From Clostridiales bacterium (GTDB taxonomy: Bacteria; Bacillota; Clostridia; Christensenellales; Aristaeellaceae), in assembly GCA_015056245.1 (NCBI GenBank), contig SVGQ01000007.1:1-53233 (forward strand): a stretch of 53,233 bases of DNA, in the 5' to 3' direction. Both the position numbers and the translations under genes were made by a program. The stretch's first letter is position 1. Every line of letters starts with the position of its first letter. Under the pieces are notes generated by a model. That model saw only the letters and a list, made by a program, of their open reading frames with translations, ran no database searches and was not told the origin of the DNA. Shown here one piece after another: positions 1 to 53,233 of the stretch.

Positions 1-1421
1 GCCGCCCAGCGATGGGTGCGCAAAAGCCCGGCAGCCAGCTGCTGACCCATGCTGAGCCAACGCTGGGCGGCGGCATCCTTCTGGGGCTGGGAGAAGAAAT
101 AGGGTTCCTCTGTGCCGGGAAGCATGCCCCACTCGCATACCATCCGCTGGGCCAGCACAGCCGCCTTTTCGATATCATTGGCTGCGCCGTTGGTCACATG
201 ATCCGGTCCGCAGAGCAGCATTTCCGCCTCCCGCCCGATCAGCGCCACGGCGATATGGTGCAGCAATTCCTGTTTGCGGTGAAAGAGCTTCTCCGGCGGG
301 ATCGCCATACTGTAGCCCGCAGCCCCCTTGCCGGTGGGAATGATGGATACCTTGCGGATACAGCTGTCCGGCAGGAGGATCGCCGTGGCAAGGGCATGGG
401 CTGCCTCGTGGGCGGCGGTCAGCTCCCGCTCCTGCTGCTGCCTGAGGGGATTGCGCTCCTGCCCGAAGAGCAGGGTATCCATGGCCTTGTGGATGTCCTG
501 CTGGCTGATGGCAGGGCTGCCCCGCTTCACCGCCAGAATGGCGGCTTCATTGAGCAGACCTTCCAGCCGCGCACCGGAGAACAAAGCCGTCTGGGCGGCG
601 ATCTGGCTCAGATTCACTGTATCATCCATGGGTTTTTGCCGGGCGTGGACAGCCAGGATCATCTCCCGCTCCCGAAGCCCCGGCAGCGGCACCTCGATAT
701 GCCGGTCAAACCGTCCCGCCCGGAGCAGGGCTTCATCCAGCGTATCGATGCGGTTGGTGGCAGCCAGCACCACGATGCCGTGCTGGTCGTGGAATCCGCT
801 CATCTCGGACAGAAGCGCATTGAGGGTCTGCTCCCGCTCGTCACTGCGGTTATCCCGCTTTTTGCCGATGGCATCGATCTCGTCAAAGAAGATCACCGCC
901 CGGCCTGCCTTGCGGGCCTTGGCAAACAGGCTGCGGATGCGGCTGGCGCCCACGCCCACATACATCTCCACAAAATCCGCGCCATTGACGGCGAAGAAAG
1001 GCACCCCCGCCTCCCCGGCAAGGGCACGGGCCATGAGGGTCTTGCCTGTGCCTGGCATGCCATGCAGCAGCACCCCCCGGGGAATGTGCGCCCCCATGCG
1101 GGCAAAATCCTCCGGGCGGCGGATGAAGTCCACCAGATCCCGCAGGCTGTCCATGGCTTCATCATTGGCAGCCACATCCGCAAATCCCACCGCAGGGATC
1201 TCCCGGGCGGCAATAGGTCCGGCAGCCTGGGCAAAGCTGCGCTCCTGCTGCTTCTCCCTGCCGGATGTGATCAGCATGGCGCACAGCAGCACAAGGATCA
1301 GCACTCCGTAGGGCAGCGCATCGGCTCCGCTGCCGCCGGTCAAAAACAATGAAATGAGTAGAATCACAACACAAAGGCCTGCGGGCAGCAACGCCCGGCC
1401 CCGCTTGATGCTTGACGGCAT
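1..1421 (-). CDS. ftsH: FtsH-like AAA+ zinc metalloprotease (C-terminus cut by window edge)
   Basis: Membrane-bound ATP-dependent protease of the FtsH/M41 family, which extracts and degrades membrane and regulatory proteins. About 473 residues are visible. They hold two N-terminal membrane segments (about residues 10-28 and 36-52), an AAA domain with Walker A GMPGTGKT and Walker B IFFDEID, and a peptidase domain with the HEAAH zinc motif. A later acidic residue in a GAANDIEKA context fits the third zinc ligand. The start ATG at 1421 follows an AGGAGGTG site. The two membrane segments are almost adjacent, so the roughly 70-residue external domain usual in FtsH is missing. The gene is divergent from the PBP gene. 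Family assignment is firm; whether it is the main FtsH or a short paralogue is not settled. Confidence 0.93.
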   Translation of the reverse strand, partial: MPSSIKRGRALLPAGLCVVILLISLFLTGGSGADALPYGVLILVLLCAMLITSGREKQQERSFAQAAGPIAAREIPAVGFADVAANDEAMDSLRDLVDFIRRPEDFARMGAHIPRGVLLHGMPGTGKTLMARALAGEAGVPFFAVNGADFVEMYVGVGASRIRSLFAKARKAGRAVIFFDEIDAIGKKRDNRSDEREQTLNALLSEMSGFHDQHGIVVLAATNRIDTLDEALLRAGRFDRHIEVPLPGLREREMILAVHARQKPMDDTVNLSQIAAQTALFSGARLEGLLNEAAILAVKRGSPAISQQDIHKAMDTLLFGQERNPLRQQQERELTAAHEAAHALATAILLPDSCIRKVSIIPTGKGAAGYSMAIPPEKLFHRKQELLHHIAVALIGREAEMLLCGPDHVTNGAANDIEKAAVLAQRMVCEWGMLPGTEEPYFFSQPQKDAAAQRWLSMGQQLAAGLLRTHRWA

Positions 1422-1450
1422 ACCGTCCACCTCCTGATGATTGCACAGGC

Positions 1451-1480
1451 AGTATACAGGACGGACAAACCGCATGTAAA
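1451..1480 (-). promoter_or_regulatory. Sigma-A-type promoter of the ftsH-like gene
   Basis: Read on the minus strand, TTTACA and TATACT are separated by 18 bp. The -10 box lies about 30 bp before the start codon at 1421. Confidence 0.6.
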
Positions 1481-1600
1481 TGGTTGATTTTTCTACGTTT
1501 TCCACGGTTTTTGCAGGGAAAAAACGCGCATAGTAGCCAAAGGCGGGTCATTGTACGAAAAATGCGGTTCTGGATCCCGCCGGGTCTGGAGGGATGACGG

Positions 1601-4549
1601 ATGAAAAAGGCAAAGGAACCAGCAAAAAGTGTACAGCGTCCCAAGGACGAAGGGGCCGTTCCGGCTCAGGGAACTGCGCCTGATGAAACGGTGGTGTCCA
1701 GTGGCGGCGATCAGCAGAAAAAGGGGCAGATGCAACCATCCGGTGACCCAAAGTTGTTACAGGATGTTAAAAACACCCCACAAAAGGAGCAAAAAGTGGC
1801 GCAAAGTGGCGATGAGCGATCCTCCGCCCCCACAGGCGAGGCGGACGATGCAGCCACCAACAGCGGATCCGAAAAGTCCAGTTCACTGTCCCCTACCCCC
1901 CGCCAAAAGCGCAAAGCCCAGCGGACTGACCAGCGGGCGCACCGCAAGGAAGAAGCCGCCCAGCGCAAGGCACAGCGGCTGTTGTGGCAGGAAGAACGGG
2001 AGCAGCAGATCCGGGAGGCCAGACACCGCAAGCCGGATATCCGGGGCCGGGCAGCCGGGCGCATCTACCGGCAGCGGAAGCGTCAGGGCAGGCAATTGGG
2101 CACGCCGGATCTGCGAAAGGCAGGATTCCCGGAAAAGAAGCATCCTCTGCGCCGGGCGGGCATGGCGCTGCTGGGAGTGGTTTTGCTGCTGGGATCGGTG
2201 GGATTTTATGTGCTGGATGTGCCCAGCTGGCAGCGGCTGGACATCCGCAAGATCACCGCGGCTCCGCAGACCGGGCGCATGTTCGACAATCAGGGGGAAT
2301 TGATCGCCACCATCCGGGGCAGCCAGAACCGGGTGGTGATTCCGCTGGAACAGATCCCCCGACAGATCCGGGATACCTTCATCGCAGCGGAGGATTTGCG
2401 GTTCTATCAGCACCACGGGGTGGATGTGGTGCGCCTGTTCGGCGCGCTGGCAGCCAATATCCGGGAGGGCGGCTATGCTCAGGGCGGCAGTACCATCACC
2501 ATGCAGCTGATCCGTCAGAGCCACCTGAGCACCAAAAAGACCATCAGCCGCAAGGCAGAGGAGATCGCGCTGGCCTTGCAGCTGGAAGCCCGCATGAGCA
2601 AGGATGAGATCCTTGCCATGTACCTGAACTACATCTATTTCGGCAATGGAGCCTATGGCATACAGGCCGCCGCCCGCACCTATTTCGGCGTGGATGCTGC
2701 CGACCTGACCCTTGCCCAGACGGCCTCTTTGGCGGCTGCCATCAAGGCCCCCAGCTATTATGCGCCCCATGCAAACCAGCAGAACAACCTGAACCGCCGG
2801 GGCTACATCCTCTCCACCATGCTGGCTCAGGGGATGATCACTCAGGAGGCATACAACGAGGCCAACGCCGAGGAGCTGGTACTGGCGGAGCAGCCCCCGG
2901 AGGAGCTGACCTACGGCTGGTTTGTGGATGCGGCGCTGGATGAAGCGGAGCAGATACTGGGTCTGAGCAGCGATCAGGTGCTGACCGGCGGTTTCACCAT
3001 TGAAACCACCCTGAGCCGCACCCATCAGGACGCGCTGGATACGCAGTTTACCAAAGACCTGTTTCCGGCCAAGGCCAGCGACGGCACCCAGGTGCAGGGA
3101 GCTGCGGCCTGTGTGGATGTGCGCACCGGTCAGGTGCTGGCAGTGGTAGGCGGGCGGGAGTATCAGGTGCGGCGGGGCTTCAACCGGGCCACGGATTTGC
3201 GCCGCCAGCCCGGTTCTGCCTTAAAGCCTCTGGTAGCCTACGCTCCCGCCATTGACCGCTACGGCTACATGACCGCCAGCGTCCTCAAGGATGAGCCAAC
3301 CAACTTTGGCGGCTACAAGCCCCGCAACGCCAGCTATACCTACTATGGCAACGTGAGCATGCGCACCGCTTTGCAGAACAGCCTGAATGTATCCACCGTG
3401 GCGCTGATGAACCAGATCGGCGTACCAGCGGGGCGGGAGTATCTGCAAAAAGTGGGGATTCCGCTGGACAATCGGGACAGCAACCTGGCTCTTGCGCTGG
3501 GGGCCATGACCTACGGCGTCAGCCCGGTGCAGCTGGCGGCGGCCTACGCTCCCTTTGCCAACGGCGGCAGCTTCTATCAGCCCCACATGATCCTGCGCAT
3601 CACCGGCCCTTCCGGGGAGGTGCTCTACCAACGGCGGCAGGCCGGCACCAAGGTGCTCAAAGCCACCTCCGCTTACCTGATGACCAGCCTGCTCCAGTCC
3701 GTCACCTCCAGCGGCACCGGCGCCAAGCTCAGCGCGGCGGGCACGCCCGTGGCAGGCAAAACCGGCACCGTCAACATGACCGGCGGCGGCAACCGGGATA
3801 TCTGGATGGCCTGTTACAACAGCGAGATCGCCTGTGCCTTCTGGATGGGCTTTGACGAGCCCGACCAGAACCATAAGCTGGCAGGCTGGGTCAGCGGCGG
3901 CGACAACACTGCCGCCATGGCAAGGGATTACTTCCGCGCCCTGTACAAGAACCGGGACAAGCCCCAGTTCACCCGCCCCAACGGCATCATTGCGCTGGAG
4001 ATCGACAAGCAGGCCATCAAATGGCGGGGCGAGCCCATGCTGGCAGTGGATCTGACCCCCAAAAAGTACCGCTACACCGAGTACTTTACCGAGGACAACC
4101 ACCCCACCAAGAAAAGCGACGTATGGACCCCTCCCCGCTCCCCCAACCGTTTCGTGGTGGGGCACAGCGATTCCGGGTATCCGCTGCTGATCATCCAGCC
4201 TGCGGATGAAGCCATCTACCGGGTGCAGCGGGATGCCTACGGAGAGAGCTTCGTGCTCACCGAGCTGTACGGCACCCCCGGCGAGACGCTCTACTACACC
4301 GACACCGCCGCCAAACCCGGCGTGATGTACACCTACCGGGTCATTCCTGTCCATGCGGAGCTATTAAACAACGGCATCCTGCTGGAGGGCGTGCAGGCGG
4401 TGCAGGTGGGCCAGTCCAAACACAGCGCCAACAGCAGCCTGTGGGACAGCCTCCGGGATCTGTTCCGGGGCCGGGACGAGGATGACGACGACGATGACGC
4501 AGTGGAAAGCATGACAGAAAACCAGACCTCCATTTTCTGGACGGAATGA
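1601..4549 (+). CDS. Class A penicillin-binding protein (transglycosylase/transpeptidase)
   Basis: Bifunctional peptidoglycan synthase of 982 residues (PBP1A/PonA family) acting on lipid II outside the membrane. A cytoplasmic N-terminal tail of about 185 residues, rich in Lys, Arg, Gln and Glu, precedes one membrane segment (about 187-205). The GT51 domain has the catalytic Glu at about 264 (AAEDLRFYQHHG) and GGSTITMQLIRQ. The transpeptidase has SxxK at S539/K542 (PGSALKP), SLN and KTGT at about 720. A fibronectin-III-like stretch follows (about 865-935), and the protein ends with a run of Asp residues. GGAGGG precedes the ATG. The long charged tail and acidic C-terminus are larger than in a minimal PBP1A. 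Family call is secure; the exact paralogue is not. Confidence 0.95.
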   Translation: MKKAKEPAKSVQRPKDEGAVPAQGTAPDETVVSSGGDQQKKGQMQPSGDPKLLQDVKNTPQKEQKVAQSGDERSSAPTGEADDAATNSGSEKSSSLSPTPRQKRKAQRTDQRAHRKEEAAQRKAQRLLWQEEREQQIREARHRKPDIRGRAAGRIYRQRKRQGRQLGTPDLRKAGFPEKKHPLRRAGMALLGVVLLLGSVGFYVLDVPSWQRLDIRKITAAPQTGRMFDNQGELIATIRGSQNRVVIPLEQIPRQIRDTFIAAEDLRFYQHHGVDVVRLFGALAANIREGGYAQGGSTITMQLIRQSHLSTKKTISRKAEEIALALQLEARMSKDEILAMYLNYIYFGNGAYGIQAAARTYFGVDAADLTLAQTASLAAAIKAPSYYAPHANQQNNLNRRGYILSTMLAQGMITQEAYNEANAEELVLAEQPPEELTYGWFVDAALDEAEQILGLSSDQVLTGGFTIETTLSRTHQDALDTQFTKDLFPAKASDGTQVQGAAACVDVRTGQVLAVVGGREYQVRRGFNRATDLRRQPGSALKPLVAYAPAIDRYGYMTASVLKDEPTNFGGYKPRNASYTYYGNVSMRTALQNSLNVSTVALMNQIGVPAGREYLQKVGIPLDNRDSNLALALGAMTYGVSPVQLAAAYAPFANGGSFYQPHMILRITGPSGEVLYQRRQAGTKVLKATSAYLMTSLLQSVTSSGTGAKLSAAGTPVAGKTGTVNMTGGGNRDIWMACYNSEIACAFWMGFDEPDQNHKLAGWVSGGDNTAAMARDYFRALYKNRDKPQFTRPNGIIALEIDKQAIKWRGEPMLAVDLTPKKYRYTEYFTEDNHPTKKSDVWTPPRSPNRFVVGHSDSGYPLLIIQPADEAIYRVQRDAYGESFVLTELYGTPGETLYYTDTAAKPGVMYTYRVIPVHAELLNNGILLEGVQAVQVGQSKHSANSSLWDSLRDLFRGRDEDDDDDDAVESMTENQTSIFWTE

Positions 4550-4703
4550 CCAACGCAGTGCGACGGGATGGTACAGCGAGCTGGAGACCTTTCAGGTTCT
4601 GTTATGGCAGCGCAAGGCAGGCCGCCGCAGGTTGCGTCCGTATGCGTGGCAGAATGGTTTTTCACACCCCTTCCATGCAGCGGCAGTCCTCCCCAAAACA
4701 CAA

Positions 4704-4751
4704 ACAACCGCCGGGGCGCATCCATCAGCGGATTGCGCTCCGGCGGTTTGT
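4704..4751 (-). terminator. Intrinsic terminator between convergent PBP and phosphoesterase genes
   Basis: A long stem (ACAACCGCCGG...CCGGCGGTTTGT, one mismatch) lies between two convergent genes. On the minus strand it is followed by a T-rich stretch, so it most likely ends the phosphoesterase transcript and may work in both directions. Confidence 0.6.
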
Positions 4752-4781
4752 ATGGTTTCAATGGATCCGAACGGTTTGGGA

Positions 4782-5864
4782 TTACTCCAGACGGGCGGTG
4801 AACTTGATCAGCGTCACTGCCGGAGGATTGAACACCCGCCCTGGCAGCAGCTGCCCGGAGGGCGCGCCCAGACCCGGTGAGATATATTGATTCAGGCTGT
4901 TGATCCGCTGCATGCCCACCACGCCGTCATCGCCGGGCAGCCAGCCCTTGTTTTTCAGGTACAGCGCGTTGCCGCCGGGCAGCCGCCAGCCGCCCCCGCA
5001 CAGGTCGCCGCACATCAGCAGGCTGATGTTCCGGAAGCTGAAGGGATGCACTTCCTCCGCCCACTGCAGGCTTTCCCGGATATAATCCGTATCCAGCGGC
5101 GTATGGTTCACCGCGATCTGCAGATCCTGGTCGGTCATTTCCCGCTTGGAGATCACCGTGCGCTCCATCAGCTCAATGCGGTACACCAGCGCCCGGTAGG
5201 TGGCTCCGCCCACGGAATCATACTGCATTCCCTGAGACTCCATCTCCGCTTTCTGATTGTACAGGGTGCTCAGCATGCCCTCTGCATCCACATCGTAGAG
5301 GTACTGGGGCGTGAACCACACCTTCTTTTTGCCGATCTCCAGCAATTCCGGCCTGTCCAGATAGATCGCCCCCTGATCCTGCGCCGCCAGCACCCACTTA
5401 GCCAGCACATGCGGGGTACCCCGGTTGGTGGTCAGCACCGGTGTGGGGTCCTCGTTGCCTGCAATAAAATAGATGGGGGCATCTGCATTGATCTGCTTCA
5501 GGTTATGGATCAGCGACAGGAAGGGTTCATACTCGCCGCTTTTGCCCACCATATCACCGGTGATCACCACCGCTTTATAGCTCTTGCCATTGAGCAGATT
5601 CTTCCACAGCTCCAGATCGCTGCCCACAGGGGATGCATGCAGATCGGAAATATGCAGGATCGTCAGGCCTTCGTAGGCCTTGTCCAGACCCATCATGTTG
5701 ACGGATGCCGTCTCCAGCGTGATGCGGCGGTTAAAACCGGTATTGATCATCACAGCCGCGCCTGCAATGGAGGCGATCAGCAGCAACAGCAGCACAAGGC
5801 AGCCCAATCCCGGGCCTTTCTTTTTCTTTTCCACAAAGATGTACCCGTTATTGCGCCTGCCCAT
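4782..5864 (-). CDS. Membrane-anchored calcineurin-like phosphoesterase with degraded metal site
   Basis: 360 residues with one N-terminal membrane segment (GLGCLVLLLLLIASIAGAAV) and an external metallophosphoesterase fold. ISDLH and GDMV, the first two metal motifs, are present. The third, normally GNHE, reads GNED. The last, normally GHTHGGQ, reads GDLCGGG followed by WRLPGG, so both histidines of GHxH are lost although the surrounding frame is preserved. The fold is therefore kept, but normal two-metal catalysis is doubtful. An ATG 33 bases upstream is in frame, but the ATG at 5864 has the better ribosome site (GGGGGTGG). It stands alone between two terminators. Substrate unknown. Confidence 0.85.
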   Translation of the reverse strand: MGRRNNGYIFVEKKKKGPGLGCLVLLLLLIASIAGAAVMINTGFNRRITLETASVNMMGLDKAYEGLTILHISDLHASPVGSDLELWKNLLNGKSYKAVVITGDMVGKSGEYEPFLSLIHNLKQINADAPIYFIAGNEDPTPVLTTNRGTPHVLAKWVLAAQDQGAIYLDRPELLEIGKKKVWFTPQYLYDVDAEGMLSTLYNQKAEMESQGMQYDSVGGATYRALVYRIELMERTVISKREMTDQDLQIAVNHTPLDTDYIRESLQWAEEVHPFSFRNISLLMCGDLCGGGWRLPGGNALYLKNKGWLPGDDGVVGMQRINSLNQYISPGLGAPSGQLLPGRVFNPPAVTLIKFTARLE

Positions 5865-6058
5865 CCATGCCACCCCCATATCTTGTATTTCCATCATACG
5901 GTGGAACCCTGCTGCAAGTCAACCGGGTATTTCTAAGCAAAGTATTACTCTTTTTCGTAGGAATTACGCCCTTTAGATGATTGTTTGTCACATTCTGTTA
6001 CAAAAGATTGAAATATGTAAAATGTGCCAATTTGTCAATATATGGTTATGGGAAAACC

Positions 6059-6086
6059 GCAAAAAAAGAGCGCTGATGAAGCGCTC
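6059..6086 (-). terminator. Intrinsic terminator of the HAD hydrolase gene
   Basis: On the minus strand, GAGCGCT-loop-AGCGCTC is followed by seven T. It lies just beyond the HAD stop codon. Confidence 0.85.
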
Positions 6087-6132
6087 CCGGATTGTCAAAA
6101 TGAAGGGGCGAGGAGTCTCAGCCCCCGCTATC

Positions 6133-6759
6133 TTACACCATCTTCTTCAAAGGCACCCGCACACCCAGTTCCCTTGCCTTGATGCGCAGATCCTCCACAT
6201 CATGGAACACGATGCCCTGCCATCCGGCAGTGACCGCGCCCTCGATATTCAGCGGCACATCATCAATGAACAGGCATTCTTTCGCCTCCAGACCGAACAC
6301 CTGGCAGAACTTGCGATAGATCTCCTGCTGAGGTTTGACCAGCTGGTAGTCCGCGGAAACGAACTCCCCGTCAAAATACTCATGCCCGGGGATACTTTTC
6401 CAATACGCATGCAACCGCTTGCTGGCATTGGACATCAGATAGATGCCATAGCCAGCCCGGCGGCAGTCGCGCACAAACTCAGCCATGCCGGGGATCGCCA
6501 GAATGGGCCGCTCCCAGCGCATAAGCAGCTCTTCCAGCGCTTCATGAAGACGCTCCGGCAGCCGCTGCTTCACAATTTCCAGCACCTCCGGCTCCGACCG
6601 GGTGCCGCGGTCCATCTGCACCCATTCCAGCGAACGGAACAGTTCTTTCTCCATCAGCTTCTGATCAGCTTCCTCCTCCAACCCCACGCGCTCCATAAAC
6701 AGCTTGGGGTCAAAACGAAGCAATACATTTCCCATATCAAAAACAATATTACGGATCAT
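6133..6759 (-). CDS. HAD-superfamily phosphatase (YihX-like)
   Basis: 208-residue soluble hydrolase. Motif I is FDMGNVLLRFD, with Gly-Asn after the nucleophile region as in the YihX / alpha-glucose-1-phosphatase branch. Motif II is LMSNAS, motif III has Lys in LVKPQQEIY, and motif IV is FIDDVPLNIEGA. The helical cap lies between motifs I and II. The start at 6759 follows AAGGGAA; the frame is open much further upstream but without a better start. It is divergent from corA and ends in a good terminator. Probably dephosphorylates a small sugar phosphate or related metabolite; the substrate is not visible from sequence. Confidence 0.88.
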   Translation of the reverse strand: MIRNIVFDMGNVLLRFDPKLFMERVGLEEEADQKLMEKELFRSLEWVQMDRGTRSEPEVLEIVKQRLPERLHEALEELLMRWERPILAIPGMAEFVRDCRRAGYGIYLMSNASKRLHAYWKSIPGHEYFDGEFVSADYQLVKPQQEIYRKFCQVFGLEAKECLFIDDVPLNIEGAVTAGWQGIVFHDVEDLRIKARELGVRVPLKKMV

Positions 6760-6943
6760 ACAATCGTTCCCTTGCCTTTCCTGCGAAGGTTTATCCGGTT
6801 GTCTCCATGGCCCTTGACCATGCTGTACCTTTATTATACACGTTTTGCAGTTCAATGCAAGGCAGTTGTCGAGCCTTTCCCAGCCAGCAGGACGCGCTTT
6901 TTTCCCACTGAAAATTTCCATGGTTTTTCCGAAGGATTTTCCG

Positions 6944-6972
6944 TTGACACCGTCCCCAAAAGCGGCTATGAT
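6944..6972 (+). promoter_or_regulatory. Strong sigma-A promoter of the corA leader
   Basis: TTGACA, 17 bp, TATGAT. Transcription would start near 6979, leaving about 190 nt of leader before the corA ATG. Confidence 0.8.
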
Positions 6973-7012
6973 AAACCATGGAGACCTATTCTGCCAAAAG
7001 GAGGAGCCCATC

Positions 7013-7096
7013 GTGGACGCGGACCCGTATAGTTGCAAAAACCCCGTACAATCAAACAGGCTCCGGGCAGAGAATGCGGCTCCAAAGCTGGCATAA
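7013..7096 (+). CDS. Possible 27-residue leader peptide upstream of corA
   Basis: A short GTG-initiated frame of 27 codons. An AAAGGAGGAGC ribosome site stands about 7 nt before the GTG, and the frame ends in TAA. It lies wholly inside the corA leader, downstream of the promoter and upstream of the terminator-like hairpin. The peptide has no hydrophobic stretch, begins Met-Asp-Ala-Asp-Pro, and is not recognisable. Its position and good ribosome site suggest a leader peptide rather than a protein with its own job. Coding is unproven. Confidence 0.35.
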   Translation: MDADPYSCKNPVQSNRLRAENAAPKLA

Positions 7097-7112
7097 CTTT
7101 CTCTGCGTATCT

Positions 7113-7171
7113 TTGCGCACGCAAAACCTGCCCGGACGGACGCCATCGGCGTCAGAAAGGCAGGTTTTTTC
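7113..7171 (+). terminator. Attenuator-like hairpin overlapping the corA ribosome site
   Basis: AAAACCTGCC pairs with GGCAGGTTTT and is followed by further T, giving an intrinsic terminator that ends two bases before the corA ATG. The 3' arm (AAGGCAGG) is also the only ribosome-site-like sequence for corA. Closing the stem would therefore both stop transcription and hide the start. An upstream stem, GCAGAGAA with TTCTCTGC (about 7067-7108), could belong to an alternative fold. Confidence 0.55.
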
Positions 7172-8104
7172 ATGAAGAGAATCTATCTCACCGTAGACGA
7201 TCACCTGACCGAGATCAACACTCTGGAGAAGGGCTGCTGGGTGCACCTGCAAAACCCCACCCGGGAGGAGATCAACGGCCTCACCGCCCGTTTCGCCCTC
7301 GACCCCACCTATCTGCCCGCCGCGCTGGACGAAGAGGAAAGCGCCCGCATTGACCGCAATGACGACCAGACCCTGATCATCGTTGACGTGCCCTACGTGG
7401 AAGCCGATGATAACGGCTACAGCTACTCCACCGTGCCTATGGGCATCGTTATGGTGGACGATGTGATCATCACCGTTTCCACCCGTGATTCTTCCATTAT
7501 TACTGATTTTACCGAGGAACGCATCCGGGGCTTCTGGACCTTCAAGCGCACCCGTTTCATTCTTCAGCTGCTCTACCGCAACGCCTCCCGCTATCTGGCC
7601 TACCTGAAGCAGATCGACAAGGCATCTACCCAAGTGCAGGAGCGCATGCAGCATTCCCTGCGCAACAACGAACTGTTGCAGATGATGGCCCTTGAAAAAT
7701 CCCTGGTGTACTTCTCCACCTCCCTCAAGGGCAACGAGATGGTCATGGAAAAGATGATGCGCATGGACATCCTGCGCAAGTATCCCGAGGACGCGGAACT
7801 GCTGGACGATGTTATCGTTGAAAACCGACAGGCCATCGAGATGTGCGTTATTTACCGCGACATCATGTCCTCCTCCACCGATGCTTTTGCCTCCATCATT
7901 TCCAACAACCAGAACACCGTCATGAAGATCTTGACCAGCGTCACCGTGGTGCTTTCTGTGCCTACGTTGCTGGCCTCTCTCTGGGGCATGAACACCCCCG
8001 TTCCCTTCCAGCAGTCGCCGTTTGGTTTCTGGATCGTGCTGGGTATTTCGCTGATTCTGAGTTCCATTGCCGCAGTGGTGCTGTGGCGTAAACAAATGTT
8101 CTGA
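7172..8104 (+). CDS. corA: CorA-family divalent cation transporter
   Basis: 310-residue magnesium/cobalt channel-transporter of the CorA family. The long N-terminal cytoplasmic domain is mostly acidic and helical. Two C-terminal membrane segments end the protein, the first closing with the family signature GMN (about residue 272, LWGMNTPVP) and the second near residues 285-305. The short basic tail WRKQMF follows. Length is typical. It is transcribed from the promoter at 6944 through a structured leader. Ion preference cannot be told from sequence; magnesium is the usual substrate. Confidence 0.95.
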   Translation: MKRIYLTVDDHLTEINTLEKGCWVHLQNPTREEINGLTARFALDPTYLPAALDEEESARIDRNDDQTLIIVDVPYVEADDNGYSYSTVPMGIVMVDDVIITVSTRDSSIITDFTEERIRGFWTFKRTRFILQLLYRNASRYLAYLKQIDKASTQVQERMQHSLRNNELLQMMALEKSLVYFSTSLKGNEMVMEKMMRMDILRKYPEDAELLDDVIVENRQAIEMCVIYRDIMSSSTDAFASIISNNQNTVMKILTSVTVVLSVPTLLASLWGMNTPVPFQQSPFGFWIVLGISLILSSIAAVVLWRKQMF

Positions 8105-8112
8105 GTGGACGT

Positions 8113-8143
8113 CCGGCCTGTCTGCCTATCGGCAGGCAGGCCG
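8113..8143 (+). terminator. Hairpin after corA
   Basis: A near-perfect 13-bp stem (CGGCCTGTCTGCC with GGCAGGCAGGCCG, TATC loop) begins nine bases after the corA stop. There is no T-run, so it may be a 3'-end stabilising hairpin or a weak terminator. Confidence 0.5.
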
Positions 8144-8231
8144 TTCGTCCTAGTTTGTAGACGGACAGAAGTCGCGGCTTATGTGTCAGGGGCCCTGCCC
8201 TGCCACCGCCGCTTGCGTTGGGTCGCCTCCT

Positions 8232-8650
8232 CGCTTCGCTGCGGGGGACGACCCCGCTCCCCGGGAGTGGGCTTGTCTTTTCGGGGGGGATTCCCCCTGC
8301 TGCCACACAGGCTCCGCTGGGCGGGGCTTGGGTGGGAAAAGCGGCATAAGGCTTCTTCCGCTTGCGGACGACCACGCCCCGGGAGTGGGCTTGTCTTTCG
8401 TGGGAAATCCCCTCTGCGTTGCGGGCACTGTTAGGCGGGATTTGGCCTGGAAAAGCGGCAAAAGGCTCCTTCCGCTTGCGGACGACCACGCCCCGGGAGT
8501 GGGCTTGTCTTTTCGGGGGGAATTCCCTCTGCGTTGCGGGCACTGTTAGGCGGGATTTGGCCTGGAAAAGCAGCAAAAGGCTTCTTTCGCTTGCGAACGA
8601 CCACGCTCCCCGGGAGTGAGTTTGTCTTTTCGGGGGGACGGCTGTGCTGC
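8232..8650. repeat. Degenerate tandem repeat, period about 114-127 bp, four units
   Basis: Units begin near 8232, 8359, 8473 and 8588 with CGCTTGCG or CGCTTCG, then GACGACCACGC, CGGGAGTGGGCTTGTCTTT, a GC-rich centre, and TTGGCCTGGAAAAGCGGCA. The two central units are nearly identical (period 114-115); the first is more diverged and the fourth is cut short. Open frames on both strands here are by-products of the repeat. The rest of 8105-8774 holds the corA hairpin and no recognisable gene. Confidence 0.8.
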
Positions 8651-8774
8651 GGAAGGCATTCTTGTAAGCGGTTAGCCTCTCATTTCCCGGCTTCCAAAAG
8701 CTACTGCCCGTAAGGGTGTCAGCTGTCGCCAAACAATCGAGGCAGCACCCATATCACCACAAAGGAGTAATCCA

Positions 8775-9491
8775 ATGAAAACAGCTCTTGTTACCGGCGG
8801 CAGCCGTGGAATCGGCGCGGCTATTGTACGGGCATTGACGGCAAAGGGTTGGCAGGTGGCGTTTTGCTACCGGAGCAGCCACGAAGCAGCCCAACAGCTT
8901 TCCCAGGAAACCGGCGCGCTTGCCATCCCCTGCGATGTGACCGACAGTGAGCAAGTGCGTGCAATGGTTACCGAAGCAGCCCGCCGTCTCAGTCACATTG
9001 ATTTGCTGGTGAATAACGCTGGCGTGGCGTGGCAAGGGCTGCTCACCGACATGACCGACGACGACTGGCGTTCTGTGCTGGACACCAGTCTGTCAGCGGC
9101 GTTTTATACTTGCCGGGCGGTGATTCCCGGCATGGTCAGCCGCAGGGCTGGGCGCATTATCAACATCTCCAGCATCTGGGGCCGGGTGGGCGCCAGCTGC
9201 GAGGCCGCCTATTCCGCTGCCAAAGCGGGGCTGATCGGTCTGAGCAAAGCGCTGGCGAAAGAGTTGGGGCCCAGCGGCATCACCGTGAATTGCCTGTGCC
9301 CGGGGGTCATTCGGACAGATATGCTGGCTTGCTATACCCCGGAAGATCTGGCGGCCTTGGCAGATGAAACGCCCCTGTGCCGCCTTGGCACCCCGGAGGA
9401 TGTAGCTGCCACCGTCTGCTGGCTGGCTGGGGACGAAGCTGGATTCATCACCGGGCAGGTCATCGGGGTGGATGGCGGGTTTGGGCAGTAA
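8775..9491 (+). CDS. Short-chain dehydrogenase/reductase, FabG-like
   Basis: 238-residue NAD(P)-dependent oxidoreductase of the classical SDR family, resembling 3-oxoacyl-ACP reductase. TGGSRGIG forms the cofactor turn and NNAG follows. The catalytic Ser lies in INISSIWG and YSAAK supplies Tyr and Lys. The end GQVIGVDGGF is typical of FabG. AAAGGAG stands 7 bases before the ATG. It is a single gene with its own terminator and no fatty-acid genes nearby, so it may be a stand-alone SDR rather than the housekeeping FabG. Confidence 0.9.
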   Translation: MKTALVTGGSRGIGAAIVRALTAKGWQVAFCYRSSHEAAQQLSQETGALAIPCDVTDSEQVRAMVTEAARRLSHIDLLVNNAGVAWQGLLTDMTDDDWRSVLDTSLSAAFYTCRAVIPGMVSRRAGRIINISSIWGRVGASCEAAYSAAKAGLIGLSKALAKELGPSGITVNCLCPGVIRTDMLACYTPEDLAALADETPLCRLGTPEDVAATVCWLAGDEAGFITGQVIGVDGGFGQ

Positions 9492-9498
9492 AAAGATC

Positions 9499-9548
9499 AC
9501 AGGCGGGTAGTTTCTTCTTTGACAGGAAGAACGCCCGCCTGTCTTTTC
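9499..9548 (+). terminator. Intrinsic terminator of the SDR gene
   Basis: ACAGGCGGG pairs with CCCGCCTGT, with an inner TTCTTC/GAAGAA stem, followed by CTTTTC. Confidence 0.8.
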
Positions 9549-10047
9549 ATTTCTGAAAGTGCACACGGCATTTGTAATACCCTACACGTTCCAAACCACC
9601 TTTCAATGCCGCACACACGATCCGCCCATCCATTCGTTCGTCGCTGCGGACTATCTTTAGTGAGTTGGCAGCCTCCTGAGCAGCCCGTCCCAACTTACAG
9701 AAAGGGCACGATACACGACACATGCCCACGCCCCGCTTCACGGGGCCCGCGACGCAGCAGTGTGCGTCCACCCGCCCAACGCCCCACCAGCCTCGAACCC
9801 ATGTCCCGCCTCACGGGGCCCGCAACGCAGCGGGGGGGATGATCCGCCGCCCGACCGCTTGCGGGCGGGAGAGCGGGCGATCCACCTGCGAGGACGGGCC
9901 TCACGCGAGCAGCCGGGTTGGGGCTGGGGGCCCCCAACCGAAAAGGCCGCGGCATCTGTTGACCACAAGCTGGCGCGAACGCACCCTTCCTCCACTCGGA
10001 GGAAGGGACAGACGTGCAGCAAGACGAACGTTCGTGTGTTTTTTGGC
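9549..10047. other. Gene-free GC-rich gap with hairpins and a short direct repeat
   Basis: No convincing gene. Two imperfect direct copies of a unit containing CTTCACGGGGCCCGC / CCTCACGGGGCCCGC followed by RACGCAGC lie near 9730 and 9810. Hairpins include GGTTGGGG...CCCCAACC (about 9914-9939) and a perfect 10-bp stem, CCCTTCCTCC with GGAGGAAGGG, at 9984-10007. A minus-strand frame at 9547-9771 with a CPFC motif is too weak to call. Confidence 0.5.
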
Positions 10048-10075
10048 TTGAATAATTCAGCTTTTATGGTATACT
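10024..10075 (+). promoter_or_regulatory. purR promoter with adjacent CGAACGTTCG palindrome
   Basis: TTGAAT, 16 bp, TATACT (10048-10075) gives a likely promoter. Immediately upstream is the palindrome ACGAACGTTCGT (10024-10035). Its half-site CGAAC is the core of the PurBox recognised by Bacillus PurR, although Bacillus boxes are spaced further apart. Autoregulation is an inference. Confidence 0.5.
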
Positions 10076-10202
10076 ATGCGGAGTGCATTTTGCACAGTAT
10101 CCGGGCCGAATGCTTGCGCAGACAGCGTTTCATCCCCTGCGAAGCTGCCCGCGCCCCAAACCCCGAACCTTCGCCCCCGAACCATGAAAGGACTGAACCA
10201 CT

Positions 10203-11036
10203 TTGGAGCACATCCGCCGCAATGAACGTATGGCTGCTTTGACCAAGCTGCTCACCTCCGCGCCCAACCAGATCTTCACTTTGTCTCATTTCTGTGAGCT
10301 GTTTGGCGCGGCAAAATCCACCCTCAGCGAGGATATCGACCTGCTGAAAGGCGTGTTTACCCGCTTTGAGCTGGGGCAGCTGGAAACCGTCACCGGCGCG
10401 GCTGGCGGCGTGCGCTACCGCCGGGCCATCAGCCCGGAAAAGGCCTACAGCTTCGTTGATGACCTGTGCAATCAGTTGTGCACCACCTCCCGGGTGCTGC
10501 CCGGCGGCTTTCTGTACCTGAGCGATATTTTAAGCCAGCACGAACTGGTCACCACCATGGGCACCATCATTGCCCAGCAGTACTACGATGCCCAGCCGGA
10601 TTTCGTCCTGACCATGGAGACCAAGGGCATCCCGGTGGCGCTGATGACTGCCGAGGCGCTGGGCCTGCCGCTGGTGATCGCCCGCCGTTCCAGCAAGGTG
10701 TACGAGGGCCCGGCAGTGAACATCAATTACGTATCCGGCTCCGGCGGACACATCGAGACCATGAGCCTGAACCGCCGCGCCGTGACCGAAGGCACCCGGG
10801 CGCTGATCGTGGATGACTTCCTCAAGGCAGGCGGCACCGCCAAGGGCATGATCGACCTGATGGCAGAGTTCCATGTGGATGTGATCGGCACAGCTTTTGT
10901 GATGAGCACCGCCGCGCCGCAGAAGAAGCAGATCGAAAACGACCGCTCCCTGATGGTGATGGATGTGGATCCCGCCGATCCCGGCACGCTGACCGTCCGC
11001 CCTGCGGACTGGCTTAAGCAGGCTGTGAAGGGCTAA
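10203..11036 (+). CDS. purR: Purine operon repressor, PRPP-sensing PurR (Bacillus type)
   Basis: 277-residue transcription factor with an N-terminal winged-helix domain (about 1-75) and a phosphoribosyltransferase-like domain. The PRPP loop reads ALIVDDFLKAGGTAKGM (about residues 200-216), very like B. subtilis PurR, as are GGVRYRRAI, LPGGFLYLSDIL and NINYVSGS. It binds PRPP and represses purine synthesis and salvage genes. The TTG start follows GAAAGGACT, and the N-terminus then aligns with PurR (MEHIRRNERMAALTKLL); an internal ATG is nine codons later. The leader is about 125 nt. The usual yabJ/spoVG neighbours are absent. Confidence 0.93.
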   Translation: MEHIRRNERMAALTKLLTSAPNQIFTLSHFCELFGAAKSTLSEDIDLLKGVFTRFELGQLETVTGAAGGVRYRRAISPEKAYSFVDDLCNQLCTTSRVLPGGFLYLSDILSQHELVTTMGTIIAQQYYDAQPDFVLTMETKGIPVALMTAEALGLPLVIARRSSKVYEGPAVNINYVSGSGGHIETMSLNRRAVTEGTRALIVDDFLKAGGTAKGMIDLMAEFHVDVIGTAFVMSTAAPQKKQIENDRSLMVMDVDPADPGTLTVRPADWLKQAVKG

Positions 11037-11108
11037 AGGGAATTGCCCTGCCCAGGTCATCTCAACGGCAGGCTGGCAACAGCGCTGCCCCCAAAAGGAG
11101 AAAATATC

Positions 11109-12092
11109 ATGAATCCGCTTATCAGCATCTGCTGTACCACGTACAATCACGAAAAGTATATCGCTCAGACGCTGGACAGCTTCCTGAGCCAGAAGACGGA
11201 GTATTCTTACGAGATCCTCATCCACGATGACGCTTCCACCGATGGCACACAGGCCATCATCAAGGAATACGCCGCCCGCTACCCGGATGTGATCTTCCCC
11301 ATTTTGCAGACCGAAAACCAGTACTCCAAGGAGATCCCCATCAGCGAGACCTTCAACTTTCCCCGGGCGCGGGGCAAGTACATCGCCATGTGCGAAGGGG
11401 ACGATTATTGGTGCGATGATACCAAGCTGCAGCGGCAGATCGCCCATATGGAAAGCGATGAGAGCTGCACCTTCTCCTTTACCAACGGGCGTATTCACGA
11501 CGAAAACGGCGTGAACCCGGACCGCACCTTCGTGCCCTACTACGAAAGCGAGCGCCCCTATTTCAAGGGCGGCAGCGCGGAATATTCCCTCAGCGAGATC
11601 GCCCGGCTCACCTTCATCCCCACTGCCAGCTTCGTCATGCGCACCGATGCCCTGCGCAGCCTGCCGGATACCTTTCTGGGCACCCCCTGCCAGCACGGCG
11701 ACCTGCGCATGAAACTGTACCTGACCGCCGCCGGGCATGCCTGGTATGAGGATATCGAAGGCTGTGTGTACCGGGAAAATGTACCCACCTCTGCTTTTCA
11801 GGTATGGAAGAAGGAAAAGCGGGATCAGCTGTTTACCCGCTGCCAGTCGGTTGTGCAGATGGTGGAGGATGTGAATGCCTATTCCGGCGGAGTGGCACAG
11901 GACAGCCTCTATGCCGTGCGGGATCATTACCTGACGGTGATGGCCCACAACGCACCTGATCTGAAGACCCTGATGTCCGGTCAGCTGGGCAAGCTGTACA
12001 AATCCCTGCCCATCAAGGAAAAACTGCGCTGTTCCCTCCGGCTGAGCATGCCGCAGGGACTGGCAGCCAAATTGGCGAAGATCGGGCGGTAA
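11109..12092 (+). CDS. Family 2 glycosyltransferase
   Basis: 327-residue GT-A fold sugar transferase. It starts with SICCTTYNHEKYIAQTLDS, then HDDASTDGT for nucleotide-sugar binding, and a metal-binding acidic motif CEGDDYW (about residue 97-103). The C-terminal half is variable and probably binds acceptor. No membrane segment is evident. The ATG at 11109 has AAAAGGAG 8 bases upstream; the longer open frame lacks a good start. It lies 72 bp after purR and well before the sugar aminotransferase and flippase, with which it may share a surface-polysaccharide pathway. Donor sugar unknown. Confidence 0.88.
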   Translation: MNPLISICCTTYNHEKYIAQTLDSFLSQKTEYSYEILIHDDASTDGTQAIIKEYAARYPDVIFPILQTENQYSKEIPISETFNFPRARGKYIAMCEGDDYWCDDTKLQRQIAHMESDESCTFSFTNGRIHDENGVNPDRTFVPYYESERPYFKGGSAEYSLSEIARLTFIPTASFVMRTDALRSLPDTFLGTPCQHGDLRMKLYLTAAGHAWYEDIEGCVYRENVPTSAFQVWKKEKRDQLFTRCQSVVQMVEDVNAYSGGVAQDSLYAVRDHYLTVMAHNAPDLKTLMSGQLGKLYKSLPIKEKLRCSLRLSMPQGLAAKLAKIGR

Positions 12093-12297
12093 GCCGGTTA
12101 CCGCTGCAAGCCATCCGGTCAGGCCATGTTTCCAAGCCGGCTTAACTGCCCGGAAGCGTAAGGATCGCATGCAGGCCGGCAGAAGGCAGCCTCCGAGGGT
12201 GCAACACCCGCAATTGCGGGCGCGCCCCGCACGGAAATCGACCATGCCGCCCGTCTGCCGCAATGAAATGCCCATCATCAAAAGGAGGTTCCTCACC

Positions 12298-13500
12298 ATG
12301 TCACTGAAAGAGCGTTTTCTCAAGTATGTAGCCATCGATACAGGTTCCAGCGAGGAAAGTGGTCAGCATCCGTCCACCGCCAAACAATGGGAGCTGGCAA
12401 AGCTGCTCAAAGAGGAACTGGAGGAAATGGGCGCTGCGAACGTACGTCTCAGCGAAACGTGCTATGTATACGCGGAGATCCCCGCCAACTGCGAAAACCA
12501 GCCCGTCATCGGCCTGATCGCTCATATGGATACAGCCCCGGCTGTGGCAACCGGCCCGGTGCACGCCCGTGCGCTGGTGTATCAGGGTGGGGATATCGAG
12601 CTGGGTAACGGCGTCTGGCTGAAGCCTGACGAATACGAAAGCCTGAACCGTCACGTAGGCCATGAGCTGATCGTTACCGACGGCACCACTCTGCTGGGCG
12701 GCGACAACAAAGCCGGTGTGGCGGAGATCATGGAGCTGGCAAAGCGGCTCATCGACCACCCTGAGATCCCCCACGGCAAGGTATGCATCGGTTTCACCCC
12801 GGACGAAGAGATCGGCGAAGGCGCGGATCATTTTGATGTGTCCGGTTTCGGAGCGGATTTTGCCTATACCGTGGACGGCGGCGCTCTGGGCGAAGTGGAA
12901 TGCGAAACCTTCAATGCCGCTGCTGCCCGGATCACTGTTCACGGTTTCAACATCCATCCCGGCGCAGCCAAGAACAAAATGCGCAATGCCGCCAAGATCG
13001 CCATGCAGTTTGCGGGCATGCTGCCCCCTGCCGAAGCGCCGGAGCATACCGAAGGCCGGGAAGGATTCTATCATCTGTGCAGCATGAAGGGCGATGAAAC
13101 CGAAGCCCAGCTGGTGTACATCATCCGTGACCATGACCGCGGCATTTTTGAGCAGCGAAAAGCCCGCATGCAGGCCATCGGCGCCTATCTGAACGGCTTG
13201 TATGGCGAAGGCACTGTGGCAGTGGAACTGCGGGACAGCTACTACAACATGAAGCAGGAAGTGGACAAGCACCCCCATGTAATGCAGCGGGCGCTGGATG
13301 CCATGCAGGCCTGCGGCATCGAACCCATCGTATCCCCTGTCCGCGGCGGTACCGACGGCGCACGGCTCAGCTACATGGGCCTGCCCTGCCCCAACCTGTC
13401 CACCGGCGGCTACAACTTCCACGGCGTGATGGAATATGTATCGCTGCCGGAGATGGAGAAGATGGTGGATGTACTGGAAGCGGTTGTGCGGGCCAGGTGA
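12298..13500 (+). CDS. pepT: Peptidase T (M20 tripeptidase)
   Basis: 400-residue cytoplasmic zinc aminopeptidase that trims tripeptides. Metal and catalytic residues are in HMDT, GGDNKAG, TPDEEIGEG, VDGG and GGYNFHGV, all in PepT order, with the M20 dimerisation domain between about residues 205 and 315. RGGTDGARLSYMGLPCPNL is typical of peptidase T. AAAAGGAGG precedes the ATG at 12298. Length matches the family. Its terminator at 14193 is separated from the stop codon by almost 700 bp of inserted repeat sequence. Confidence 0.95.
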   Translation: MSLKERFLKYVAIDTGSSEESGQHPSTAKQWELAKLLKEELEEMGAANVRLSETCYVYAEIPANCENQPVIGLIAHMDTAPAVATGPVHARALVYQGGDIELGNGVWLKPDEYESLNRHVGHELIVTDGTTLLGGDNKAGVAEIMELAKRLIDHPEIPHGKVCIGFTPDEEIGEGADHFDVSGFGADFAYTVDGGALGEVECETFNAAAARITVHGFNIHPGAAKNKMRNAAKIAMQFAGMLPPAEAPEHTEGREGFYHLCSMKGDETEAQLVYIIRDHDRGIFEQRKARMQAIGAYLNGLYGEGTVAVELRDSYYNMKQEVDKHPHVMQRALDAMQACGIEPIVSPVRGGTDGARLSYMGLPCPNLSTGGYNFHGVMEYVSLPEMEKMVDVLEAVVRAR

Positions 13501-13590
13501 GTTTGAATGTGGGGTGCAGGGGGAACCCCCCCCGCGCCACAGCGCAATAACAGCAAGCACAGCCAGCACCAAAGGTGCAAAATGTACGGC

Positions 13591-13887
13591 TTTCATCGAA
13601 AAACCCCTGGAGGTATCGGAGGGCCGCAGCCCTCTGATTGCTAAACCGAAACCAGCGACATGTGTTGCGGCCCAAACCCAACCTTCGGTTTGTTTTGGGC
13701 TTCGGCACTGCGGGAGCGCTTCGCGCTGTCCTCGCGCCTCGGTTCGCTTCGCTCACCCTTCCGGCGGTTTCGGAACCCTTGCGCAGCAAGGGGCTCCTGT
13801 TTGCCGCCCGGGGAGCCGTAGGCTCCTAGGCAAACGGTGCAAAACTCGTCAAAAAAGCCGCCGCAGGCGTGTTTTTTGACGACCTGA
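13591..13887 (+). repeat. Structured intergenic element, copy A1 (expanded)
   Basis: Same family as the copies at 45474 and 51386: CGAAAAACCC, the GGAGGGCcgcaGCCCTC hairpin, CCGAAACCAGCGACATG, GGTTTCGGAACCCTTGC, the GTTTGCC...GGCAAAC hairpin, and the CGTCAAAAAAGCC...TTTTTTGACG end. This copy carries about 100 bp extra in the centre (about 13662-13760), and its left end is diverged. Confidence 0.8.
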
Positions 13888-13912
13888 GGGATGCGCCTTC
13901 AAGGCGCAGCTC
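13888..13912 (+). repeat. First copy of the pepT terminator hairpin
   Basis: GGGATGCGCCTTCAAGGCGC type hairpin lying between element copies A1 and A2. It is a diverged direct copy of the functional terminator at 14193-14217 and lacks the T-run. Confidence 0.7.
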
Positions 13913-14192
13913 AGACTGTCGAAAAACCCATACTTCTGTTCAAAAGTCGCACATCTTGCACCTACGGTGCTCGCTGTGCTTGCTGAAAAGCGCTGCGGCG
14001 CAGGGTTTGTGGGCTCTGTTCCGCAACCTCAATCATCGTGTAGCCTACTACCGTAACCTACACTCGTTTCGGTTGACGACTGCGGGTCGTTTTGCGCTTC
14101 GCGCAAGTGCCCACTGGGCACACACTTCCCTCCGTCTCCACACCCGGCAGGAAACTGAGTTTCCTGCACCTTCCCCTTTTTTGACAACCTGA
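13913..14192 (+). repeat. Structured intergenic element, copy A2 (same ends, different middle)
   Basis: Begins AGACTGTCGAAAAACCC and ends TTTTTTGACAACCTGA, the same termini as copies B and C, but the 280-bp interior is mostly unrelated apart from the inverted repeat shared with the left of A1. It is flanked on each side by a GGGATGCG hairpin. Confidence 0.7.
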
Positions 14193-14223
14193 GGGATGCG
14201 TCACCAAGGCGCATCCCTTTTTC
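14193..14223 (+). terminator. Intrinsic terminator, displaced end of the pepT transcript
   Basis: GGGATGCG pairs with CGCATCCC and is followed by TTTTTC. It is the first good terminator downstream of pepT and is duplicated at 13888. Confidence 0.75.
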
Positions 14224-14229
14224 TTTCCC

Positions 14230-14258
14230 TTGCAGCATTCTGTCAAACAAGGTATACT
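14230..14258 (+). promoter_or_regulatory. Promoter of the aminotransferase-flippase operon
   Basis: TTGCAG, 17 bp, TATACT, about 60 bp before the ATG at 14321. Confidence 0.65.
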
Positions 14259-14320
14259 ATATCTTGGTAAACTGTCGGCCTGTGCTTTTCCCGTCAGGCC
14301 ATCAGGAGGGAAGAAAAACC

Positions 14321-15415
14321 ATGCGCATCAATGTGACCCGGAGCTCCATGCCCGCCATGGACGAATATATGGAAGAGATCCGCAGCCTGTGGGACAGCCA
14401 CTGGCTTACCAATAACGGCGAAAAATCCATTGCGCTCAAAGCAGAGCTGGAGAAGTATTTGGACTGCCCGCATGCGGAATTGTTCTGCAATGGGCATCTG
14501 GCGCTGGAGGCGCTGCTGCGGGCCATGGGCCTCCATGGAGAAGTGATCACCACGCCCTTTACCTTTGCGTCCACCACCCATGCCATCGTCCGCTGTGGGC
14601 TCACCCCGGTGTTCGGCGATATCTGCCCCGGGGACTGCACCCTTGACCCGGACAAGGCTGAAGCCCTGATCACGGACAAAACCTGCGCCATTTTGCCGGT
14701 GCATGTGTACGGCCGCCTGTGCCATGTGGAACGCTTTGAGGAGATCAGCCGCAAGTACGGCGTCCCCGTCATCTATGATGCCGCCCATGCGTTCGGCGTT
14801 ACCAAGAACGGCGTATCTGCCGCCGCCATGGGCTATGCCAGCATGTTTTCCTTCCACGCCACCAAGGTGTTCCATACCATCGAAGGCGGCTGCATCACCA
14901 CCGGGGATGCGGACCTGTGCCAGCGGCTCTGCGTAGAGCGGAACTTCGGCATCGCCGGGGAGGAAAGCACCCCCGGCGTGGGCGGGAACGCCAAAATGAA
15001 CGAGTTTCAGGCTGCTATGGGCCTGTGCAACCTGCGCCGCATCGACGGGGATATCGCTGCCCGCAAGCTGCTGTATGAGCTGTACGAAGCGGAGCTTTCC
15101 GGTCTGGTGGACTTCCTGCCCCAGCAGGAGGGCGTTGTGAGCAACTATGCCTACCTGCCTGTATTCTTCAGCAACCAGGCCCAGCGGGATCAGGTGTATG
15201 ATCAGCTGAAGCAGCAGCAGATCTTCACCCGCAAGTACTTCTATCCGCTGGTGACCCAGTTTGAGTGCTATCAGGGCAAGCCGGGCTTTGATCCTGCCGC
15301 CACTCCCGTGGCAGCGCAGCGGGCAGCCGCCGTGCTTACCCTGCCCCTGTACCCCGATTTGACCGAAGAGGATGTGCAGCGCATCTGCGCCGCCATCCGG
15401 GGAGTGATCGCATGA
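14321..15415 (+). CDS. DegT/DnrJ/EryC1-family nucleotide-sugar aminotransferase
   Basis: 364-residue PLP enzyme that transfers an amino group to a keto-sugar nucleotide. The fold is recognisable from SHWLTNNGEKSIALKAELE, then FCNGHLALEALL, FTFASTTHAIVRCGLTPVF, the Asp-containing VIYDAAHAFG, and the PLP lysine in FSFHATKVFHTIEGG. The C-terminal domain begins near NAKMNEFQAAMG. AGGAGGGAAG precedes the ATG at 14321. The stop codon overlaps the flippase ATG (ATGA), so the two are translationally coupled. This links it to assembly of an amino-sugar-containing surface glycan. Exact sugar unknown. Confidence 0.9.
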   Translation: MRINVTRSSMPAMDEYMEEIRSLWDSHWLTNNGEKSIALKAELEKYLDCPHAELFCNGHLALEALLRAMGLHGEVITTPFTFASTTHAIVRCGLTPVFGDICPGDCTLDPDKAEALITDKTCAILPVHVYGRLCHVERFEEISRKYGVPVIYDAAHAFGVTKNGVSAAAMGYASMFSFHATKVFHTIEGGCITTGDADLCQRLCVERNFGIAGEESTPGVGGNAKMNEFQAAMGLCNLRRIDGDIAARKLLYELYEAELSGLVDFLPQQEGVVSNYAYLPVFFSNQAQRDQVYDQLKQQQIFTRKYFYPLVTQFECYQGKPGFDPAATPVAAQRAAAVLTLPLYPDLTEEDVQRICAAIRGVIA

Positions 15416-16866
15416 GTGAAAACCGCAGCGGCAAGGCCGCGTCCTCCCTTCTGTTCAAGCTGATGGAATCCTTCGGCATGCAGGGCATCGCCTTTGTGGT
15501 GGGGCTGGTACTGGCCCGCCGTCTGGATGCCGCCGATTACGGCGTTCTGGGCATGCTGATGGTGTTTATCGCCTTTTCACAGGTATTTGTGCAAAGCGGT
15601 CTCAACACAGCCCTCATCCAGAAAAAAGATACCGACGACGAGGACTTTTCCTCGGCATTCTGGTTTTCTCTGGGCGTAGCTGTGATCCTGTACCTGCTGC
15701 TGTTCGCCTTTGCCCCCCTGATCGCCGCACTGATGAAACGCCCGGAACTGGCAGTGGTGCTGCGCGTGCTGGCGCTGATCCTCATTCCCGGGGCGCTGGT
15801 ATCCATTCAGGGCGCAGCGGTGGCCCGGCAGATGCTGTTCCGCAGAATGATGCTGTGCAGCCTCATCGCCACGGTATTGTCCGGCGGGGTGGGCATTGCC
15901 ATGGCCTATGCCGGCATGCGCTACTGGGCGCTGGTGGCCCAGCAGCTGACCAATCAGGTATCGCTGGCAGTGCTGCTGCTGTGCTTTATTCCCTGGCGAC
16001 CCAAGGGACGGTTCAGCTGGCAGCGGGTATCCGCTCTGCTCCGTTTCGGCTGGAAACTGCTGGTGTCCAGCATTCTGGATACCGGCTATATGAACCTGCG
16101 CTCGCTGGTGATCGGCCTGAAGTACAACGATGCTGCCCTTGGCAACTTCACCCGGGGCAAACAGTTCCCTGAGCTGGTGATGAACGCCGTCAACGGCTCC
16201 ATTCAGAGCGTAATGCTGCCGGTGCTCAGCGAGGAACAGGACGATATTCCCCGCATGAAGCAGATGATGCGCCGCTCGGTGAAAAGTTCCAGCTTTGTGG
16301 TGCTGCCGCTGATGGCAGGTCTGGCTGCGGTGGCTGCCCCCATGGTGACGCTGCTCATCGGTGAAAAATGGCTGCCCTGCGTGCCGTTTTTGCAGATCTG
16401 CTGCATCGACTTCGCCTTCTATCCCATCCATACCGCCAATCTGCAAGCCATCAACGCCATGGGCCGCAGCGATGTGTTCCTGAAGCTGGAACTGATCAAA
16501 AAGTCCTACGGCGTGGCGATTTTGCTGATCGCCCTCCTCTGCTTTGATACGCCGCTGGCCATCGCCTGGGGCGCGGCGATCTCCACCCTGCTCAGCGCCT
16601 TTGTCAATGCCTCGCCCAACCGTAAGCTGCTGGGCTACGGCTATCTGGAGCAGATGAAGGATATCCTGCCCTCGGTGCTGTGCGCCCTTGCCATGTTCGC
16701 TGTCGTATGGGCCATGAACGCGCTGACGCTGCCCCCCATCCTGCTGCTGCCCTTGCAGGTGATCATGGGCGTGATCGTCTATGCCGGATTGGCGCTGCTG
16801 ACCCGCAACGACAGTCTGCCCTATCTGCTGGAGATGGGCAAAAAGCTGCTGCATAAGGTACGCTGA
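15412..16866 (+). CDS. Wzx-type polysaccharide flippase (MOP superfamily)
   Basis: 484-residue integral membrane protein with about 12-14 hydrophobic segments through most of its length. The start resembles the oligosaccharide flippase family: LLFKLMESFGMQGIAFVVGLVLARRLDAADYGVLGM. Such proteins move undecaprenyl-linked oligosaccharides, teichoic or capsular units across the membrane. It overlaps the upstream aminotransferase by four bases. No polymerase or ligase gene is adjacent, so the locus is only part of a pathway. Family call is firm; the glycan is not identifiable. Confidence 0.9.
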   Translation: MSENRSGKAASSLLFKLMESFGMQGIAFVVGLVLARRLDAADYGVLGMLMVFIAFSQVFVQSGLNTALIQKKDTDDEDFSSAFWFSLGVAVILYLLLFAFAPLIAALMKRPELAVVLRVLALILIPGALVSIQGAAVARQMLFRRMMLCSLIATVLSGGVGIAMAYAGMRYWALVAQQLTNQVSLAVLLLCFIPWRPKGRFSWQRVSALLRFGWKLLVSSILDTGYMNLRSLVIGLKYNDAALGNFTRGKQFPELVMNAVNGSIQSVMLPVLSEEQDDIPRMKQMMRRSVKSSSFVVLPLMAGLAAVAAPMVTLLIGEKWLPCVPFLQICCIDFAFYPIHTANLQAINAMGRSDVFLKLELIKKSYGVAILLIALLCFDTPLAIAWGAAISTLLSAFVNASPNRKLLGYGYLEQMKDILPSVLCALAMFAVVWAMNALTLPPILLLPLQVIMGVIVYAGLALLTRNDSLPYLLEMGKKLLHKVR

Positions 16867-16970
16867 TCCATCCTGCCGGCAGTTCTCTTTGCATCCTTGT
16901 ATGGGCTACTGCCGGTAGCCCATCTTTGCTTTCCGGCATTCCAAAGCCATCCTCTGAAAGAAGGTATATG

Positions 16971-17429
16971 ATGAACCACACGATCCTCTCTCTGATTGAT
17001 TATCCGGAAAAGAAACAGGCCATGGCCCAGTGGTTCCACGAAAGATGGGGCGCGCCGCTGGAGGCTTATCTGGAAAGCATGGAGGAATGCCTGCGCAATA
17101 CCGCCCCATACCCCCAGTGGTATGTAGCCGTAGAGGGGGAGACGATCATCGGCGGGCTGGGCGTGATCCACAACGACTTCCACGACCGCAAGGATCTGTA
17201 CCCCAATGTATGCGCCGTGTACACCGAACCGGCGTACCGGGGGCAGGGAGTGGCAGGCGCGCTGCTTTCCCATGTATGCGGGGATATGCACCGGCGGGGT
17301 GTGGACACCCTGTATCTGGTAACGGATCACATGTCCTTTTACGAGCGCTACGGCTGGGAATTCCACTGCATGGCGCAGGGGGACGGCGAGGATCATCTGA
17401 CCCGGCTGTACATTCACCGGATGGGTTGA
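16971..17429 (+). CDS. GNAT-family acetyltransferase
   Basis: 152 residues. The acetyl-CoA loop reads PAYRGQGVAGALLSHV (about residues 85-100), preceded by VCAVYTEP. The C-terminal SFYERYGWEFHCM is the usual GNAT end. AGAAGG precedes two adjacent ATG codons; the second (16971) has better spacing. The substrate is not predictable. It precedes a phosphoesterase by 50 bp and begins a run of + strand small enzymes. Confidence 0.85.
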   Translation: MNHTILSLIDYPEKKQAMAQWFHERWGAPLEAYLESMEECLRNTAPYPQWYVAVEGETIIGGLGVIHNDFHDRKDLYPNVCAVYTEPAYRGQGVAGALLSHVCGDMHRRGVDTLYLVTDHMSFYERYGWEFHCMAQGDGEDHLTRLYIHRMG

Positions 17430-17479
17430 GCAGCCTGTTCCATGGCTGCCTGCCCCACCATCTGCAAGGAGGTCATCCC

Positions 17480-18175
17480 ATGAAAAAGCACACCCGCGTG
17501 GTAACCCCCTATGAACTCAACACCGGCAAGCTGGCAAAGCCCCTGCGTTTTTTGGTGATCAGCGACCTGCACTCCGAGCCCTTCGAGGACCTTCTGCCCC
17601 TGATGGAGGATGTGGACGCGGTGCTGGTGCCCGGAGATGTGAGCAACCGCTACAAGCAGGCTTACGATCAGGGGCTGGCTTTCCTGCGGGAGAGCGCCAA
17701 ACGGAAGCCCACCTTCTACTCCCTGGGCAATCATGAAACCCGCCAAGAGACATACGACGAGCTGATGGCATTGGTAAAGGAAAGCGGCGCGGAGGTGCTC
17801 ATCAACCGCTACGTTCGTTTCCATGATCTGTGGATCGGCGGCTGGTACGACCCGGAGGTTGTGCAGGTGCCGGACATGATGGACGAATTTGAACAGCTGG
17901 AAGGCTGCAAGCTGCTTCTGTGCCACAAGCCGGAGCACTACATGAACCTGCTGCGTCACCGGCAGGTGGATCTCACCATCGCCGGGCACGCTCACGGCGG
18001 GCAGATCCGCATTGGCAATCAGGGCATCTATGCCCCGGGCCAGCATTTCTTCCCCCGGTACACCAAAGGCTGGGAGAACGGCGGCAAGCTGCTCATCTCT
18101 GCCGGAGCTGGCAATCCCTGCCGCATGCCCCGCTGGAACAACCCCTGCGAAGTGCTGATGCTGACCGTGGACTGA
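17480..18175 (+). CDS. Calcineurin-like metallophosphoesterase with intact active site
   Basis: 231-residue cytoplasmic phosphoesterase. The metal-binding motifs are all present: ISDLHSE, PGDVSN, LGNHET, LLCHKPEH and GHAHGGQIRI. The C-terminal NPCRMPRWNNPCEVLMLTV resembles YkuE/YaeI-like proteins. There is no signal peptide, unlike the membrane-bound homologue at 4782. AAGGAGG is 8 bases before the ATG. It may hydrolyse phosphodiesters or nucleotides; the in vivo substrate is unknown. Confidence 0.88.
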   Translation: MKKHTRVVTPYELNTGKLAKPLRFLVISDLHSEPFEDLLPLMEDVDAVLVPGDVSNRYKQAYDQGLAFLRESAKRKPTFYSLGNHETRQETYDELMALVKESGAEVLINRYVRFHDLWIGGWYDPEVVQVPDMMDEFEQLEGCKLLLCHKPEHYMNLLRHRQVDLTIAGHAHGGQIRIGNQGIYAPGQHFFPRYTKGWENGGKLLISAGAGNPCRMPRWNNPCEVLMLTVD

Positions 18176-18259
18176 GGCATGGCACCCCGGCCGGGATAGC
18201 TGGGGCGCGGAGAGACAGCGTAAGCCCGCACTTTTTTCAACACGAAAGGAACCATCAAC

Positions 18260-19111
18260 ATGAACACCATCCGTACCATTCACTACAACCAGATCGCCGA
18301 TGCGGTCCGCGACCTGTGCATCGAGGCCTGTACCCAGCTGCCCCGGAGCGTCCGGGAGCTGCTGGGGGAAGCCCGGCAGCAGGAGCCCTTTCCCCCGGCT
18401 CAGGAAACGCTGGATCTGATTTGCCAAAATGCCGATATCGCTGCCGAGGGCGGCGTGCCCATCTGTCAGGATACGGGCATGGCGGTGGTCTACGCGGATG
18501 TGGGGCAGGATGTGCACATTGTGGGCGGTCTGCTCAGCGATGCGGTCAACGAGGGCGTGGCCCGGGGATATACCGACGGTTATCTGCGCAAGTCCATCGT
18601 GGGGGATCCCATCCGCCGGGGCAACACCGGCGACAACACCCCTGCTGTTCTGCATGTGCGGCTGGTGGAGGGCGACAGGATCCGTCTGGTGGTGTCCCCC
18701 AAGGGCTTCGGCAGCGAGAACATGAGCCGGGTCTGCATGCTCACCCCCGCCGACGGGCTGGAGGGCGTGAAGCGTTTCGTCCGGCAGGTGGTGCAGGTGG
18801 CGGGCGCCAATCCCTGCCCGCCCATGATGCTGGGCGTAGGCATCGGCGGCACCTTCGAGAAGGTGGCGGAGCTTGCCAAGGAAGCCTTGGTGGAGCTGCG
18901 GGAAGGCCCTCACCCCGACCCCTACTACGACGCGCTGGAGAAGGAACTGCTGGAGATGGTCAACAATTTGAGCATCGGGCCTCAGGGCTTCGGCGGCAGA
19001 ACCACAGCCCTCAGCGTGCGCATCAAGGCGTATCCCACCCATATCGCCGGGCTGCCCGTGGCGGTGAATGTGGGCTGCCATGTGACCCGTCACGCGGAGC
19101 GGGTGCTGTGA
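18260..19111 (+). CDS. Class I fumarate hydratase / tartrate dehydratase, alpha subunit
   Basis: 283 residues, matching the separate N-terminal subunit of the iron-sulfur hydro-lyases of the FumA/TtdA family. Candidate [4Fe-4S] cysteines are in PICQDTGMA, SRVCMLTP and NPCPPMM, and the family motifs GNTGDNTP, SPKGFGSEN and GIGGTFEKVAELAK are clear. These enzymes interconvert fumarate and malate (or act on tartrate). The beta subunit that completes the active site normally follows directly; here a nucleotidyltransferase gene does instead. The partner is either elsewhere or lost. Confidence 0.9.
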   Translation: MNTIRTIHYNQIADAVRDLCIEACTQLPRSVRELLGEARQQEPFPPAQETLDLICQNADIAAEGGVPICQDTGMAVVYADVGQDVHIVGGLLSDAVNEGVARGYTDGYLRKSIVGDPIRRGNTGDNTPAVLHVRLVEGDRIRLVVSPKGFGSENMSRVCMLTPADGLEGVKRFVRQVVQVAGANPCPPMMLGVGIGGTFEKVAELAKEALVELREGPHPDPYYDALEKELLEMVNNLSIGPQGFGGRTTALSVRIKAYPTHIAGLPVAVNVGCHVTRHAERVL

Positions 19112-19128
19112 GGGAGGCGCTTGCCCAA

Positions 19129-19935
19129 ATGACCAGACAGAGCGCACAGGCCCATCTGCTGGCGCTGGCAGAGCGGCTGTTCCGTCTGCCGGAATGCCTG
19201 CGGCTGGAGATCCGGCAGGTGACCATCCGCCGGGAAGACTGGGCACAGCCGGATACCCGGGAGCGTTTGGTAGAGGAAGCCATGGATGCCAGCTGGCACG
19301 ATGCTTACAGCGATATCGACATGACCATTAGGGTCAGGGAAATCCGCCAGCAGCCGCTGGACTGGCTGCGCCGGGCGGGCGTGGATGAAACCCACTGTCT
19401 GGGGTTCTTTGCCGTACCGGAAAGCGGCGCGTGCCGGGTGGTATTCCGGGACGGGCACCGGTATGATCTTTCCATCGCACCACAAACCGCGCCCCGGCAG
19501 CCACTGCCGGTGGTTGACAACCCGGAGCATCCCCACTGGCCCCGGGCTGCGGTGAACCGCTTCTGGTTTGTGCAGGTGCAGGCGCTGGGCAAGCTGTACC
19601 GGCAGGATTATCTCATCGCCCGGCATCTGGCCCATATGCAGCTGAACGAAACCCTGGTGCAGCAGATGGTGCTGCGGGATCTTCGGCTGGGCACCAATCA
19701 CCACCGGTACGGCGGGAAGGAAGCGGCTGTTTATCAGCAATATGCGGGGCAGAATCCCCTTGGTACCGGAGAGGCCGCCTTTGATGAGATCGCCTCCCAG
19801 CTCTACTGCGCCGCTCAGGCTTACGATGAGCTGACCCGTGCCTTCTACCCGGACGAGGCTGCCCGGACCCCCGTGTATCTGAACATCTGGCAGCAGTACG
19901 AACAGCACCGGCTGGAAAATCAACGAACGGAATGA
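19129..19935 (+). CDS. Nucleotidyltransferase-fold protein (aminoglycoside adenylyltransferase-like)
   Basis: 268 residues. WHDAYSDIDMTIRV matches the G-S-x(n)-S-D-I-D-x metal motif of the DNA polymerase beta / ANT superfamily, although the canonical Gly-Ser is replaced by residues ending Trp-His-Asp. The helical C-terminal half (NRFWFVQVQALGKLYRQDYLIA, ...QQMVLRDL) resembles ANT(6)-type proteins. A GTG at 19108 is an alternative start overlapping the fumarase stop; the ATG at 19129 has GGGAGG upstream. It sits with GNAT enzymes. A resistance role is possible but not shown by sequence; RNA or small-molecule substrates are equally possible. Confidence 0.7.
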   Translation: MTRQSAQAHLLALAERLFRLPECLRLEIRQVTIRREDWAQPDTRERLVEEAMDASWHDAYSDIDMTIRVREIRQQPLDWLRRAGVDETHCLGFFAVPESGACRVVFRDGHRYDLSIAPQTAPRQPLPVVDNPEHPHWPRAAVNRFWFVQVQALGKLYRQDYLIARHLAHMQLNETLVQQMVLRDLRLGTNHHRYGGKEAAVYQQYAGQNPLGTGEAAFDEIASQLYCAAQAYDELTRAFYPDEAARTPVYLNIWQQYEQHRLENQRTE

Positions 19936-19969
19936 ACCGGGTTCTCCCGATCTTAGCAGGAGGCAACCA

Positions 19970-20413
19970 ATGATCACCATCCGCATCATGACCCCCGCCG
20001 ACTATGACGGCGTATATGACCTGTGGATCCACACCCCGGGCATGGGCCTCAACACCACCGACGACAGCCGGGAGGGCATCGAAAAGTACCTGCGGCGCAA
20101 CCCCACCACCAGTTTTGTGGCTTTGGACGGGGAAAGCATCATCGGTGTGATCATGGCAGGCCATGACGGACGGCGGGGATACATCCATCACACCGCCGTG
20201 CTGCCGGATTACCGGGGGCAGGGCATTGCCCGGGAACTGGTGAACCACGCCATGGACGCGCTGGAAGCAGAGGGCATCCACAAGGTGGCGCTGGTGGCCT
20301 TTGCCCGCAACGAGATTGGCAATGGCTTCTGGCAGAAAATCGGCTTTGACAAACGGGACGATCTGGTGTACCGCAACAAGAACATTCATGATCTGGAGCG
20401 GCTGGACACCTGA
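19970..20413 (+). CDS. GNAT-family acetyltransferase
   Basis: 147 residues with the acetyl-CoA motif LPDYRGQGIARELVNHAM (about 82-99) and the terminal ARNEIGNGFWQKIGFDKRDD segment of a RimI-like fold. AGGAGGC precedes the ATG. It lies 34 bp after the nucleotidyltransferase and 26 bp before another acetyltransferase, so all three are probably co-transcribed. Substrate unknown. Confidence 0.85.
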   Translation: MITIRIMTPADYDGVYDLWIHTPGMGLNTTDDSREGIEKYLRRNPTTSFVALDGESIIGVIMAGHDGRRGYIHHTAVLPDYRGQGIARELVNHAMDALEAEGIHKVALVAFARNEIGNGFWQKIGFDKRDDLVYRNKNIHDLERLDT

Positions 20414-20439
20414 CCCGCCCAAGAAAGGATGGACAGCCC

Positions 20440-20919
20440 ATGATCCGACCCGCTTCCCCGGCGGATGCCTCCCGCATTGCAGAGATCCTCATCTTTGTGA
20501 AGCGGATGAATTACCGCCGGATTTTTCAGGATGACCAGGTATCCTTCGGAGAGATGCAGGTGCTGCCGCTGGCCCTTTCCTATCAGAATGACCCAGAGCT
20601 TCTGCAGGGCCTGTATGTGTACGATGACGGCTTTGTCAAGGGACTGGTGGATATCAAGGGCAGGCAGATCCGCCAGCTGTATGTGGATTCCTTCTTTGCC
20701 GGGCAGGGCATCGGCGGGCAGCTGATCCGCTTTGCCGTGGAACAGCATGGCTGCGATCAGTTGTGGGTGCTGGAAAAAAACACGGACGCAATCCGGTTTT
20801 ATCAGCGGCATGGCTTTGCTTTTACCGGCAAGCGGCAATTGCAGGAGGGTACCTCCCAATGGCTGGCGGAGATGGAGCGGATCCACCTGTCTTGCATTCC
20901 TGCCGGATACCCGCTATAA
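20440..20919 (+). CDS. GNAT-family acetyltransferase
   Basis: 159 residues. The CoA-binding loop is FFAGQGIGGQLIRFAV (about 86-101), preceded by IRQLYVDS. LEKNTDAIRFYQRHGFAFTGK is the typical terminal motif with the Asn and Tyr of GNATs. AAAGGATGG precedes the ATG. Third GNAT in this 4-kb stretch and not closely similar to the other two. Substrate unknown. Confidence 0.85.
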   Translation: MIRPASPADASRIAEILIFVKRMNYRRIFQDDQVSFGEMQVLPLALSYQNDPELLQGLYVYDDGFVKGLVDIKGRQIRQLYVDSFFAGQGIGGQLIRFAVEQHGCDQLWVLEKNTDAIRFYQRHGFAFTGKRQLQEGTSQWLAEMERIHLSCIPAGYPL

Positions 20920-20973
20920 TATTCCCGTATGCCCATCCAGGCAGATCAAACTTGAACAAGGATATTGAACAGT

Positions 20974-22296
20974 ATGAAGAAGATGCATGGAATGAAGCGG
21001 CTGTTTGTGCTGCTGACGGCGCTGCTGCTGGCGGTGTCTCCGGTTCTGTCGCTGGCGGAAGCCGCGCAGGAAACGGATGCCGACCAGGGCGAGCGGATCA
21101 ACTATGTGGGCAAGGCCAGCAGCGCTCTCAAGGTGCGCGTTGAGCCCGACAAGAATGCCCGCGGCGTGGACAGCGTACCCAAGAATTCCACCGTATATGT
21201 GCTGGAATTGGTGGGCGAGGACTGGGCCAAGATCAAAACCAGCAACACCACCGGTTATGTGCTGGCCAAGTATATCTCCAACATGCAGGATGTGAGCCAT
21301 CTCTCCGCGGAGGAACTGGACGAGCCGGAGGAACTGCCCGATGGTTCCGATCCCTTTGTGGCTGAAGTGACGGAGTTCAAAGAGGGCTACAAAGCGCTGG
21401 TGCTGACCTCCGATTACATCTACGAGACCCCCACCACCAACGCGCCCAAAGTGGCTCATGTGCTGGCTGCCAAAGAAGTGATCGTCAGCACGGTCAGCGG
21501 CGACTGGTGCCTGATGCGCTACAAGAACACCGAGGGCTATATGCTGTGCTCCAGCCTGTACATGTGGGACCGTCTGGATCCCTATGCAGGCGAGATCCCC
21601 GGCCTGACGGTGATGCCCAAGATCGTGGTCACCAACCGCACCGCCGAGGTATACAGCATGGAGGATAACAGCATCCTCAAGGATTATCCCATGCCTCCGG
21701 GTAGCTGCCTGACGGTGTATGAAAAGGACGCGCTGGGCCGCTACCGCACCCCCTACCACCGCACCATGGGCTATATCAACGAAGACGCCGTGGCCTACGA
21801 GATGGATGTGGTGCCCTGGGAGGATGCCCAGCCCGGCGATCTGATCGCCGCCATGACCACCTTCTATGCGGTGGGCGTGACCACGCTGAACTATCAAGGC
21901 CGCAACTGGAATATCTACCTTGCCACCAGCATGATCAACGGTACAGTGCTCCAGCCCGGTCAGGCCTACGATATGAACGCCACCATCGGCCCCTACCGCA
22001 AGTCCACCGGCTATCACGAAGCGCCCATCATGAGTCAGGATGCCCTCACCGGCTACGGCGGCGGCACCTGTCAGGTCAATACCACCTTCTATATGACCAA
22101 CATCATGCTGCCGATCCTTATCAACCACCGCAGACCCCACGCGGATGTGGGCATCTACTATGTGCCCCGCGGTTTTGACGCAGCTGTCGGCGGCGGCGAT
22201 ATCAACCTGCAGCTGACCAATACCCTGCCCTACGCCATCCGGTATCAGTTCTTTATTTCCGACGGCGTGCTCACCTGCTGCATTTTCCGGGCATAA
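20974..22296 (+). CDS. Secreted VanW-family protein with SH3-like repeats
   Basis: 440 residues with an N-terminal signal peptide ending near LSLAEAA. Two SH3b-like modules follow (about 40-95 and 140-195; KASSALKVRVEPDKNA and TTGYVLAKYI are diagnostic), implying cell-wall binding. The C-terminal VanW domain has the signature TGYGGGTCQVNTTFYM (about residue 360) after MINGTVLQPGQAYDMN. VanW proteins occur with vancomycin-resistance and envelope genes, but their biochemical role is unclear. The ATG at 20974 has AAGGA upstream. A strong terminator follows. Confidence 0.88.
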   Translation: MKKMHGMKRLFVLLTALLLAVSPVLSLAEAAQETDADQGERINYVGKASSALKVRVEPDKNARGVDSVPKNSTVYVLELVGEDWAKIKTSNTTGYVLAKYISNMQDVSHLSAEELDEPEELPDGSDPFVAEVTEFKEGYKALVLTSDYIYETPTTNAPKVAHVLAAKEVIVSTVSGDWCLMRYKNTEGYMLCSSLYMWDRLDPYAGEIPGLTVMPKIVVTNRTAEVYSMEDNSILKDYPMPPGSCLTVYEKDALGRYRTPYHRTMGYINEDAVAYEMDVVPWEDAQPGDLIAAMTTFYAVGVTTLNYQGRNWNIYLATSMINGTVLQPGQAYDMNATIGPYRKSTGYHEAPIMSQDALTGYGGGTCQVNTTFYMTNIMLPILINHRRPHADVGIYYVPRGFDAAVGGGDINLQLTNTLPYAIRYQFFISDGVLTCCIFRA

Positions 22297-22317
22297 CCGG
22301 GCAGCGGACAACCACAG

Positions 22318-22364
22318 AGAGAACCCCGTTTTCCGGCGCAAGACACCGGGAAACGGGGTTCTTT
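22318..22364 (+). terminator. Intrinsic terminator of the VanW gene
   Basis: AGAACCCCGTTTTCCGG pairs with CCGGGAAACGGGGTTCT, then TTT. Very stable stem. Confidence 0.88.
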
Positions 22365-22541
22365 GATCTCTTTGAAATGTTACGCCACAGCGCATACGAT
22401 CAACCGGAGCCTGATGGGTTTGGCCCGCTGCTTCTTGTATGGCAAAGCCCGCACTGGATTCCGCGCTGTTCATCATTTGCGCGGTTTCCGCGTGCACCTG
22501 TCGGGTGCATTTCCATGCGCAGCAGCAGGTCTTCGTATCAG

Positions 22542-24071
22542 TCAGTTCAGTTCCACATAGCACTTCTCGCTGCCGGTGCGCCACTGACCATCCTTACACA
22601 ACAGCCGTGTGCGCAGATAGCCCACATATGCCTGTTTCACCACCAGCGTGCCAGTCCAGAGAATCTCTTTTCCAACCGTACGGGAGTGTATCTGTGCGGA
22701 CAGTTCCTGGTCATTGTCGTCGATCAGTCTCAGGTCGCTGATGTTCCGATCCGTGGTAATGGAAATGGTCAGCACAGCAGGCAGTCCGGCAGATTCCGGA
22801 CTCACCTTCATAGGCCCGGTGGATTGGGTGGTGTTCTTGACGGTTTCCACCAGCTTGGTGGCCTGATGGAACAATTTTTCGCCATAGCCGCTCAGCCACA
22901 GGAATGCACCAGCGGCAGCCAGCAGCATCAGCGCCAGCAGCACCGTCAGCAGGCGCTTGCCCCGGCGCAGCTTGGGAATATCAAGGGTGGATACCGGCGC
23001 GGGAATGGGCATGGAGGAAGTATCCATGCAGTCCTCCTCCGGGTCGTCATCCTCTTCCAGCACATCCTCGGCATACCAGGGATACTGCTTGAGGGGATTA
23101 TCCAGCGGCATTTCGAAAAAGTCAGCCGGAGGATTCGCAGGATCCGGGATGGACTCAGCCTCACGGGCAGCCTCCGGCAGGAACATTTCCTGCGCCGCCG
23201 GGGCGGGATCAGGGACGGGTTCCGGCTGTGGCGCGGGTTCTGGCTGGGCTGCGGGAGTGGACTCGATCTGAGGGAACAGGTCTGCAGGCTGGGAAAGCGT
23301 CTGAGCCGTCGGGGCATCCGGGCGGCTTTCCTTATGCGGAGCAGACGGCAGTGGATCTTCCACCGGCGGGAAGAAGGCATCAGGCTGGATCTCCAGCCGG
23401 GGCATGGCAGGGATGGTCTCCATGGGCGCGGCAACCGCCGGGGGCATCTGCGCCGAGGGCATCTGAGACCGCTGAGCCTGTTCCGCTGCCTCCCGTTCCT
23501 GCCGCATCACCATCCGGCGGCGGCGGGGAGAGGCGGGCTGACGGGCTTCCTCCATCAGCATGGCATCCGACAGCAGCGATTCATCCACCTGACGGGAGGG
23601 GGCATAACCCGCTGCCGGCTGCTGGACAGGCTGCCCGGCATAGGCATCCATGGGCAGGCGGTGGGGCTGGGCGGGTCTGAGGGGCTGCTGGGGAGCGGGC
23701 TGAGGGGGCTGCTGCACACCTGTGGACTGCTGATAAAAAACAGCGGCAGGCTGCACAGGCTGAGGCGTATAGGCATACCGCTGCGCCATCTGGGGCTGGA
23801 CGACCTGCCGGGCAGCATGCGCCTGCCGGGCGGCCTGCTCCACTGCCTGCTGCACAGCGGACTGGGGCTGCGCGGCAGCCTGCCGCGCCATAGCCTGCTG
23901 ACGGGCAGCAGCAGCGCGGGCAGCATAAATCGCCTCGTTATGGTCAGGCTCGTTGGGGGTATATGGCCCGGCAGGTTCCAGCGGTCGCCGGGTCTGATCG
24001 TTGCGGATCAGCTGCTGGGATTGCATGGGGCGCATCCACGGATTGGCAGGATGATTTCGCTGATCGGACAT
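22542..24071 (-). CDS. Single-pass membrane protein with long Pro/Gln/Ala-rich cytoplasmic region
   Basis: 509 residues, not assigned to a known family. Residues 1-175 are Gln/Ala/Pro-rich and low in complexity; about 175-365 is Pro/Glu-rich with an acidic run (EEDDDPEED) before a basic stretch and one membrane segment (about 373-392, LLTVLLALMLLAAAGAFLWL). The roughly 110-residue C-terminal part looks like a compact extracellular beta domain ending in ...SEKCYVELN. Topology would be N-in, C-out. Composition resembles bacterial division or wall-associated proteins, but no motif proves it. It lies downstream of a thioredoxin-like gene on the same strand. Confidence 0.8.
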   Translation of the reverse strand: MSDQRNHPANPWMRPMQSQQLIRNDQTRRPLEPAGPYTPNEPDHNEAIYAARAAAARQQAMARQAAAQPQSAVQQAVEQAARQAHAARQVVQPQMAQRYAYTPQPVQPAAVFYQQSTGVQQPPQPAPQQPLRPAQPHRLPMDAYAGQPVQQPAAGYAPSRQVDESLLSDAMLMEEARQPASPRRRRMVMRQEREAAEQAQRSQMPSAQMPPAVAAPMETIPAMPRLEIQPDAFFPPVEDPLPSAPHKESRPDAPTAQTLSQPADLFPQIESTPAAQPEPAPQPEPVPDPAPAAQEMFLPEAAREAESIPDPANPPADFFEMPLDNPLKQYPWYAEDVLEEDDDPEEDCMDTSSMPIPAPVSTLDIPKLRRGKRLLTVLLALMLLAAAGAFLWLSGYGEKLFHQATKLVETVKNTTQSTGPMKVSPESAGLPAVLTISITTDRNISDLRLIDDNDQELSAQIHSRTVGKEILWTGTLVVKQAYVGYLRTRLLCKDGQWRTGSEKCYVELN

Positions 24072-24178
24072 GGAGAATCACTCTTTCTCAAAATGGATTG
24101 AACCAAAACGCGTCATCTGATCAATTGATTATAGCATATTATTGATAGAATACCAACGCTCCGCCGCCGGGAGAATAG

Positions 24179-24216
24179 AAAAAACCTGCATCGACCGCAG
24201 CTGCGGCAAATGCAGG
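24179..24216 (-). terminator. Intrinsic terminator of the thioredoxin-like gene
   Basis: On the minus strand CCTGCAT and ATGCAGG enclose an inner CCGCAG/CTGCGG stem and are followed by TTTTTTC. It separates this gene from the Pro-rich membrane protein gene. Confidence 0.8.
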
Positions 24217-24227
24217 CAACAGCCGGT

Positions 24228-24764
24228 TCATTGGGCCGGCGCCGGGGAGGCGTTGTGAAGCTGCGTTACATTCAGCGCGATCAGCGCATCTGCGATGGTC
24301 TGGTAAGACAGCTGACCGCTGTAGCCGGAGCAGGGACTGCCCTGAGCATCCAGCAGGAGCACATTGGGGTAGCTGGTCAGGCCCAGCGTATGGCACAGGG
24401 TGCAGTTCTGATCCTCATAGATATTCATGCCATCCAGCTGGAAGCGTTCCCGGATGGCATCGCTTTCCTTCTGGCCTTCGTTTTCCCACGCATGCACCAG
24501 AATGATCTCCACATCCTGCGGGTCGAAATCGTCATGGATCCTCTTCCACACAGGCAGCGTCGCCTTGGCTTCATCGCTATTGCAGGTATAGAAGAACAAG
24601 GCCATCACCTTGCCCCGGTAGGGAGACAGGTCCAGATCAGCAATGCTGCTGATATAATCGGTCACATCAAAAGAGATGGGTTCCTCCTCTTGCGCAACCG
24701 CTGTACCCATACACAAAAGCAGCACAAGGGCCGTCAACAGGCTGATCATTCTGTTAAGGGTCAT
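24228..24764 (-). CDS. Secreted thioredoxin-fold protein with displaced CxxC
   Basis: 178 residues with a signal peptide ending TAVAQ. The region KVMALFFYTCNSDEAKATLPVWKRI matches the redox strand-helix of TlpA/ResA-type thioredoxins, but the usual WCxxC site reads YTCNSD, with a single cysteine. A CTLC motif occurs about 55 residues later, in QNCTLCHTLGLTSYPNVLLLD, where the cis-Pro segment (SYPNV) follows directly. Either the active site has moved or the protein is not a conventional oxidoreductase. GAAGGGA precedes the ATG. No partner genes are evident. Confidence 0.8.
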   Translation of the reverse strand: MTLNRMISLLTALVLLLCMGTAVAQEEEPISFDVTDYISSIADLDLSPYRGKVMALFFYTCNSDEAKATLPVWKRIHDDFDPQDVEIILVHAWENEGQKESDAIRERFQLDGMNIYEDQNCTLCHTLGLTSYPNVLLLDAQGSPCSGYSGQLSYQTIADALIALNVTQLHNASPAPAQ

Positions 24765-24945
24765 CTGGATCCCTTCTTTCTATATGTTCGGTTCTATCAC
24801 ACAGGGATGAGCCATATGGTACTTATTATGATACCACGAATGCACCCAAAAGGAAAGGGCATGAAAGGAAGTTCATGTAAATGAAAAATGAAAAGATAAA
24901 AATTGCATTTTTCCCGTACAGTGGCAAAAAAGCCCCCCGGGAGGG

Positions 24946-24974
24946 TTTACCGGAAAAATGGATTGTGCTATAAT
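24946..24974 (+). promoter_or_regulatory. Promoter of the aminotransferase / Re-citrate-synthase-like operon
   Basis: TTTACC, 17 bp, TATAAT. The leader to the ATG at 25086 is about 105 nt. The rest of the 24765-25085 gap holds nothing else recognisable. Confidence 0.65.
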
Positions 24975-25085
24975 CTTTACAATTCTTTCGCCCAGGAGCT
25001 TCCCTCCGGAGCCAAAGAAGGCACAAATGCAGGATGCAAACTGCAAATTTTCATTTTTCGTGTAAGCAACAGGAGGGGAACGGCT

Positions 25086-26285
25086 ATGCCGCTGGGAATT
25101 TCCAACAATTGCAGAAACATTGCACCGTCTGCCACGCTGGCGATGGATGCCAAAGCCAAAGCCATGCGCGCTGCTGGCGTGGATGTGGTGGGTTTTGCCG
25201 CAGGCGAGCCGGATTTTGATACCCCTCAGGTGGTCCGCGAGGCCATGAAGGATGCGCTGGACCGGGGCATGACCCGCTACACCGCCGCCGCAGGCACCCC
25301 GGAAGTGCGGGATGCCATCTCAAAGCGGCTGGAGATGGATCACGGTCTGCATTATGAGCAGAACCAGATCATCGTGACCAGCGGCGCCAAACACGCGCTG
25401 TATACCGCCTTCCAGAGCCTGTGCAGCGAGGAGGACGAAGTGATTATCCCCACCCCCTGCTGGGTCAGCTACCCGGAGATGGTGCGCATGGCAGGCGGCA
25501 AGAGCGTGCTGGTGGAGTGCCCCGAAGAAAACGGCTTCCTGCCTGCCATCGAGGATATCGAGAAAGTGGTTACCGAGCGCACCAAAGCCTTTGTGCTCAC
25601 CAACCCCTCCAACCCCAACGGCTGCATCTGGGATGAGGCACGTCTGCGGGCGCTGGTGCAGCTGGCGGTGGATAAACAGTTTTTTATCATTGCCGACGAG
25701 ATCTACGAAAAGCTGGTGTACGGCGCGGCAAAGCATGTAGCCGTCGCCACCCTGAGCCCTGAGGCTTACACCCACACCATCCTCATCGGCGGCGTGAGCA
25801 AATCCTACGCCATGACCGGCCTTCGCATCGGTTTTGCCGCTGGCCCGGTGGATGTGATCGCCGGTATGGTCAACTACCAGAGCCAATCAACCTCCGCCCC
25901 CAACAGCGCAGCCCAGCACGCTGCCGCCGTGGCCTACACCATGGATCAAAGCTGCGTGGAAGAGATGCGTCAGCAATTTGAAAAGCGGCGCAACTATATC
26001 GTTGAGCGCATCAACGCCATTCCCGGCGTCAGCTGCCGCATGCCTGACGGCGCGTTCTACGTGATGATGAACATGACCCGGCTGGTGGGCAAGCGCTATG
26101 GCGAAAAAATCATCGAAAACAGCAACGACCTTGCCCTTCTGCTTTTGGAGAATGCCCATGTGGCGCTGGTGCCCGGCAACGCTTTTCTGGCTGAGGGCTT
26201 CTGCCGCCTCAGCTACGCCACCAGCATGGAAAATATCAAGAAGGGCATGGACCGGATTGAAGCCTTCGTAAAGGAGTTGTGCTAA
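25086..26285 (+). CDS. Class I aminotransferase, aspartate aminotransferase-like
   Basis: 399-residue PLP enzyme of fold type I, subgroup I-gamma. Motifs: VVGFAAGEPDFDTP, TRYTAAAGTPEVRDAI, the Asn-Pro-X-Asn-Pro segment LTNPSNPNG, IIADEIYEKLVY, and the Schiff-base lysine in GGVSKSYAMTGLRIGF, with a C-terminal Arg in EGFCRLSYATS. It probably transfers the amino group between aspartate and 2-oxoglutarate. AGGAGGGGAACGGCT precedes the ATG at 25086. The next gene begins one base after this stop codon, implying a functional link to the LeuA-like enzyme. Confidence 0.9.
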   Translation: MPLGISNNCRNIAPSATLAMDAKAKAMRAAGVDVVGFAAGEPDFDTPQVVREAMKDALDRGMTRYTAAAGTPEVRDAISKRLEMDHGLHYEQNQIIVTSGAKHALYTAFQSLCSEEDEVIIPTPCWVSYPEMVRMAGGKSVLVECPEENGFLPAIEDIEKVVTERTKAFVLTNPSNPNGCIWDEARLRALVQLAVDKQFFIIADEIYEKLVYGAAKHVAVATLSPEAYTHTILIGGVSKSYAMTGLRIGFAAGPVDVIAGMVNYQSQSTSAPNSAAQHAAAVAYTMDQSCVEEMRQQFEKRRNYIVERINAIPGVSCRMPDGAFYVMMNMTRLVGKRYGEKIIENSNDLALLLLENAHVALVPGNAFLAEGFCRLSYATSMENIKKGMDRIEAFVKELC

Positions 26286-26286
26286 A

Positions 26287-27681
26287 GTGCTTGAATTTAG
26301 CCCCAATACTAATTTGCTCATGCAGTCCAAGTACCGCTATGAACTGCAGGATGTGGAAGAACCCAACCTCTACCGGGAGCTTTTTGACTATAAGGCCATT
26401 CCCAAGGTAGCTTTCAATAACCGCGTGGTGCCCGTGAACATGCCCAAGGAAATCTGGATGACGGACACCACCTTCCGTGACGGTCAGCAGAGCGTCAGCC
26501 CCTTTACGCCCAAGCAGATCGAGCATCTTTTCAAGCTGGAATCCCGTCTGGGCGGCCCCAAGGGTCTGGTGCGCCAGAGCGAGTTTTTCCTCTACACCGA
26601 CAAGGATCGTGAAGCCCTTGAGCGCTGCCAGAACCTGGGCCTGCGCTTCCCGGAGATCACCACATGGATCCGCGCCAACGAGAAGGACTTTGAGCTGGTC
26701 AAGGCCGCAGGCGTTCGGGAAACCGGTATTCTGGTCTCATGCAGTGACTACCACATCTTCAAAAAGATGCACCTGACCCGCCGTCAGGCGCTGGAGAAGT
26801 ATCTGGGCATCATCAAAAAGGCGCTGGACAAGGGCATCGTGCCCCGCTGCCACTTTGAGGATATCACCCGCGCCGACTTCTACGGCTTCGTGCTGCCCTT
26901 TGCCGAGCAGCTGATGAACCTGAGCGGGGAAAGCGGCATCCCCATCAAGGTACGCGCCTGCGATACCATGGGCTACGGCGTGCATTACCCCGGCGCGGCC
27001 CTGCCCCGCAGCGTCCCGGGCATCATCTACGGCCTCAACCACTACGCCCAGATCCCCTCTGAACAGCTGGAATGGCACGGTCACAACGACTTCTACAAGG
27101 TGGTCACCAACGCCGGTACCGCCTGGCTCTATGGCTGCGCCAGCATCAACTGCTCGCTGCTGGGCATCGGCGAACGCACCGGCAACTGCCCGCTGGAGGC
27201 CATGGCGGTGGAGTATCAGTCCCTGCGCGGCACCACCGACGGTATGGATCTGACCGCCATCACCGAGATCGCCGAGTACATGGAGCGGGAGATCGGCATT
27301 GAGATCAGCCCCCGCCAGCCCTTCGTAGGCCGTCACTTCAACGTGACCCGCGCCGGTATCCATGCCGACGGCATGCTTAAGGACGAGGAGATCTACAACA
27401 TCTTCGATACCGCCGCCATCCTCAACCGCCCCGCTGCCGTGGCAGTGGACAGCCACAGCGGTCTGGCGGGTATCACCCACTGGATGAACAGCTACTTCCG
27501 CTTAAGCGGCAAGCACACCATGGAAAAGCAGGATCCGCTGGTTGCTGCCGTCAAGGAGCAGGTGGATGCCCTCTTCGCCGCCGGACGCAACACCGTGATG
27601 GGCGATCAGGAACTGGAAATTATGGTACGCAATGCGGATCAGGACCGCTACGAGCGTCTGCTCTTCCACAAGAGCCGCTAA
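26287..27681 (+). CDS. LeuA/homocitrate-synthase-family acyltransferase, probable Re-citrate synthase
   Basis: 464-residue HMGL-like TIM-barrel enzyme. WMTDTTFRDGQQS is the acetyl-CoA condensing motif; metal-binding histidines appear in LEWHGHNDF, and GERTGNCPLEAM and FNVTRAGIHADG are conserved. The N-terminal extension and regions such as RLGGPKGLVRQSEFFLYTDKDREA match the clostridial branch that includes Re-citrate synthase, which makes citrate from oxaloacetate and acetyl-CoA. It is not ordinary LeuA: the regulatory C-terminal domain is missing. The GTG start one base after the previous stop uses AAAGGAG inside the aminotransferase end. The pairing would fit glutamate synthesis; the substrate is inferred. 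Confidence 0.8.
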   Translation: MLEFSPNTNLLMQSKYRYELQDVEEPNLYRELFDYKAIPKVAFNNRVVPVNMPKEIWMTDTTFRDGQQSVSPFTPKQIEHLFKLESRLGGPKGLVRQSEFFLYTDKDREALERCQNLGLRFPEITTWIRANEKDFELVKAAGVRETGILVSCSDYHIFKKMHLTRRQALEKYLGIIKKALDKGIVPRCHFEDITRADFYGFVLPFAEQLMNLSGESGIPIKVRACDTMGYGVHYPGAALPRSVPGIIYGLNHYAQIPSEQLEWHGHNDFYKVVTNAGTAWLYGCASINCSLLGIGERTGNCPLEAMAVEYQSLRGTTDGMDLTAITEIAEYMEREIGIEISPRQPFVGRHFNVTRAGIHADGMLKDEEIYNIFDTAAILNRPAAVAVDSHSGLAGITHWMNSYFRLSGKHTMEKQDPLVAAVKEQVDALFAAGRNTVMGDQELEIMVRNADQDRYERLLFHKSR

Positions 27682-27706
27682 AATGTCACAAAAGTAACAA
27701 TACACA

Positions 27707-27740
27707 GGCGACGGCAGGGAAAACTTGCCGTCGCCCGTTT
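27707..27740 (+). terminator. Intrinsic terminator of the aminotransferase / Re-citrate-synthase-like operon
   Basis: GGCGACGGCA pairs with TGCCGTCGCC, followed by CGTTT. Confidence 0.75.
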
Positions 27741-27774
27741 GATTCAGGTAACCCGCGAAAGGAGGGATTTTCCC

Positions 27775-28401
27775 ATGGAACGTAAGTGGGTTCGGATTCT
27801 ATTATGGATCGCGGTGATCGCCGTTTGCGGAATGATCTTCTTTTTTTCCGAGCAAAGCGGCGAGGAATCCGCCGATACCAGCGGAAAGGTGGTTCAGTGG
27901 TTGCTTGCCATTCTGATTAAAGGATACCATATGCTGGCTGCCATTCAGCAGCAGGAGATCTTCGAAACCGCATCGCTGATCGTGCGCAAGCTGGCGCATT
28001 TCGGTGAGTTTGCCCTGTTGGGCTTTCTGGTACGGCTGCTGATGCGCTCCTACCGGGTCAAGTCCGGCGGAAGCTGTGCATGGGCCTGCTCCACCCTGTA
28101 TGCCCTGACGGATGAAATGCATCAGTTTTTCAGCGACGCCCGGGGCGCATCCCTTGTGGATGTTGGCATTGACAGTCTGGGCGCAGCGGCGGGCGCTGCC
28201 GTTGCCAGCCTGCTTTTGTGGCTGTTTTTCAAGGGCAGGAAACAGCGGGCAGCCAATGAAGAGACCGACTGTGCCGTGCCGGTTGCCGCGTCTGCCAGCC
28301 TTGCTGCAGCACCCCCGGCCTCACCTGCCGCCGCTGAAACGACACCCCGCCGCAGGCGCGCAGCCGAACGGGCAGCAGGATTTCAGGAGGCCAACGGATA
28401 A
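27775..28401 (+). CDS. VanZ-family membrane protein
   Basis: 208 residues with about four membrane segments (8-24, near 35-50, 80-96 and 135-152). The VanZ signature is clear: KLAHFGEFALLGFL, then YALTDEMHQFFSDARGASLVDVGIDSLGAAAG. A low-complexity Ala/Pro-rich cytoplasmic tail of about 50 residues ends in a run of arginines. VanZ confers teicoplanin tolerance in some enterococci, but the wider family's job is unknown. Strong ribosome site AAAGGAGGG. Single gene between two terminators. Confidence 0.88.
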   Translation: MERKWVRILLWIAVIAVCGMIFFFSEQSGEESADTSGKVVQWLLAILIKGYHMLAAIQQQEIFETASLIVRKLAHFGEFALLGFLVRLLMRSYRVKSGGSCAWACSTLYALTDEMHQFFSDARGASLVDVGIDSLGAAAGAAVASLLLWLFFKGRKQRAANEETDCAVPVAASASLAAAPPASPAAAETTPRRRRAAERAAGFQEANG

Positions 28402-28461
28402 CCGGAAGACCCCGGGCATCCCTCCATGCTTTGGCACGAGGATCGCAATCCATACGATTTC

Positions 28462-28505
28462 CACCAGCTGTGACGGAAACCATCCGTCATGGCTGGTGTT
28501 TTTCT
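28462..28505 (+). terminator. Intrinsic terminator of the VanZ gene
   Basis: CACCAGC-TGTGACGGA pairs with TCCGTCATGGCTGGTG, followed by TTTTTC. Confidence 0.85.
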
Positions 28506-28617
28506 GTTATGGGGAAAAGTTTAAGGTTCGGTTAATACAAAGCCATTCTCCCATTAAGGATGCCGCTGTAAGATAAAGCCCGTCAAGAGAAATCCAACGT
28601 TCAAGGAGGGCTTTCCA

Positions 28618-30510
28618 ATGAAACGTTTCATGGCGATGGCTGCCGCCATTCTGCTGTTCCTTTCCCCCTTTGCCCCCGTATATGCCGCCCCGGCACACAG
28701 CACGGACCGGCAAACCCCTTCCGGCATTGCCTACGCCGACATCGGCGCCAGCATTGACCGCTATATCCAACAGCGTCAGGCCGGACTGGCTTCCTGTGTG
28801 GTCAGCGTATTCGATGCCGACGGTGTCATTCATCAGGGCTGCTACGGCTATGCCGACATGGAAAACAGCATCCCCGCCGATGCGGAAACCGTCTACGAAT
28901 GGGCCAGCTGCTCCAAGCTGCTGGTATGGGTGGCGGTGATGCAGCAGTGGGAGCAGGGCAAGCTGGATCTGGAAGCCGATATCCGCACCTATCTGCCGGA
29001 GGGTTTCCTGACCAAGCTGCAATACCCGGACGAAACCATCACCATGCTGAACCTGATGAACCACAACGCAGGCTTTCAGGAAAGCTTCTACGAGAATGAG
29101 CTGGCGGGCCCCGATGAGATCTACCCGAGCCTTGAAGAAGCCGTGCGGGCCTGCGAGTGCTATCAGGCGTACCATGTGGGCCAGTACACCGCCTATTCCA
29201 ACTGGGGCACGGCGCTGGCGGCGTACATCGTGGAGCGCACCAGCGGCATGGACTACGTGACCTACGTGAACGAAAACATCTTTGCGCCCTTGGGCATGGA
29301 GCACACCAGCATCGATCCCCTGCAGGCCGATAACCCCTGGGTAAACGAAAAGCGCAGCGAGCTGAAATGCTACAGCCGCTATGGCGATCCGGCATACAAT
29401 GCGGATTACGGCGAGTGCCGCAGCTATGTGCAGCTGTTCCCGGCAGGCGCGGGCATTGGCACCGTGGAGGACTTTGCCGCCTTCGGTCAGGCCTTGGTCA
29501 GTGAGGAATGCCTCCTGTTTGAAAACAGCGACACCCGCGATATCCTGTTTCAGGGCACCTCCTTCTACGGCAGCAGCGACCTTGCGGAGAACTGCCACGG
29601 CCTGTGGACCAACGAAAACAAGGTACAGACCCTGGGCCATGCCGGTAACACGGGCGGCTGCACCTCCAATCTGGTGTTCGACCCCATCAGCGGTCTGGGC
29701 ATGGTGATCATGACCAGCGAGCCGGGCGAAACCGCCTTCTGCTACGGCCTGCCCACTCACCTTTTCGGCAGCGTGATGGACAGACCGGACTACCAAAACG
29801 CTGCCCCGGCAGAGGCTGACATCAGCGGTACCTATTTCTCCAGACGTTCCCTGCCCGAAGGTGTAGCCAGAGCCATGACCTATACCGGCGCACTGATGCC
29901 CCTCAGCCGCAACGATGACGGCACCTACTCCATGAAGCTGCTGGGTCTGACCCTGAACGCAGCCAAGCTGATGCCGCTGACAGAGAACCAATACGTGCTG
30001 CTGGACAACGGTATGGAAATGTTCATGTACATTGAGGATGGCAAGCTCAGCATGATGAGCGCAGATTATGTACTGGAACCGGCAGGTCAGGCCGGTACTG
30101 CGGCTGCCTTCGGCTTCATGCTGCTGGGGATCGTATGCCTTGCGGTGCTGCTTGGCAAGCTGGTTGCCCTGCTCATCCGCAGAATCCGCAAGCGCAGCCG
30201 GAAATACACCACCGCTGACCGGCAGATCGCCCTTCAGCAGGTGATTTACGGCATCTCCGGCGTGATCTTCGCTCTGTTCATCCTCGTCAGCATTCCGATG
30301 AGCGCCCCCAGCTTCACGGCCCTCTCGGGCATTCTGGCGGCTTTGCTGGCGGCTCTCTCCCTCGCAAACGGCGCGCTTCTGTGCTATAATACCCTCAAGA
30401 GCGGGATCCATACCCGCACCAAGATCAAGCAGTATCTCTGGGTTTTGCTCTGCTTCGCCTACGCGGCGTTCATCGTATGGATGCAGCTGTACTGCTTCTG
30501 GAAAGTATAA
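28618..30510 (+). CDS. Membrane-linked serine hydrolase, class C beta-lactamase/AmpH fold
   Basis: 630 residues: signal peptide (ending VYAAPA), an external serine beta-lactamase-like domain (about 40-395), a linker, and four C-terminal membrane segments (about 500-520, 545-562, 570-595 and 605-625). The nucleophile motif is S97-C-S-K100 (WASCSK), the second motif YSN at 193-195, and HAG in LGHAGNTGGC stands in for KTG, as in class C and EstB-like enzymes. AAGGAGGGC precedes the ATG. The response regulator begins nine bases after its stop, so all three genes form an operon. It may cleave wall peptides or sense beta-lactams; both are inference. Confidence 0.88.
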   Translation: MKRFMAMAAAILLFLSPFAPVYAAPAHSTDRQTPSGIAYADIGASIDRYIQQRQAGLASCVVSVFDADGVIHQGCYGYADMENSIPADAETVYEWASCSKLLVWVAVMQQWEQGKLDLEADIRTYLPEGFLTKLQYPDETITMLNLMNHNAGFQESFYENELAGPDEIYPSLEEAVRACECYQAYHVGQYTAYSNWGTALAAYIVERTSGMDYVTYVNENIFAPLGMEHTSIDPLQADNPWVNEKRSELKCYSRYGDPAYNADYGECRSYVQLFPAGAGIGTVEDFAAFGQALVSEECLLFENSDTRDILFQGTSFYGSSDLAENCHGLWTNENKVQTLGHAGNTGGCTSNLVFDPISGLGMVIMTSEPGETAFCYGLPTHLFGSVMDRPDYQNAAPAEADISGTYFSRRSLPEGVARAMTYTGALMPLSRNDDGTYSMKLLGLTLNAAKLMPLTENQYVLLDNGMEMFMYIEDGKLSMMSADYVLEPAGQAGTAAAFGFMLLGIVCLAVLLGKLVALLIRRIRKRSRKYTTADRQIALQQVIYGISGVIFALFILVSIPMSAPSFTALSGILAALLAALSLANGALLCYNTLKSGIHTRTKIKQYLWVLLCFAYAAFIVWMQLYCFWKV

Positions 30511-30519
30511 GGTGAAACC

Positions 30520-31194
30520 ATGCCAAAGATTCTGATTGCCGACGATGAGAAAGAGATCGTCCGGCTTCTGCGGATGTACCTTGAATCCGATGACATCACC
30601 GTGCTGGAAGCCGGCGATGGTCAGCAGGCGGTGGACATCGCCCGCGAGAACCACATCGATCTGGCGCTGGTGGACATCATGATGCCCCAAATGGACGGCT
30701 ATCAGGTGATCAAACAGCTCCGGCAGCGGGATACATACATTCCCATTCTGGTGATCTCCGCCAAAGTGACCCTGTCGGACAGGGTGCTGGGCATGGATAT
30801 CGGCGCGGACGACTACATTACCAAGCCCTTTGAGCCGCTGGAGGTAGCTGCCAAGGTGCGGGCGCAGCTGCGCCGCCTCAGCGTGGCTGCCCCGCAGGCG
30901 CTGCCGCGAAACGAGATCACCGCCGGCGGCCTGACGCTGGATCTGGACGAATGCACCATCACCCGGGGCGGCGAGGTCATCGACCTGACCAAAGCGGAGT
31001 TCAAGGTGCTGGCGTTGCTCATGGGACAGCCCCGGCGCGTGTTCACCCGGGAGCAGATCTACGAAAGCGCATGGTACTCCGAAGGCGCAGTGGATGACAA
31101 CGCCATCCGGGTCATCATCAGCCGGTTGAGGGACAAGATCGGCGCGGAGCACATCAAAACCATCAGAGGATTGGGGTATCGCTTTGAAGAATAA
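30520..31194 (+). CDS. OmpR/PhoB-family response regulator
   Basis: 224 residues. The receiver domain has the acidic pair D8-D9, phospho-acceptor D52 (ALVDIMMPQMDG), and a conserved Lys in DDYITKPFEPLE. The C-terminal winged-helix domain (about 130-224) ends KTIRGLGYRFEE, typical of VanR/PhoB regulators. It is nine bases after the serine hydrolase and overlaps the kinase start by 11 bases. Probably controls the hydrolase operon or envelope genes; targets are not visible. Confidence 0.93.
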   Translation: MPKILIADDEKEIVRLLRMYLESDDITVLEAGDGQQAVDIARENHIDLALVDIMMPQMDGYQVIKQLRQRDTYIPILVISAKVTLSDRVLGMDIGADDYITKPFEPLEVAAKVRAQLRRLSVAAPQALPRNEITAGGLTLDLDECTITRGGEVIDLTKAEFKVLALLMGQPRRVFTREQIYESAWYSEGAVDDNAIRVIISRLRDKIGAEHIKTIRGLGYRFEE

Positions 31195-32116
31195 GCTGAG
31201 ACTATCCTTTCAGGGAAAAATATTCGCATGCTTCATCCTGTGCTGCGCCTGTGTGGTGCTGCTCAGGCAGAACATGGAGGCGCTCTATCTGGGTTTGCTG
31301 AAGCCGGACGAGATCGCCTGGGAGATAAACACCCTGCGGGATTGGGTTTTCTTTATTGCAGGCCTGTTGAGCTTTGTGCTGGGGGCCTTCGTTTTCTACA
31401 AAATCACCTCCCGGATCATCAAGGCGGAAAGCCAGCGCCGGGTGCAGGAGCAGAACCTGATCTACGCCTCCATCGCCCATGACCTGAAAACCCCCATGAC
31501 CTCCGTGCAGGGCTTTGCCAAGGCGCTGATGGACGGCAAGGTGAAACCCGGGGAGGAGCAGGAGATCTTTGAGATCATCTACCGCAAGTCCTGCAGCATG
31601 AACGACATGGTGAACACCCTGTTCGACTACGCCAAACTGGGCACGGAAAGCTACCATGCCCAGCAGACCCCCATCGACATGGGCAGCCTGGTGCGGGAGA
31701 TCGTTGCCGACAACTACACCGATTTGGAGGAACACGGCATTCAGCCGGAGCTGGAGCTGCCTCATCAGCCGCTGATGGTAAGGGGCGACCCCACCGAACT
31801 GAAACGCGCCATCACCAATCTGGTGGTGAATGTGTACAAGCACAACCCGGACGGCATCAAGGCCTTCATCTCGCTGGAACAGAAGGCGGGCAAAGCCGTC
31901 CTTCAGATCGCTGACAGCGGCAATCCCCTGCCGGAGGACATGGACATCTTTGAGCCTTTTGTTACAGAGAACACCGCCCGCACCGCAGGCCGCGGCACCG
32001 GGCTGGGGCTGGCGATCACCAAACGCATCATCCTTCGCCACGGTGGCGACATCCTTACACAGGCGGGCAGCCACGGCTGCACAAAAGCCTTTGTGGTCAC
32101 GCTGCCGTGCCTTTGA
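31184..32116 (+). CDS. Short two-component sensor histidine kinase
   Basis: 310 residues. Two membrane segments (about 10-26 and 48-70) frame a short external loop of about 22 residues, and there is no clear HAMP or PAS domain. H-box: SIAHDLKTPMTSVQGFAKAL. N-box: NLVVNVYKHNPDG. The G-box region reads ADSGNPLPEDMDIFEPFV and GRGTGLGLAITKRI. The start is TTG, within the end of the response regulator gene. With so little extracellular sequence it probably senses within the membrane or through a partner such as the co-transcribed serine hydrolase. Confidence 0.9.
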   Translation: MKNKLRLSFQGKIFACFILCCACVVLLRQNMEALYLGLLKPDEIAWEINTLRDWVFFIAGLLSFVLGAFVFYKITSRIIKAESQRRVQEQNLIYASIAHDLKTPMTSVQGFAKALMDGKVKPGEEQEIFEIIYRKSCSMNDMVNTLFDYAKLGTESYHAQQTPIDMGSLVREIVADNYTDLEEHGIQPELELPHQPLMVRGDPTELKRAITNLVVNVYKHNPDGIKAFISLEQKAGKAVLQIADSGNPLPEDMDIFEPFVTENTARTAGRGTGLGLAITKRIILRHGGDILTQAGSHGCTKAFVVTLPCL

Positions 32117-32166
32117 GCAGGGGATAAAGGAAAGGATCATCTATCCGGAACCAGAGGAATCATCCA

Positions 32167-32196
32167 GCCTCCCGCATTTTCAGCGGGAGGCTTTTT
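32167..32196 (+). terminator. Intrinsic terminator of the serine hydrolase / two-component operon
   Basis: GCCTCCCGC pairs with GCGGGAGGC and is followed by five T. Confidence 0.9.
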
Positions 32197-32280
32197 CCAT
32201 GCCAAAGACCGGTGGCAGGGAATCCGTCTGCGCCCGCTCCTTTCCGCTGATTTTGTCATAAACATTTTAAGACATCTTTC

Positions 32281-32309
32281 TTTACTTTATTCACCGTTTT
32301 TGGTATGGT
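32281..32309 (+). promoter_or_regulatory. Candidate promoter of the ABC transporter operon
   Basis: TTTACT, 17 bp, TATGGT, about 55 bp before the first gene. Weak match to consensus. Confidence 0.4.
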
Positions 32310-32362
32310 TATGCTGAGTTGATATTCCCTCAATGCTCCCCACTGCAACGGAGGTGTTCCCA

Positions 32363-33904
32363 TTGACCCCAATGATCGAAATGCGCGGCATTACCAAGCG
32401 TTTTGGTAAAGTCGTCGCCAACGAAAACGTGGATTTCATCGTCAACAAGGGCGAAATTTTGTCCGTGCTGGGCGAAAACGGCAGCGGCAAAACCACCCTG
32501 ATGAATATGCTGGCTGGCATCTACTACCCGGATGAGGGCCAGATCCTGATCGATGGCAAGGAAGTGGTCATCAAGTCCCCCAAGGATGCGTTTGAGCTGG
32601 GCATCGGCATGATCCATCAGCACTTCAAGCTGGTGGATGTGCTCACCGCGGCGGAAAACATCATTCTGGGCCTGCCGGGCAAAATGCGGCTGGACATGAA
32701 GAAGATCACCGCCGATATTCGGGCGCTGACGGAAAAGTATGGTTTCGAGATCGAGCTGGATAAGAAGATCTACGAGATGAGCGTCAGCCAGAAGCAGACG
32801 GTGGAGATCGTGAAGATGCTCTACCGCGGCGCCAACATCCTGATTCTGGACGAGCCCACCGCCGTGCTCACCCCTCAGGAGACGGACAAGCTGTTTGCAG
32901 TGCTGCGCAATATGCGCGATCAGGGGCATTCGATCATTATTATCACCCATAAGCTGCACGAGGTGCTGGCGCTGAGCGACCGGGTAGCGGTACTGCGCAA
33001 GGGCATGAGCATCGGCACGGTGGAAACCACCACCGCCACCGAAATGAGCCTGACCGAAATGATGGTGGGCGAAAAAGTGGTGCTGGATATTGAGCGCCCC
33101 GAACCGGAAAACCAGGAGCTGCGCCTGAAGATGACCGGCGTGACCTGCGTGAACCGGGAAGGCGTGAAGGTGCTCAAGGATGCCAGCTTTGAGTGCTACA
33201 GCGGCGAAATTCTGGGCATTGCCGGTATCGCTGGCAGCGGTCAGAGAGAGCTGTTGGAGAGCGTTGCCGGTCTGCAGGCCATCACCGAGGGCAGCATTCT
33301 CTACAAGCCCAAGACCCGCGACTGGGTGGAGCTGACCCACCACACCCCGGAGGAGATCCGGGAGTTCGGCGTGCGCCTCAGCTTCGTGCCGGAGGATCGT
33401 CTGGGCATGGGTCTGGTAGCCAACATGGGCACCACCGACAACATGATGCTGCGCACCTACCGGGACGGCATCGGCGGCCTGTTGCACCGCAAGAAGCCTC
33501 AGGAAATGTCCGAGCGGATCATCAAGGAACTGGGCATCGTCACCCCCGGCCCGGATGCGCCCGTAGGCCGCATGAGCGGCGGCAACGTGCAGAAGGTGCT
33601 GGTAGGCCGTGAGATCGCCTCCCGCCCCCGCGTGCTGATGGTGGCGTACCCGGTGCGTGGTCTGGACATCAACTCCTCCTATACCATCTACCGCCTGCTC
33701 AACGAGCAGAAGAAGCGCGGCGCAGCCGTTATCTGCGTGGGCGAGGATCTGGACGTGCTTCTGGCCCTGTGCGACCGCATCATGGTGCTGGGCGGCGGAC
33801 GGATCACCGGCATTGTGGACGGACGCACTGCCACCAAGGAAGAGATCGGTCTGTTGATGACCAAGTCCGATATGGATGAAAAGGAGGCGGCTGACCATGA
33901 GTAA
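32363..33904 (+). CDS. Nucleoside/sugar ABC transporter ATP-binding protein (double ABC domain)
   Basis: 513 residues with two fused nucleotide-binding domains, as in NupO/YufO and RbsA-like ATPases. The first has Walker A GENGSGKTT, signature MSVSQKQTVEI and Walker B LILDEPTAVLTP. The second has a degenerate P-loop (GIAGSGQRELLES) and MSGGNVQKVLVGREI, as usual for these proteins. The TTG start at 32363 is six bases after GGAGGTG; an ATG three codons later is an alternative. It overlaps the first permease gene by eight bases. The branch is nucleoside / BmpA-associated rather than ribose. Confidence 0.9.
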   Translation: MTPMIEMRGITKRFGKVVANENVDFIVNKGEILSVLGENGSGKTTLMNMLAGIYYPDEGQILIDGKEVVIKSPKDAFELGIGMIHQHFKLVDVLTAAENIILGLPGKMRLDMKKITADIRALTEKYGFEIELDKKIYEMSVSQKQTVEIVKMLYRGANILILDEPTAVLTPQETDKLFAVLRNMRDQGHSIIIITHKLHEVLALSDRVAVLRKGMSIGTVETTTATEMSLTEMMVGEKVVLDIERPEPENQELRLKMTGVTCVNREGVKVLKDASFECYSGEILGIAGIAGSGQRELLESVAGLQAITEGSILYKPKTRDWVELTHHTPEEIREFGVRLSFVPEDRLGMGLVANMGTTDNMMLRTYRDGIGGLLHRKKPQEMSERIIKELGIVTPGPDAPVGRMSGGNVQKVLVGREIASRPRVLMVAYPVRGLDINSSYTIYRLLNEQKKRGAAVICVGEDLDVLLALCDRIMVLGGGRITGIVDGRTATKEEIGLLMTKSDMDEKEAADHE

Positions 33905-35021
33905 TCCCAAGGTACGGGAGCCTTTGATGCATATCGTCAAGCGGGACAGCATGCCCCTGTGGAAGAGCATTCTGGTCCGCCTGATCGCCGTTTTGCTGGC
34001 GCTGGTGGTCTGCGGCGGCGTGATCGTGCTGATGACCAGCATGATCCCCGGCAAGGAACCCCTGAACCCCCTGAAAGTATATGCCGGCATCTGGGATGGC
34101 GCGCTGGGCACCAGCCGCCGCACCTGGGTGACCCTGCGTGAAGCCGCTATCCTTCTGTGCGTAGCGCTGGCGGTGCTGCCCGCCTTCCGCATGCGGTTCT
34201 GGAATATCGGCGCGGAAGGTCAGGTGCTGATGGGTGCACTGGGCACCGCCGCCGTGATGATCTACGGCAAGGGCCTGCCCCCGTGGCTCCTGTACACGCT
34301 GATGGCGGTGTGCGGCATCCTGCTGGGCGCGGTGTGGGGCATTATCCCCTCGCTGTTCAAGGCCAAATGGAACACCAATGAAACCCTCTTTACCCTGATG
34401 ATGAACTATGTAGCCACCCAGGTGGTCACCTTCTGCGTCATCTTCTGGGAAAACCCAAAGGGTTCCAGCAAGGTGGGCTCCCTGGACAAAGCGGTCTGGC
34501 TGCCCAATATCTTTGATAACAAGTACCTGCTGACCATCGTGGTGGTGCTGGCCATCGCCATTATCATGTATTTCTACATGCGCTACACCAAGCAGGGCTA
34601 TGAGATCGCTGTGGTGGGCGAGAGCGAGAACACCGCCCGGTACAGCGGCATCAACGTGAGCCGGGTCATCATCCGCACCATGGCGCTCTCCGGCGCCATC
34701 GCCGGTGTGGCGGGCTTCCTGCTGGCAGGCGATATGGGCCATACCATCTCCACCGGTCTGTCCGGCGGACGCGGCTTTACCGCCATCACCGTGGCATGGC
34801 TGGGCAAGCTGAACCCCTTCACCATGATTCTGGTAGCCTTCTTCCTGGTGTTCATGGAGCGCGGCAGCAAGCAGATCGCTACCGACTTCAACCTGAGCGA
34901 GAGCGCCAGCGAGATCCTGACCGGTATCATCCTGTTCTTTATCCTTGGCTGTGAGTTCTTCATCAATTACCGCGTGGAGTTCCGCTCCCGCAAGCATGCA
35001 GAGGAGGTTGTGAAGGCATGA
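33897..35021 (+). CDS. Nucleoside-type ABC transporter permease 1
   Basis: 374-residue membrane protein of the BPD_transp_2 family (NupP/YufP-like) with about ten hydrophobic segments. RFWNIGAEGQVLMGALGTA, LFTLMMNYVA and VVGESENTARYSGINV are characteristic. AAGGAGG overlaps the end of the ATPase gene and precedes the ATG at 33897. It ends by overlapping the next permease (ATGA). Confidence 0.92.
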   Translation: MSNPKVREPLMHIVKRDSMPLWKSILVRLIAVLLALVVCGGVIVLMTSMIPGKEPLNPLKVYAGIWDGALGTSRRTWVTLREAAILLCVALAVLPAFRMRFWNIGAEGQVLMGALGTAAVMIYGKGLPPWLLYTLMAVCGILLGAVWGIIPSLFKAKWNTNETLFTLMMNYVATQVVTFCVIFWENPKGSSKVGSLDKAVWLPNIFDNKYLLTIVVVLAIAIIMYFYMRYTKQGYEIAVVGESENTARYSGINVSRVIIRTMALSGAIAGVAGFLLAGDMGHTISTGLSGGRGFTAITVAWLGKLNPFTMILVAFFLVFMERGSKQIATDFNLSESASEILTGIILFFILGCEFFINYRVEFRSRKHAEEVVKA

Positions 35022-35998
35022 GCATCTGGCTGACCTTTCTTTCCAAGGCATTCACCATGGGCATGACCATCCTCTACGGCGCAAATGGTGAAATCCTCAC
35101 CGAGAAAAGCGGCAACCTGAACCTGGGTGTGCCGGGCATGATGTACATGGGCGGCATCGGCGGCCTGATGGGCGCTTACCTGTACGAGCGGGCCGTGGAG
35201 ACCCCCATCCCGCTGGTGGGCGTGATCCTGAGCCTTTTGTGCGCGCTGCTGTTTTCCGGCTTTGGCGCGCTGATCTACTCGGTTTTGACCATCAGCCTGC
35301 GCGCCAACCAGAACGTGACCGGTCTGGCCCTGACCACCTTCGGCGTGGGCTTCGGCAACTTCTTCGGCGGCAGCCTGAGCACCATGGCTGGCGGCGTGGG
35401 TCAGATCTCCACCGCTGCAACCTCCGGCCTGTTCCGTGCCAAGATCCCCTTCCTGAACAATCTGCCGGTGGTGGGCGAGCTGTTTTTCAGCTACGGCATG
35501 CTGGCCTATGCGGGCATCATCATCACCATCGTGCTGCACTGGTACCTGTACCGCACCCGTCCCGGCCTGAACCTGCGCTCCGTGGGTGAAAGCGCCGCCA
35601 CCGCCGACGCGGCGGGCATCAACGTGACCCGCTACAAGTACATGGCCACCATCATCGGCGGCATGATCGCCGGTCTGGGCGGCCTGTACTTCGTCATGGA
35701 CTACTCCACCGGCGGCTGGAACAACAACGGCTTCGGCGATCTGGGCTGGCTGGCAGTGGCGCTGGTCATCTTCGCCCGCTGGCGTCCCCTGAACGTGATC
35801 TGGGGCAGCTGGCTGTTCGGCGCGCTGTGCATCCTGTACCTGTACATCGGCGGCCTGTCCCGCCAGATGCAGGAAGTGTTCCGCGCCCTGCCGTATCTGG
35901 TCACCATTATTGTGCTGGTGATCACTTCCCTGCGCAAAAAGCGTGAGGATCAGCCCCCGGCTGCGCTGGGCCTGCCCTATTTCCGCGAGGAGAGATAA
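35018..35998 (+). CDS. Nucleoside-type ABC transporter permease 2
   Basis: 326-residue companion permease (NupQ/YufQ-like) with about nine membrane segments. EKSGNLNLGVPGMMYMGGI, LRANQNVTGLALTTFGVGF and LRSVGESAATADAAGINVTRYKYMATI are family hallmarks. With the ATPase and first permease it forms an importer. The lipoprotein receptor (BMP family) usually encoded in the same operon is not here; the next gene is unrelated. Confidence 0.92.
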   Translation: MSIWLTFLSKAFTMGMTILYGANGEILTEKSGNLNLGVPGMMYMGGIGGLMGAYLYERAVETPIPLVGVILSLLCALLFSGFGALIYSVLTISLRANQNVTGLALTTFGVGFGNFFGGSLSTMAGGVGQISTAATSGLFRAKIPFLNNLPVVGELFFSYGMLAYAGIIITIVLHWYLYRTRPGLNLRSVGESAATADAAGINVTRYKYMATIIGGMIAGLGGLYFVMDYSTGGWNNNGFGDLGWLAVALVIFARWRPLNVIWGSWLFGALCILYLYIGGLSRQMQEVFRALPYLVTIIVLVITSLRKKREDQPPAALGLPYFREER

Positions 35999-36201
35999 GT
36001 TGGTTTCCTGCCTGCGGATATGGCGTGCAAAATCTCGCCATAACTGAACAATCGCGGAGGAAATGGTTCCTCCCAATGAGGTGGATCCTCCCTGATGGTG
36101 GGGGGATTCATCTTTTACTATTGTCATGGTTATCATATGGCGCATACTCAGAATAGTTAGGATAATTATTCAAAATGTTTCTGTTTGTTACACATCCATG
36201 T

Positions 36202-36231
36202 TTGACACGCCCCCTTCCGCCGCGATATACT
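36202..36231 (+). promoter_or_regulatory. Promoter of the small secreted protein operon
   Basis: TTGACA, 18 bp, TATACT, about 47 bp before the ATG at 36278. The 36000-36201 stretch holds only weak G/C-rich dyads. Confidence 0.7.
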
Positions 36232-36277
36232 GAAATGGTCAGAAAACCCCCGCGCAATACCGAAAGGAGCGGATTTT

Positions 36278-36706
36278 ATGTATCATATCAAGCCCATGCT
36301 GGCGCTTGTGCTGGCTGTCCTTTTGCTGTGCGCTCCTGCTTTCGCTCAGGAAAATCAGACCCTGTGGGCGGATTTCGGTGAAGGCAGCAACGAAATGACG
36401 CTGGTGGTCGTCTTTCCCGATCTGACCACCAAGGGCTATCGGATCCATAGTGATCAGCCCACCATGCTGGCGGCCCTTTTGGAGCTGAAGCTGGTCAAAG
36501 CAGACGAAACCGAAGGCGTGATGCGCCTTGTGGAGGTGGACGGCTGTGCCCTGCCCAAGGACAATCCGGATGCCTATTGGTTCGTCTCCATGCACGATCC
36601 ATCGCTGGACAGCCTGACCCCTGCGGAGCAGCCCCTTGATCAGCTGCCGCTGGCAGGCCAGACCTACGCCTTCGGCATGATCAACAGCGAGGCGGCTCAT
36701 GAGTAA
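36278..36706 (+). CDS. Small secreted protein with DUF4430-like domain
   Basis: 142 residues. A signal peptide ends near PAFAQ. The mature part has the transcobalamin-C-terminal-like layout of DUF4430: a V-V-x-F strand, TMLAALLELKLVKADE, DNPDAYWFVSMHD, and a final DQLPLAGQTYAFGMI strand. Such domains often bind corrinoids or serve as wall or surface modules, but ligand residues cannot be judged here. AAAGGAG precedes the ATG. The end overlaps the next gene by eight bases. Confidence 0.7.
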   Translation: MYHIKPMLALVLAVLLLCAPAFAQENQTLWADFGEGSNEMTLVVVFPDLTTKGYRIHSDQPTMLAALLELKLVKADETEGVMRLVEVDGCALPKDNPDAYWFVSMHDPSLDSLTPAEQPLDQLPLAGQTYAFGMINSEAAHE

Positions 36707-37025
36707 GGCGCGGCCTAAGCTGGTACGGGACAGGATACCGGAGATCATCGGGCAGAGCGGACGGTCCTGCCGCTGGCGGGTGCTGGATGACGAGGAGTTC
36801 CGTCAGCAGGCGGATGCCAAGCTGGCGGAGGAGTTGGCAGAGTATCTGGAAGCGGGCGATGTGGAAGAACTGGCCGATCTGCTGGAGGTAGTCTATGCTG
36901 CTGCGCAGGCCAGAGGATGCAGCCCTGCGCAGTTGGATGCCATCCGATGGGAAAAAGCGGAGAAACGCGGCGCGTTCAGCCGCCGGATTCTGCTGGAAAC
37001 CATTGACCCGCCGACGGAGCAGTGA
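36699..37025 (+). CDS. MazG-like house-cleaning pyrophosphohydrolase
   Basis: 108 residues. KLVRDRIPEII at the start and KLAEELAEYLEAGDVEELADLLEVVYAAA in the middle are the EExxE...ExxD metal-binding helices of the all-alpha NTP pyrophosphatase superfamily. These enzymes hydrolyse aberrant nucleoside triphosphates. The ATG at 36699 overlaps the end of the secreted DUF4430-like gene, so translation is coupled although the two proteins work in different compartments. Confidence 0.85.
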   Translation: MSKARPKLVRDRIPEIIGQSGRSCRWRVLDDEEFRQQADAKLAEELAEYLEAGDVEELADLLEVVYAAAQARGCSPAQLDAIRWEKAEKRGAFSRRILLETIDPPTEQ

Positions 37026-37057
37026 GGGGATACAGCAATCCCTCGCACCGGCGAATA

Positions 37058-37097
37058 TTCCCGCATCGAAAAACATATTCTATGCGGGAGCTTTTTT
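37058..37097 (+). terminator. Intrinsic terminator ending in a T-run that is part of the next promoter
   Basis: TCCCGCAT and ATGCGGGA stem followed by C and six T; the last two T are also the first bases of the murB -35 box. Confidence 0.85.
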
Positions 37098-37124
37098 GAC
37101 AATAGCCCTGCCATAGGATACAAT
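37096..37124 (+). promoter_or_regulatory. murB promoter
   Basis: TTGACA, 17 bp, TACAAT, a near-consensus promoter overlapping the upstream terminator. The leader is about 90 nt. Confidence 0.8.
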
Positions 37125-37222
37125 AGAAGTGGTGGAAATCCTGCTGCAAACGCTCTGGCTTTGGCAGCCCGTCAACCAGCCGGATGCCTGTACGATCATC
37201 ATTCACAGGAGGTGCCGTGGTT

Positions 37223-38173
37223 ATGCGGCTGGAAGCTCTTTATCAGACGCTGAAGGCGGCGATGCCGTCCCAGCAGGTGCAAAAAAGCGTGCCCATGAGC
37301 CGTTATACCACCCTCAGGCTGGGCGGCCCGGCGGATCTTTTCTGCTGGATCACCTCTGTGGAGCAGCTCTCCTCAGCCCTGAAAGCCGCCCGGGAACATG
37401 AGGTTCCCGTCACCCTGATTGGCAACGGTTCCAACCTGCTGGTGCGGGATGGCGGCATCCGGGGCCTGGTGATCCATCTGGGCGAGAATTTCGCGCAGGT
37501 GACGGATCCCACCCCCATGCCCGACGGCACGTTTTCCCTGACTGCCCAGGCGGGTGCGACCCTGCAGAAGCTCTGCAACACCGCCGCTGATCATGCCCTT
37601 ACCGGTCTGGAATTTGCCTTCGGCATTCCCGGTACCGTGGGCGGCGCTGTGTATATGAACGCAGGCGCGTACGGCGGTGAGATGAAGGATGTGCTGCATT
37701 CCATCACTGCCATGGACATGGAGGGCAACACCCATGTATACGCCGCATCTGAACTGGAGCTGAGCTACCGCCACAGCGCTTTGATGCAGCTGGATCAGGT
37801 GGTCACCTCTGCCACGGTGCTCCTGCGCCCCGGCGACGGCGACACCATCCGCACCGCCATGCGGGAGTTTTCCCAGCGCAGGCGGCAGAAACAACCCATT
37901 CATCTGCCCAGCTGCGGCAGCACCTTCAAGCGTCCGGAGGGATATTTCGCCGGTACGCTGATTCAGGACTGCGGCCTCAAAGGCTGCCGTATGGGCGGCG
38001 CCAGCGTCAGTGAACTGCACGCGGGCTTTCTGGTCAATGATCTGGAAGGCACCGCCACTGACTATCTGGCTTTGATGGCTTATGTGCAGAAAACCGTTTT
38101 TGATCAAACCGGCGTACGCCTTGAGCCTGAGGTGCGCATTCTTGGAGAGGATGCCCCCATCAACGCCGTGTAA
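37223..38173 (+). CDS. murB: UDP-N-acetylenolpyruvoylglucosamine reductase
   Basis: 316-residue FAD enzyme that reduces the enolpyruvyl group to make UDP-MurNAc in peptidoglycan synthesis. FAD-binding GNGSNLLVRDGGIRGLVI and GIPGTVGGAVYMNAGAYGGE are plain. The catalytic Ser is in LPSCGSTFKRPEG, the Glu in LEPEVRILGE, and the Tyr loop reads SYRHS, so it is a standard MurB. The ATG at 37223 is ten bases after AGGAGG; an in-frame GTG is two codons earlier. rapZ follows after 21 bp, so the pair is probably an operon. Confidence 0.97.
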   Translation: MRLEALYQTLKAAMPSQQVQKSVPMSRYTTLRLGGPADLFCWITSVEQLSSALKAAREHEVPVTLIGNGSNLLVRDGGIRGLVIHLGENFAQVTDPTPMPDGTFSLTAQAGATLQKLCNTAADHALTGLEFAFGIPGTVGGAVYMNAGAYGGEMKDVLHSITAMDMEGNTHVYAASELELSYRHSALMQLDQVVTSATVLLRPGDGDTIRTAMREFSQRRRQKQPIHLPSCGSTFKRPEGYFAGTLIQDCGLKGCRMGGASVSELHAGFLVNDLEGTATDYLALMAYVQKTVFDQTGVRLEPEVRILGEDAPINAV

Positions 38174-38194
38174 CCTTACCAAAGGAGGAAAACG

Positions 38195-39106
38195 ATGCAA
38201 TTTTTCCTGCTGACCGGCATGAGCGGAGCCGGAAAAACCGTAGCCATCCGCTATCTGGAGGACCTGGGCGCCCTGTGCGTGGACAACCTGCCTCCCATGA
38301 TGCTGGTGCCCTTTATTGAGGCCTGCCAGACCAATAACCTGCGCAATGACATGGTCGCCATCGGGACGGATATCCGTTCCGGCGAGTTTTTTGATGCCAA
38401 GGCGGTCACCCGCATGATCGATGAGGCCCGTCTGGTGGGGCATCATATCAACACGCTGTTCATCGAAGCCAGCGACGAAGTGCTGGTGAACCGCTACAAG
38501 GAGCAGCGGCGCGAGCATCCCCTCTGCGCGGAGGGCCTGCGGTTGGAAGAAGCCATCCGTGAGGAACGCAGCCGCCTGCAGCCCCTGAAGGAGACTGCCA
38601 ACTACCTGATCGATACCTCCAGCCTGCGCCCCCGCGCCTTGCAGAAGAGGATTCGCGACATCGCCTCTCAGGCGGGTGGCGAGCCCTCCCTGCGGGTGGA
38701 TGTGCTCAGTTTCGGCTTCAAGCGCGGCCTTCCCCGCGAGGGCGATCTGGTCTTTGACGTGCGCTTTTTGCCCAATCCCTTCTATATTCCTGAATTGGGT
38801 CACCATACCGGTCTGGATGAGGATGTGCGCACCTTCGTGCTGGAGCATCCCGTCACGCAGGAATTCCTTGTCAAGAGCATGGATATGATCACCTTCCTGC
38901 TGCCCAACTACATCACCGAGGGCAAGCACCGGCTGGTGATCGCTGTGGGCTGCACCGGCGGCGCTCACCGCAGCGTTGCTATTGCGGAGTACATCGGTCA
39001 GCAGATCAAGGAACAGGGATATCATGTGAATGTAAACCACCGGGATATTGCGCTGGAGCAGGCCCACTGGGCTGCCAAGAGCGAGTACCAGAAGGGCGAG
39101 CCGTAA
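38195..39106 (+). CDS. rapZ: RNase adapter / nucleotide-binding protein RapZ (YvcJ)
   Basis: 303 residues. Walker A is GMSGAGKTV and the conserved segment is CVDNLPPMML. The C-terminal domain has DVRFLPNPFYIPELGHHTG and IAVGCTGGAHRSVAIAE, the RapZ hallmarks. In Gammaproteobacteria it controls glucosamine-6-phosphate synthase mRNA decay; in Firmicutes it is usually in a yvcJ-yvcK-whiA cluster linked to wall metabolism. Here yvcK and whiA are absent and murB precedes it, consistent with control of UDP-sugar supply. AAAGGAGG precedes the ATG. Confidence 0.96.
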   Translation: MQFFLLTGMSGAGKTVAIRYLEDLGALCVDNLPPMMLVPFIEACQTNNLRNDMVAIGTDIRSGEFFDAKAVTRMIDEARLVGHHINTLFIEASDEVLVNRYKEQRREHPLCAEGLRLEEAIREERSRLQPLKETANYLIDTSSLRPRALQKRIRDIASQAGGEPSLRVDVLSFGFKRGLPREGDLVFDVRFLPNPFYIPELGHHTGLDEDVRTFVLEHPVTQEFLVKSMDMITFLLPNYITEGKHRLVIAVGCTGGAHRSVAIAEYIGQQIKEQGYHVNVNHRDIALEQAHWAAKSEYQKGEP

Positions 39107-39195
39107 GGCAGCCCTGTGCTGATGACCCAAGGCTTTTTCCGGCTTTTACTGAATGCTGTCTACGTTTATTCACCAAGGAAATACGAGGTGACTCC

Positions 39196-39579
39196 ATGTC
39201 CATCGACAATCAACCTGCAGTGAAACGCAGGGGCGCATTGCTGCTTCTGTTCTTCACCCTGCTGCTGTATGCCGCCTGCAGCGTATTTGCCAAACTCAGC
39301 GGCAACGCCATGGAAGCCGGTAATCTGACCGGCTCATTGGTGTTTCTGGCGCTGGAATTCCTTATGCTGGTGGTCTACAGCCTTTTGTGGCAGGTGGTGC
39401 TGAAGCATCTGCCCCTGAATGTGGCCTATGCCTCCAAGGGACTTTGCACCCTGTGGACCTGCCTGTTCGGCATCCTGCTGTTTCAGGAGGCGCTGACGCT
39501 GGGCAAGGCGCTGGGCACGCTGCTGGTGCTGGGCGGCGTGTATCTGGTCGTGACCGATCCGGCTGCAGAGGAGGCGTGA
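39196..39579 (+). CDS. Small multidrug-resistance-type transporter subunit (EamA/SMR), first of pair
   Basis: 127 residues, four predicted membrane segments; the second half reads HLPLNVAYASKGLCTLWTCLFGILLFQEALTLGKALG, typical of the EamA/SMR fold. The next gene starts four bases after this stop and encodes a similar four-helix protein, so the two probably form a heterodimer like EbrAB or the ArnE/ArnF flippase subunits. GAGGTG precedes the ATG. Substrate (drug, polyamine or lipid-linked sugar) unknown. Confidence 0.8.
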   Translation: MSIDNQPAVKRRGALLLLFFTLLLYAACSVFAKLSGNAMEAGNLTGSLVFLALEFLMLVVYSLLWQVVLKHLPLNVAYASKGLCTLWTCLFGILLFQEALTLGKALGTLLVLGGVYLVVTDPAAEEA

Positions 39580-39583
39580 TGAT

Positions 39584-39937
39584 ATGAATTACGGCGTTCT
39601 GATCTATCTCATCACTCCTGTCCTGTCGGCTGTGAGCCAGATCCTGCTCAAGCGGGCAGCGGATAACGAGAAATACACCGGCATCCGGTTTTACCTGAAC
39701 TGGCAGGTGATCCTTGCATATGGGCTATTTTTCGGCTGCATGCTGCTGAACGTGATCGCCATGCGCACCCTGGACCTGAGCGTCGCCAGCCTGATGGAAG
39801 CCGCCAGTTACCTGTATGTGATGGTGCTGAGCTGGTTGATCCTGAAAGAAAAGCTGACCCGGCGCAAGCTGATCGGCAACGGCCTGATCGTGCTGGGCAT
39901 TGTGCTGACGCTGACGGTGAATGTGCCACTGTGGTGA
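39584..39937 (+). CDS. Small multidrug-resistance-type transporter subunit (EamA/SMR), second of pair
   Basis: 117 residues with four membrane segments. ITPVLSAVSQILLKRAADN at the N-terminus and EAASYLYVMVLSWLILKEKLTRRKLIGNGLIVLGI at the C-terminus match the SMR/ArnE-like family. It is coupled to the preceding homologue. The two subunits differ in their loop charges, as expected of an obligate heterodimer. Confidence 0.8.
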   Translation: MNYGVLIYLITPVLSAVSQILLKRAADNEKYTGIRFYLNWQVILAYGLFFGCMLLNVIAMRTLDLSVASLMEAASYLYVMVLSWLILKEKLTRRKLIGNGLIVLGIVLTLTVNVPLW

Positions 39938-39939
39938 GG

Positions 39940-40165
39940 GCGGGAAGCGTAGAGCCAAAGGGCTCCGCCCTTTGGAAACCCGGCAGGAGGCAGTGCCTCC
40001 TGCACCTCCGGATTGCGCCATTTCATGGCGCAAAGAATTGGTTTTTTGTTTCAACATTCCCTTTTTCGCCTGTGAAACAGGCGAAATAAGCGGGATTCCA
40101 AAGGGGTTCAACCCCTTTGGCAGGGATCCAAGGGGCAGAGCCCCTTGGCCCGCGGAGCGCCCCCA
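39940..40165. repeat. Cluster of six consecutive intergenic palindromes
   Basis: Six strong dyads follow one another: CCAAAGGGC..GCCCTTTGG, GGAGGCAGTGCCTCC, TTGCGCCAT..ATGGCGCAA, TTCGCCTGT..ACAGGCGAA, CCAAAGGGG..CCCCTTTGG and CCAAGGGGC..GCCCCTTGG. They fill most of the gap between the SMR pair and trpS. The third, followed by TTTTTTG, may terminate the SMR transcript. No T-box element is visible before trpS. Confidence 0.75.
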
Positions 40166-40214
40166 CGTAACAACTGCGGTACCCCCGCTTCTACTCATAA
40201 AGGAGGAATCCCCC

Positions 40215-41228
40215 ATGGAAAACCAGATCATTACCCCCAAGAAAACGATCTTCTCCGGCATCCAGCCCTCCGGCACCCTGACGCTGGGCAACTATATCGG
40301 CGCGCTGCGGAACTTCACCCTTTTGCAGGATGAGTACAACTGCATCTACTGCGTGGTGGACATGCATGCCATCACCGTGCGCCAGAACCCTGCCGACCTG
40401 CGCCGCCGCTGCCTGGAGCTGGCTGCCACCTACATCGCCTGCGGTTTGGATCCCAAGAAGAACATCATCTACTGCCAGAGCCATGTGAGCGGTCATGCGG
40501 AGCTGGGTTGGATCCTGAACTGCTACACCTACATGGGCGAGCTGAACCGCATGACCCAGTACAAGGACAAGGCCGCCAAGCATGCGGATAACATCAACGC
40601 CGGTCTGTTCACCTATCCGGTGCTGATGGCTGCGGACATCCTGCTGTACCAGGCCGATCTGGTGCCCATCGGCGCCGACCAGAAGCAGCATCTGGAACTG
40701 ACCCGCGATATTGCCCAGCGTTTCAACGGCGTGTACGGTGATGTGTTCACCGTGCCGGAAGGCTACTTTGGCAAGGTGGGCAGCCGCGTGATGAGCCTGC
40801 AGGAGCCCACCCGCAAGATGAGCAAGTCCGACCCCGAGGACTGCTACATCGCCATTCTGGATCCTGCCGATGTGATCCGCCGCAAGGTAAAGCGCGCCGT
40901 CACCGACAGCGATGCCGAGATCCGCTTCGATCCCGAAAACAAGCCCGGCGTGAGCAACCTTCTGTCCATCATCGCCGCGCTGACCGGCGACAGCATTGAA
41001 AATGTGGTCAACGACCTGTCCGGTCAGGGCTACGGCACGCTGAAGAACCGGGTCAGCGAGTGCATCATCGAGACCCTGTCCCCTATTCAGGAGGAGCACA
41101 AGAAGCTTATGGCGGACAAGGCGTACCTGCAGGGCATTCTGGACGAAAACGCCCAGCGCGCCAACGCCATCGCCACCCGTACCCTGCGCAAGGTGCAGAA
41201 GAAGATCGGCTTTGCTGCCAGAGGGTAA
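40215..41228 (+). CDS. trpS: Tryptophanyl-tRNA synthetase
   Basis: 337-residue class I synthetase charging tRNA-Trp. The HIGH-equivalent is TLGNYIGAL, and KMSKS is present (RKMSKSDPED). The tryptophan pocket segments DMHAIT and GADQKQHLELTRD are conserved. AAAGGAGGAATCCCCC precedes the ATG. Length is normal. Single gene with its own terminator. Confidence 0.97.
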   Translation: MENQIITPKKTIFSGIQPSGTLTLGNYIGALRNFTLLQDEYNCIYCVVDMHAITVRQNPADLRRRCLELAATYIACGLDPKKNIIYCQSHVSGHAELGWILNCYTYMGELNRMTQYKDKAAKHADNINAGLFTYPVLMAADILLYQADLVPIGADQKQHLELTRDIAQRFNGVYGDVFTVPEGYFGKVGSRVMSLQEPTRKMSKSDPEDCYIAILDPADVIRRKVKRAVTDSDAEIRFDPENKPGVSNLLSIIAALTGDSIENVVNDLSGQGYGTLKNRVSECIIETLSPIQEEHKKLMADKAYLQGILDENAQRANAIATRTLRKVQKKIGFAARG

Positions 41229-41263
41229 GCTCGGTTTTTCCATGTAAACATTCGAATCAACAC

Positions 41264-41308
41264 ACAGGGCTGTTGCAGTATTGCACTTGCAGCAGCCCTG
41301 TTCTTTTA
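41264..41308 (+). terminator. Intrinsic terminator of trpS
   Basis: ACAGGGCTG-TTGCA pairs with TGCA-GCAGCCCTGT, then TCTTTTA. Confidence 0.85.
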
Positions 41309-41355
41309 TCGGCAATCACGAACGCACAGGCAGTACTCCCAAAATTTTCACCCTG

Positions 41356-41385
41356 TGAAAGAAATGGGTCTGTTTTGCCCGTCTA
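41356..41385 (+). promoter_or_regulatory. Candidate ECF-type promoter of the sigma/anti-sigma operon
   Basis: TGAAAG, 18 bp, CGTCTA. The CGTC -10 element is typical of ECF sigma targets (SigW-like use TGAAAC and CGTA), so the operon may be autoregulated. A sigma-A-like site is not evident. Confidence 0.45.
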
Positions 41386-41436
41386 TTAGAGTGAACCGGT
41401 TGAAAGCGCGCTGCCGGTGGGAAAGGAGGGCGCCCA

Positions 41437-41919
41437 TTGCAGATCGAGGAGCTCATCGAACGCTACGGCAATGATATTCTGCGGCTGTGCGCCGTGTATC
41501 TGGGGGATCACCAGCTGGCACAGGATGCCTTTCAGGAAACCTTCCTAAAGGCATGGAAAGGGCTGGACAACTTCCGGGGGGACAGCAGCGAGAAAACATG
41601 GCTCAGCCGCATCGCGGTGAATACCTGCCGGGATCTGCTGCGCTCCGGCTGGCTGAGGATGCTGAAAAAGAGCAAACCCATGGAAGAGATCATGGAGCTG
41701 GCAGCCCCTGCGCCAAACCCGGAAGCCGCCGCTGTACGGGAAGCCACGCTGGCCCTCAGCGGCAGATACCGGGAAGTGATCGTACTCTACTACTATGAAG
41801 GGATGCAGACCAGCCAGATCGCCAAGGTACTGAACCTGCCGGAAAACACCGTGTCCACGCGGCTGCGGCGGGCGAGAGTACAGCTGGGCCGTTTACTGAG
41901 AGAGGAGGTTGAACCGTGA
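41437..41919 (+). CDS. ECF-type RNA polymerase sigma factor
   Basis: 160 residues, sigma-70 regions 2 and 4 only. Region 2: LGDHQLAQDAFQETFLKAWKGLDNFRGDSSEKTWLSRIAVNTCRDLLRS type sequence with the WL and CRD core; region 4: LALSGRYREVIVLYYYEGMQTSQIAKVLNLPENTVSTRLRRAR helix-turn-helix. TTG start after AAAGGAGGGCGCCCA. It overlaps the following membrane protein by four bases, the usual arrangement of sigma and anti-sigma. Confidence 0.92.
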   Translation: MQIEELIERYGNDILRLCAVYLGDHQLAQDAFQETFLKAWKGLDNFRGDSSEKTWLSRIAVNTCRDLLRSGWLRMLKKSKPMEEIMELAAPAPNPEAAAVREATLALSGRYREVIVLYYYEGMQTSQIAKVLNLPENTVSTRLRRARVQLGRLLREEVEP

Positions 41920-43136
41920 AACGCAATGATTTTGCAGCCCATTTGCACCAGAGCATGGAACCCGTTCAACTCTCTCCGCAGTTGAAGAGGGCGACGCTGG
42001 ATCGCATCGCAGGAAAGGAACAGCCTGTTATGAAAAAGAAATTATCGGTTGCGCTGGTATTGGCGCTGGTATTGTGCCTCTTGATGGCGGCAGCAGTGGC
42101 AGCCGCCCACCGGGCGGGACTTCTGGACTTCGTCGGGCGGTATGCCAACATCTATGTGCCAGAGGATGCCCAGACCTATGTACAGACCGATGTTGCCACG
42201 CTGGAGAATGAGCTGGTCACCGCTACGGTGCGGGAGATGTACTATGACGGCAAAGTAGCCCGCATGGTGGTGGATGTGACCCCCAAGGCAGACAACATCC
42301 TGCTGCTGGGCGAGGATATGTGCCCCGAGGATCCGTGGGAGAACATGAAGCTCCACCCGGGCGGGGAAGAAAATCAGGATCTGCGCCCAGTGATGCAGGT
42401 GTATCAGGAGGGCGGCTATGAGGCGGCCTATGCGGTGTCGCTGGGCTTGTGGCCTGTGGATGAGAACACCCTCAGCACAGGCGGCGTGATGGACTACTAC
42501 GGCAACGAAGATGGCACCCTGACCATTTACCAGCAGGAAGAATACAAAAATGCCCCTGAAGAATTAACAGCCCGTCTGCGGCTGTTGGTGATTCCCTGGG
42601 AGGCACCCCTGACAGAAGGCAGCGAGCCCCTGTATGAGCAGCGTATGGATCTGAACCAGCTGCTCACCCTGACCCAGACCGCAGCTTCTACCGAGGCCTA
42701 CCTGTGCACCCAGCCGGTGGAATTGCCCTCCGTGGGTGTGCGTATCGATGGCCTGCTGATCGAGGTCAAGCCCCAAGAGCTGTACGCCACGCTGAACTTC
42801 ACCGTCACGGACCGGGCGGTCTACGATGCGCTGGACAGCGGCCTGTGGTTTGAATTCATCGACCCGGAGAGTACAGCTGAATCCCCTTATGAGCAACGCC
42901 TCATGGAAGGTCTCAGCGGCGGTGGCAGCATCGGCCCCGTGGATTGCGATGACCCTGCATATGCCGTCCGATTCCGCCAGCGGGAGACCCTGGGCCGCAA
43001 CGAGCTGCATCAGGTGTATACCGTGCGTGCCTTCGATGCGTGGGAAAAGCAGCGGTACGAAACCGTGACGCTGGTGATGCAGCCTGCTACTTTGGAAGAA
43101 GTAGAGGCGTTTGCCGAAGGGAATATGTTGAAGTGA
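41916..43136 (+). CDS. Membrane anti-sigma factor (DUF4179-like)
   Basis: 406 residues: about 40 cytoplasmic residues, one membrane segment (about 43-64) and a large external domain that lacks recognisable catalytic motifs. The N-terminal part (FAAHLHQSMEPVQLSPQLKRATLDRI) resembles the sigma-binding tail of RsgI/DUF4179 proteins. GTG start in the sigma-factor stop region. It presumably holds the sigma factor at the membrane until an envelope signal releases it. The signal is unknown. Confidence 0.82.
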   Translation: MKRNDFAAHLHQSMEPVQLSPQLKRATLDRIAGKEQPVMKKKLSVALVLALVLCLLMAAAVAAAHRAGLLDFVGRYANIYVPEDAQTYVQTDVATLENELVTATVREMYYDGKVARMVVDVTPKADNILLLGEDMCPEDPWENMKLHPGGEENQDLRPVMQVYQEGGYEAAYAVSLGLWPVDENTLSTGGVMDYYGNEDGTLTIYQQEEYKNAPEELTARLRLLVIPWEAPLTEGSEPLYEQRMDLNQLLTLTQTAASTEAYLCTQPVELPSVGVRIDGLLIEVKPQELYATLNFTVTDRAVYDALDSGLWFEFIDPESTAESPYEQRLMEGLSGGGSIGPVDCDDPAYAVRFRQRETLGRNELHQVYTVRAFDAWEKQRYETVTLVMQPATLEEVEAFAEGNMLK

Positions 43137-43141
43137 ATCAA

Positions 43142-43178
43142 GCAGAAACCCTCGCGCCGTCAGCGCGGGGGTTTCTGC
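43142..43178. terminator. Bidirectional terminator hairpin
   Basis: GCAGAAACCC-CGCGC pairs with GCGCG-GGGTTTCTGC between the convergent anti-sigma and MFS genes. It lacks a T-run on either side. Confidence 0.6.
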
Positions 43179-43303
43179 ATAAATCACAGTAAAACCATCT
43201 GCGGTTCATGGGCGGCAAACGGGAGCGCTGCTTACCTTGCACCAAAAACTCTCGTTTTTGCTGCCTGCGCCGGAAAATCCGTCCGGCAAAAGATGGACTT
43301 TGA

Positions 43304-44491
43304 TCAGGCTTTCTCCGCTTTGGCCATGACCGCCGCCAGCACCGATGCCAGTGCAAAGGCGGCAAAACCAAACACAAAGGGCATCTTGGGCGTCCACTCG
43401 TAGAGGAAACCTGCCAGCGCAGCGCCGAAGATGTTTCCGAAGGACTTCATGGCGTTGAAGGAACCCATCACCAGATTGCTGTGTTCCCCTTCTCCCAATA
43501 CGGCGGCGCGGTTCTGCATCAGGGGGACGGAAACAAAATAGAAGGCGAAAAACAGCACATTCACCACAATAAAGGGGATCACATTCCCAAAGAGGATCAC
43601 GCCCAGCATGGCAGCTGTACACATGCCCATTACCCCGGCGATGTAGGGTGAAATCCTCTCCCGGCGCAGGATCCACATGCACAGCGTACCATTGGACACA
43701 ATGGAGATGATTCCCAGCGCGGCTTTGATGATCCCGTTGTAGCCGGAGGTAAGCTGGAATTGATCCCGCAGGTAGAAATTGAAACACTGTTCAAAGGCAA
43801 TATAGCCCAGATTGCCAAGGCCGTAGATCAGGAACAACAGAAGCAAGGTACGGGTCATGAACTGGCGGCACTGGGCGATGGCAGCAAAGGGATTGCACTC
43901 CTTCAGGCGTAGGTGCTCCTGCCAAGGCCCCTGAACCTGCCTGTCCTCCCGGCAGCCGATATACAGCAGCACGGACATGCTGGCAAGAACGGCGGCTTGC
44001 AGCCACACGGAATAGTAGATGTTGATCTCGCCTACCATACCGCCCACGAAATAGCCGAAGGATGCGGATACCGAATTGACGATGGCGTTGACCGCCAGAT
44101 TCCGGCCCCGGGTCTCCTCCGGGGAACAGTTGACCGTATAGGTAAGGAAAGCCACATAGCAGCCGCCGATAAAGATACCGGCAAACATGCGCGCCAGCAG
44201 GAATTGCAGCTCGGTTTGAGCCAACCCGAAAAATACCTGACCCAGCGCGTACCCCAGGCCGCTGATCAGCAGCACTTTCCGGCTGGACAGGATGCCCGCC
44301 AGTTTGCCCCAGAAGGGGGAGAAGAGAAAGTTAAAGGCGCTCATCACAGCCAGCGCCAGGCCGAACATATAATCATTCAGCCCCTGATCCACAATGATGG
44401 CAGGCGTAACAGGATGAACAAAATTGGCTGCCATATTGAAAATAAACATGATCACAAAAAAGTAGCCCAGATTGGCGTTGCCTTTTTTCAT
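43304..44491 (-). CDS. Major facilitator superfamily transporter
   Basis: 395 residues with about 12 membrane segments. Motif A-like SPFWGKLAGILSSRKVLLISG lies between segments 2 and 3, and RGRNLAVNAIVNSVSASFGYFVGG after segment 4 suits an antiporter. It is related to bacterial drug or metabolite exporters, but the substrate is unknown. The gene is divergent from yfbR and has a good minus-strand promoter. Confidence 0.88.
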   Translation of the reverse strand: MKKGNANLGYFFVIMFIFNMAANFVHPVTPAIIVDQGLNDYMFGLALAVMSAFNFLFSPFWGKLAGILSSRKVLLISGLGYALGQVFFGLAQTELQFLLARMFAGIFIGGCYVAFLTYTVNCSPEETRGRNLAVNAIVNSVSASFGYFVGGMVGEINIYYSVWLQAAVLASMSVLLYIGCREDRQVQGPWQEHLRLKECNPFAAIAQCRQFMTRTLLLLFLIYGLGNLGYIAFEQCFNFYLRDQFQLTSGYNGIIKAALGIISIVSNGTLCMWILRRERISPYIAGVMGMCTAAMLGVILFGNVIPFIVVNVLFFAFYFVSVPLMQNRAAVLGEGEHSNLVMGSFNAMKSFGNIFGAALAGFLYEWTPKMPFVFGFAAFALASVLAAVMAKAEKA

Positions 44492-44536
44492 GGCGATCTT
44501 CCTTCCGCTGGCACAAAGGTGGCGCGCAGCGGGATT

Positions 44537-44565
44537 ATCTTACCAGAGAGGATCGGCTCCGTCAA
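44537..44565 (-). promoter_or_regulatory. Promoter of the MFS gene
   Basis: On the minus strand, TTGACG, 17 bp, TAAGAT, about 45 bp from the ATG. Confidence 0.7.
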
Positions 44566-44581
44566 TGGCGCAGCGCATTTC

Positions 44582-44610
44582 TTGTCAGCGCTTTGCCTGC
44601 GTGCTATACT
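44582..44610 (+). promoter_or_regulatory. Promoter of yfbR
   Basis: TTGTCA, 17 bp, TATACT. It stands back to back with the MFS promoter, leaving only 16 bp between the -35 boxes. Confidence 0.75.
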
Positions 44611-44654
44611 AAGACGGTCCATTCACATCGGTAAACCAAAACGGAGGTCGTATC

Positions 44655-45236
44655 ATGAACCACTTTTTCGCCTATCTGGACCGCCTGAAACTGATCCGCC
44701 GGTGGGGCCTGATGCGCAACATCGAGCAGGAAAACGATATGGAACACAGCATGCAGACTGCCATGATCGCCCACGGGCTGGCGGTGCTGGGCAACCGCCG
44801 CTACAACCGCCATGTGAATCCGGAAACCGTGGTCACTCTTGCCCTGTATCACGATGCCAGCGAAGCCCTCACCGGGGATCTGCCAACTCCCGTCAAATAT
44901 AGAAACCCGGAGATGCAGACCGCCTACCATGACATCGAAAACCGCGCACGGCAGCGTCTGCTGGGCATGCTGCCCGATGATCTGCAAGCTGACTTTGCCC
45001 CGTACATCCAGCCGGATGAGGCCAGTGAATGCTGGCAGCTGGTGAAGGCAGCCGACCGCATCAGCGCATACCTGAAATGCCTGACCGAGGAAAAGCTGGG
45101 CAATGGTGAGTTTGCCAAGGCCAAGGAAACCATTCTGGAAAGTCTGACCAGCAGTTCCCTGCCGGAAGTGAAGGATTTTCTGGAGTCCTTTGTACCCAGC
45201 TATACCCTGACCCCGGATGAGCTGAGCCGGGGATAA
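44655..45236 (+). CDS. yfbR: 5'-deoxynucleotidase, YfbR-like HD hydrolase
   Basis: 193-residue HD-domain phosphohydrolase that dephosphorylates deoxyribonucleoside 5'-monophosphates. The metal ligands are in ENDMEHSMQTAMIAHGLA and LYHDASEALTGDLPTPVKY, with the late Asp in KAADRISAYLKCLTEE. All match YfbR closely. CGGAGGTCGTATC precedes the ATG. It is convergent with galK; between them lies one of the structured elements. Confidence 0.93.
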   Translation: MNHFFAYLDRLKLIRRWGLMRNIEQENDMEHSMQTAMIAHGLAVLGNRRYNRHVNPETVVTLALYHDASEALTGDLPTPVKYRNPEMQTAYHDIENRARQRLLGMLPDDLQADFAPYIQPDEASECWQLVKAADRISAYLKCLTEEKLGNGEFAKAKETILESLTSSSLPEVKDFLESFVPSYTLTPDELSRG

Positions 45237-45440
45237 GGGGAGGCCGATGGGGCTGTTGCTGCCAATGAACGCTGCTCTGCAACACCGGCCTGTGTTCCGT
45301 GGCTGCCCATTCCCTGCTTGGGAGGGCAACTTCGGGCTGCTGATGCGATACGCGCAGCATGGGCGGATTTCATGGGCAGCCGTCGGGCTGTCCGCAACCG
45401 GGTGCAATGTTCAGAAGCCGCAGAGGAATAACAAATCAAA

Positions 45441-45473
45441 ACCTCCGGAAGATCATCGATCATTCCGGAGGTT
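45441..45473. repeat. First copy of the yfbR/galK terminator hairpin
   Basis: An 11-bp stem, AACCTCCGGAA with TTCCGGAGGTT, immediately left of structured element B. The 33 bases are identical to 45680-45712. The 45237-45439 stretch before it shows nothing else recognisable. Confidence 0.9.
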
Positions 45474-45679
45474 AGACTGTCGAAAAACCCAAGGAGGTAT
45501 TGGAGGGCCGCAGCCCTCCAATTGCCAAACCGAAACCAGCGACATGCGCGGTGGTTTCGGAACCCTTGCGTAGCAAGGGATTCCTAACGCCGTTTGCCGC
45601 CCGGGGAGCCGTAGGCTCCTAGGCAAACGGTGCAAAACTCGTCAAAAAAGCCGCCGCAGGCGTGTTTTTTGACGACCTG
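45474..45679 (+). repeat. Structured intergenic element, copy B
   Basis: 206 bp, starting AGACTGTCGAAAAAC and ending GTTTTTTGACGACCTG. Hairpins in order: 45499-45522 (ATTGGAGGGC/GCCCTCCAAT), 45530-45560 (CCGAAACC/GGTTTCGG), 45559-45584 (CCCTTGC/GCAAGGG), 45590-45630 (CCGTTTGCC/GGCAAACGG) and 45640-45674 (CGTCAAAAAAGCC, matching TTTTTTGACG). The last has an A-run on one side and a T-run on the other, like a two-way terminator. It encodes no protein. Confidence 0.9.
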
Positions 45680-45712
45680 ACCTCCGGAAGATCATCGATC
45701 ATTCCGGAGGTT
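45680..45712. terminator. Second copy of the yfbR/galK bidirectional terminator
   Basis: Identical to 45441-45473. Before the insertion this would have been the single terminator shared by two convergent genes. It now serves as the galK end. Confidence 0.8.
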
Positions 45713-45763
45713 TATGTATTCAGGGATTGTCATGGGCTGCAGGCCCAGCCGTTTGGCTTTCCG

Positions 45764-47065
45764 TTATCCCAGCTTGATGCAGGCGGGGCCTTCAGGTCGA
45801 ATTGCCAGTACATTGCAGCTGTGCTGACCAAAGACCAGCTCCATCTCCTTGACGAAGCTGTCCAGCATGGCATTGGGCACGAAGTTCAGGGTGGTGCCGG
45901 CAAAGCCGCCGCCGTGGACGCGCCATGCGCCGCTATTCTGCAGCTTGCTCTGGCTCAGCATCAGAGCCAACGCCAGCTCCTGGCGGTCGGAGGTAGCAAA
46001 AATGTTCTGCAGATACTCGAAGCTGCTGCGTCCGCTTTCGATGATCAGGTTCAGGAAAGCGGGCATGTCATCCCGCTGCAGGGCGCATACCAGCTCGGAA
46101 ACGCGACGGTTCTCGGCAAAGTAGTGGGCGGCGCGCATGATGGCACGGTCAGCATTCTGATCCTTCAGCTGCTGTCGCACCCGGGGCAGCTCCCGCATGA
46201 ACTGTTCCGGCAGCACAGAGCGCAAGTCGGGCTGCCCGAAGCACTGGGCCACGGCCTTCATCTCAGCGGGGATGGAGGCATAGGCAGGGGTCAGGTCGTC
46301 GTGGCTGCCGCCGGTGTTGACCACCACCAGCTGATAACCCATCTTGGCGAAATCGTAGGGGATGGCGGTCACCTGAGGGTCGGGGTTCTGGAAGTCGATG
46401 TAGCATAGGCCGCCCACGCTGCTGGCCATCTGATCCATCAGGCCGCTGGGCTTGCCGAAGTACACGTTTTCGGCGTACTGGGAGATGATGGCGCGCTTTT
46501 TGGCATCCAGCTTGTTGCCGGCATACAGCTCGTCAAAGATGGCGCAGATGAGCACCTCAAAGGCGGCGGAACTGCTCAGGCCGCTGCCGGAGCGCACATT
46601 GGAGGTGATAACCGCATCGAAACCGCCGATGGCGAGGCCTTCCCGGTGCATACCGTGGGCTACGCCACGCACCAGAGCGGCGGTGGTGCCTTCCTCCTCC
46701 TTGCGGGGAGCCAGCTGATCCGGCGCGACGGACAGGCTCAGGGCCGGATAGCCCTCGCTGTGGATGTTGACGATGTTGTCATCCCGGCGGGTGACAGCAG
46801 CCAGCGTGTCCAGATTGACGGCGGCAGCCAGCACCTTGCCGCGGTTGTGGTCGGTGTGGTTGCCGGAGATCTCGGTGCGTCCGGGGGCGCTGATCATATA
46901 GATGGGCTGGGCGTTGCCGATCAGATCCTCATGGCGCTTCAACAGCCCGGTGTAACGGGCGCGCTGGTTCACCAGCATGCCTTCCCGGCTGCCGTACAGG
47001 GTCATCAGTCGTTGCATCACATCGGGGCTTTGCAGCTGCCGCTGCATCTTTGCGTACTGATTCAT
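45764..47065 (-). CDS. galK: Galactokinase
   Basis: 433-residue GHMP kinase. APGRTEISGNHTDHNRG is the galactokinase signature, SGSGLSSSAAFEV the phosphate loop, and the C-terminal motif is HGGGFAGTTLNF. FGKPSGLMDQMASSVGG is also characteristic. It phosphorylates galactose to galactose-1-phosphate in the Leloir pathway. The N-terminus is about 50 residues longer than in short galactokinases. It follows a solute-binding protein gene by 41 bp, suggesting co-transcription; galT and galE are not adjacent. Confidence 0.92.
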   Translation of the reverse strand: MNQYAKMQRQLQSPDVMQRLMTLYGSREGMLVNQRARYTGLLKRHEDLIGNAQPIYMISAPGRTEISGNHTDHNRGKVLAAAVNLDTLAAVTRRDDNIVNIHSEGYPALSLSVAPDQLAPRKEEEGTTAALVRGVAHGMHREGLAIGGFDAVITSNVRSGSGLSSSAAFEVLICAIFDELYAGNKLDAKKRAIISQYAENVYFGKPSGLMDQMASSVGGLCYIDFQNPDPQVTAIPYDFAKMGYQLVVVNTGGSHDDLTPAYASIPAEMKAVAQCFGQPDLRSVLPEQFMRELPRVRQQLKDQNADRAIMRAAHYFAENRRVSELVCALQRDDMPAFLNLIIESGRSSFEYLQNIFATSDRQELALALMLSQSKLQNSGAWRVHGGGFAGTTLNFVPNAMLDSFVKEMELVFGQHSCNVLAIRPEGPACIKLG

Positions 47066-47106
47066 CAGTTGCTCTTCCTTCCTTGCTTTGTGATGAGTTA
47101 CTGTCG

Positions 47107-48609
47107 TCAGGGGTTGAGGCTGTCGGCAACAGACTGCCAGAAGGCGGTCATCTCAGCCGCGCCCAGTTGGTTCAGTTCCTCGCGGAACTGGGTCAGTGTC
47201 TGGTCGTTGATGGGGGTTTCACCCAGTACAAAGTTGGCGATGGCGGTATCCGCATACCGGCCCAGCTCCAGCTGGAGCGGATTCACCTGCGCCCGCTGTT
47301 CGGCGGTCAGGGTGTAGTAGGGGAACGCCATGCGCAGGTAGGGGGCCAGTACGTCGCACTGGCTGGTCACGTGTGTGACGGCTTGATCACCGAAGCTGGC
47401 GTTGAAAGCCTTGGGGAACAGCAGCGGCATTTCGCCGGTATCAGTGATGCTGATGGCGCCGCTGGAGATGCGGTACATGGTTTCGTCATCGGTGTGCCAG
47501 TTCCAGGTGCCGTCTGCGGCGTAGGACCAGCAGTCGCCTTCCTTGCCCACCATGGCTTCGATCGCGCCTTCCTCGGTGTAGAGGATATCCACCCAGCGCA
47601 GAAGGGCGGCAGGATCGGCGCAGGCAGAGGTGATGGCGAAGGTGCCCCGGCTGATCTGACCGTTCAGGTCCCGGTAGACCTGTGTGCCATCAGCAGCGGT
47701 GAGAGGCTCCAGCACCACGTAGTTCTGGCAGTGATCCAGCGGCAGCAGGTACAGGGGCGTGGGAGCGAAGAATGCACCGTAGGTGATGGTGGCCTTCTCG
47801 TCGGTTACCAAACGCAGGCTGTCAGCCATTTCAAAGCCGTCAGGATCCAGCAGGCCTTCGGCGTAGAGGGTGCGCATATCCGCAAGGAACGCGGCGAAAC
47901 TGTCCTCCAGAGGCCAGTAATGCACCTGCCCGGCATCGTCCAGATAGAGGTTGTAGTCGTTGGCAACCACGCCATAAGCATGGCTGAAGAACTTCAGGTC
48001 CCACGGGCCGATGAACAGGAAGGGCTTTTCGTCGCTCTTGCCGTTCTTGTTGGGATCCCGGTCACGGAAGGCACGGAGCACCTGAGTGAGGCTCTCCATG
48101 TCGGTGGGCTTGTCCAGATGCAATTCCTCCAGCCATGTCTGGTTGATCCACATGGCATTCTGGGTGGACAGGGTCTGAATCATGGGCAGCGCGCCCACCT
48201 TGCCGTTGGGCAGGGTGATGGCGGCGAGCCAGTCCGGGTTTTCCTGCAAAAGCGCCCACAGGTTGGGGGCATTCTCAGGCAACAGGGGCAGCAGGTCGAT
48301 CAGCTGACCGGAATCGGTGTAGCGGATTAGTTCCTCGCTAGTCAGTGTGGCTTTGAACAGCACATCCGGCAGCTGACCACCCTGGGCAAACATGCCATCT
48401 TTGGCGGCCTGCCATTTGGCTGCGTCGGTGTACTCCTGAAACGTGAAGCCCACGCCGGTGCGCTCCTGCATACGGGTGAAAAAGTCGTTGGAAGCCCAGT
48501 CCTTGGCGCTTTCCTGACCGTCAAAACCCGCCATCACAAATTCCTGCGCAAAACAGGCAGCGGGCAAAAGCAGCAGCACGGTCAGCAGGCAAAGGAATCG
48601 TTTCAGCAT
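47107..48609 (-). CDS. Extracellular solute-binding protein (ABC transporter family 1)
   Basis: 500 residues with a signal peptide ending LPAACFAQ; no classical lipobox is obvious. QLPDVLFKATLTSEELIRYTDSGQLIDLLPLL and a calcium-like acidic loop DRDPNKNGKSDEKP are typical of family 1 sugar-binding proteins of the LplA type. GGGAGGCGAAGTT precedes the ATG at 48609. The usual permease genes are not next to it; galK follows on the same strand. It may deliver galactose-containing sugars to a permease encoded elsewhere. Confidence 0.85.
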   Translation of the reverse strand: MLKRFLCLLTVLLLLPAACFAQEFVMAGFDGQESAKDWASNDFFTRMQERTGVGFTFQEYTDAAKWQAAKDGMFAQGGQLPDVLFKATLTSEELIRYTDSGQLIDLLPLLPENAPNLWALLQENPDWLAAITLPNGKVGALPMIQTLSTQNAMWINQTWLEELHLDKPTDMESLTQVLRAFRDRDPNKNGKSDEKPFLFIGPWDLKFFSHAYGVVANDYNLYLDDAGQVHYWPLEDSFAAFLADMRTLYAEGLLDPDGFEMADSLRLVTDEKATITYGAFFAPTPLYLLPLDHCQNYVVLEPLTAADGTQVYRDLNGQISRGTFAITSACADPAALLRWVDILYTEEGAIEAMVGKEGDCWSYAADGTWNWHTDDETMYRISSGAISITDTGEMPLLFPKAFNASFGDQAVTHVTSQCDVLAPYLRMAFPYYTLTAEQRAQVNPLQLELGRYADTAIANFVLGETPINDQTLTQFREELNQLGAAEMTAFWQSVADSLNP

Positions 48610-48678
48610 AACTTCGCCTCCCTGAGAAAATGTGTGTTGGACAGGGAAAGGGGCAGACAGTCCCACCCTATCTATATT

Positions 48679-48707
48679 ATTATAACCCATTCAGAGGGGT
48701 TTGGAAA
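48679..48707 (-). promoter_or_regulatory. Candidate promoter of the solute-binding protein / galK operon
   Basis: Minus-strand TATAAT with a poor -35 (TTTCCA) 17 bp upstream, which would fit activator-dependent expression. Confidence 0.4.
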
Positions 48708-49026
48708 GTATGTTGCATAAAAAAGATAGGCAATATGCCCGATTTTGCTGCTGCAAGTGTCCGTGCCAATGGATGCTGTGTTGCAAACACCAAATGGAAT
48801 AATGTGACGCATCAGACCGTTCCTTCCAACGATCAAATCTACTCAATCATTACAGTACATCAAATTTAATATCGTTCCACATAGATAAGAGGATCTCACC
48901 GGCGTTCAAGTCATCCCATATCACAAAATGAATCAGCCATTTTGCTGCTCATACAAATACCTCCCTTTTCAAAGGGAGGCACAAAATGATAAAGTCATAT
49001 TGTAAGGGGTAAAGAGCACTTTCAGC
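48708..49026. other. AT-rich gap downstream of dnaA
   Basis: Lower in GC than its neighbours. It holds a short stem, CCTCCCTT with AAGGGAGG (48960-48979), probably the end of the dnaA transcript, and a single GTTCCACA sequence near 48874 that distantly resembles a DnaA box. No gene or RNA recognised. Confidence 0.5.
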
Positions 49027-50367
49027 CTACCTTCCCCTCTCCGACGGCGCATCCTTGATCATCCGGCGGATATCATCCATCAGATTGGTCAGGCTGGGGG
49101 ACACCTTCATGGATTTTTCCACCTTTTCGATGGAGGACATAACAGTGGTGTAATGCCGACCGCCAAAGGCTTCGCCGATCTTGGTCAGGCTCAGGCCCAT
49201 CATTTCGCGCACCAAATACATGGCAATCTGCCGGGGAACTGTGATATCATGATTACGGCGGGGGCTCTTCAGGTCGTCCACGGTGATGCCGTAATAGGCG
49301 GCGACGGACTCCTGGATCAGCTCGGTGCTGATGGGGCGGGTATCCCGCTTGAGCAGCTCCTTGAGGGCCTCCTGTGCCAGCTGCATATCCACCGGACGGC
49401 GGGTCAGGCCGGAATAGGCGGTCAGGCGGGTCAGGCTGCCCTCCAGCTCGCGCACGTTGGTGTCGATGCGCTCAGCGATCAGTTCCAGCACATCATCGGA
49501 GATGACCAGGTGCTCAAACTCGGCCTTCTTGCGCAGGATCGCCAGACGGGTCTCGAAATCCGGGCGCTGAATATCCGCATTCAGGCCGCCTTCAAAGCGG
49601 CTGCAGAGCCGTTCCTCCAGCTTCTGGATCTCCCGGGGCGGCTTGTCGCTGGTCATGATGATCTGCTTGCCGGCCTCTTTCAGGTGGTTGAACGTGTGGA
49701 AGAACTCTTCCTCCGTGGCGCTCTTGCCTGCGATGAACTGGATATCGTCCACCATCAGGATATCGGCGGTGCGGAAACGGTCGCGGAACTGCTGGTTGCG
49801 GTTGGTCTGCATGGCGGTGACCAGCTGATTGGTAAAATCCTCACTGGTGATGTAGACGATGTTCATCTCCGGGTGCAGTTCGTGGGCGTAGTGACCGATG
49901 GCGTGCATCAGGTGGGTTTTGCCAAGGCCCACGCCGCCGTAGATGAACAGCGGGTTGTACGCCTGAGAGGGCACCTCTGCCACCGCCAGGGACACCGCGT
50001 GGGCGAAGCGGTTGCCGCCGCCCACCACAAAGGTATCGAAGGTATACTTGGGGTTCAGATTTGCCAGACGCGGACCTGCCTGTTGCTGATCCAGCTCCCG
50101 CATGCGGTCTTCCAGCTCATCCGTGCAGAGCACTTCTACGATGAGGGTTTTCCCTGCTGCTTTGCACACCGCCTCAGAGATGTTGGGCAGGAAACGCTTC
50201 ACGCCGATATCCATGATCAGCTTGTTGACGCACTGCAAAAGCAGGTGGTCGTTGATCAGGGCATGCGGCTTGAGGGGGGAATCCACCCAAGTTTCGTAAC
50301 TGACGCGGTTCATTTCTTCCTTCAGAACCATGCATGCTGAGGACCAGATCCGTTCCGCTTCGGACAT
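49027..50367 (-). CDS. dnaA: Chromosomal replication initiator DnaA
   Basis: 446-residue AAA+ initiator. Domain I (about 1-80), Walker A GGVGLGKTHLMHAI, Walker B ILMVDDIQFI, sensor motifs and the C-terminal DNA-binding domain are in order. The recognition helix reads GGRHYTTVMSS where nearly all DnaA have GGRDHTTV; the Asp and His contact bases in E. coli DnaA. GAAGGGGTTGAAAAT precedes the ATG at 50367. dnaN, normally next, is replaced by a solute-binding protein gene on the same strand. It probably starts replication, but its DNA specificity may be shifted. Confidence 0.95.
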   Translation of the reverse strand: MSEAERIWSSACMVLKEEMNRVSYETWVDSPLKPHALINDHLLLQCVNKLIMDIGVKRFLPNISEAVCKAAGKTLIVEVLCTDELEDRMRELDQQQAGPRLANLNPKYTFDTFVVGGGNRFAHAVSLAVAEVPSQAYNPLFIYGGVGLGKTHLMHAIGHYAHELHPEMNIVYITSEDFTNQLVTAMQTNRNQQFRDRFRTADILMVDDIQFIAGKSATEEEFFHTFNHLKEAGKQIIMTSDKPPREIQKLEERLCSRFEGGLNADIQRPDFETRLAILRKKAEFEHLVISDDVLELIAERIDTNVRELEGSLTRLTAYSGLTRRPVDMQLAQEALKELLKRDTRPISTELIQESVAAYYGITVDDLKSPRRNHDITVPRQIAMYLVREMMGLSLTKIGEAFGGRHYTTVMSSIEKVEKSMKVSPSLTNLMDDIRRMIKDAPSERGR

Positions 50368-50413
50368 ATTTTCAACCCCTTCTTGGTATAAATTCTGCAT
50401 ATAGACTACATGG

Positions 50414-50612
50414 TTTTCCACATCTGGTGTACAAAAATCGCCTTGGCGTGGAAAACACAGCTTTATGTGGAAAAAGGCAAATGTGCCCCTTGTCATTGGG
50501 GTACTCATCATATCAAAACCCTGTGTTTTTGGCAAGTACCGACATTTTTGAACACTTGCATAGCCACTCTTCTTCCCGCACATTTGGATGTCCAGTCCTT
50601 GTGTGTGGAAAA
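50414..50612. promoter_or_regulatory. Cluster of four DnaA-box-like sites and AT-rich zone (candidate oriC)
   Basis: TTTTCCACA at 50414-50422, CGTGGAAAA at 50447-50455 and TGTGGAAAA at 50466-50474 and 50604-50612 match the DnaA box TTATCCACA with A-to-T at position 3. A 35-bp stretch almost free of G/C follows at 50661-50696. The cluster is immediately upstream of dnaA. It may be the origin or only the dnaA autoregulatory region. Confidence 0.6.
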
Positions 50613-50825
50613 ATGTCAAGCACAAGACATAGTTTTCGGTCCAAACAGCTATGCAGCGTATACATAAAAAATCGAATAAATATTAATTCTTAACAAGATG
50701 TTACCGCTCCCGGAAGCAGATTTTCCTTCCATCGTCACAAGGATTCCTGCCGCCAACTGTAGAATGTTACAGAGTGGGAAACGAATTCTGTCGGATTTGA
50801 CACAAATCAAAGGAGGTGCAGCAGC

Positions 50826-51320
50826 ATGGCCATTCCTGTAATGCAGGAAGCCGTGGAACAGGCAGTGGCGCCACTGTTGGGGATCATGCTGGTGCAGTCC
50901 TGCCCCATTGTGGAGGATCTGACGGAGTTTCTGCGCGGCTATGCCCCCTACCGGCAAGGGCTGGAGGCCTTCCGGGACGAGCTGGAAAACGAGCTTCTGC
51001 GCCTTCTGGGCCGCTACACCCACGGCAGCATGCTGGTGATCGCTGACAATTATCAGCCCATCCGTCTGGGACGGGAGATGCTGCGACGCATCACCGACGA
51101 GGTCATGGGCGTGCTCTTTGAAAGCCTGACCCCGTTTTCTGCCAACTTCATCAAGCTGAACGACTATAGTCTGCGGGTCCAGAGCCTGTCCGCGCTGCGG
51201 GTGCTGGTCACCCGGTACGCTTCCTACTATTCTCAGGAGGATCTCCGCTTCATGGCCCGGATGATCCGCAGTATCTATCCGCCCCACCGCTATCAGGGTT
51301 GGTTGCCCATCGACTGGTAA
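50826..51320 (+). CDS. Conserved-looking protein of unknown function
   Basis: 164 residues, not recognised. The sequence is leucine-rich and mostly helical (for example DELENELLRLLGRYTHGSMLVIADNY and REMLRRITDEVMGVLFESL). There is no signal peptide, membrane segment or obvious metal motif; it ends YPPHRYQGWLPIDW. AAAGGAGGTG precedes the ATG. It lies between the dnaA upstream region and structured element C, divergent from dnaA. Its codon use and ribosome site support a real gene. Confidence 0.7.
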   Translation: MAIPVMQEAVEQAVAPLLGIMLVQSCPIVEDLTEFLRGYAPYRQGLEAFRDELENELLRLLGRYTHGSMLVIADNYQPIRLGREMLRRITDEVMGVLFESLTPFSANFIKLNDYSLRVQSLSALRVLVTRYASYYSQEDLRFMARMIRSIYPPHRYQGWLPIDW

Positions 51321-51356
51321 CCGGGCTTTTGTTAGATTTGACAGCCGTTGATTCAT

Positions 51357-51385
51357 AACCGTTGTGTTCTGCATGCACAACGGTT
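51357..51385 (+). repeat. First copy of a terminator hairpin next to element C
   Basis: AACCGTTGTG and CACAACGGTT stem, 28 of 29 bases identical with 51593-51621. The T-run is interrupted by the inserted element. Confidence 0.88.
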
Positions 51386-51592
51386 CAGATCGTCAAAAAA
51401 CACGCCTGCGGCGGCTTTTTTGACGAGTTTTGCACCGTTTGCCTAGGAGCCTAGGGCTCCCCGGGCGGCAAACGGCGATAGGAACCCCTTGCTACGCAAG
51501 GGTTCCGAAACCACCGTACACGCCGCTGGTTTCGGATGAACAATCGGAGGGCTGCGGCCCTCCGATACCTCTGAGACTTCTTTGACAGTCTG
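51386..51592 (-). repeat. Structured intergenic element, copy C (reverse orientation)
   Basis: 207 bp, starting CAGATCGTCAAAAAA and ending TTCTTTGACAGTCTG, the reverse complement of the layout in copy B. All five hairpins are present. In the first, the stem reads ATCGGAGGGC/GCCCTCCGAT compared with ATTGG.../...CCAAT in copy B, a paired change. Confidence 0.88.
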
Positions 51593-51625
51593 AACCGTTG
51601 TGTTCTGCATGCGCAACGGTTTTTT
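51593..51625 (+). terminator. Second copy of the terminator hairpin, with T-run
   Basis: AACCGTTGTG with GCAACGGTT followed by five further T. This is probably the original terminator of the 50826 gene. Confidence 0.8.
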
Positions 51626-51670
51626 GTTGTTTTCCCAGCCTTTGCAAGGCGGGTACGCCTTTGCGAAATC

Positions 51671-51677
51671 TGTCGAA
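51671..51677 (+). promoter_or_regulatory. Possible Spo0A box upstream of spo0A
   Basis: TGTCGAA, the core of the 0A box, lies about 315 bp before the spo0A start. A single heptamer in a repeat-rich gap; function uncertain. The rest of 51626-51990 holds no gene. Confidence 0.4.
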
Positions 51678-51990
51678 TCCTGGGGAAAGATGCTGATTTC
51701 CTCCCTTCCCCGCACTTTCTGTCGGAAACAGGAACCGCTGTTTTTTGGTTTATCCAAAGGGTTTGCAGCATCCGCCAACCTTCGTGCCGTCATCAATCGC
51801 CTCAATGCGCCTCCATCCCCTCGTTTTCGTCCGAAAAACACAACATATTGTGTCGGCATATGCACCTTCTACCATATTTGCCACTACTTTAGCCGAAATC
51901 CACACAGGGGCTGATTTTGGTGGTATCATTCAGAAAAAGCACGAACCGGCTGAACTTTGGCTAACCGGGGCGGTTTATCAGGAGGAGGAA

Positions 51991-52773
51991 ATGGCAATGG
52001 AGGAACTGCGGGTTTTAATGGTGGACAATCACGAATGTTTCCGCAAGGCAGCGGCAGAATTTCTGCGCAAGCAGGACGGGATCCGTCTGGTACGGGAAGC
52101 GGGCAACGGCGCCGAGGCGCTGGAGCAGCTCAGTCGGGAGCCCTTCGATATCCTGATCACCGATCTGGTGATGCCTCAGATGGACGGCTACACCCTTTTG
52201 GAAAGTATCGCGCGGCTGCGGCTCAGCCCCATGCCCAAGATCATCGTTGCTACCGCCCTGGCCCGGGACGATTTTGTTCTGCGGGCCATTGAACGGGGAG
52301 CCAACTTCTTTCTGGTCAAGCCCTACGAGCCCCAGCACCTGCTCAGCCACATCCGGGAAGTGTGCGGCGCATCCCAGCCCCACGGCAGCCTGCTGACCCC
52401 CGGCGGCGGCGCATCCCGTGTGCAGACCCTGGACGAGCGGCTGGGCAGCCTGTTCCTGACCATTGGCATCCCCGCCCACATCAAGGGCTACCAGTACCTG
52501 CGCCATGCCGTCAAAATGGTCATCGAACGCCCCGACCTGATGAGCCGCATCACCAAGGAGCTATACCCGGGCATCGCCAAGCATTTCGGCACCAGCGCCT
52601 CCAAGGTAGAGCGGGCCATCCGGCACGCTATTGAAGTGGCGTGGAACCGTGGAAGGATCGAGACCCTGAACTCGGCGTTCGGGTGCCGGGTGTGTACCCC
52701 GGAGGATAAGCCTACGAATGGGGAATTCATTGCCATGTTGGCTGATAAACTTTCCATGGAAAGAAGCGCATAA
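51991..52773 (+). CDS. spo0A: Sporulation master regulator Spo0A
   Basis: 260 residues. The receiver has phospho-acceptor Asp in LITDLVMPQMDG and Lys in FLVKPYE; the first acidic position is followed by Asn (MVDNHE), where B. subtilis Spo0A has two Asp. The C-terminal Spo0A domain is unmistakable: GIPAHIKGYQYLRHAVKMV and SKVERAIRHAIEVAWNRGRIE. AGGAGGAGGAA precedes the ATG at 51991; a second ATG two codons later is equally plausible. spoIVB, usual upstream neighbour, is absent. It governs entry into sporulation. Confidence 0.96.
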   Translation: MAMEELRVLMVDNHECFRKAAAEFLRKQDGIRLVREAGNGAEALEQLSREPFDILITDLVMPQMDGYTLLESIARLRLSPMPKIIVATALARDDFVLRAIERGANFFLVKPYEPQHLLSHIREVCGASQPHGSLLTPGGGASRVQTLDERLGSLFLTIGIPAHIKGYQYLRHAVKMVIERPDLMSRITKELYPGIAKHFGTSASKVERAIRHAIEVAWNRGRIETLNSAFGCRVCTPEDKPTNGEFIAMLADKLSMERSA

Positions 52774-52816
52774 ATCCCTTATGACTCAATACTTTGAGCG
52801 CCATCGTCTCATAGCA

Positions 52817-52959
52817 AAATAGCGATGAATCCCAAAACCGCCCCCAATATAGCGATAAACGCATAAACAAAATAGCGACCAACACCAACCATTCATTGCC
52901 TTTTCACAGTGTAAAGAAAACATGGGTGAAAAAGTGTCAGGGAAAGGGTGTTGGTCGCT
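52817..52959. repeat. Repeated AATAGCGA motifs and a 13-bp inverted repeat beside the integrase start
   Basis: AAATAGCGA / ATATAGCGA / AAATAGCGA occur at about 52817, 52849 and 52869. AGCGACCAACACC at 52874-52886 is the exact reverse complement of GGTGTTGGTCGCT at 52947-52959, which overlaps the integrase start region. They could be recombinase arm sites or an operator. Confidence 0.65.
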
Positions 52960-53233
52960 TTGAATTTACAGAGGATGATTGCGCTATTTATGGAGTATTG
53001 CCGGAGCAAGCAGCTCAGGGCAAAGACGATGGCTTCCTATGAGCAGACATTGAAGCTGTTCGCACGTTGGGTGTGGGAGAGATATGATATTGAGAATGCT
53101 GATGAGGTCAAAGAGCCGCACATCAGGTCATATATCATTGATTTGCAAAGCAGAGGCAAATATACCTTCTGCGCAGACGAACGCTCCACGGAACAGAACC
53201 ATCCCGCCAACAGAAGGGATTACAGGCAGAAAA
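52960..53233 (+). CDS. Tyrosine recombinase/integrase, N-terminal part (cut by window edge)
   Basis: About 91 residues visible. The SAM-like core-binding domain is recognisable from MIALFMEYCRSKQLRAKTMASYEQTLKLFARWVWERY and a following helix IRSYIIDLQSRGKY. The catalytic domain lies beyond the window. Start uncertain: TTG at 52960 has AAAGGGTG nine bases upstream; ATG at 52975 is also in frame, as are GTG 52948 and TTG 52951. Its base composition is more AT-rich than the neighbours. Probably the first gene of an integrated element or a XerD-like recombinase. Confidence 0.7.
   Translation, partial: MNLQRMIALFMEYCRSKQLRAKTMASYEQTLKLFARWVWERYDIENADEVKEPHIRSYIIDLQSRGKYTFCADERSTEQNHPANRRDYRQK

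Follow-up and report, generated by a model that had tools for sequence, protein, structure and literature searches.

The window, a stretch of 53,233 nucleotides from a Clostridiales bacterium, carries a MITE (family A) inserted at a terminator hairpin that now stands on both sides of it; an IS1182-family DDE transposase probably mobilised the element in trans, recognising ends of the form CAGnnnGTCRAAAAA, choosing its target by shape and duplicating the whole hairpin. The MITE belongs to a dispersed repeat family with whole-hairpin direct repeats, and such repeats have boundaries placed symmetrically around the axis of the hairpin. Similar ends and the same repeats occur in autonomous elements, and one exact empty site exists for an autonomous relative. 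Because entry of IS1182-type elements into hairpins and terminators has already been reported, we regard the element as a MITE and not as a new kind of mover. The first-pass annotation had considered a mobile sequence with no transposase of its own unusual; the element indeed encodes none, but the published hairpin habit of IS1182 elements makes it a MITE.

At the yfbR/galK terminator (Table 1), positions 45441–45473 and 45680–45712 are identical over 33 bp (ACCTCCGG...CCGGAGGTT) with 206 bp between them, exactly as first described. Judged by the other copies, the element comprises 207 bp, so the duplicated target is 32 bp; its first base, at 45473, is T here and usually C. The left hairpin folded as DNA gave a z-score of −5.1 against shuffled sequences, and the element folded as RNA gave −7.1. 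Open reading frames lying mostly within the element reach at most 60 aa, and Rfam at gathering thresholds gave no match in the whole window. Plasmids searched with 1.2 kb around the site gave no match, nor did viral contigs searched with two exact MITE patterns.

Table 1 Features at the three element-bearing sites of the window.
Feature	Position	Strand	Details
Long family-A MITE	13596..13886	+	extra internal segment of about 100 bp; left end degenerate, without hairpin
Hairpin between the two elements, first copy	13887..13911		
Long family-B MITE	13912..14191	+	280 bp
Hairpin after family-B MITE, second copy	14192..14218		diverged, 20/23 identical in the aligned part
yfbR-like gene, upstream	44655..45236	+	193 aa; putative, name from the first-pass annotation
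Left copy of the duplicated yfbR/galK terminator hairpin	45441..45472		32 bp, outer bases paired; 33 bp counting the next T
Family-A MITE	45473..45679	+	207 bp; ends TAGACTGTCGAAAAA / CAGGTCGTCAAAAAA (inverted)
Right copy of the yfbR/galK hairpin	45680..45711		same hairpin as left copy
galK-like gene, convergent	45764..47065	-	433 aa; putative, name from the first-pass annotation and, in part, a motif
Left hairpin repeat, second site	51357..51385		29 bp
Second family-A MITE	51386..51592	-	flanked by hairpin repeat
Right hairpin repeat, second site	51593..51621		28/29 identical to left (1 mismatch)

The same element had been claimed at two other terminators of the window, each with its own hairpins. 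This was borne out at the second site in Table 1, but not in the cluster at 13.6–14.2 kb, where the family-A copy lacks a left hairpin and a family-B MITE lies between diverged hairpins instead. By eye, the order from 13550 to 14218 is a family-B-like fragment (at about 13550–13593, abutting the next element), the long family-A MITE, a hairpin, the long family-B MITE and a second hairpin; also by eye, this arrangement represents repeated hits on one terminator region. Family A occurs in two lengths that differ by the internal segment of about 100 bp (L091–L094 versus L001).

We investigated further copies in the 3.1-Mb assembly (G000; 189 contigs, 81% complete) of which the window is one contig (C100). 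A BLAST search with the family-A element, in which 40 of 115 candidates were scored, yielded 54 matches, some of which are pieces of a single copy. An end-motif search revealed a second family, B, among the first 100 of at least 100 motif places; its members are mostly 161 bp, with longer forms of 278–306 bp, and have the same CAGnnnGTCRAAAAA ends as family A. Both flanks were readable in 42 copies, 22 from 30 family-A loci and 20 from 20 further stretches (the degenerate left end of L026 was placed by eye). Direct repeats of 15–47 bp (median 29.5), at most 6 bases from the ends, flank 38 of these 42 copies of families A and B. Folding with at least 6 base pairs was observed for 35 of the 38 repeats; of the remaining three, L014 and L075 are diverged hairpins and L016 is a 15-bp palindrome. 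Furthermore, the hairpin edge of 33 of the 38 copies includes a stretch of 12 bases with at least 6 A or at least 6 T, a feature of terminators.

When left flanks were paired with right flanks of other copies, only 2 of 1,722 crossed pairs were positive, compared with 38 of 42 true pairs, which excludes chance as the source of the flanking repeats. The two positive crossed pairs were L008/L012, which have a swapped flank in common, and L027/L023, whose hairpins are nearly identical. The four copies without a flanking repeat are L008 and L012 (the left hairpin of L008 is the right hairpin of L012), L027, and L078, in which the left hairpin is truncated. The hairpins are site-specific, in agreement with the first-pass reading of the differing hairpins as duplicated targets and of the element as a mobile sequence with a preference for terminators, each of which it duplicates in full: most copies do have flanking duplications, and the hairpins lie outside the conserved element.

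Family A has three features of a MITE: it is short and without a transposase gene, its terminal inverted repeats are shared with autonomous elements (the ends of L129 and L060, below, are similar), and its dispersed copies have target duplications. The stem-loop replacement known from IS1272, in which the hairpin is lost without duplication, is not what we see, as the hairpin is present twice.

Family-A matches were found in 12 of the 17 genomes of the genus, G000 included. At the galK locus, an element end lies beside a hairpin in G009 (L098) and in G016 (L103), with a different hairpin in each, and the two are apparently independent insertions. No element was found in the 330 bases examined at this locus in G005, G006 and G008; the outer bases of the G005 galK hairpin resemble those of the G000 hairpin. 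At two further G000 sites, compared with four relatives each, no element was seen in up to 330 bases examined, and in 7 of these 8 relative loci a terminator-like hairpin is visible by eye, single and with another sequence. A strict MITE empty site with identical flanks was found neither at galK (17 genomes) nor at the two further sites (four relatives each), because the intergenic regions and hairpins of the relatives are too diverged. A query built on the L004 site found matches in 6 other genomes, over most of its length in only 3, and no clear empty site. In one relative (L097), two palindromic units GGCTCCCTTGCCAAAGGGAGCT stand in the galK intergenic region, at most 330 bases upstream of the galK-side match.

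IS1634 elements form a family with long target repeats; as a partner they were rejected, with matches in 0 of 10 genomes. The IS1182 model NF033551 matched in 7 of the 17 genomes of the genus, 3 of them above the cut-off. The transposase with matching ends that the first-pass annotation had proposed to look for has counterparts in IS1182-family elements of relatives, but none in G000; because no IS1182 transposase was found in that assembly, we infer the partner from the relatives. In one of them (L060, a stretch contained in record SVGN01000074.1, L159), CAGACTGTCAAAGAA and CAGTCTGTCAAAAAA enclose a broken IS1182 gene, and outside them stand two hairpins that differ from each other. The open piece of this gene matched in 38 of 300 genomes drawn from the bacterial family, and among 30 loci fetched, 8 carry such ends with a hairpin repeat of 21–33 bp immediately beyond them; contig ends truncate many of the other 22. 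At L128, the same site as L060 and not one of the eight, a 40-bp hairpin is repeated around a composite stretch.

The best partner candidate is L129, an intact transposase of 478 aa that is 89% identical to the open piece of L060; the ends there are CAGCCTGTCAAAAAA / CAGCTTGTCAAAGAA, and a 25-bp hairpin is repeated exactly next to them. L129 and L138 scored 415 and 431 bits against NF033551 (cut-off 270), and the candidate partner transposases have the Pfam domains DUF772 and DDE_Tnp_1_6. Over about 40 bp, the right end of the family-A MITE can be aligned with the left end of L129: both contain CAGnnnGTCAAAAAA and, after it, a small GC-rich hairpin that has A and T tracts. The opposite end of MITE-A shows only weak similarity to L129, and MITE-B shares little with it beyond the terminal repeat.

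We then characterized IS1182 loci in named genomes, taking the best 80 of 550 loci (loci, not genomes, as several genomes give 2–3). Thirteen of the 80 have fewer than 120 bases on one side, leaving 67 with both flanks; the species represented include Claveliimonas bilis, Chakrabartyella piscis, Romboutsia timonensis, Saccharibacillus sacchari and Enterococcus avium. Target repeats in the IS1182 family range from 0 to 60 bp, and some members target palindromes. Among these 67 loci, 42 have a repeated hairpin of 19–39 bp, all 42 with at least 6 pairs, and 15 more have a hairpin at each end. Inspected by eye, the 25 loci without a repeat comprise these 15 with two different hairpins (e.g., L165, L166, L172, L219), 5 with one end not identified, 3 at a contig start, 1 cut 4 bases past the element, and L222. 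The last, an element of Butyrivibrio hungatei, has a 6-bp non-hairpin repeat, CAAATT.

Judged by record title, 14 of the 15 loci with differing hairpins come from metagenome assemblies, compared with 15 of the 42 loci that have a repeated hairpin, the other 27 being 26 isolates and 1 single cell (Fisher p = 1.7e-4 when the single cell is left out). This excess makes mis-assembly at repeats the likely cause of the differing hairpins, recombination between copies being the other; L172, from an isolate, is unexplained by metagenome mis-assembly.

Symmetry was measured on 34 repeats that are exact and abut the element ends without slack. Counting inward from both repeat ends, bases 2–8 pair with each other in 97–100% of cases, with the dyad central, whereas the outermost pair, mostly A and T, matches in 76%, the next two positions outside in 68% and 65%, and those beyond in 29–50%. 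A larger list of 99 sites (44 MITE, 55 IS), picked for having a repeat and with less exact boundaries, gave 68–77% for bases 2–8; we distrust two of its rows, L212 (later placed among the 25 without a repeat) and L234 (a 60-bp repeat inside a gene, re-measured as 29 bp). These pairings indicate that, for hairpins of any length, the element is joined to its target at two points placed symmetrically on either side of the hairpin axis.

An exact occupied/empty pair for an autonomous relative is provided by two Streptococcus phages. Javan90 and Javan87 are identical over 480 bp to the left and 731 bp to the right of a 26-bp hairpin, which is present once in Javan90 and twice in Javan87, with a 1,538-bp element between the copies. 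This element encodes an IS1182-type transposase (annotated 'transposase-IS1562'; 46.5% identity to L129). It resembles the MITE-A system in its CAGACTG end, its whole-hairpin repeat and its L129-similar transposase; unlike MITE-A, it is autonomous, and its ends are CAGACTGAAGACAAA rather than CAGACTGTCGAAAAA.

Mobilisation in trans, a cruciform target and the identity of the attacking strand ends are what we infer from these structures. An IS1182 transposase would pick an inverted repeat by its shape, usually a terminator hairpin and most simply in the form of an extruded cruciform; joining would then occur at the two 5′ feet of the cruciform four-way junction, and repair of the two gaps would copy the whole hairpin, giving hairpin–element–hairpin. 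The same element and transposase might instead use a hairpin in single-stranded DNA, at a fork or transcription bubble, with the second strand cut later at the mirror position. Symmetric boundaries need only the hairpin to fold, not both strands folded together, and terminators can be exposed on a single strand; however, known DDE transposases join both ends to duplex DNA in a single step, and the near-complete pairing of bases 2–8 fits one symmetric junction more simply. We therefore consider a single-stranded target unlikely.

Two accounts that dispense with such a transposition step are far less credible. Retroelement-like, target-primed insertion of an RNA copy would fit the long and variable direct repeats, which are usual for that route, and the element would be a highly folded RNA; however, its two ends carry one and the same inverted terminal repeat, in which DDE elements with this target preference also terminate, and this makes an RNA intermediate extremely improbable. 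Similarly, the double hairpins could stem from recombination or assembly at repeats, considering that many contigs end inside copies and that L008/L012 and 15 autonomous loci have differing flanks. Yet recombination does not give 38 copies a matching, site-specific hairpin at either end, and the 26 isolate-genome IS loci and Javan87/Javan90 show the same structure, so that we give an origin without insertion almost no weight.

Other bacterial MITEs are short and non-coding, have inverted ends, are moved in trans and reach many copies (PMC10969869). Those such as RUP, Correia and MITEAba12 have short target repeats, in contrast to the whole hairpin of variable length duplicated by family A. Insertion of IS1182-type elements into hairpins and terminators is already known, as the accessible parts of papers on ISCbo5 (PMC3098183) and IS1272/TnSha1 (PMC4923244, PMC5678879) describe. 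For ISCbo5/ISBma2 of Clostridium, all insertion sites but one were hairpin-forming inverted repeats at gene ends, read as stop signals; the available text states a 'surrounding hairpin', but contains no measurement of a duplication and no mention of MITEs (PMC3098183). A counter-example within the family is ISCaa15, with a 4-bp repeat according to the excerpt available (PMC3196728).

The staphylococcal IS1272/TnSha1 is like the partner element in its IS1182-family transposase and inverted-repeat target, which in the accessible text shows no sequence preference and in several cases is a terminator (PMC5678879, PMC4923244). Unlike MITE-A, which keeps and duplicates its hairpin, IS1272 is there described as replacing or partly deleting it, without duplication (PMC5678879). 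The cruciform model of Wan et al. 2017, as given in the same text, proposes pathway a (joining at the 3′ feet, hairpin lost) for IS1272, and pathway b, whole-hairpin duplication, as a hypothetical branch for which that text gives no observed case (PMC5678879). The present copies look like this pathway b branch, common in nature and used by MITEs.

Among the hits listed from the open-access literature, no paper by its title or abstract measures whole-hairpin duplication by IS1182 elements or describes IS1182 MITEs; as far as those hits tell, MITEs of this kind, whole-hairpin duplication over about 100 sites and the symmetry rule are new. About 100 natural examples are thereby available for a proposed branch of a structure-guided transposition model, together with a measurable rule: the duplicated target has the length of the hairpin and is centred on its axis. 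The copies also suggest how a mini-element reaches dozens of copies with little damage, as it enters mostly terminators and leaves one on both sides. Furthermore, they make testable the idea of a transposase that reads cruciforms in living cells, and we suggest such insertions as reporters of hairpin extrusion.

We lean, with some reserve, towards a broader reading in which a wide IS1182 clade, mostly in Firmicutes and at least one Rhizobium, targets by DNA shape alone, joining at the cruciform 5′ feet and duplicating the terminator, and in which MITEs exploit this habit to reach dozens of copies. If true, such insertion would be 'harmless by construction', and nature would offer an extensive data set on the hypothetical pathway b. 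No repeat was seen at L243. For distant IS1182-type elements on six proteobacterial plasmids, no ends were found at L246 and L250, the ends identified at L247 and L249 have no hairpin repeat, any repeat at L248 is at most about 5 bp by eye, and L245 has a hairpin repeat of 24 bp.
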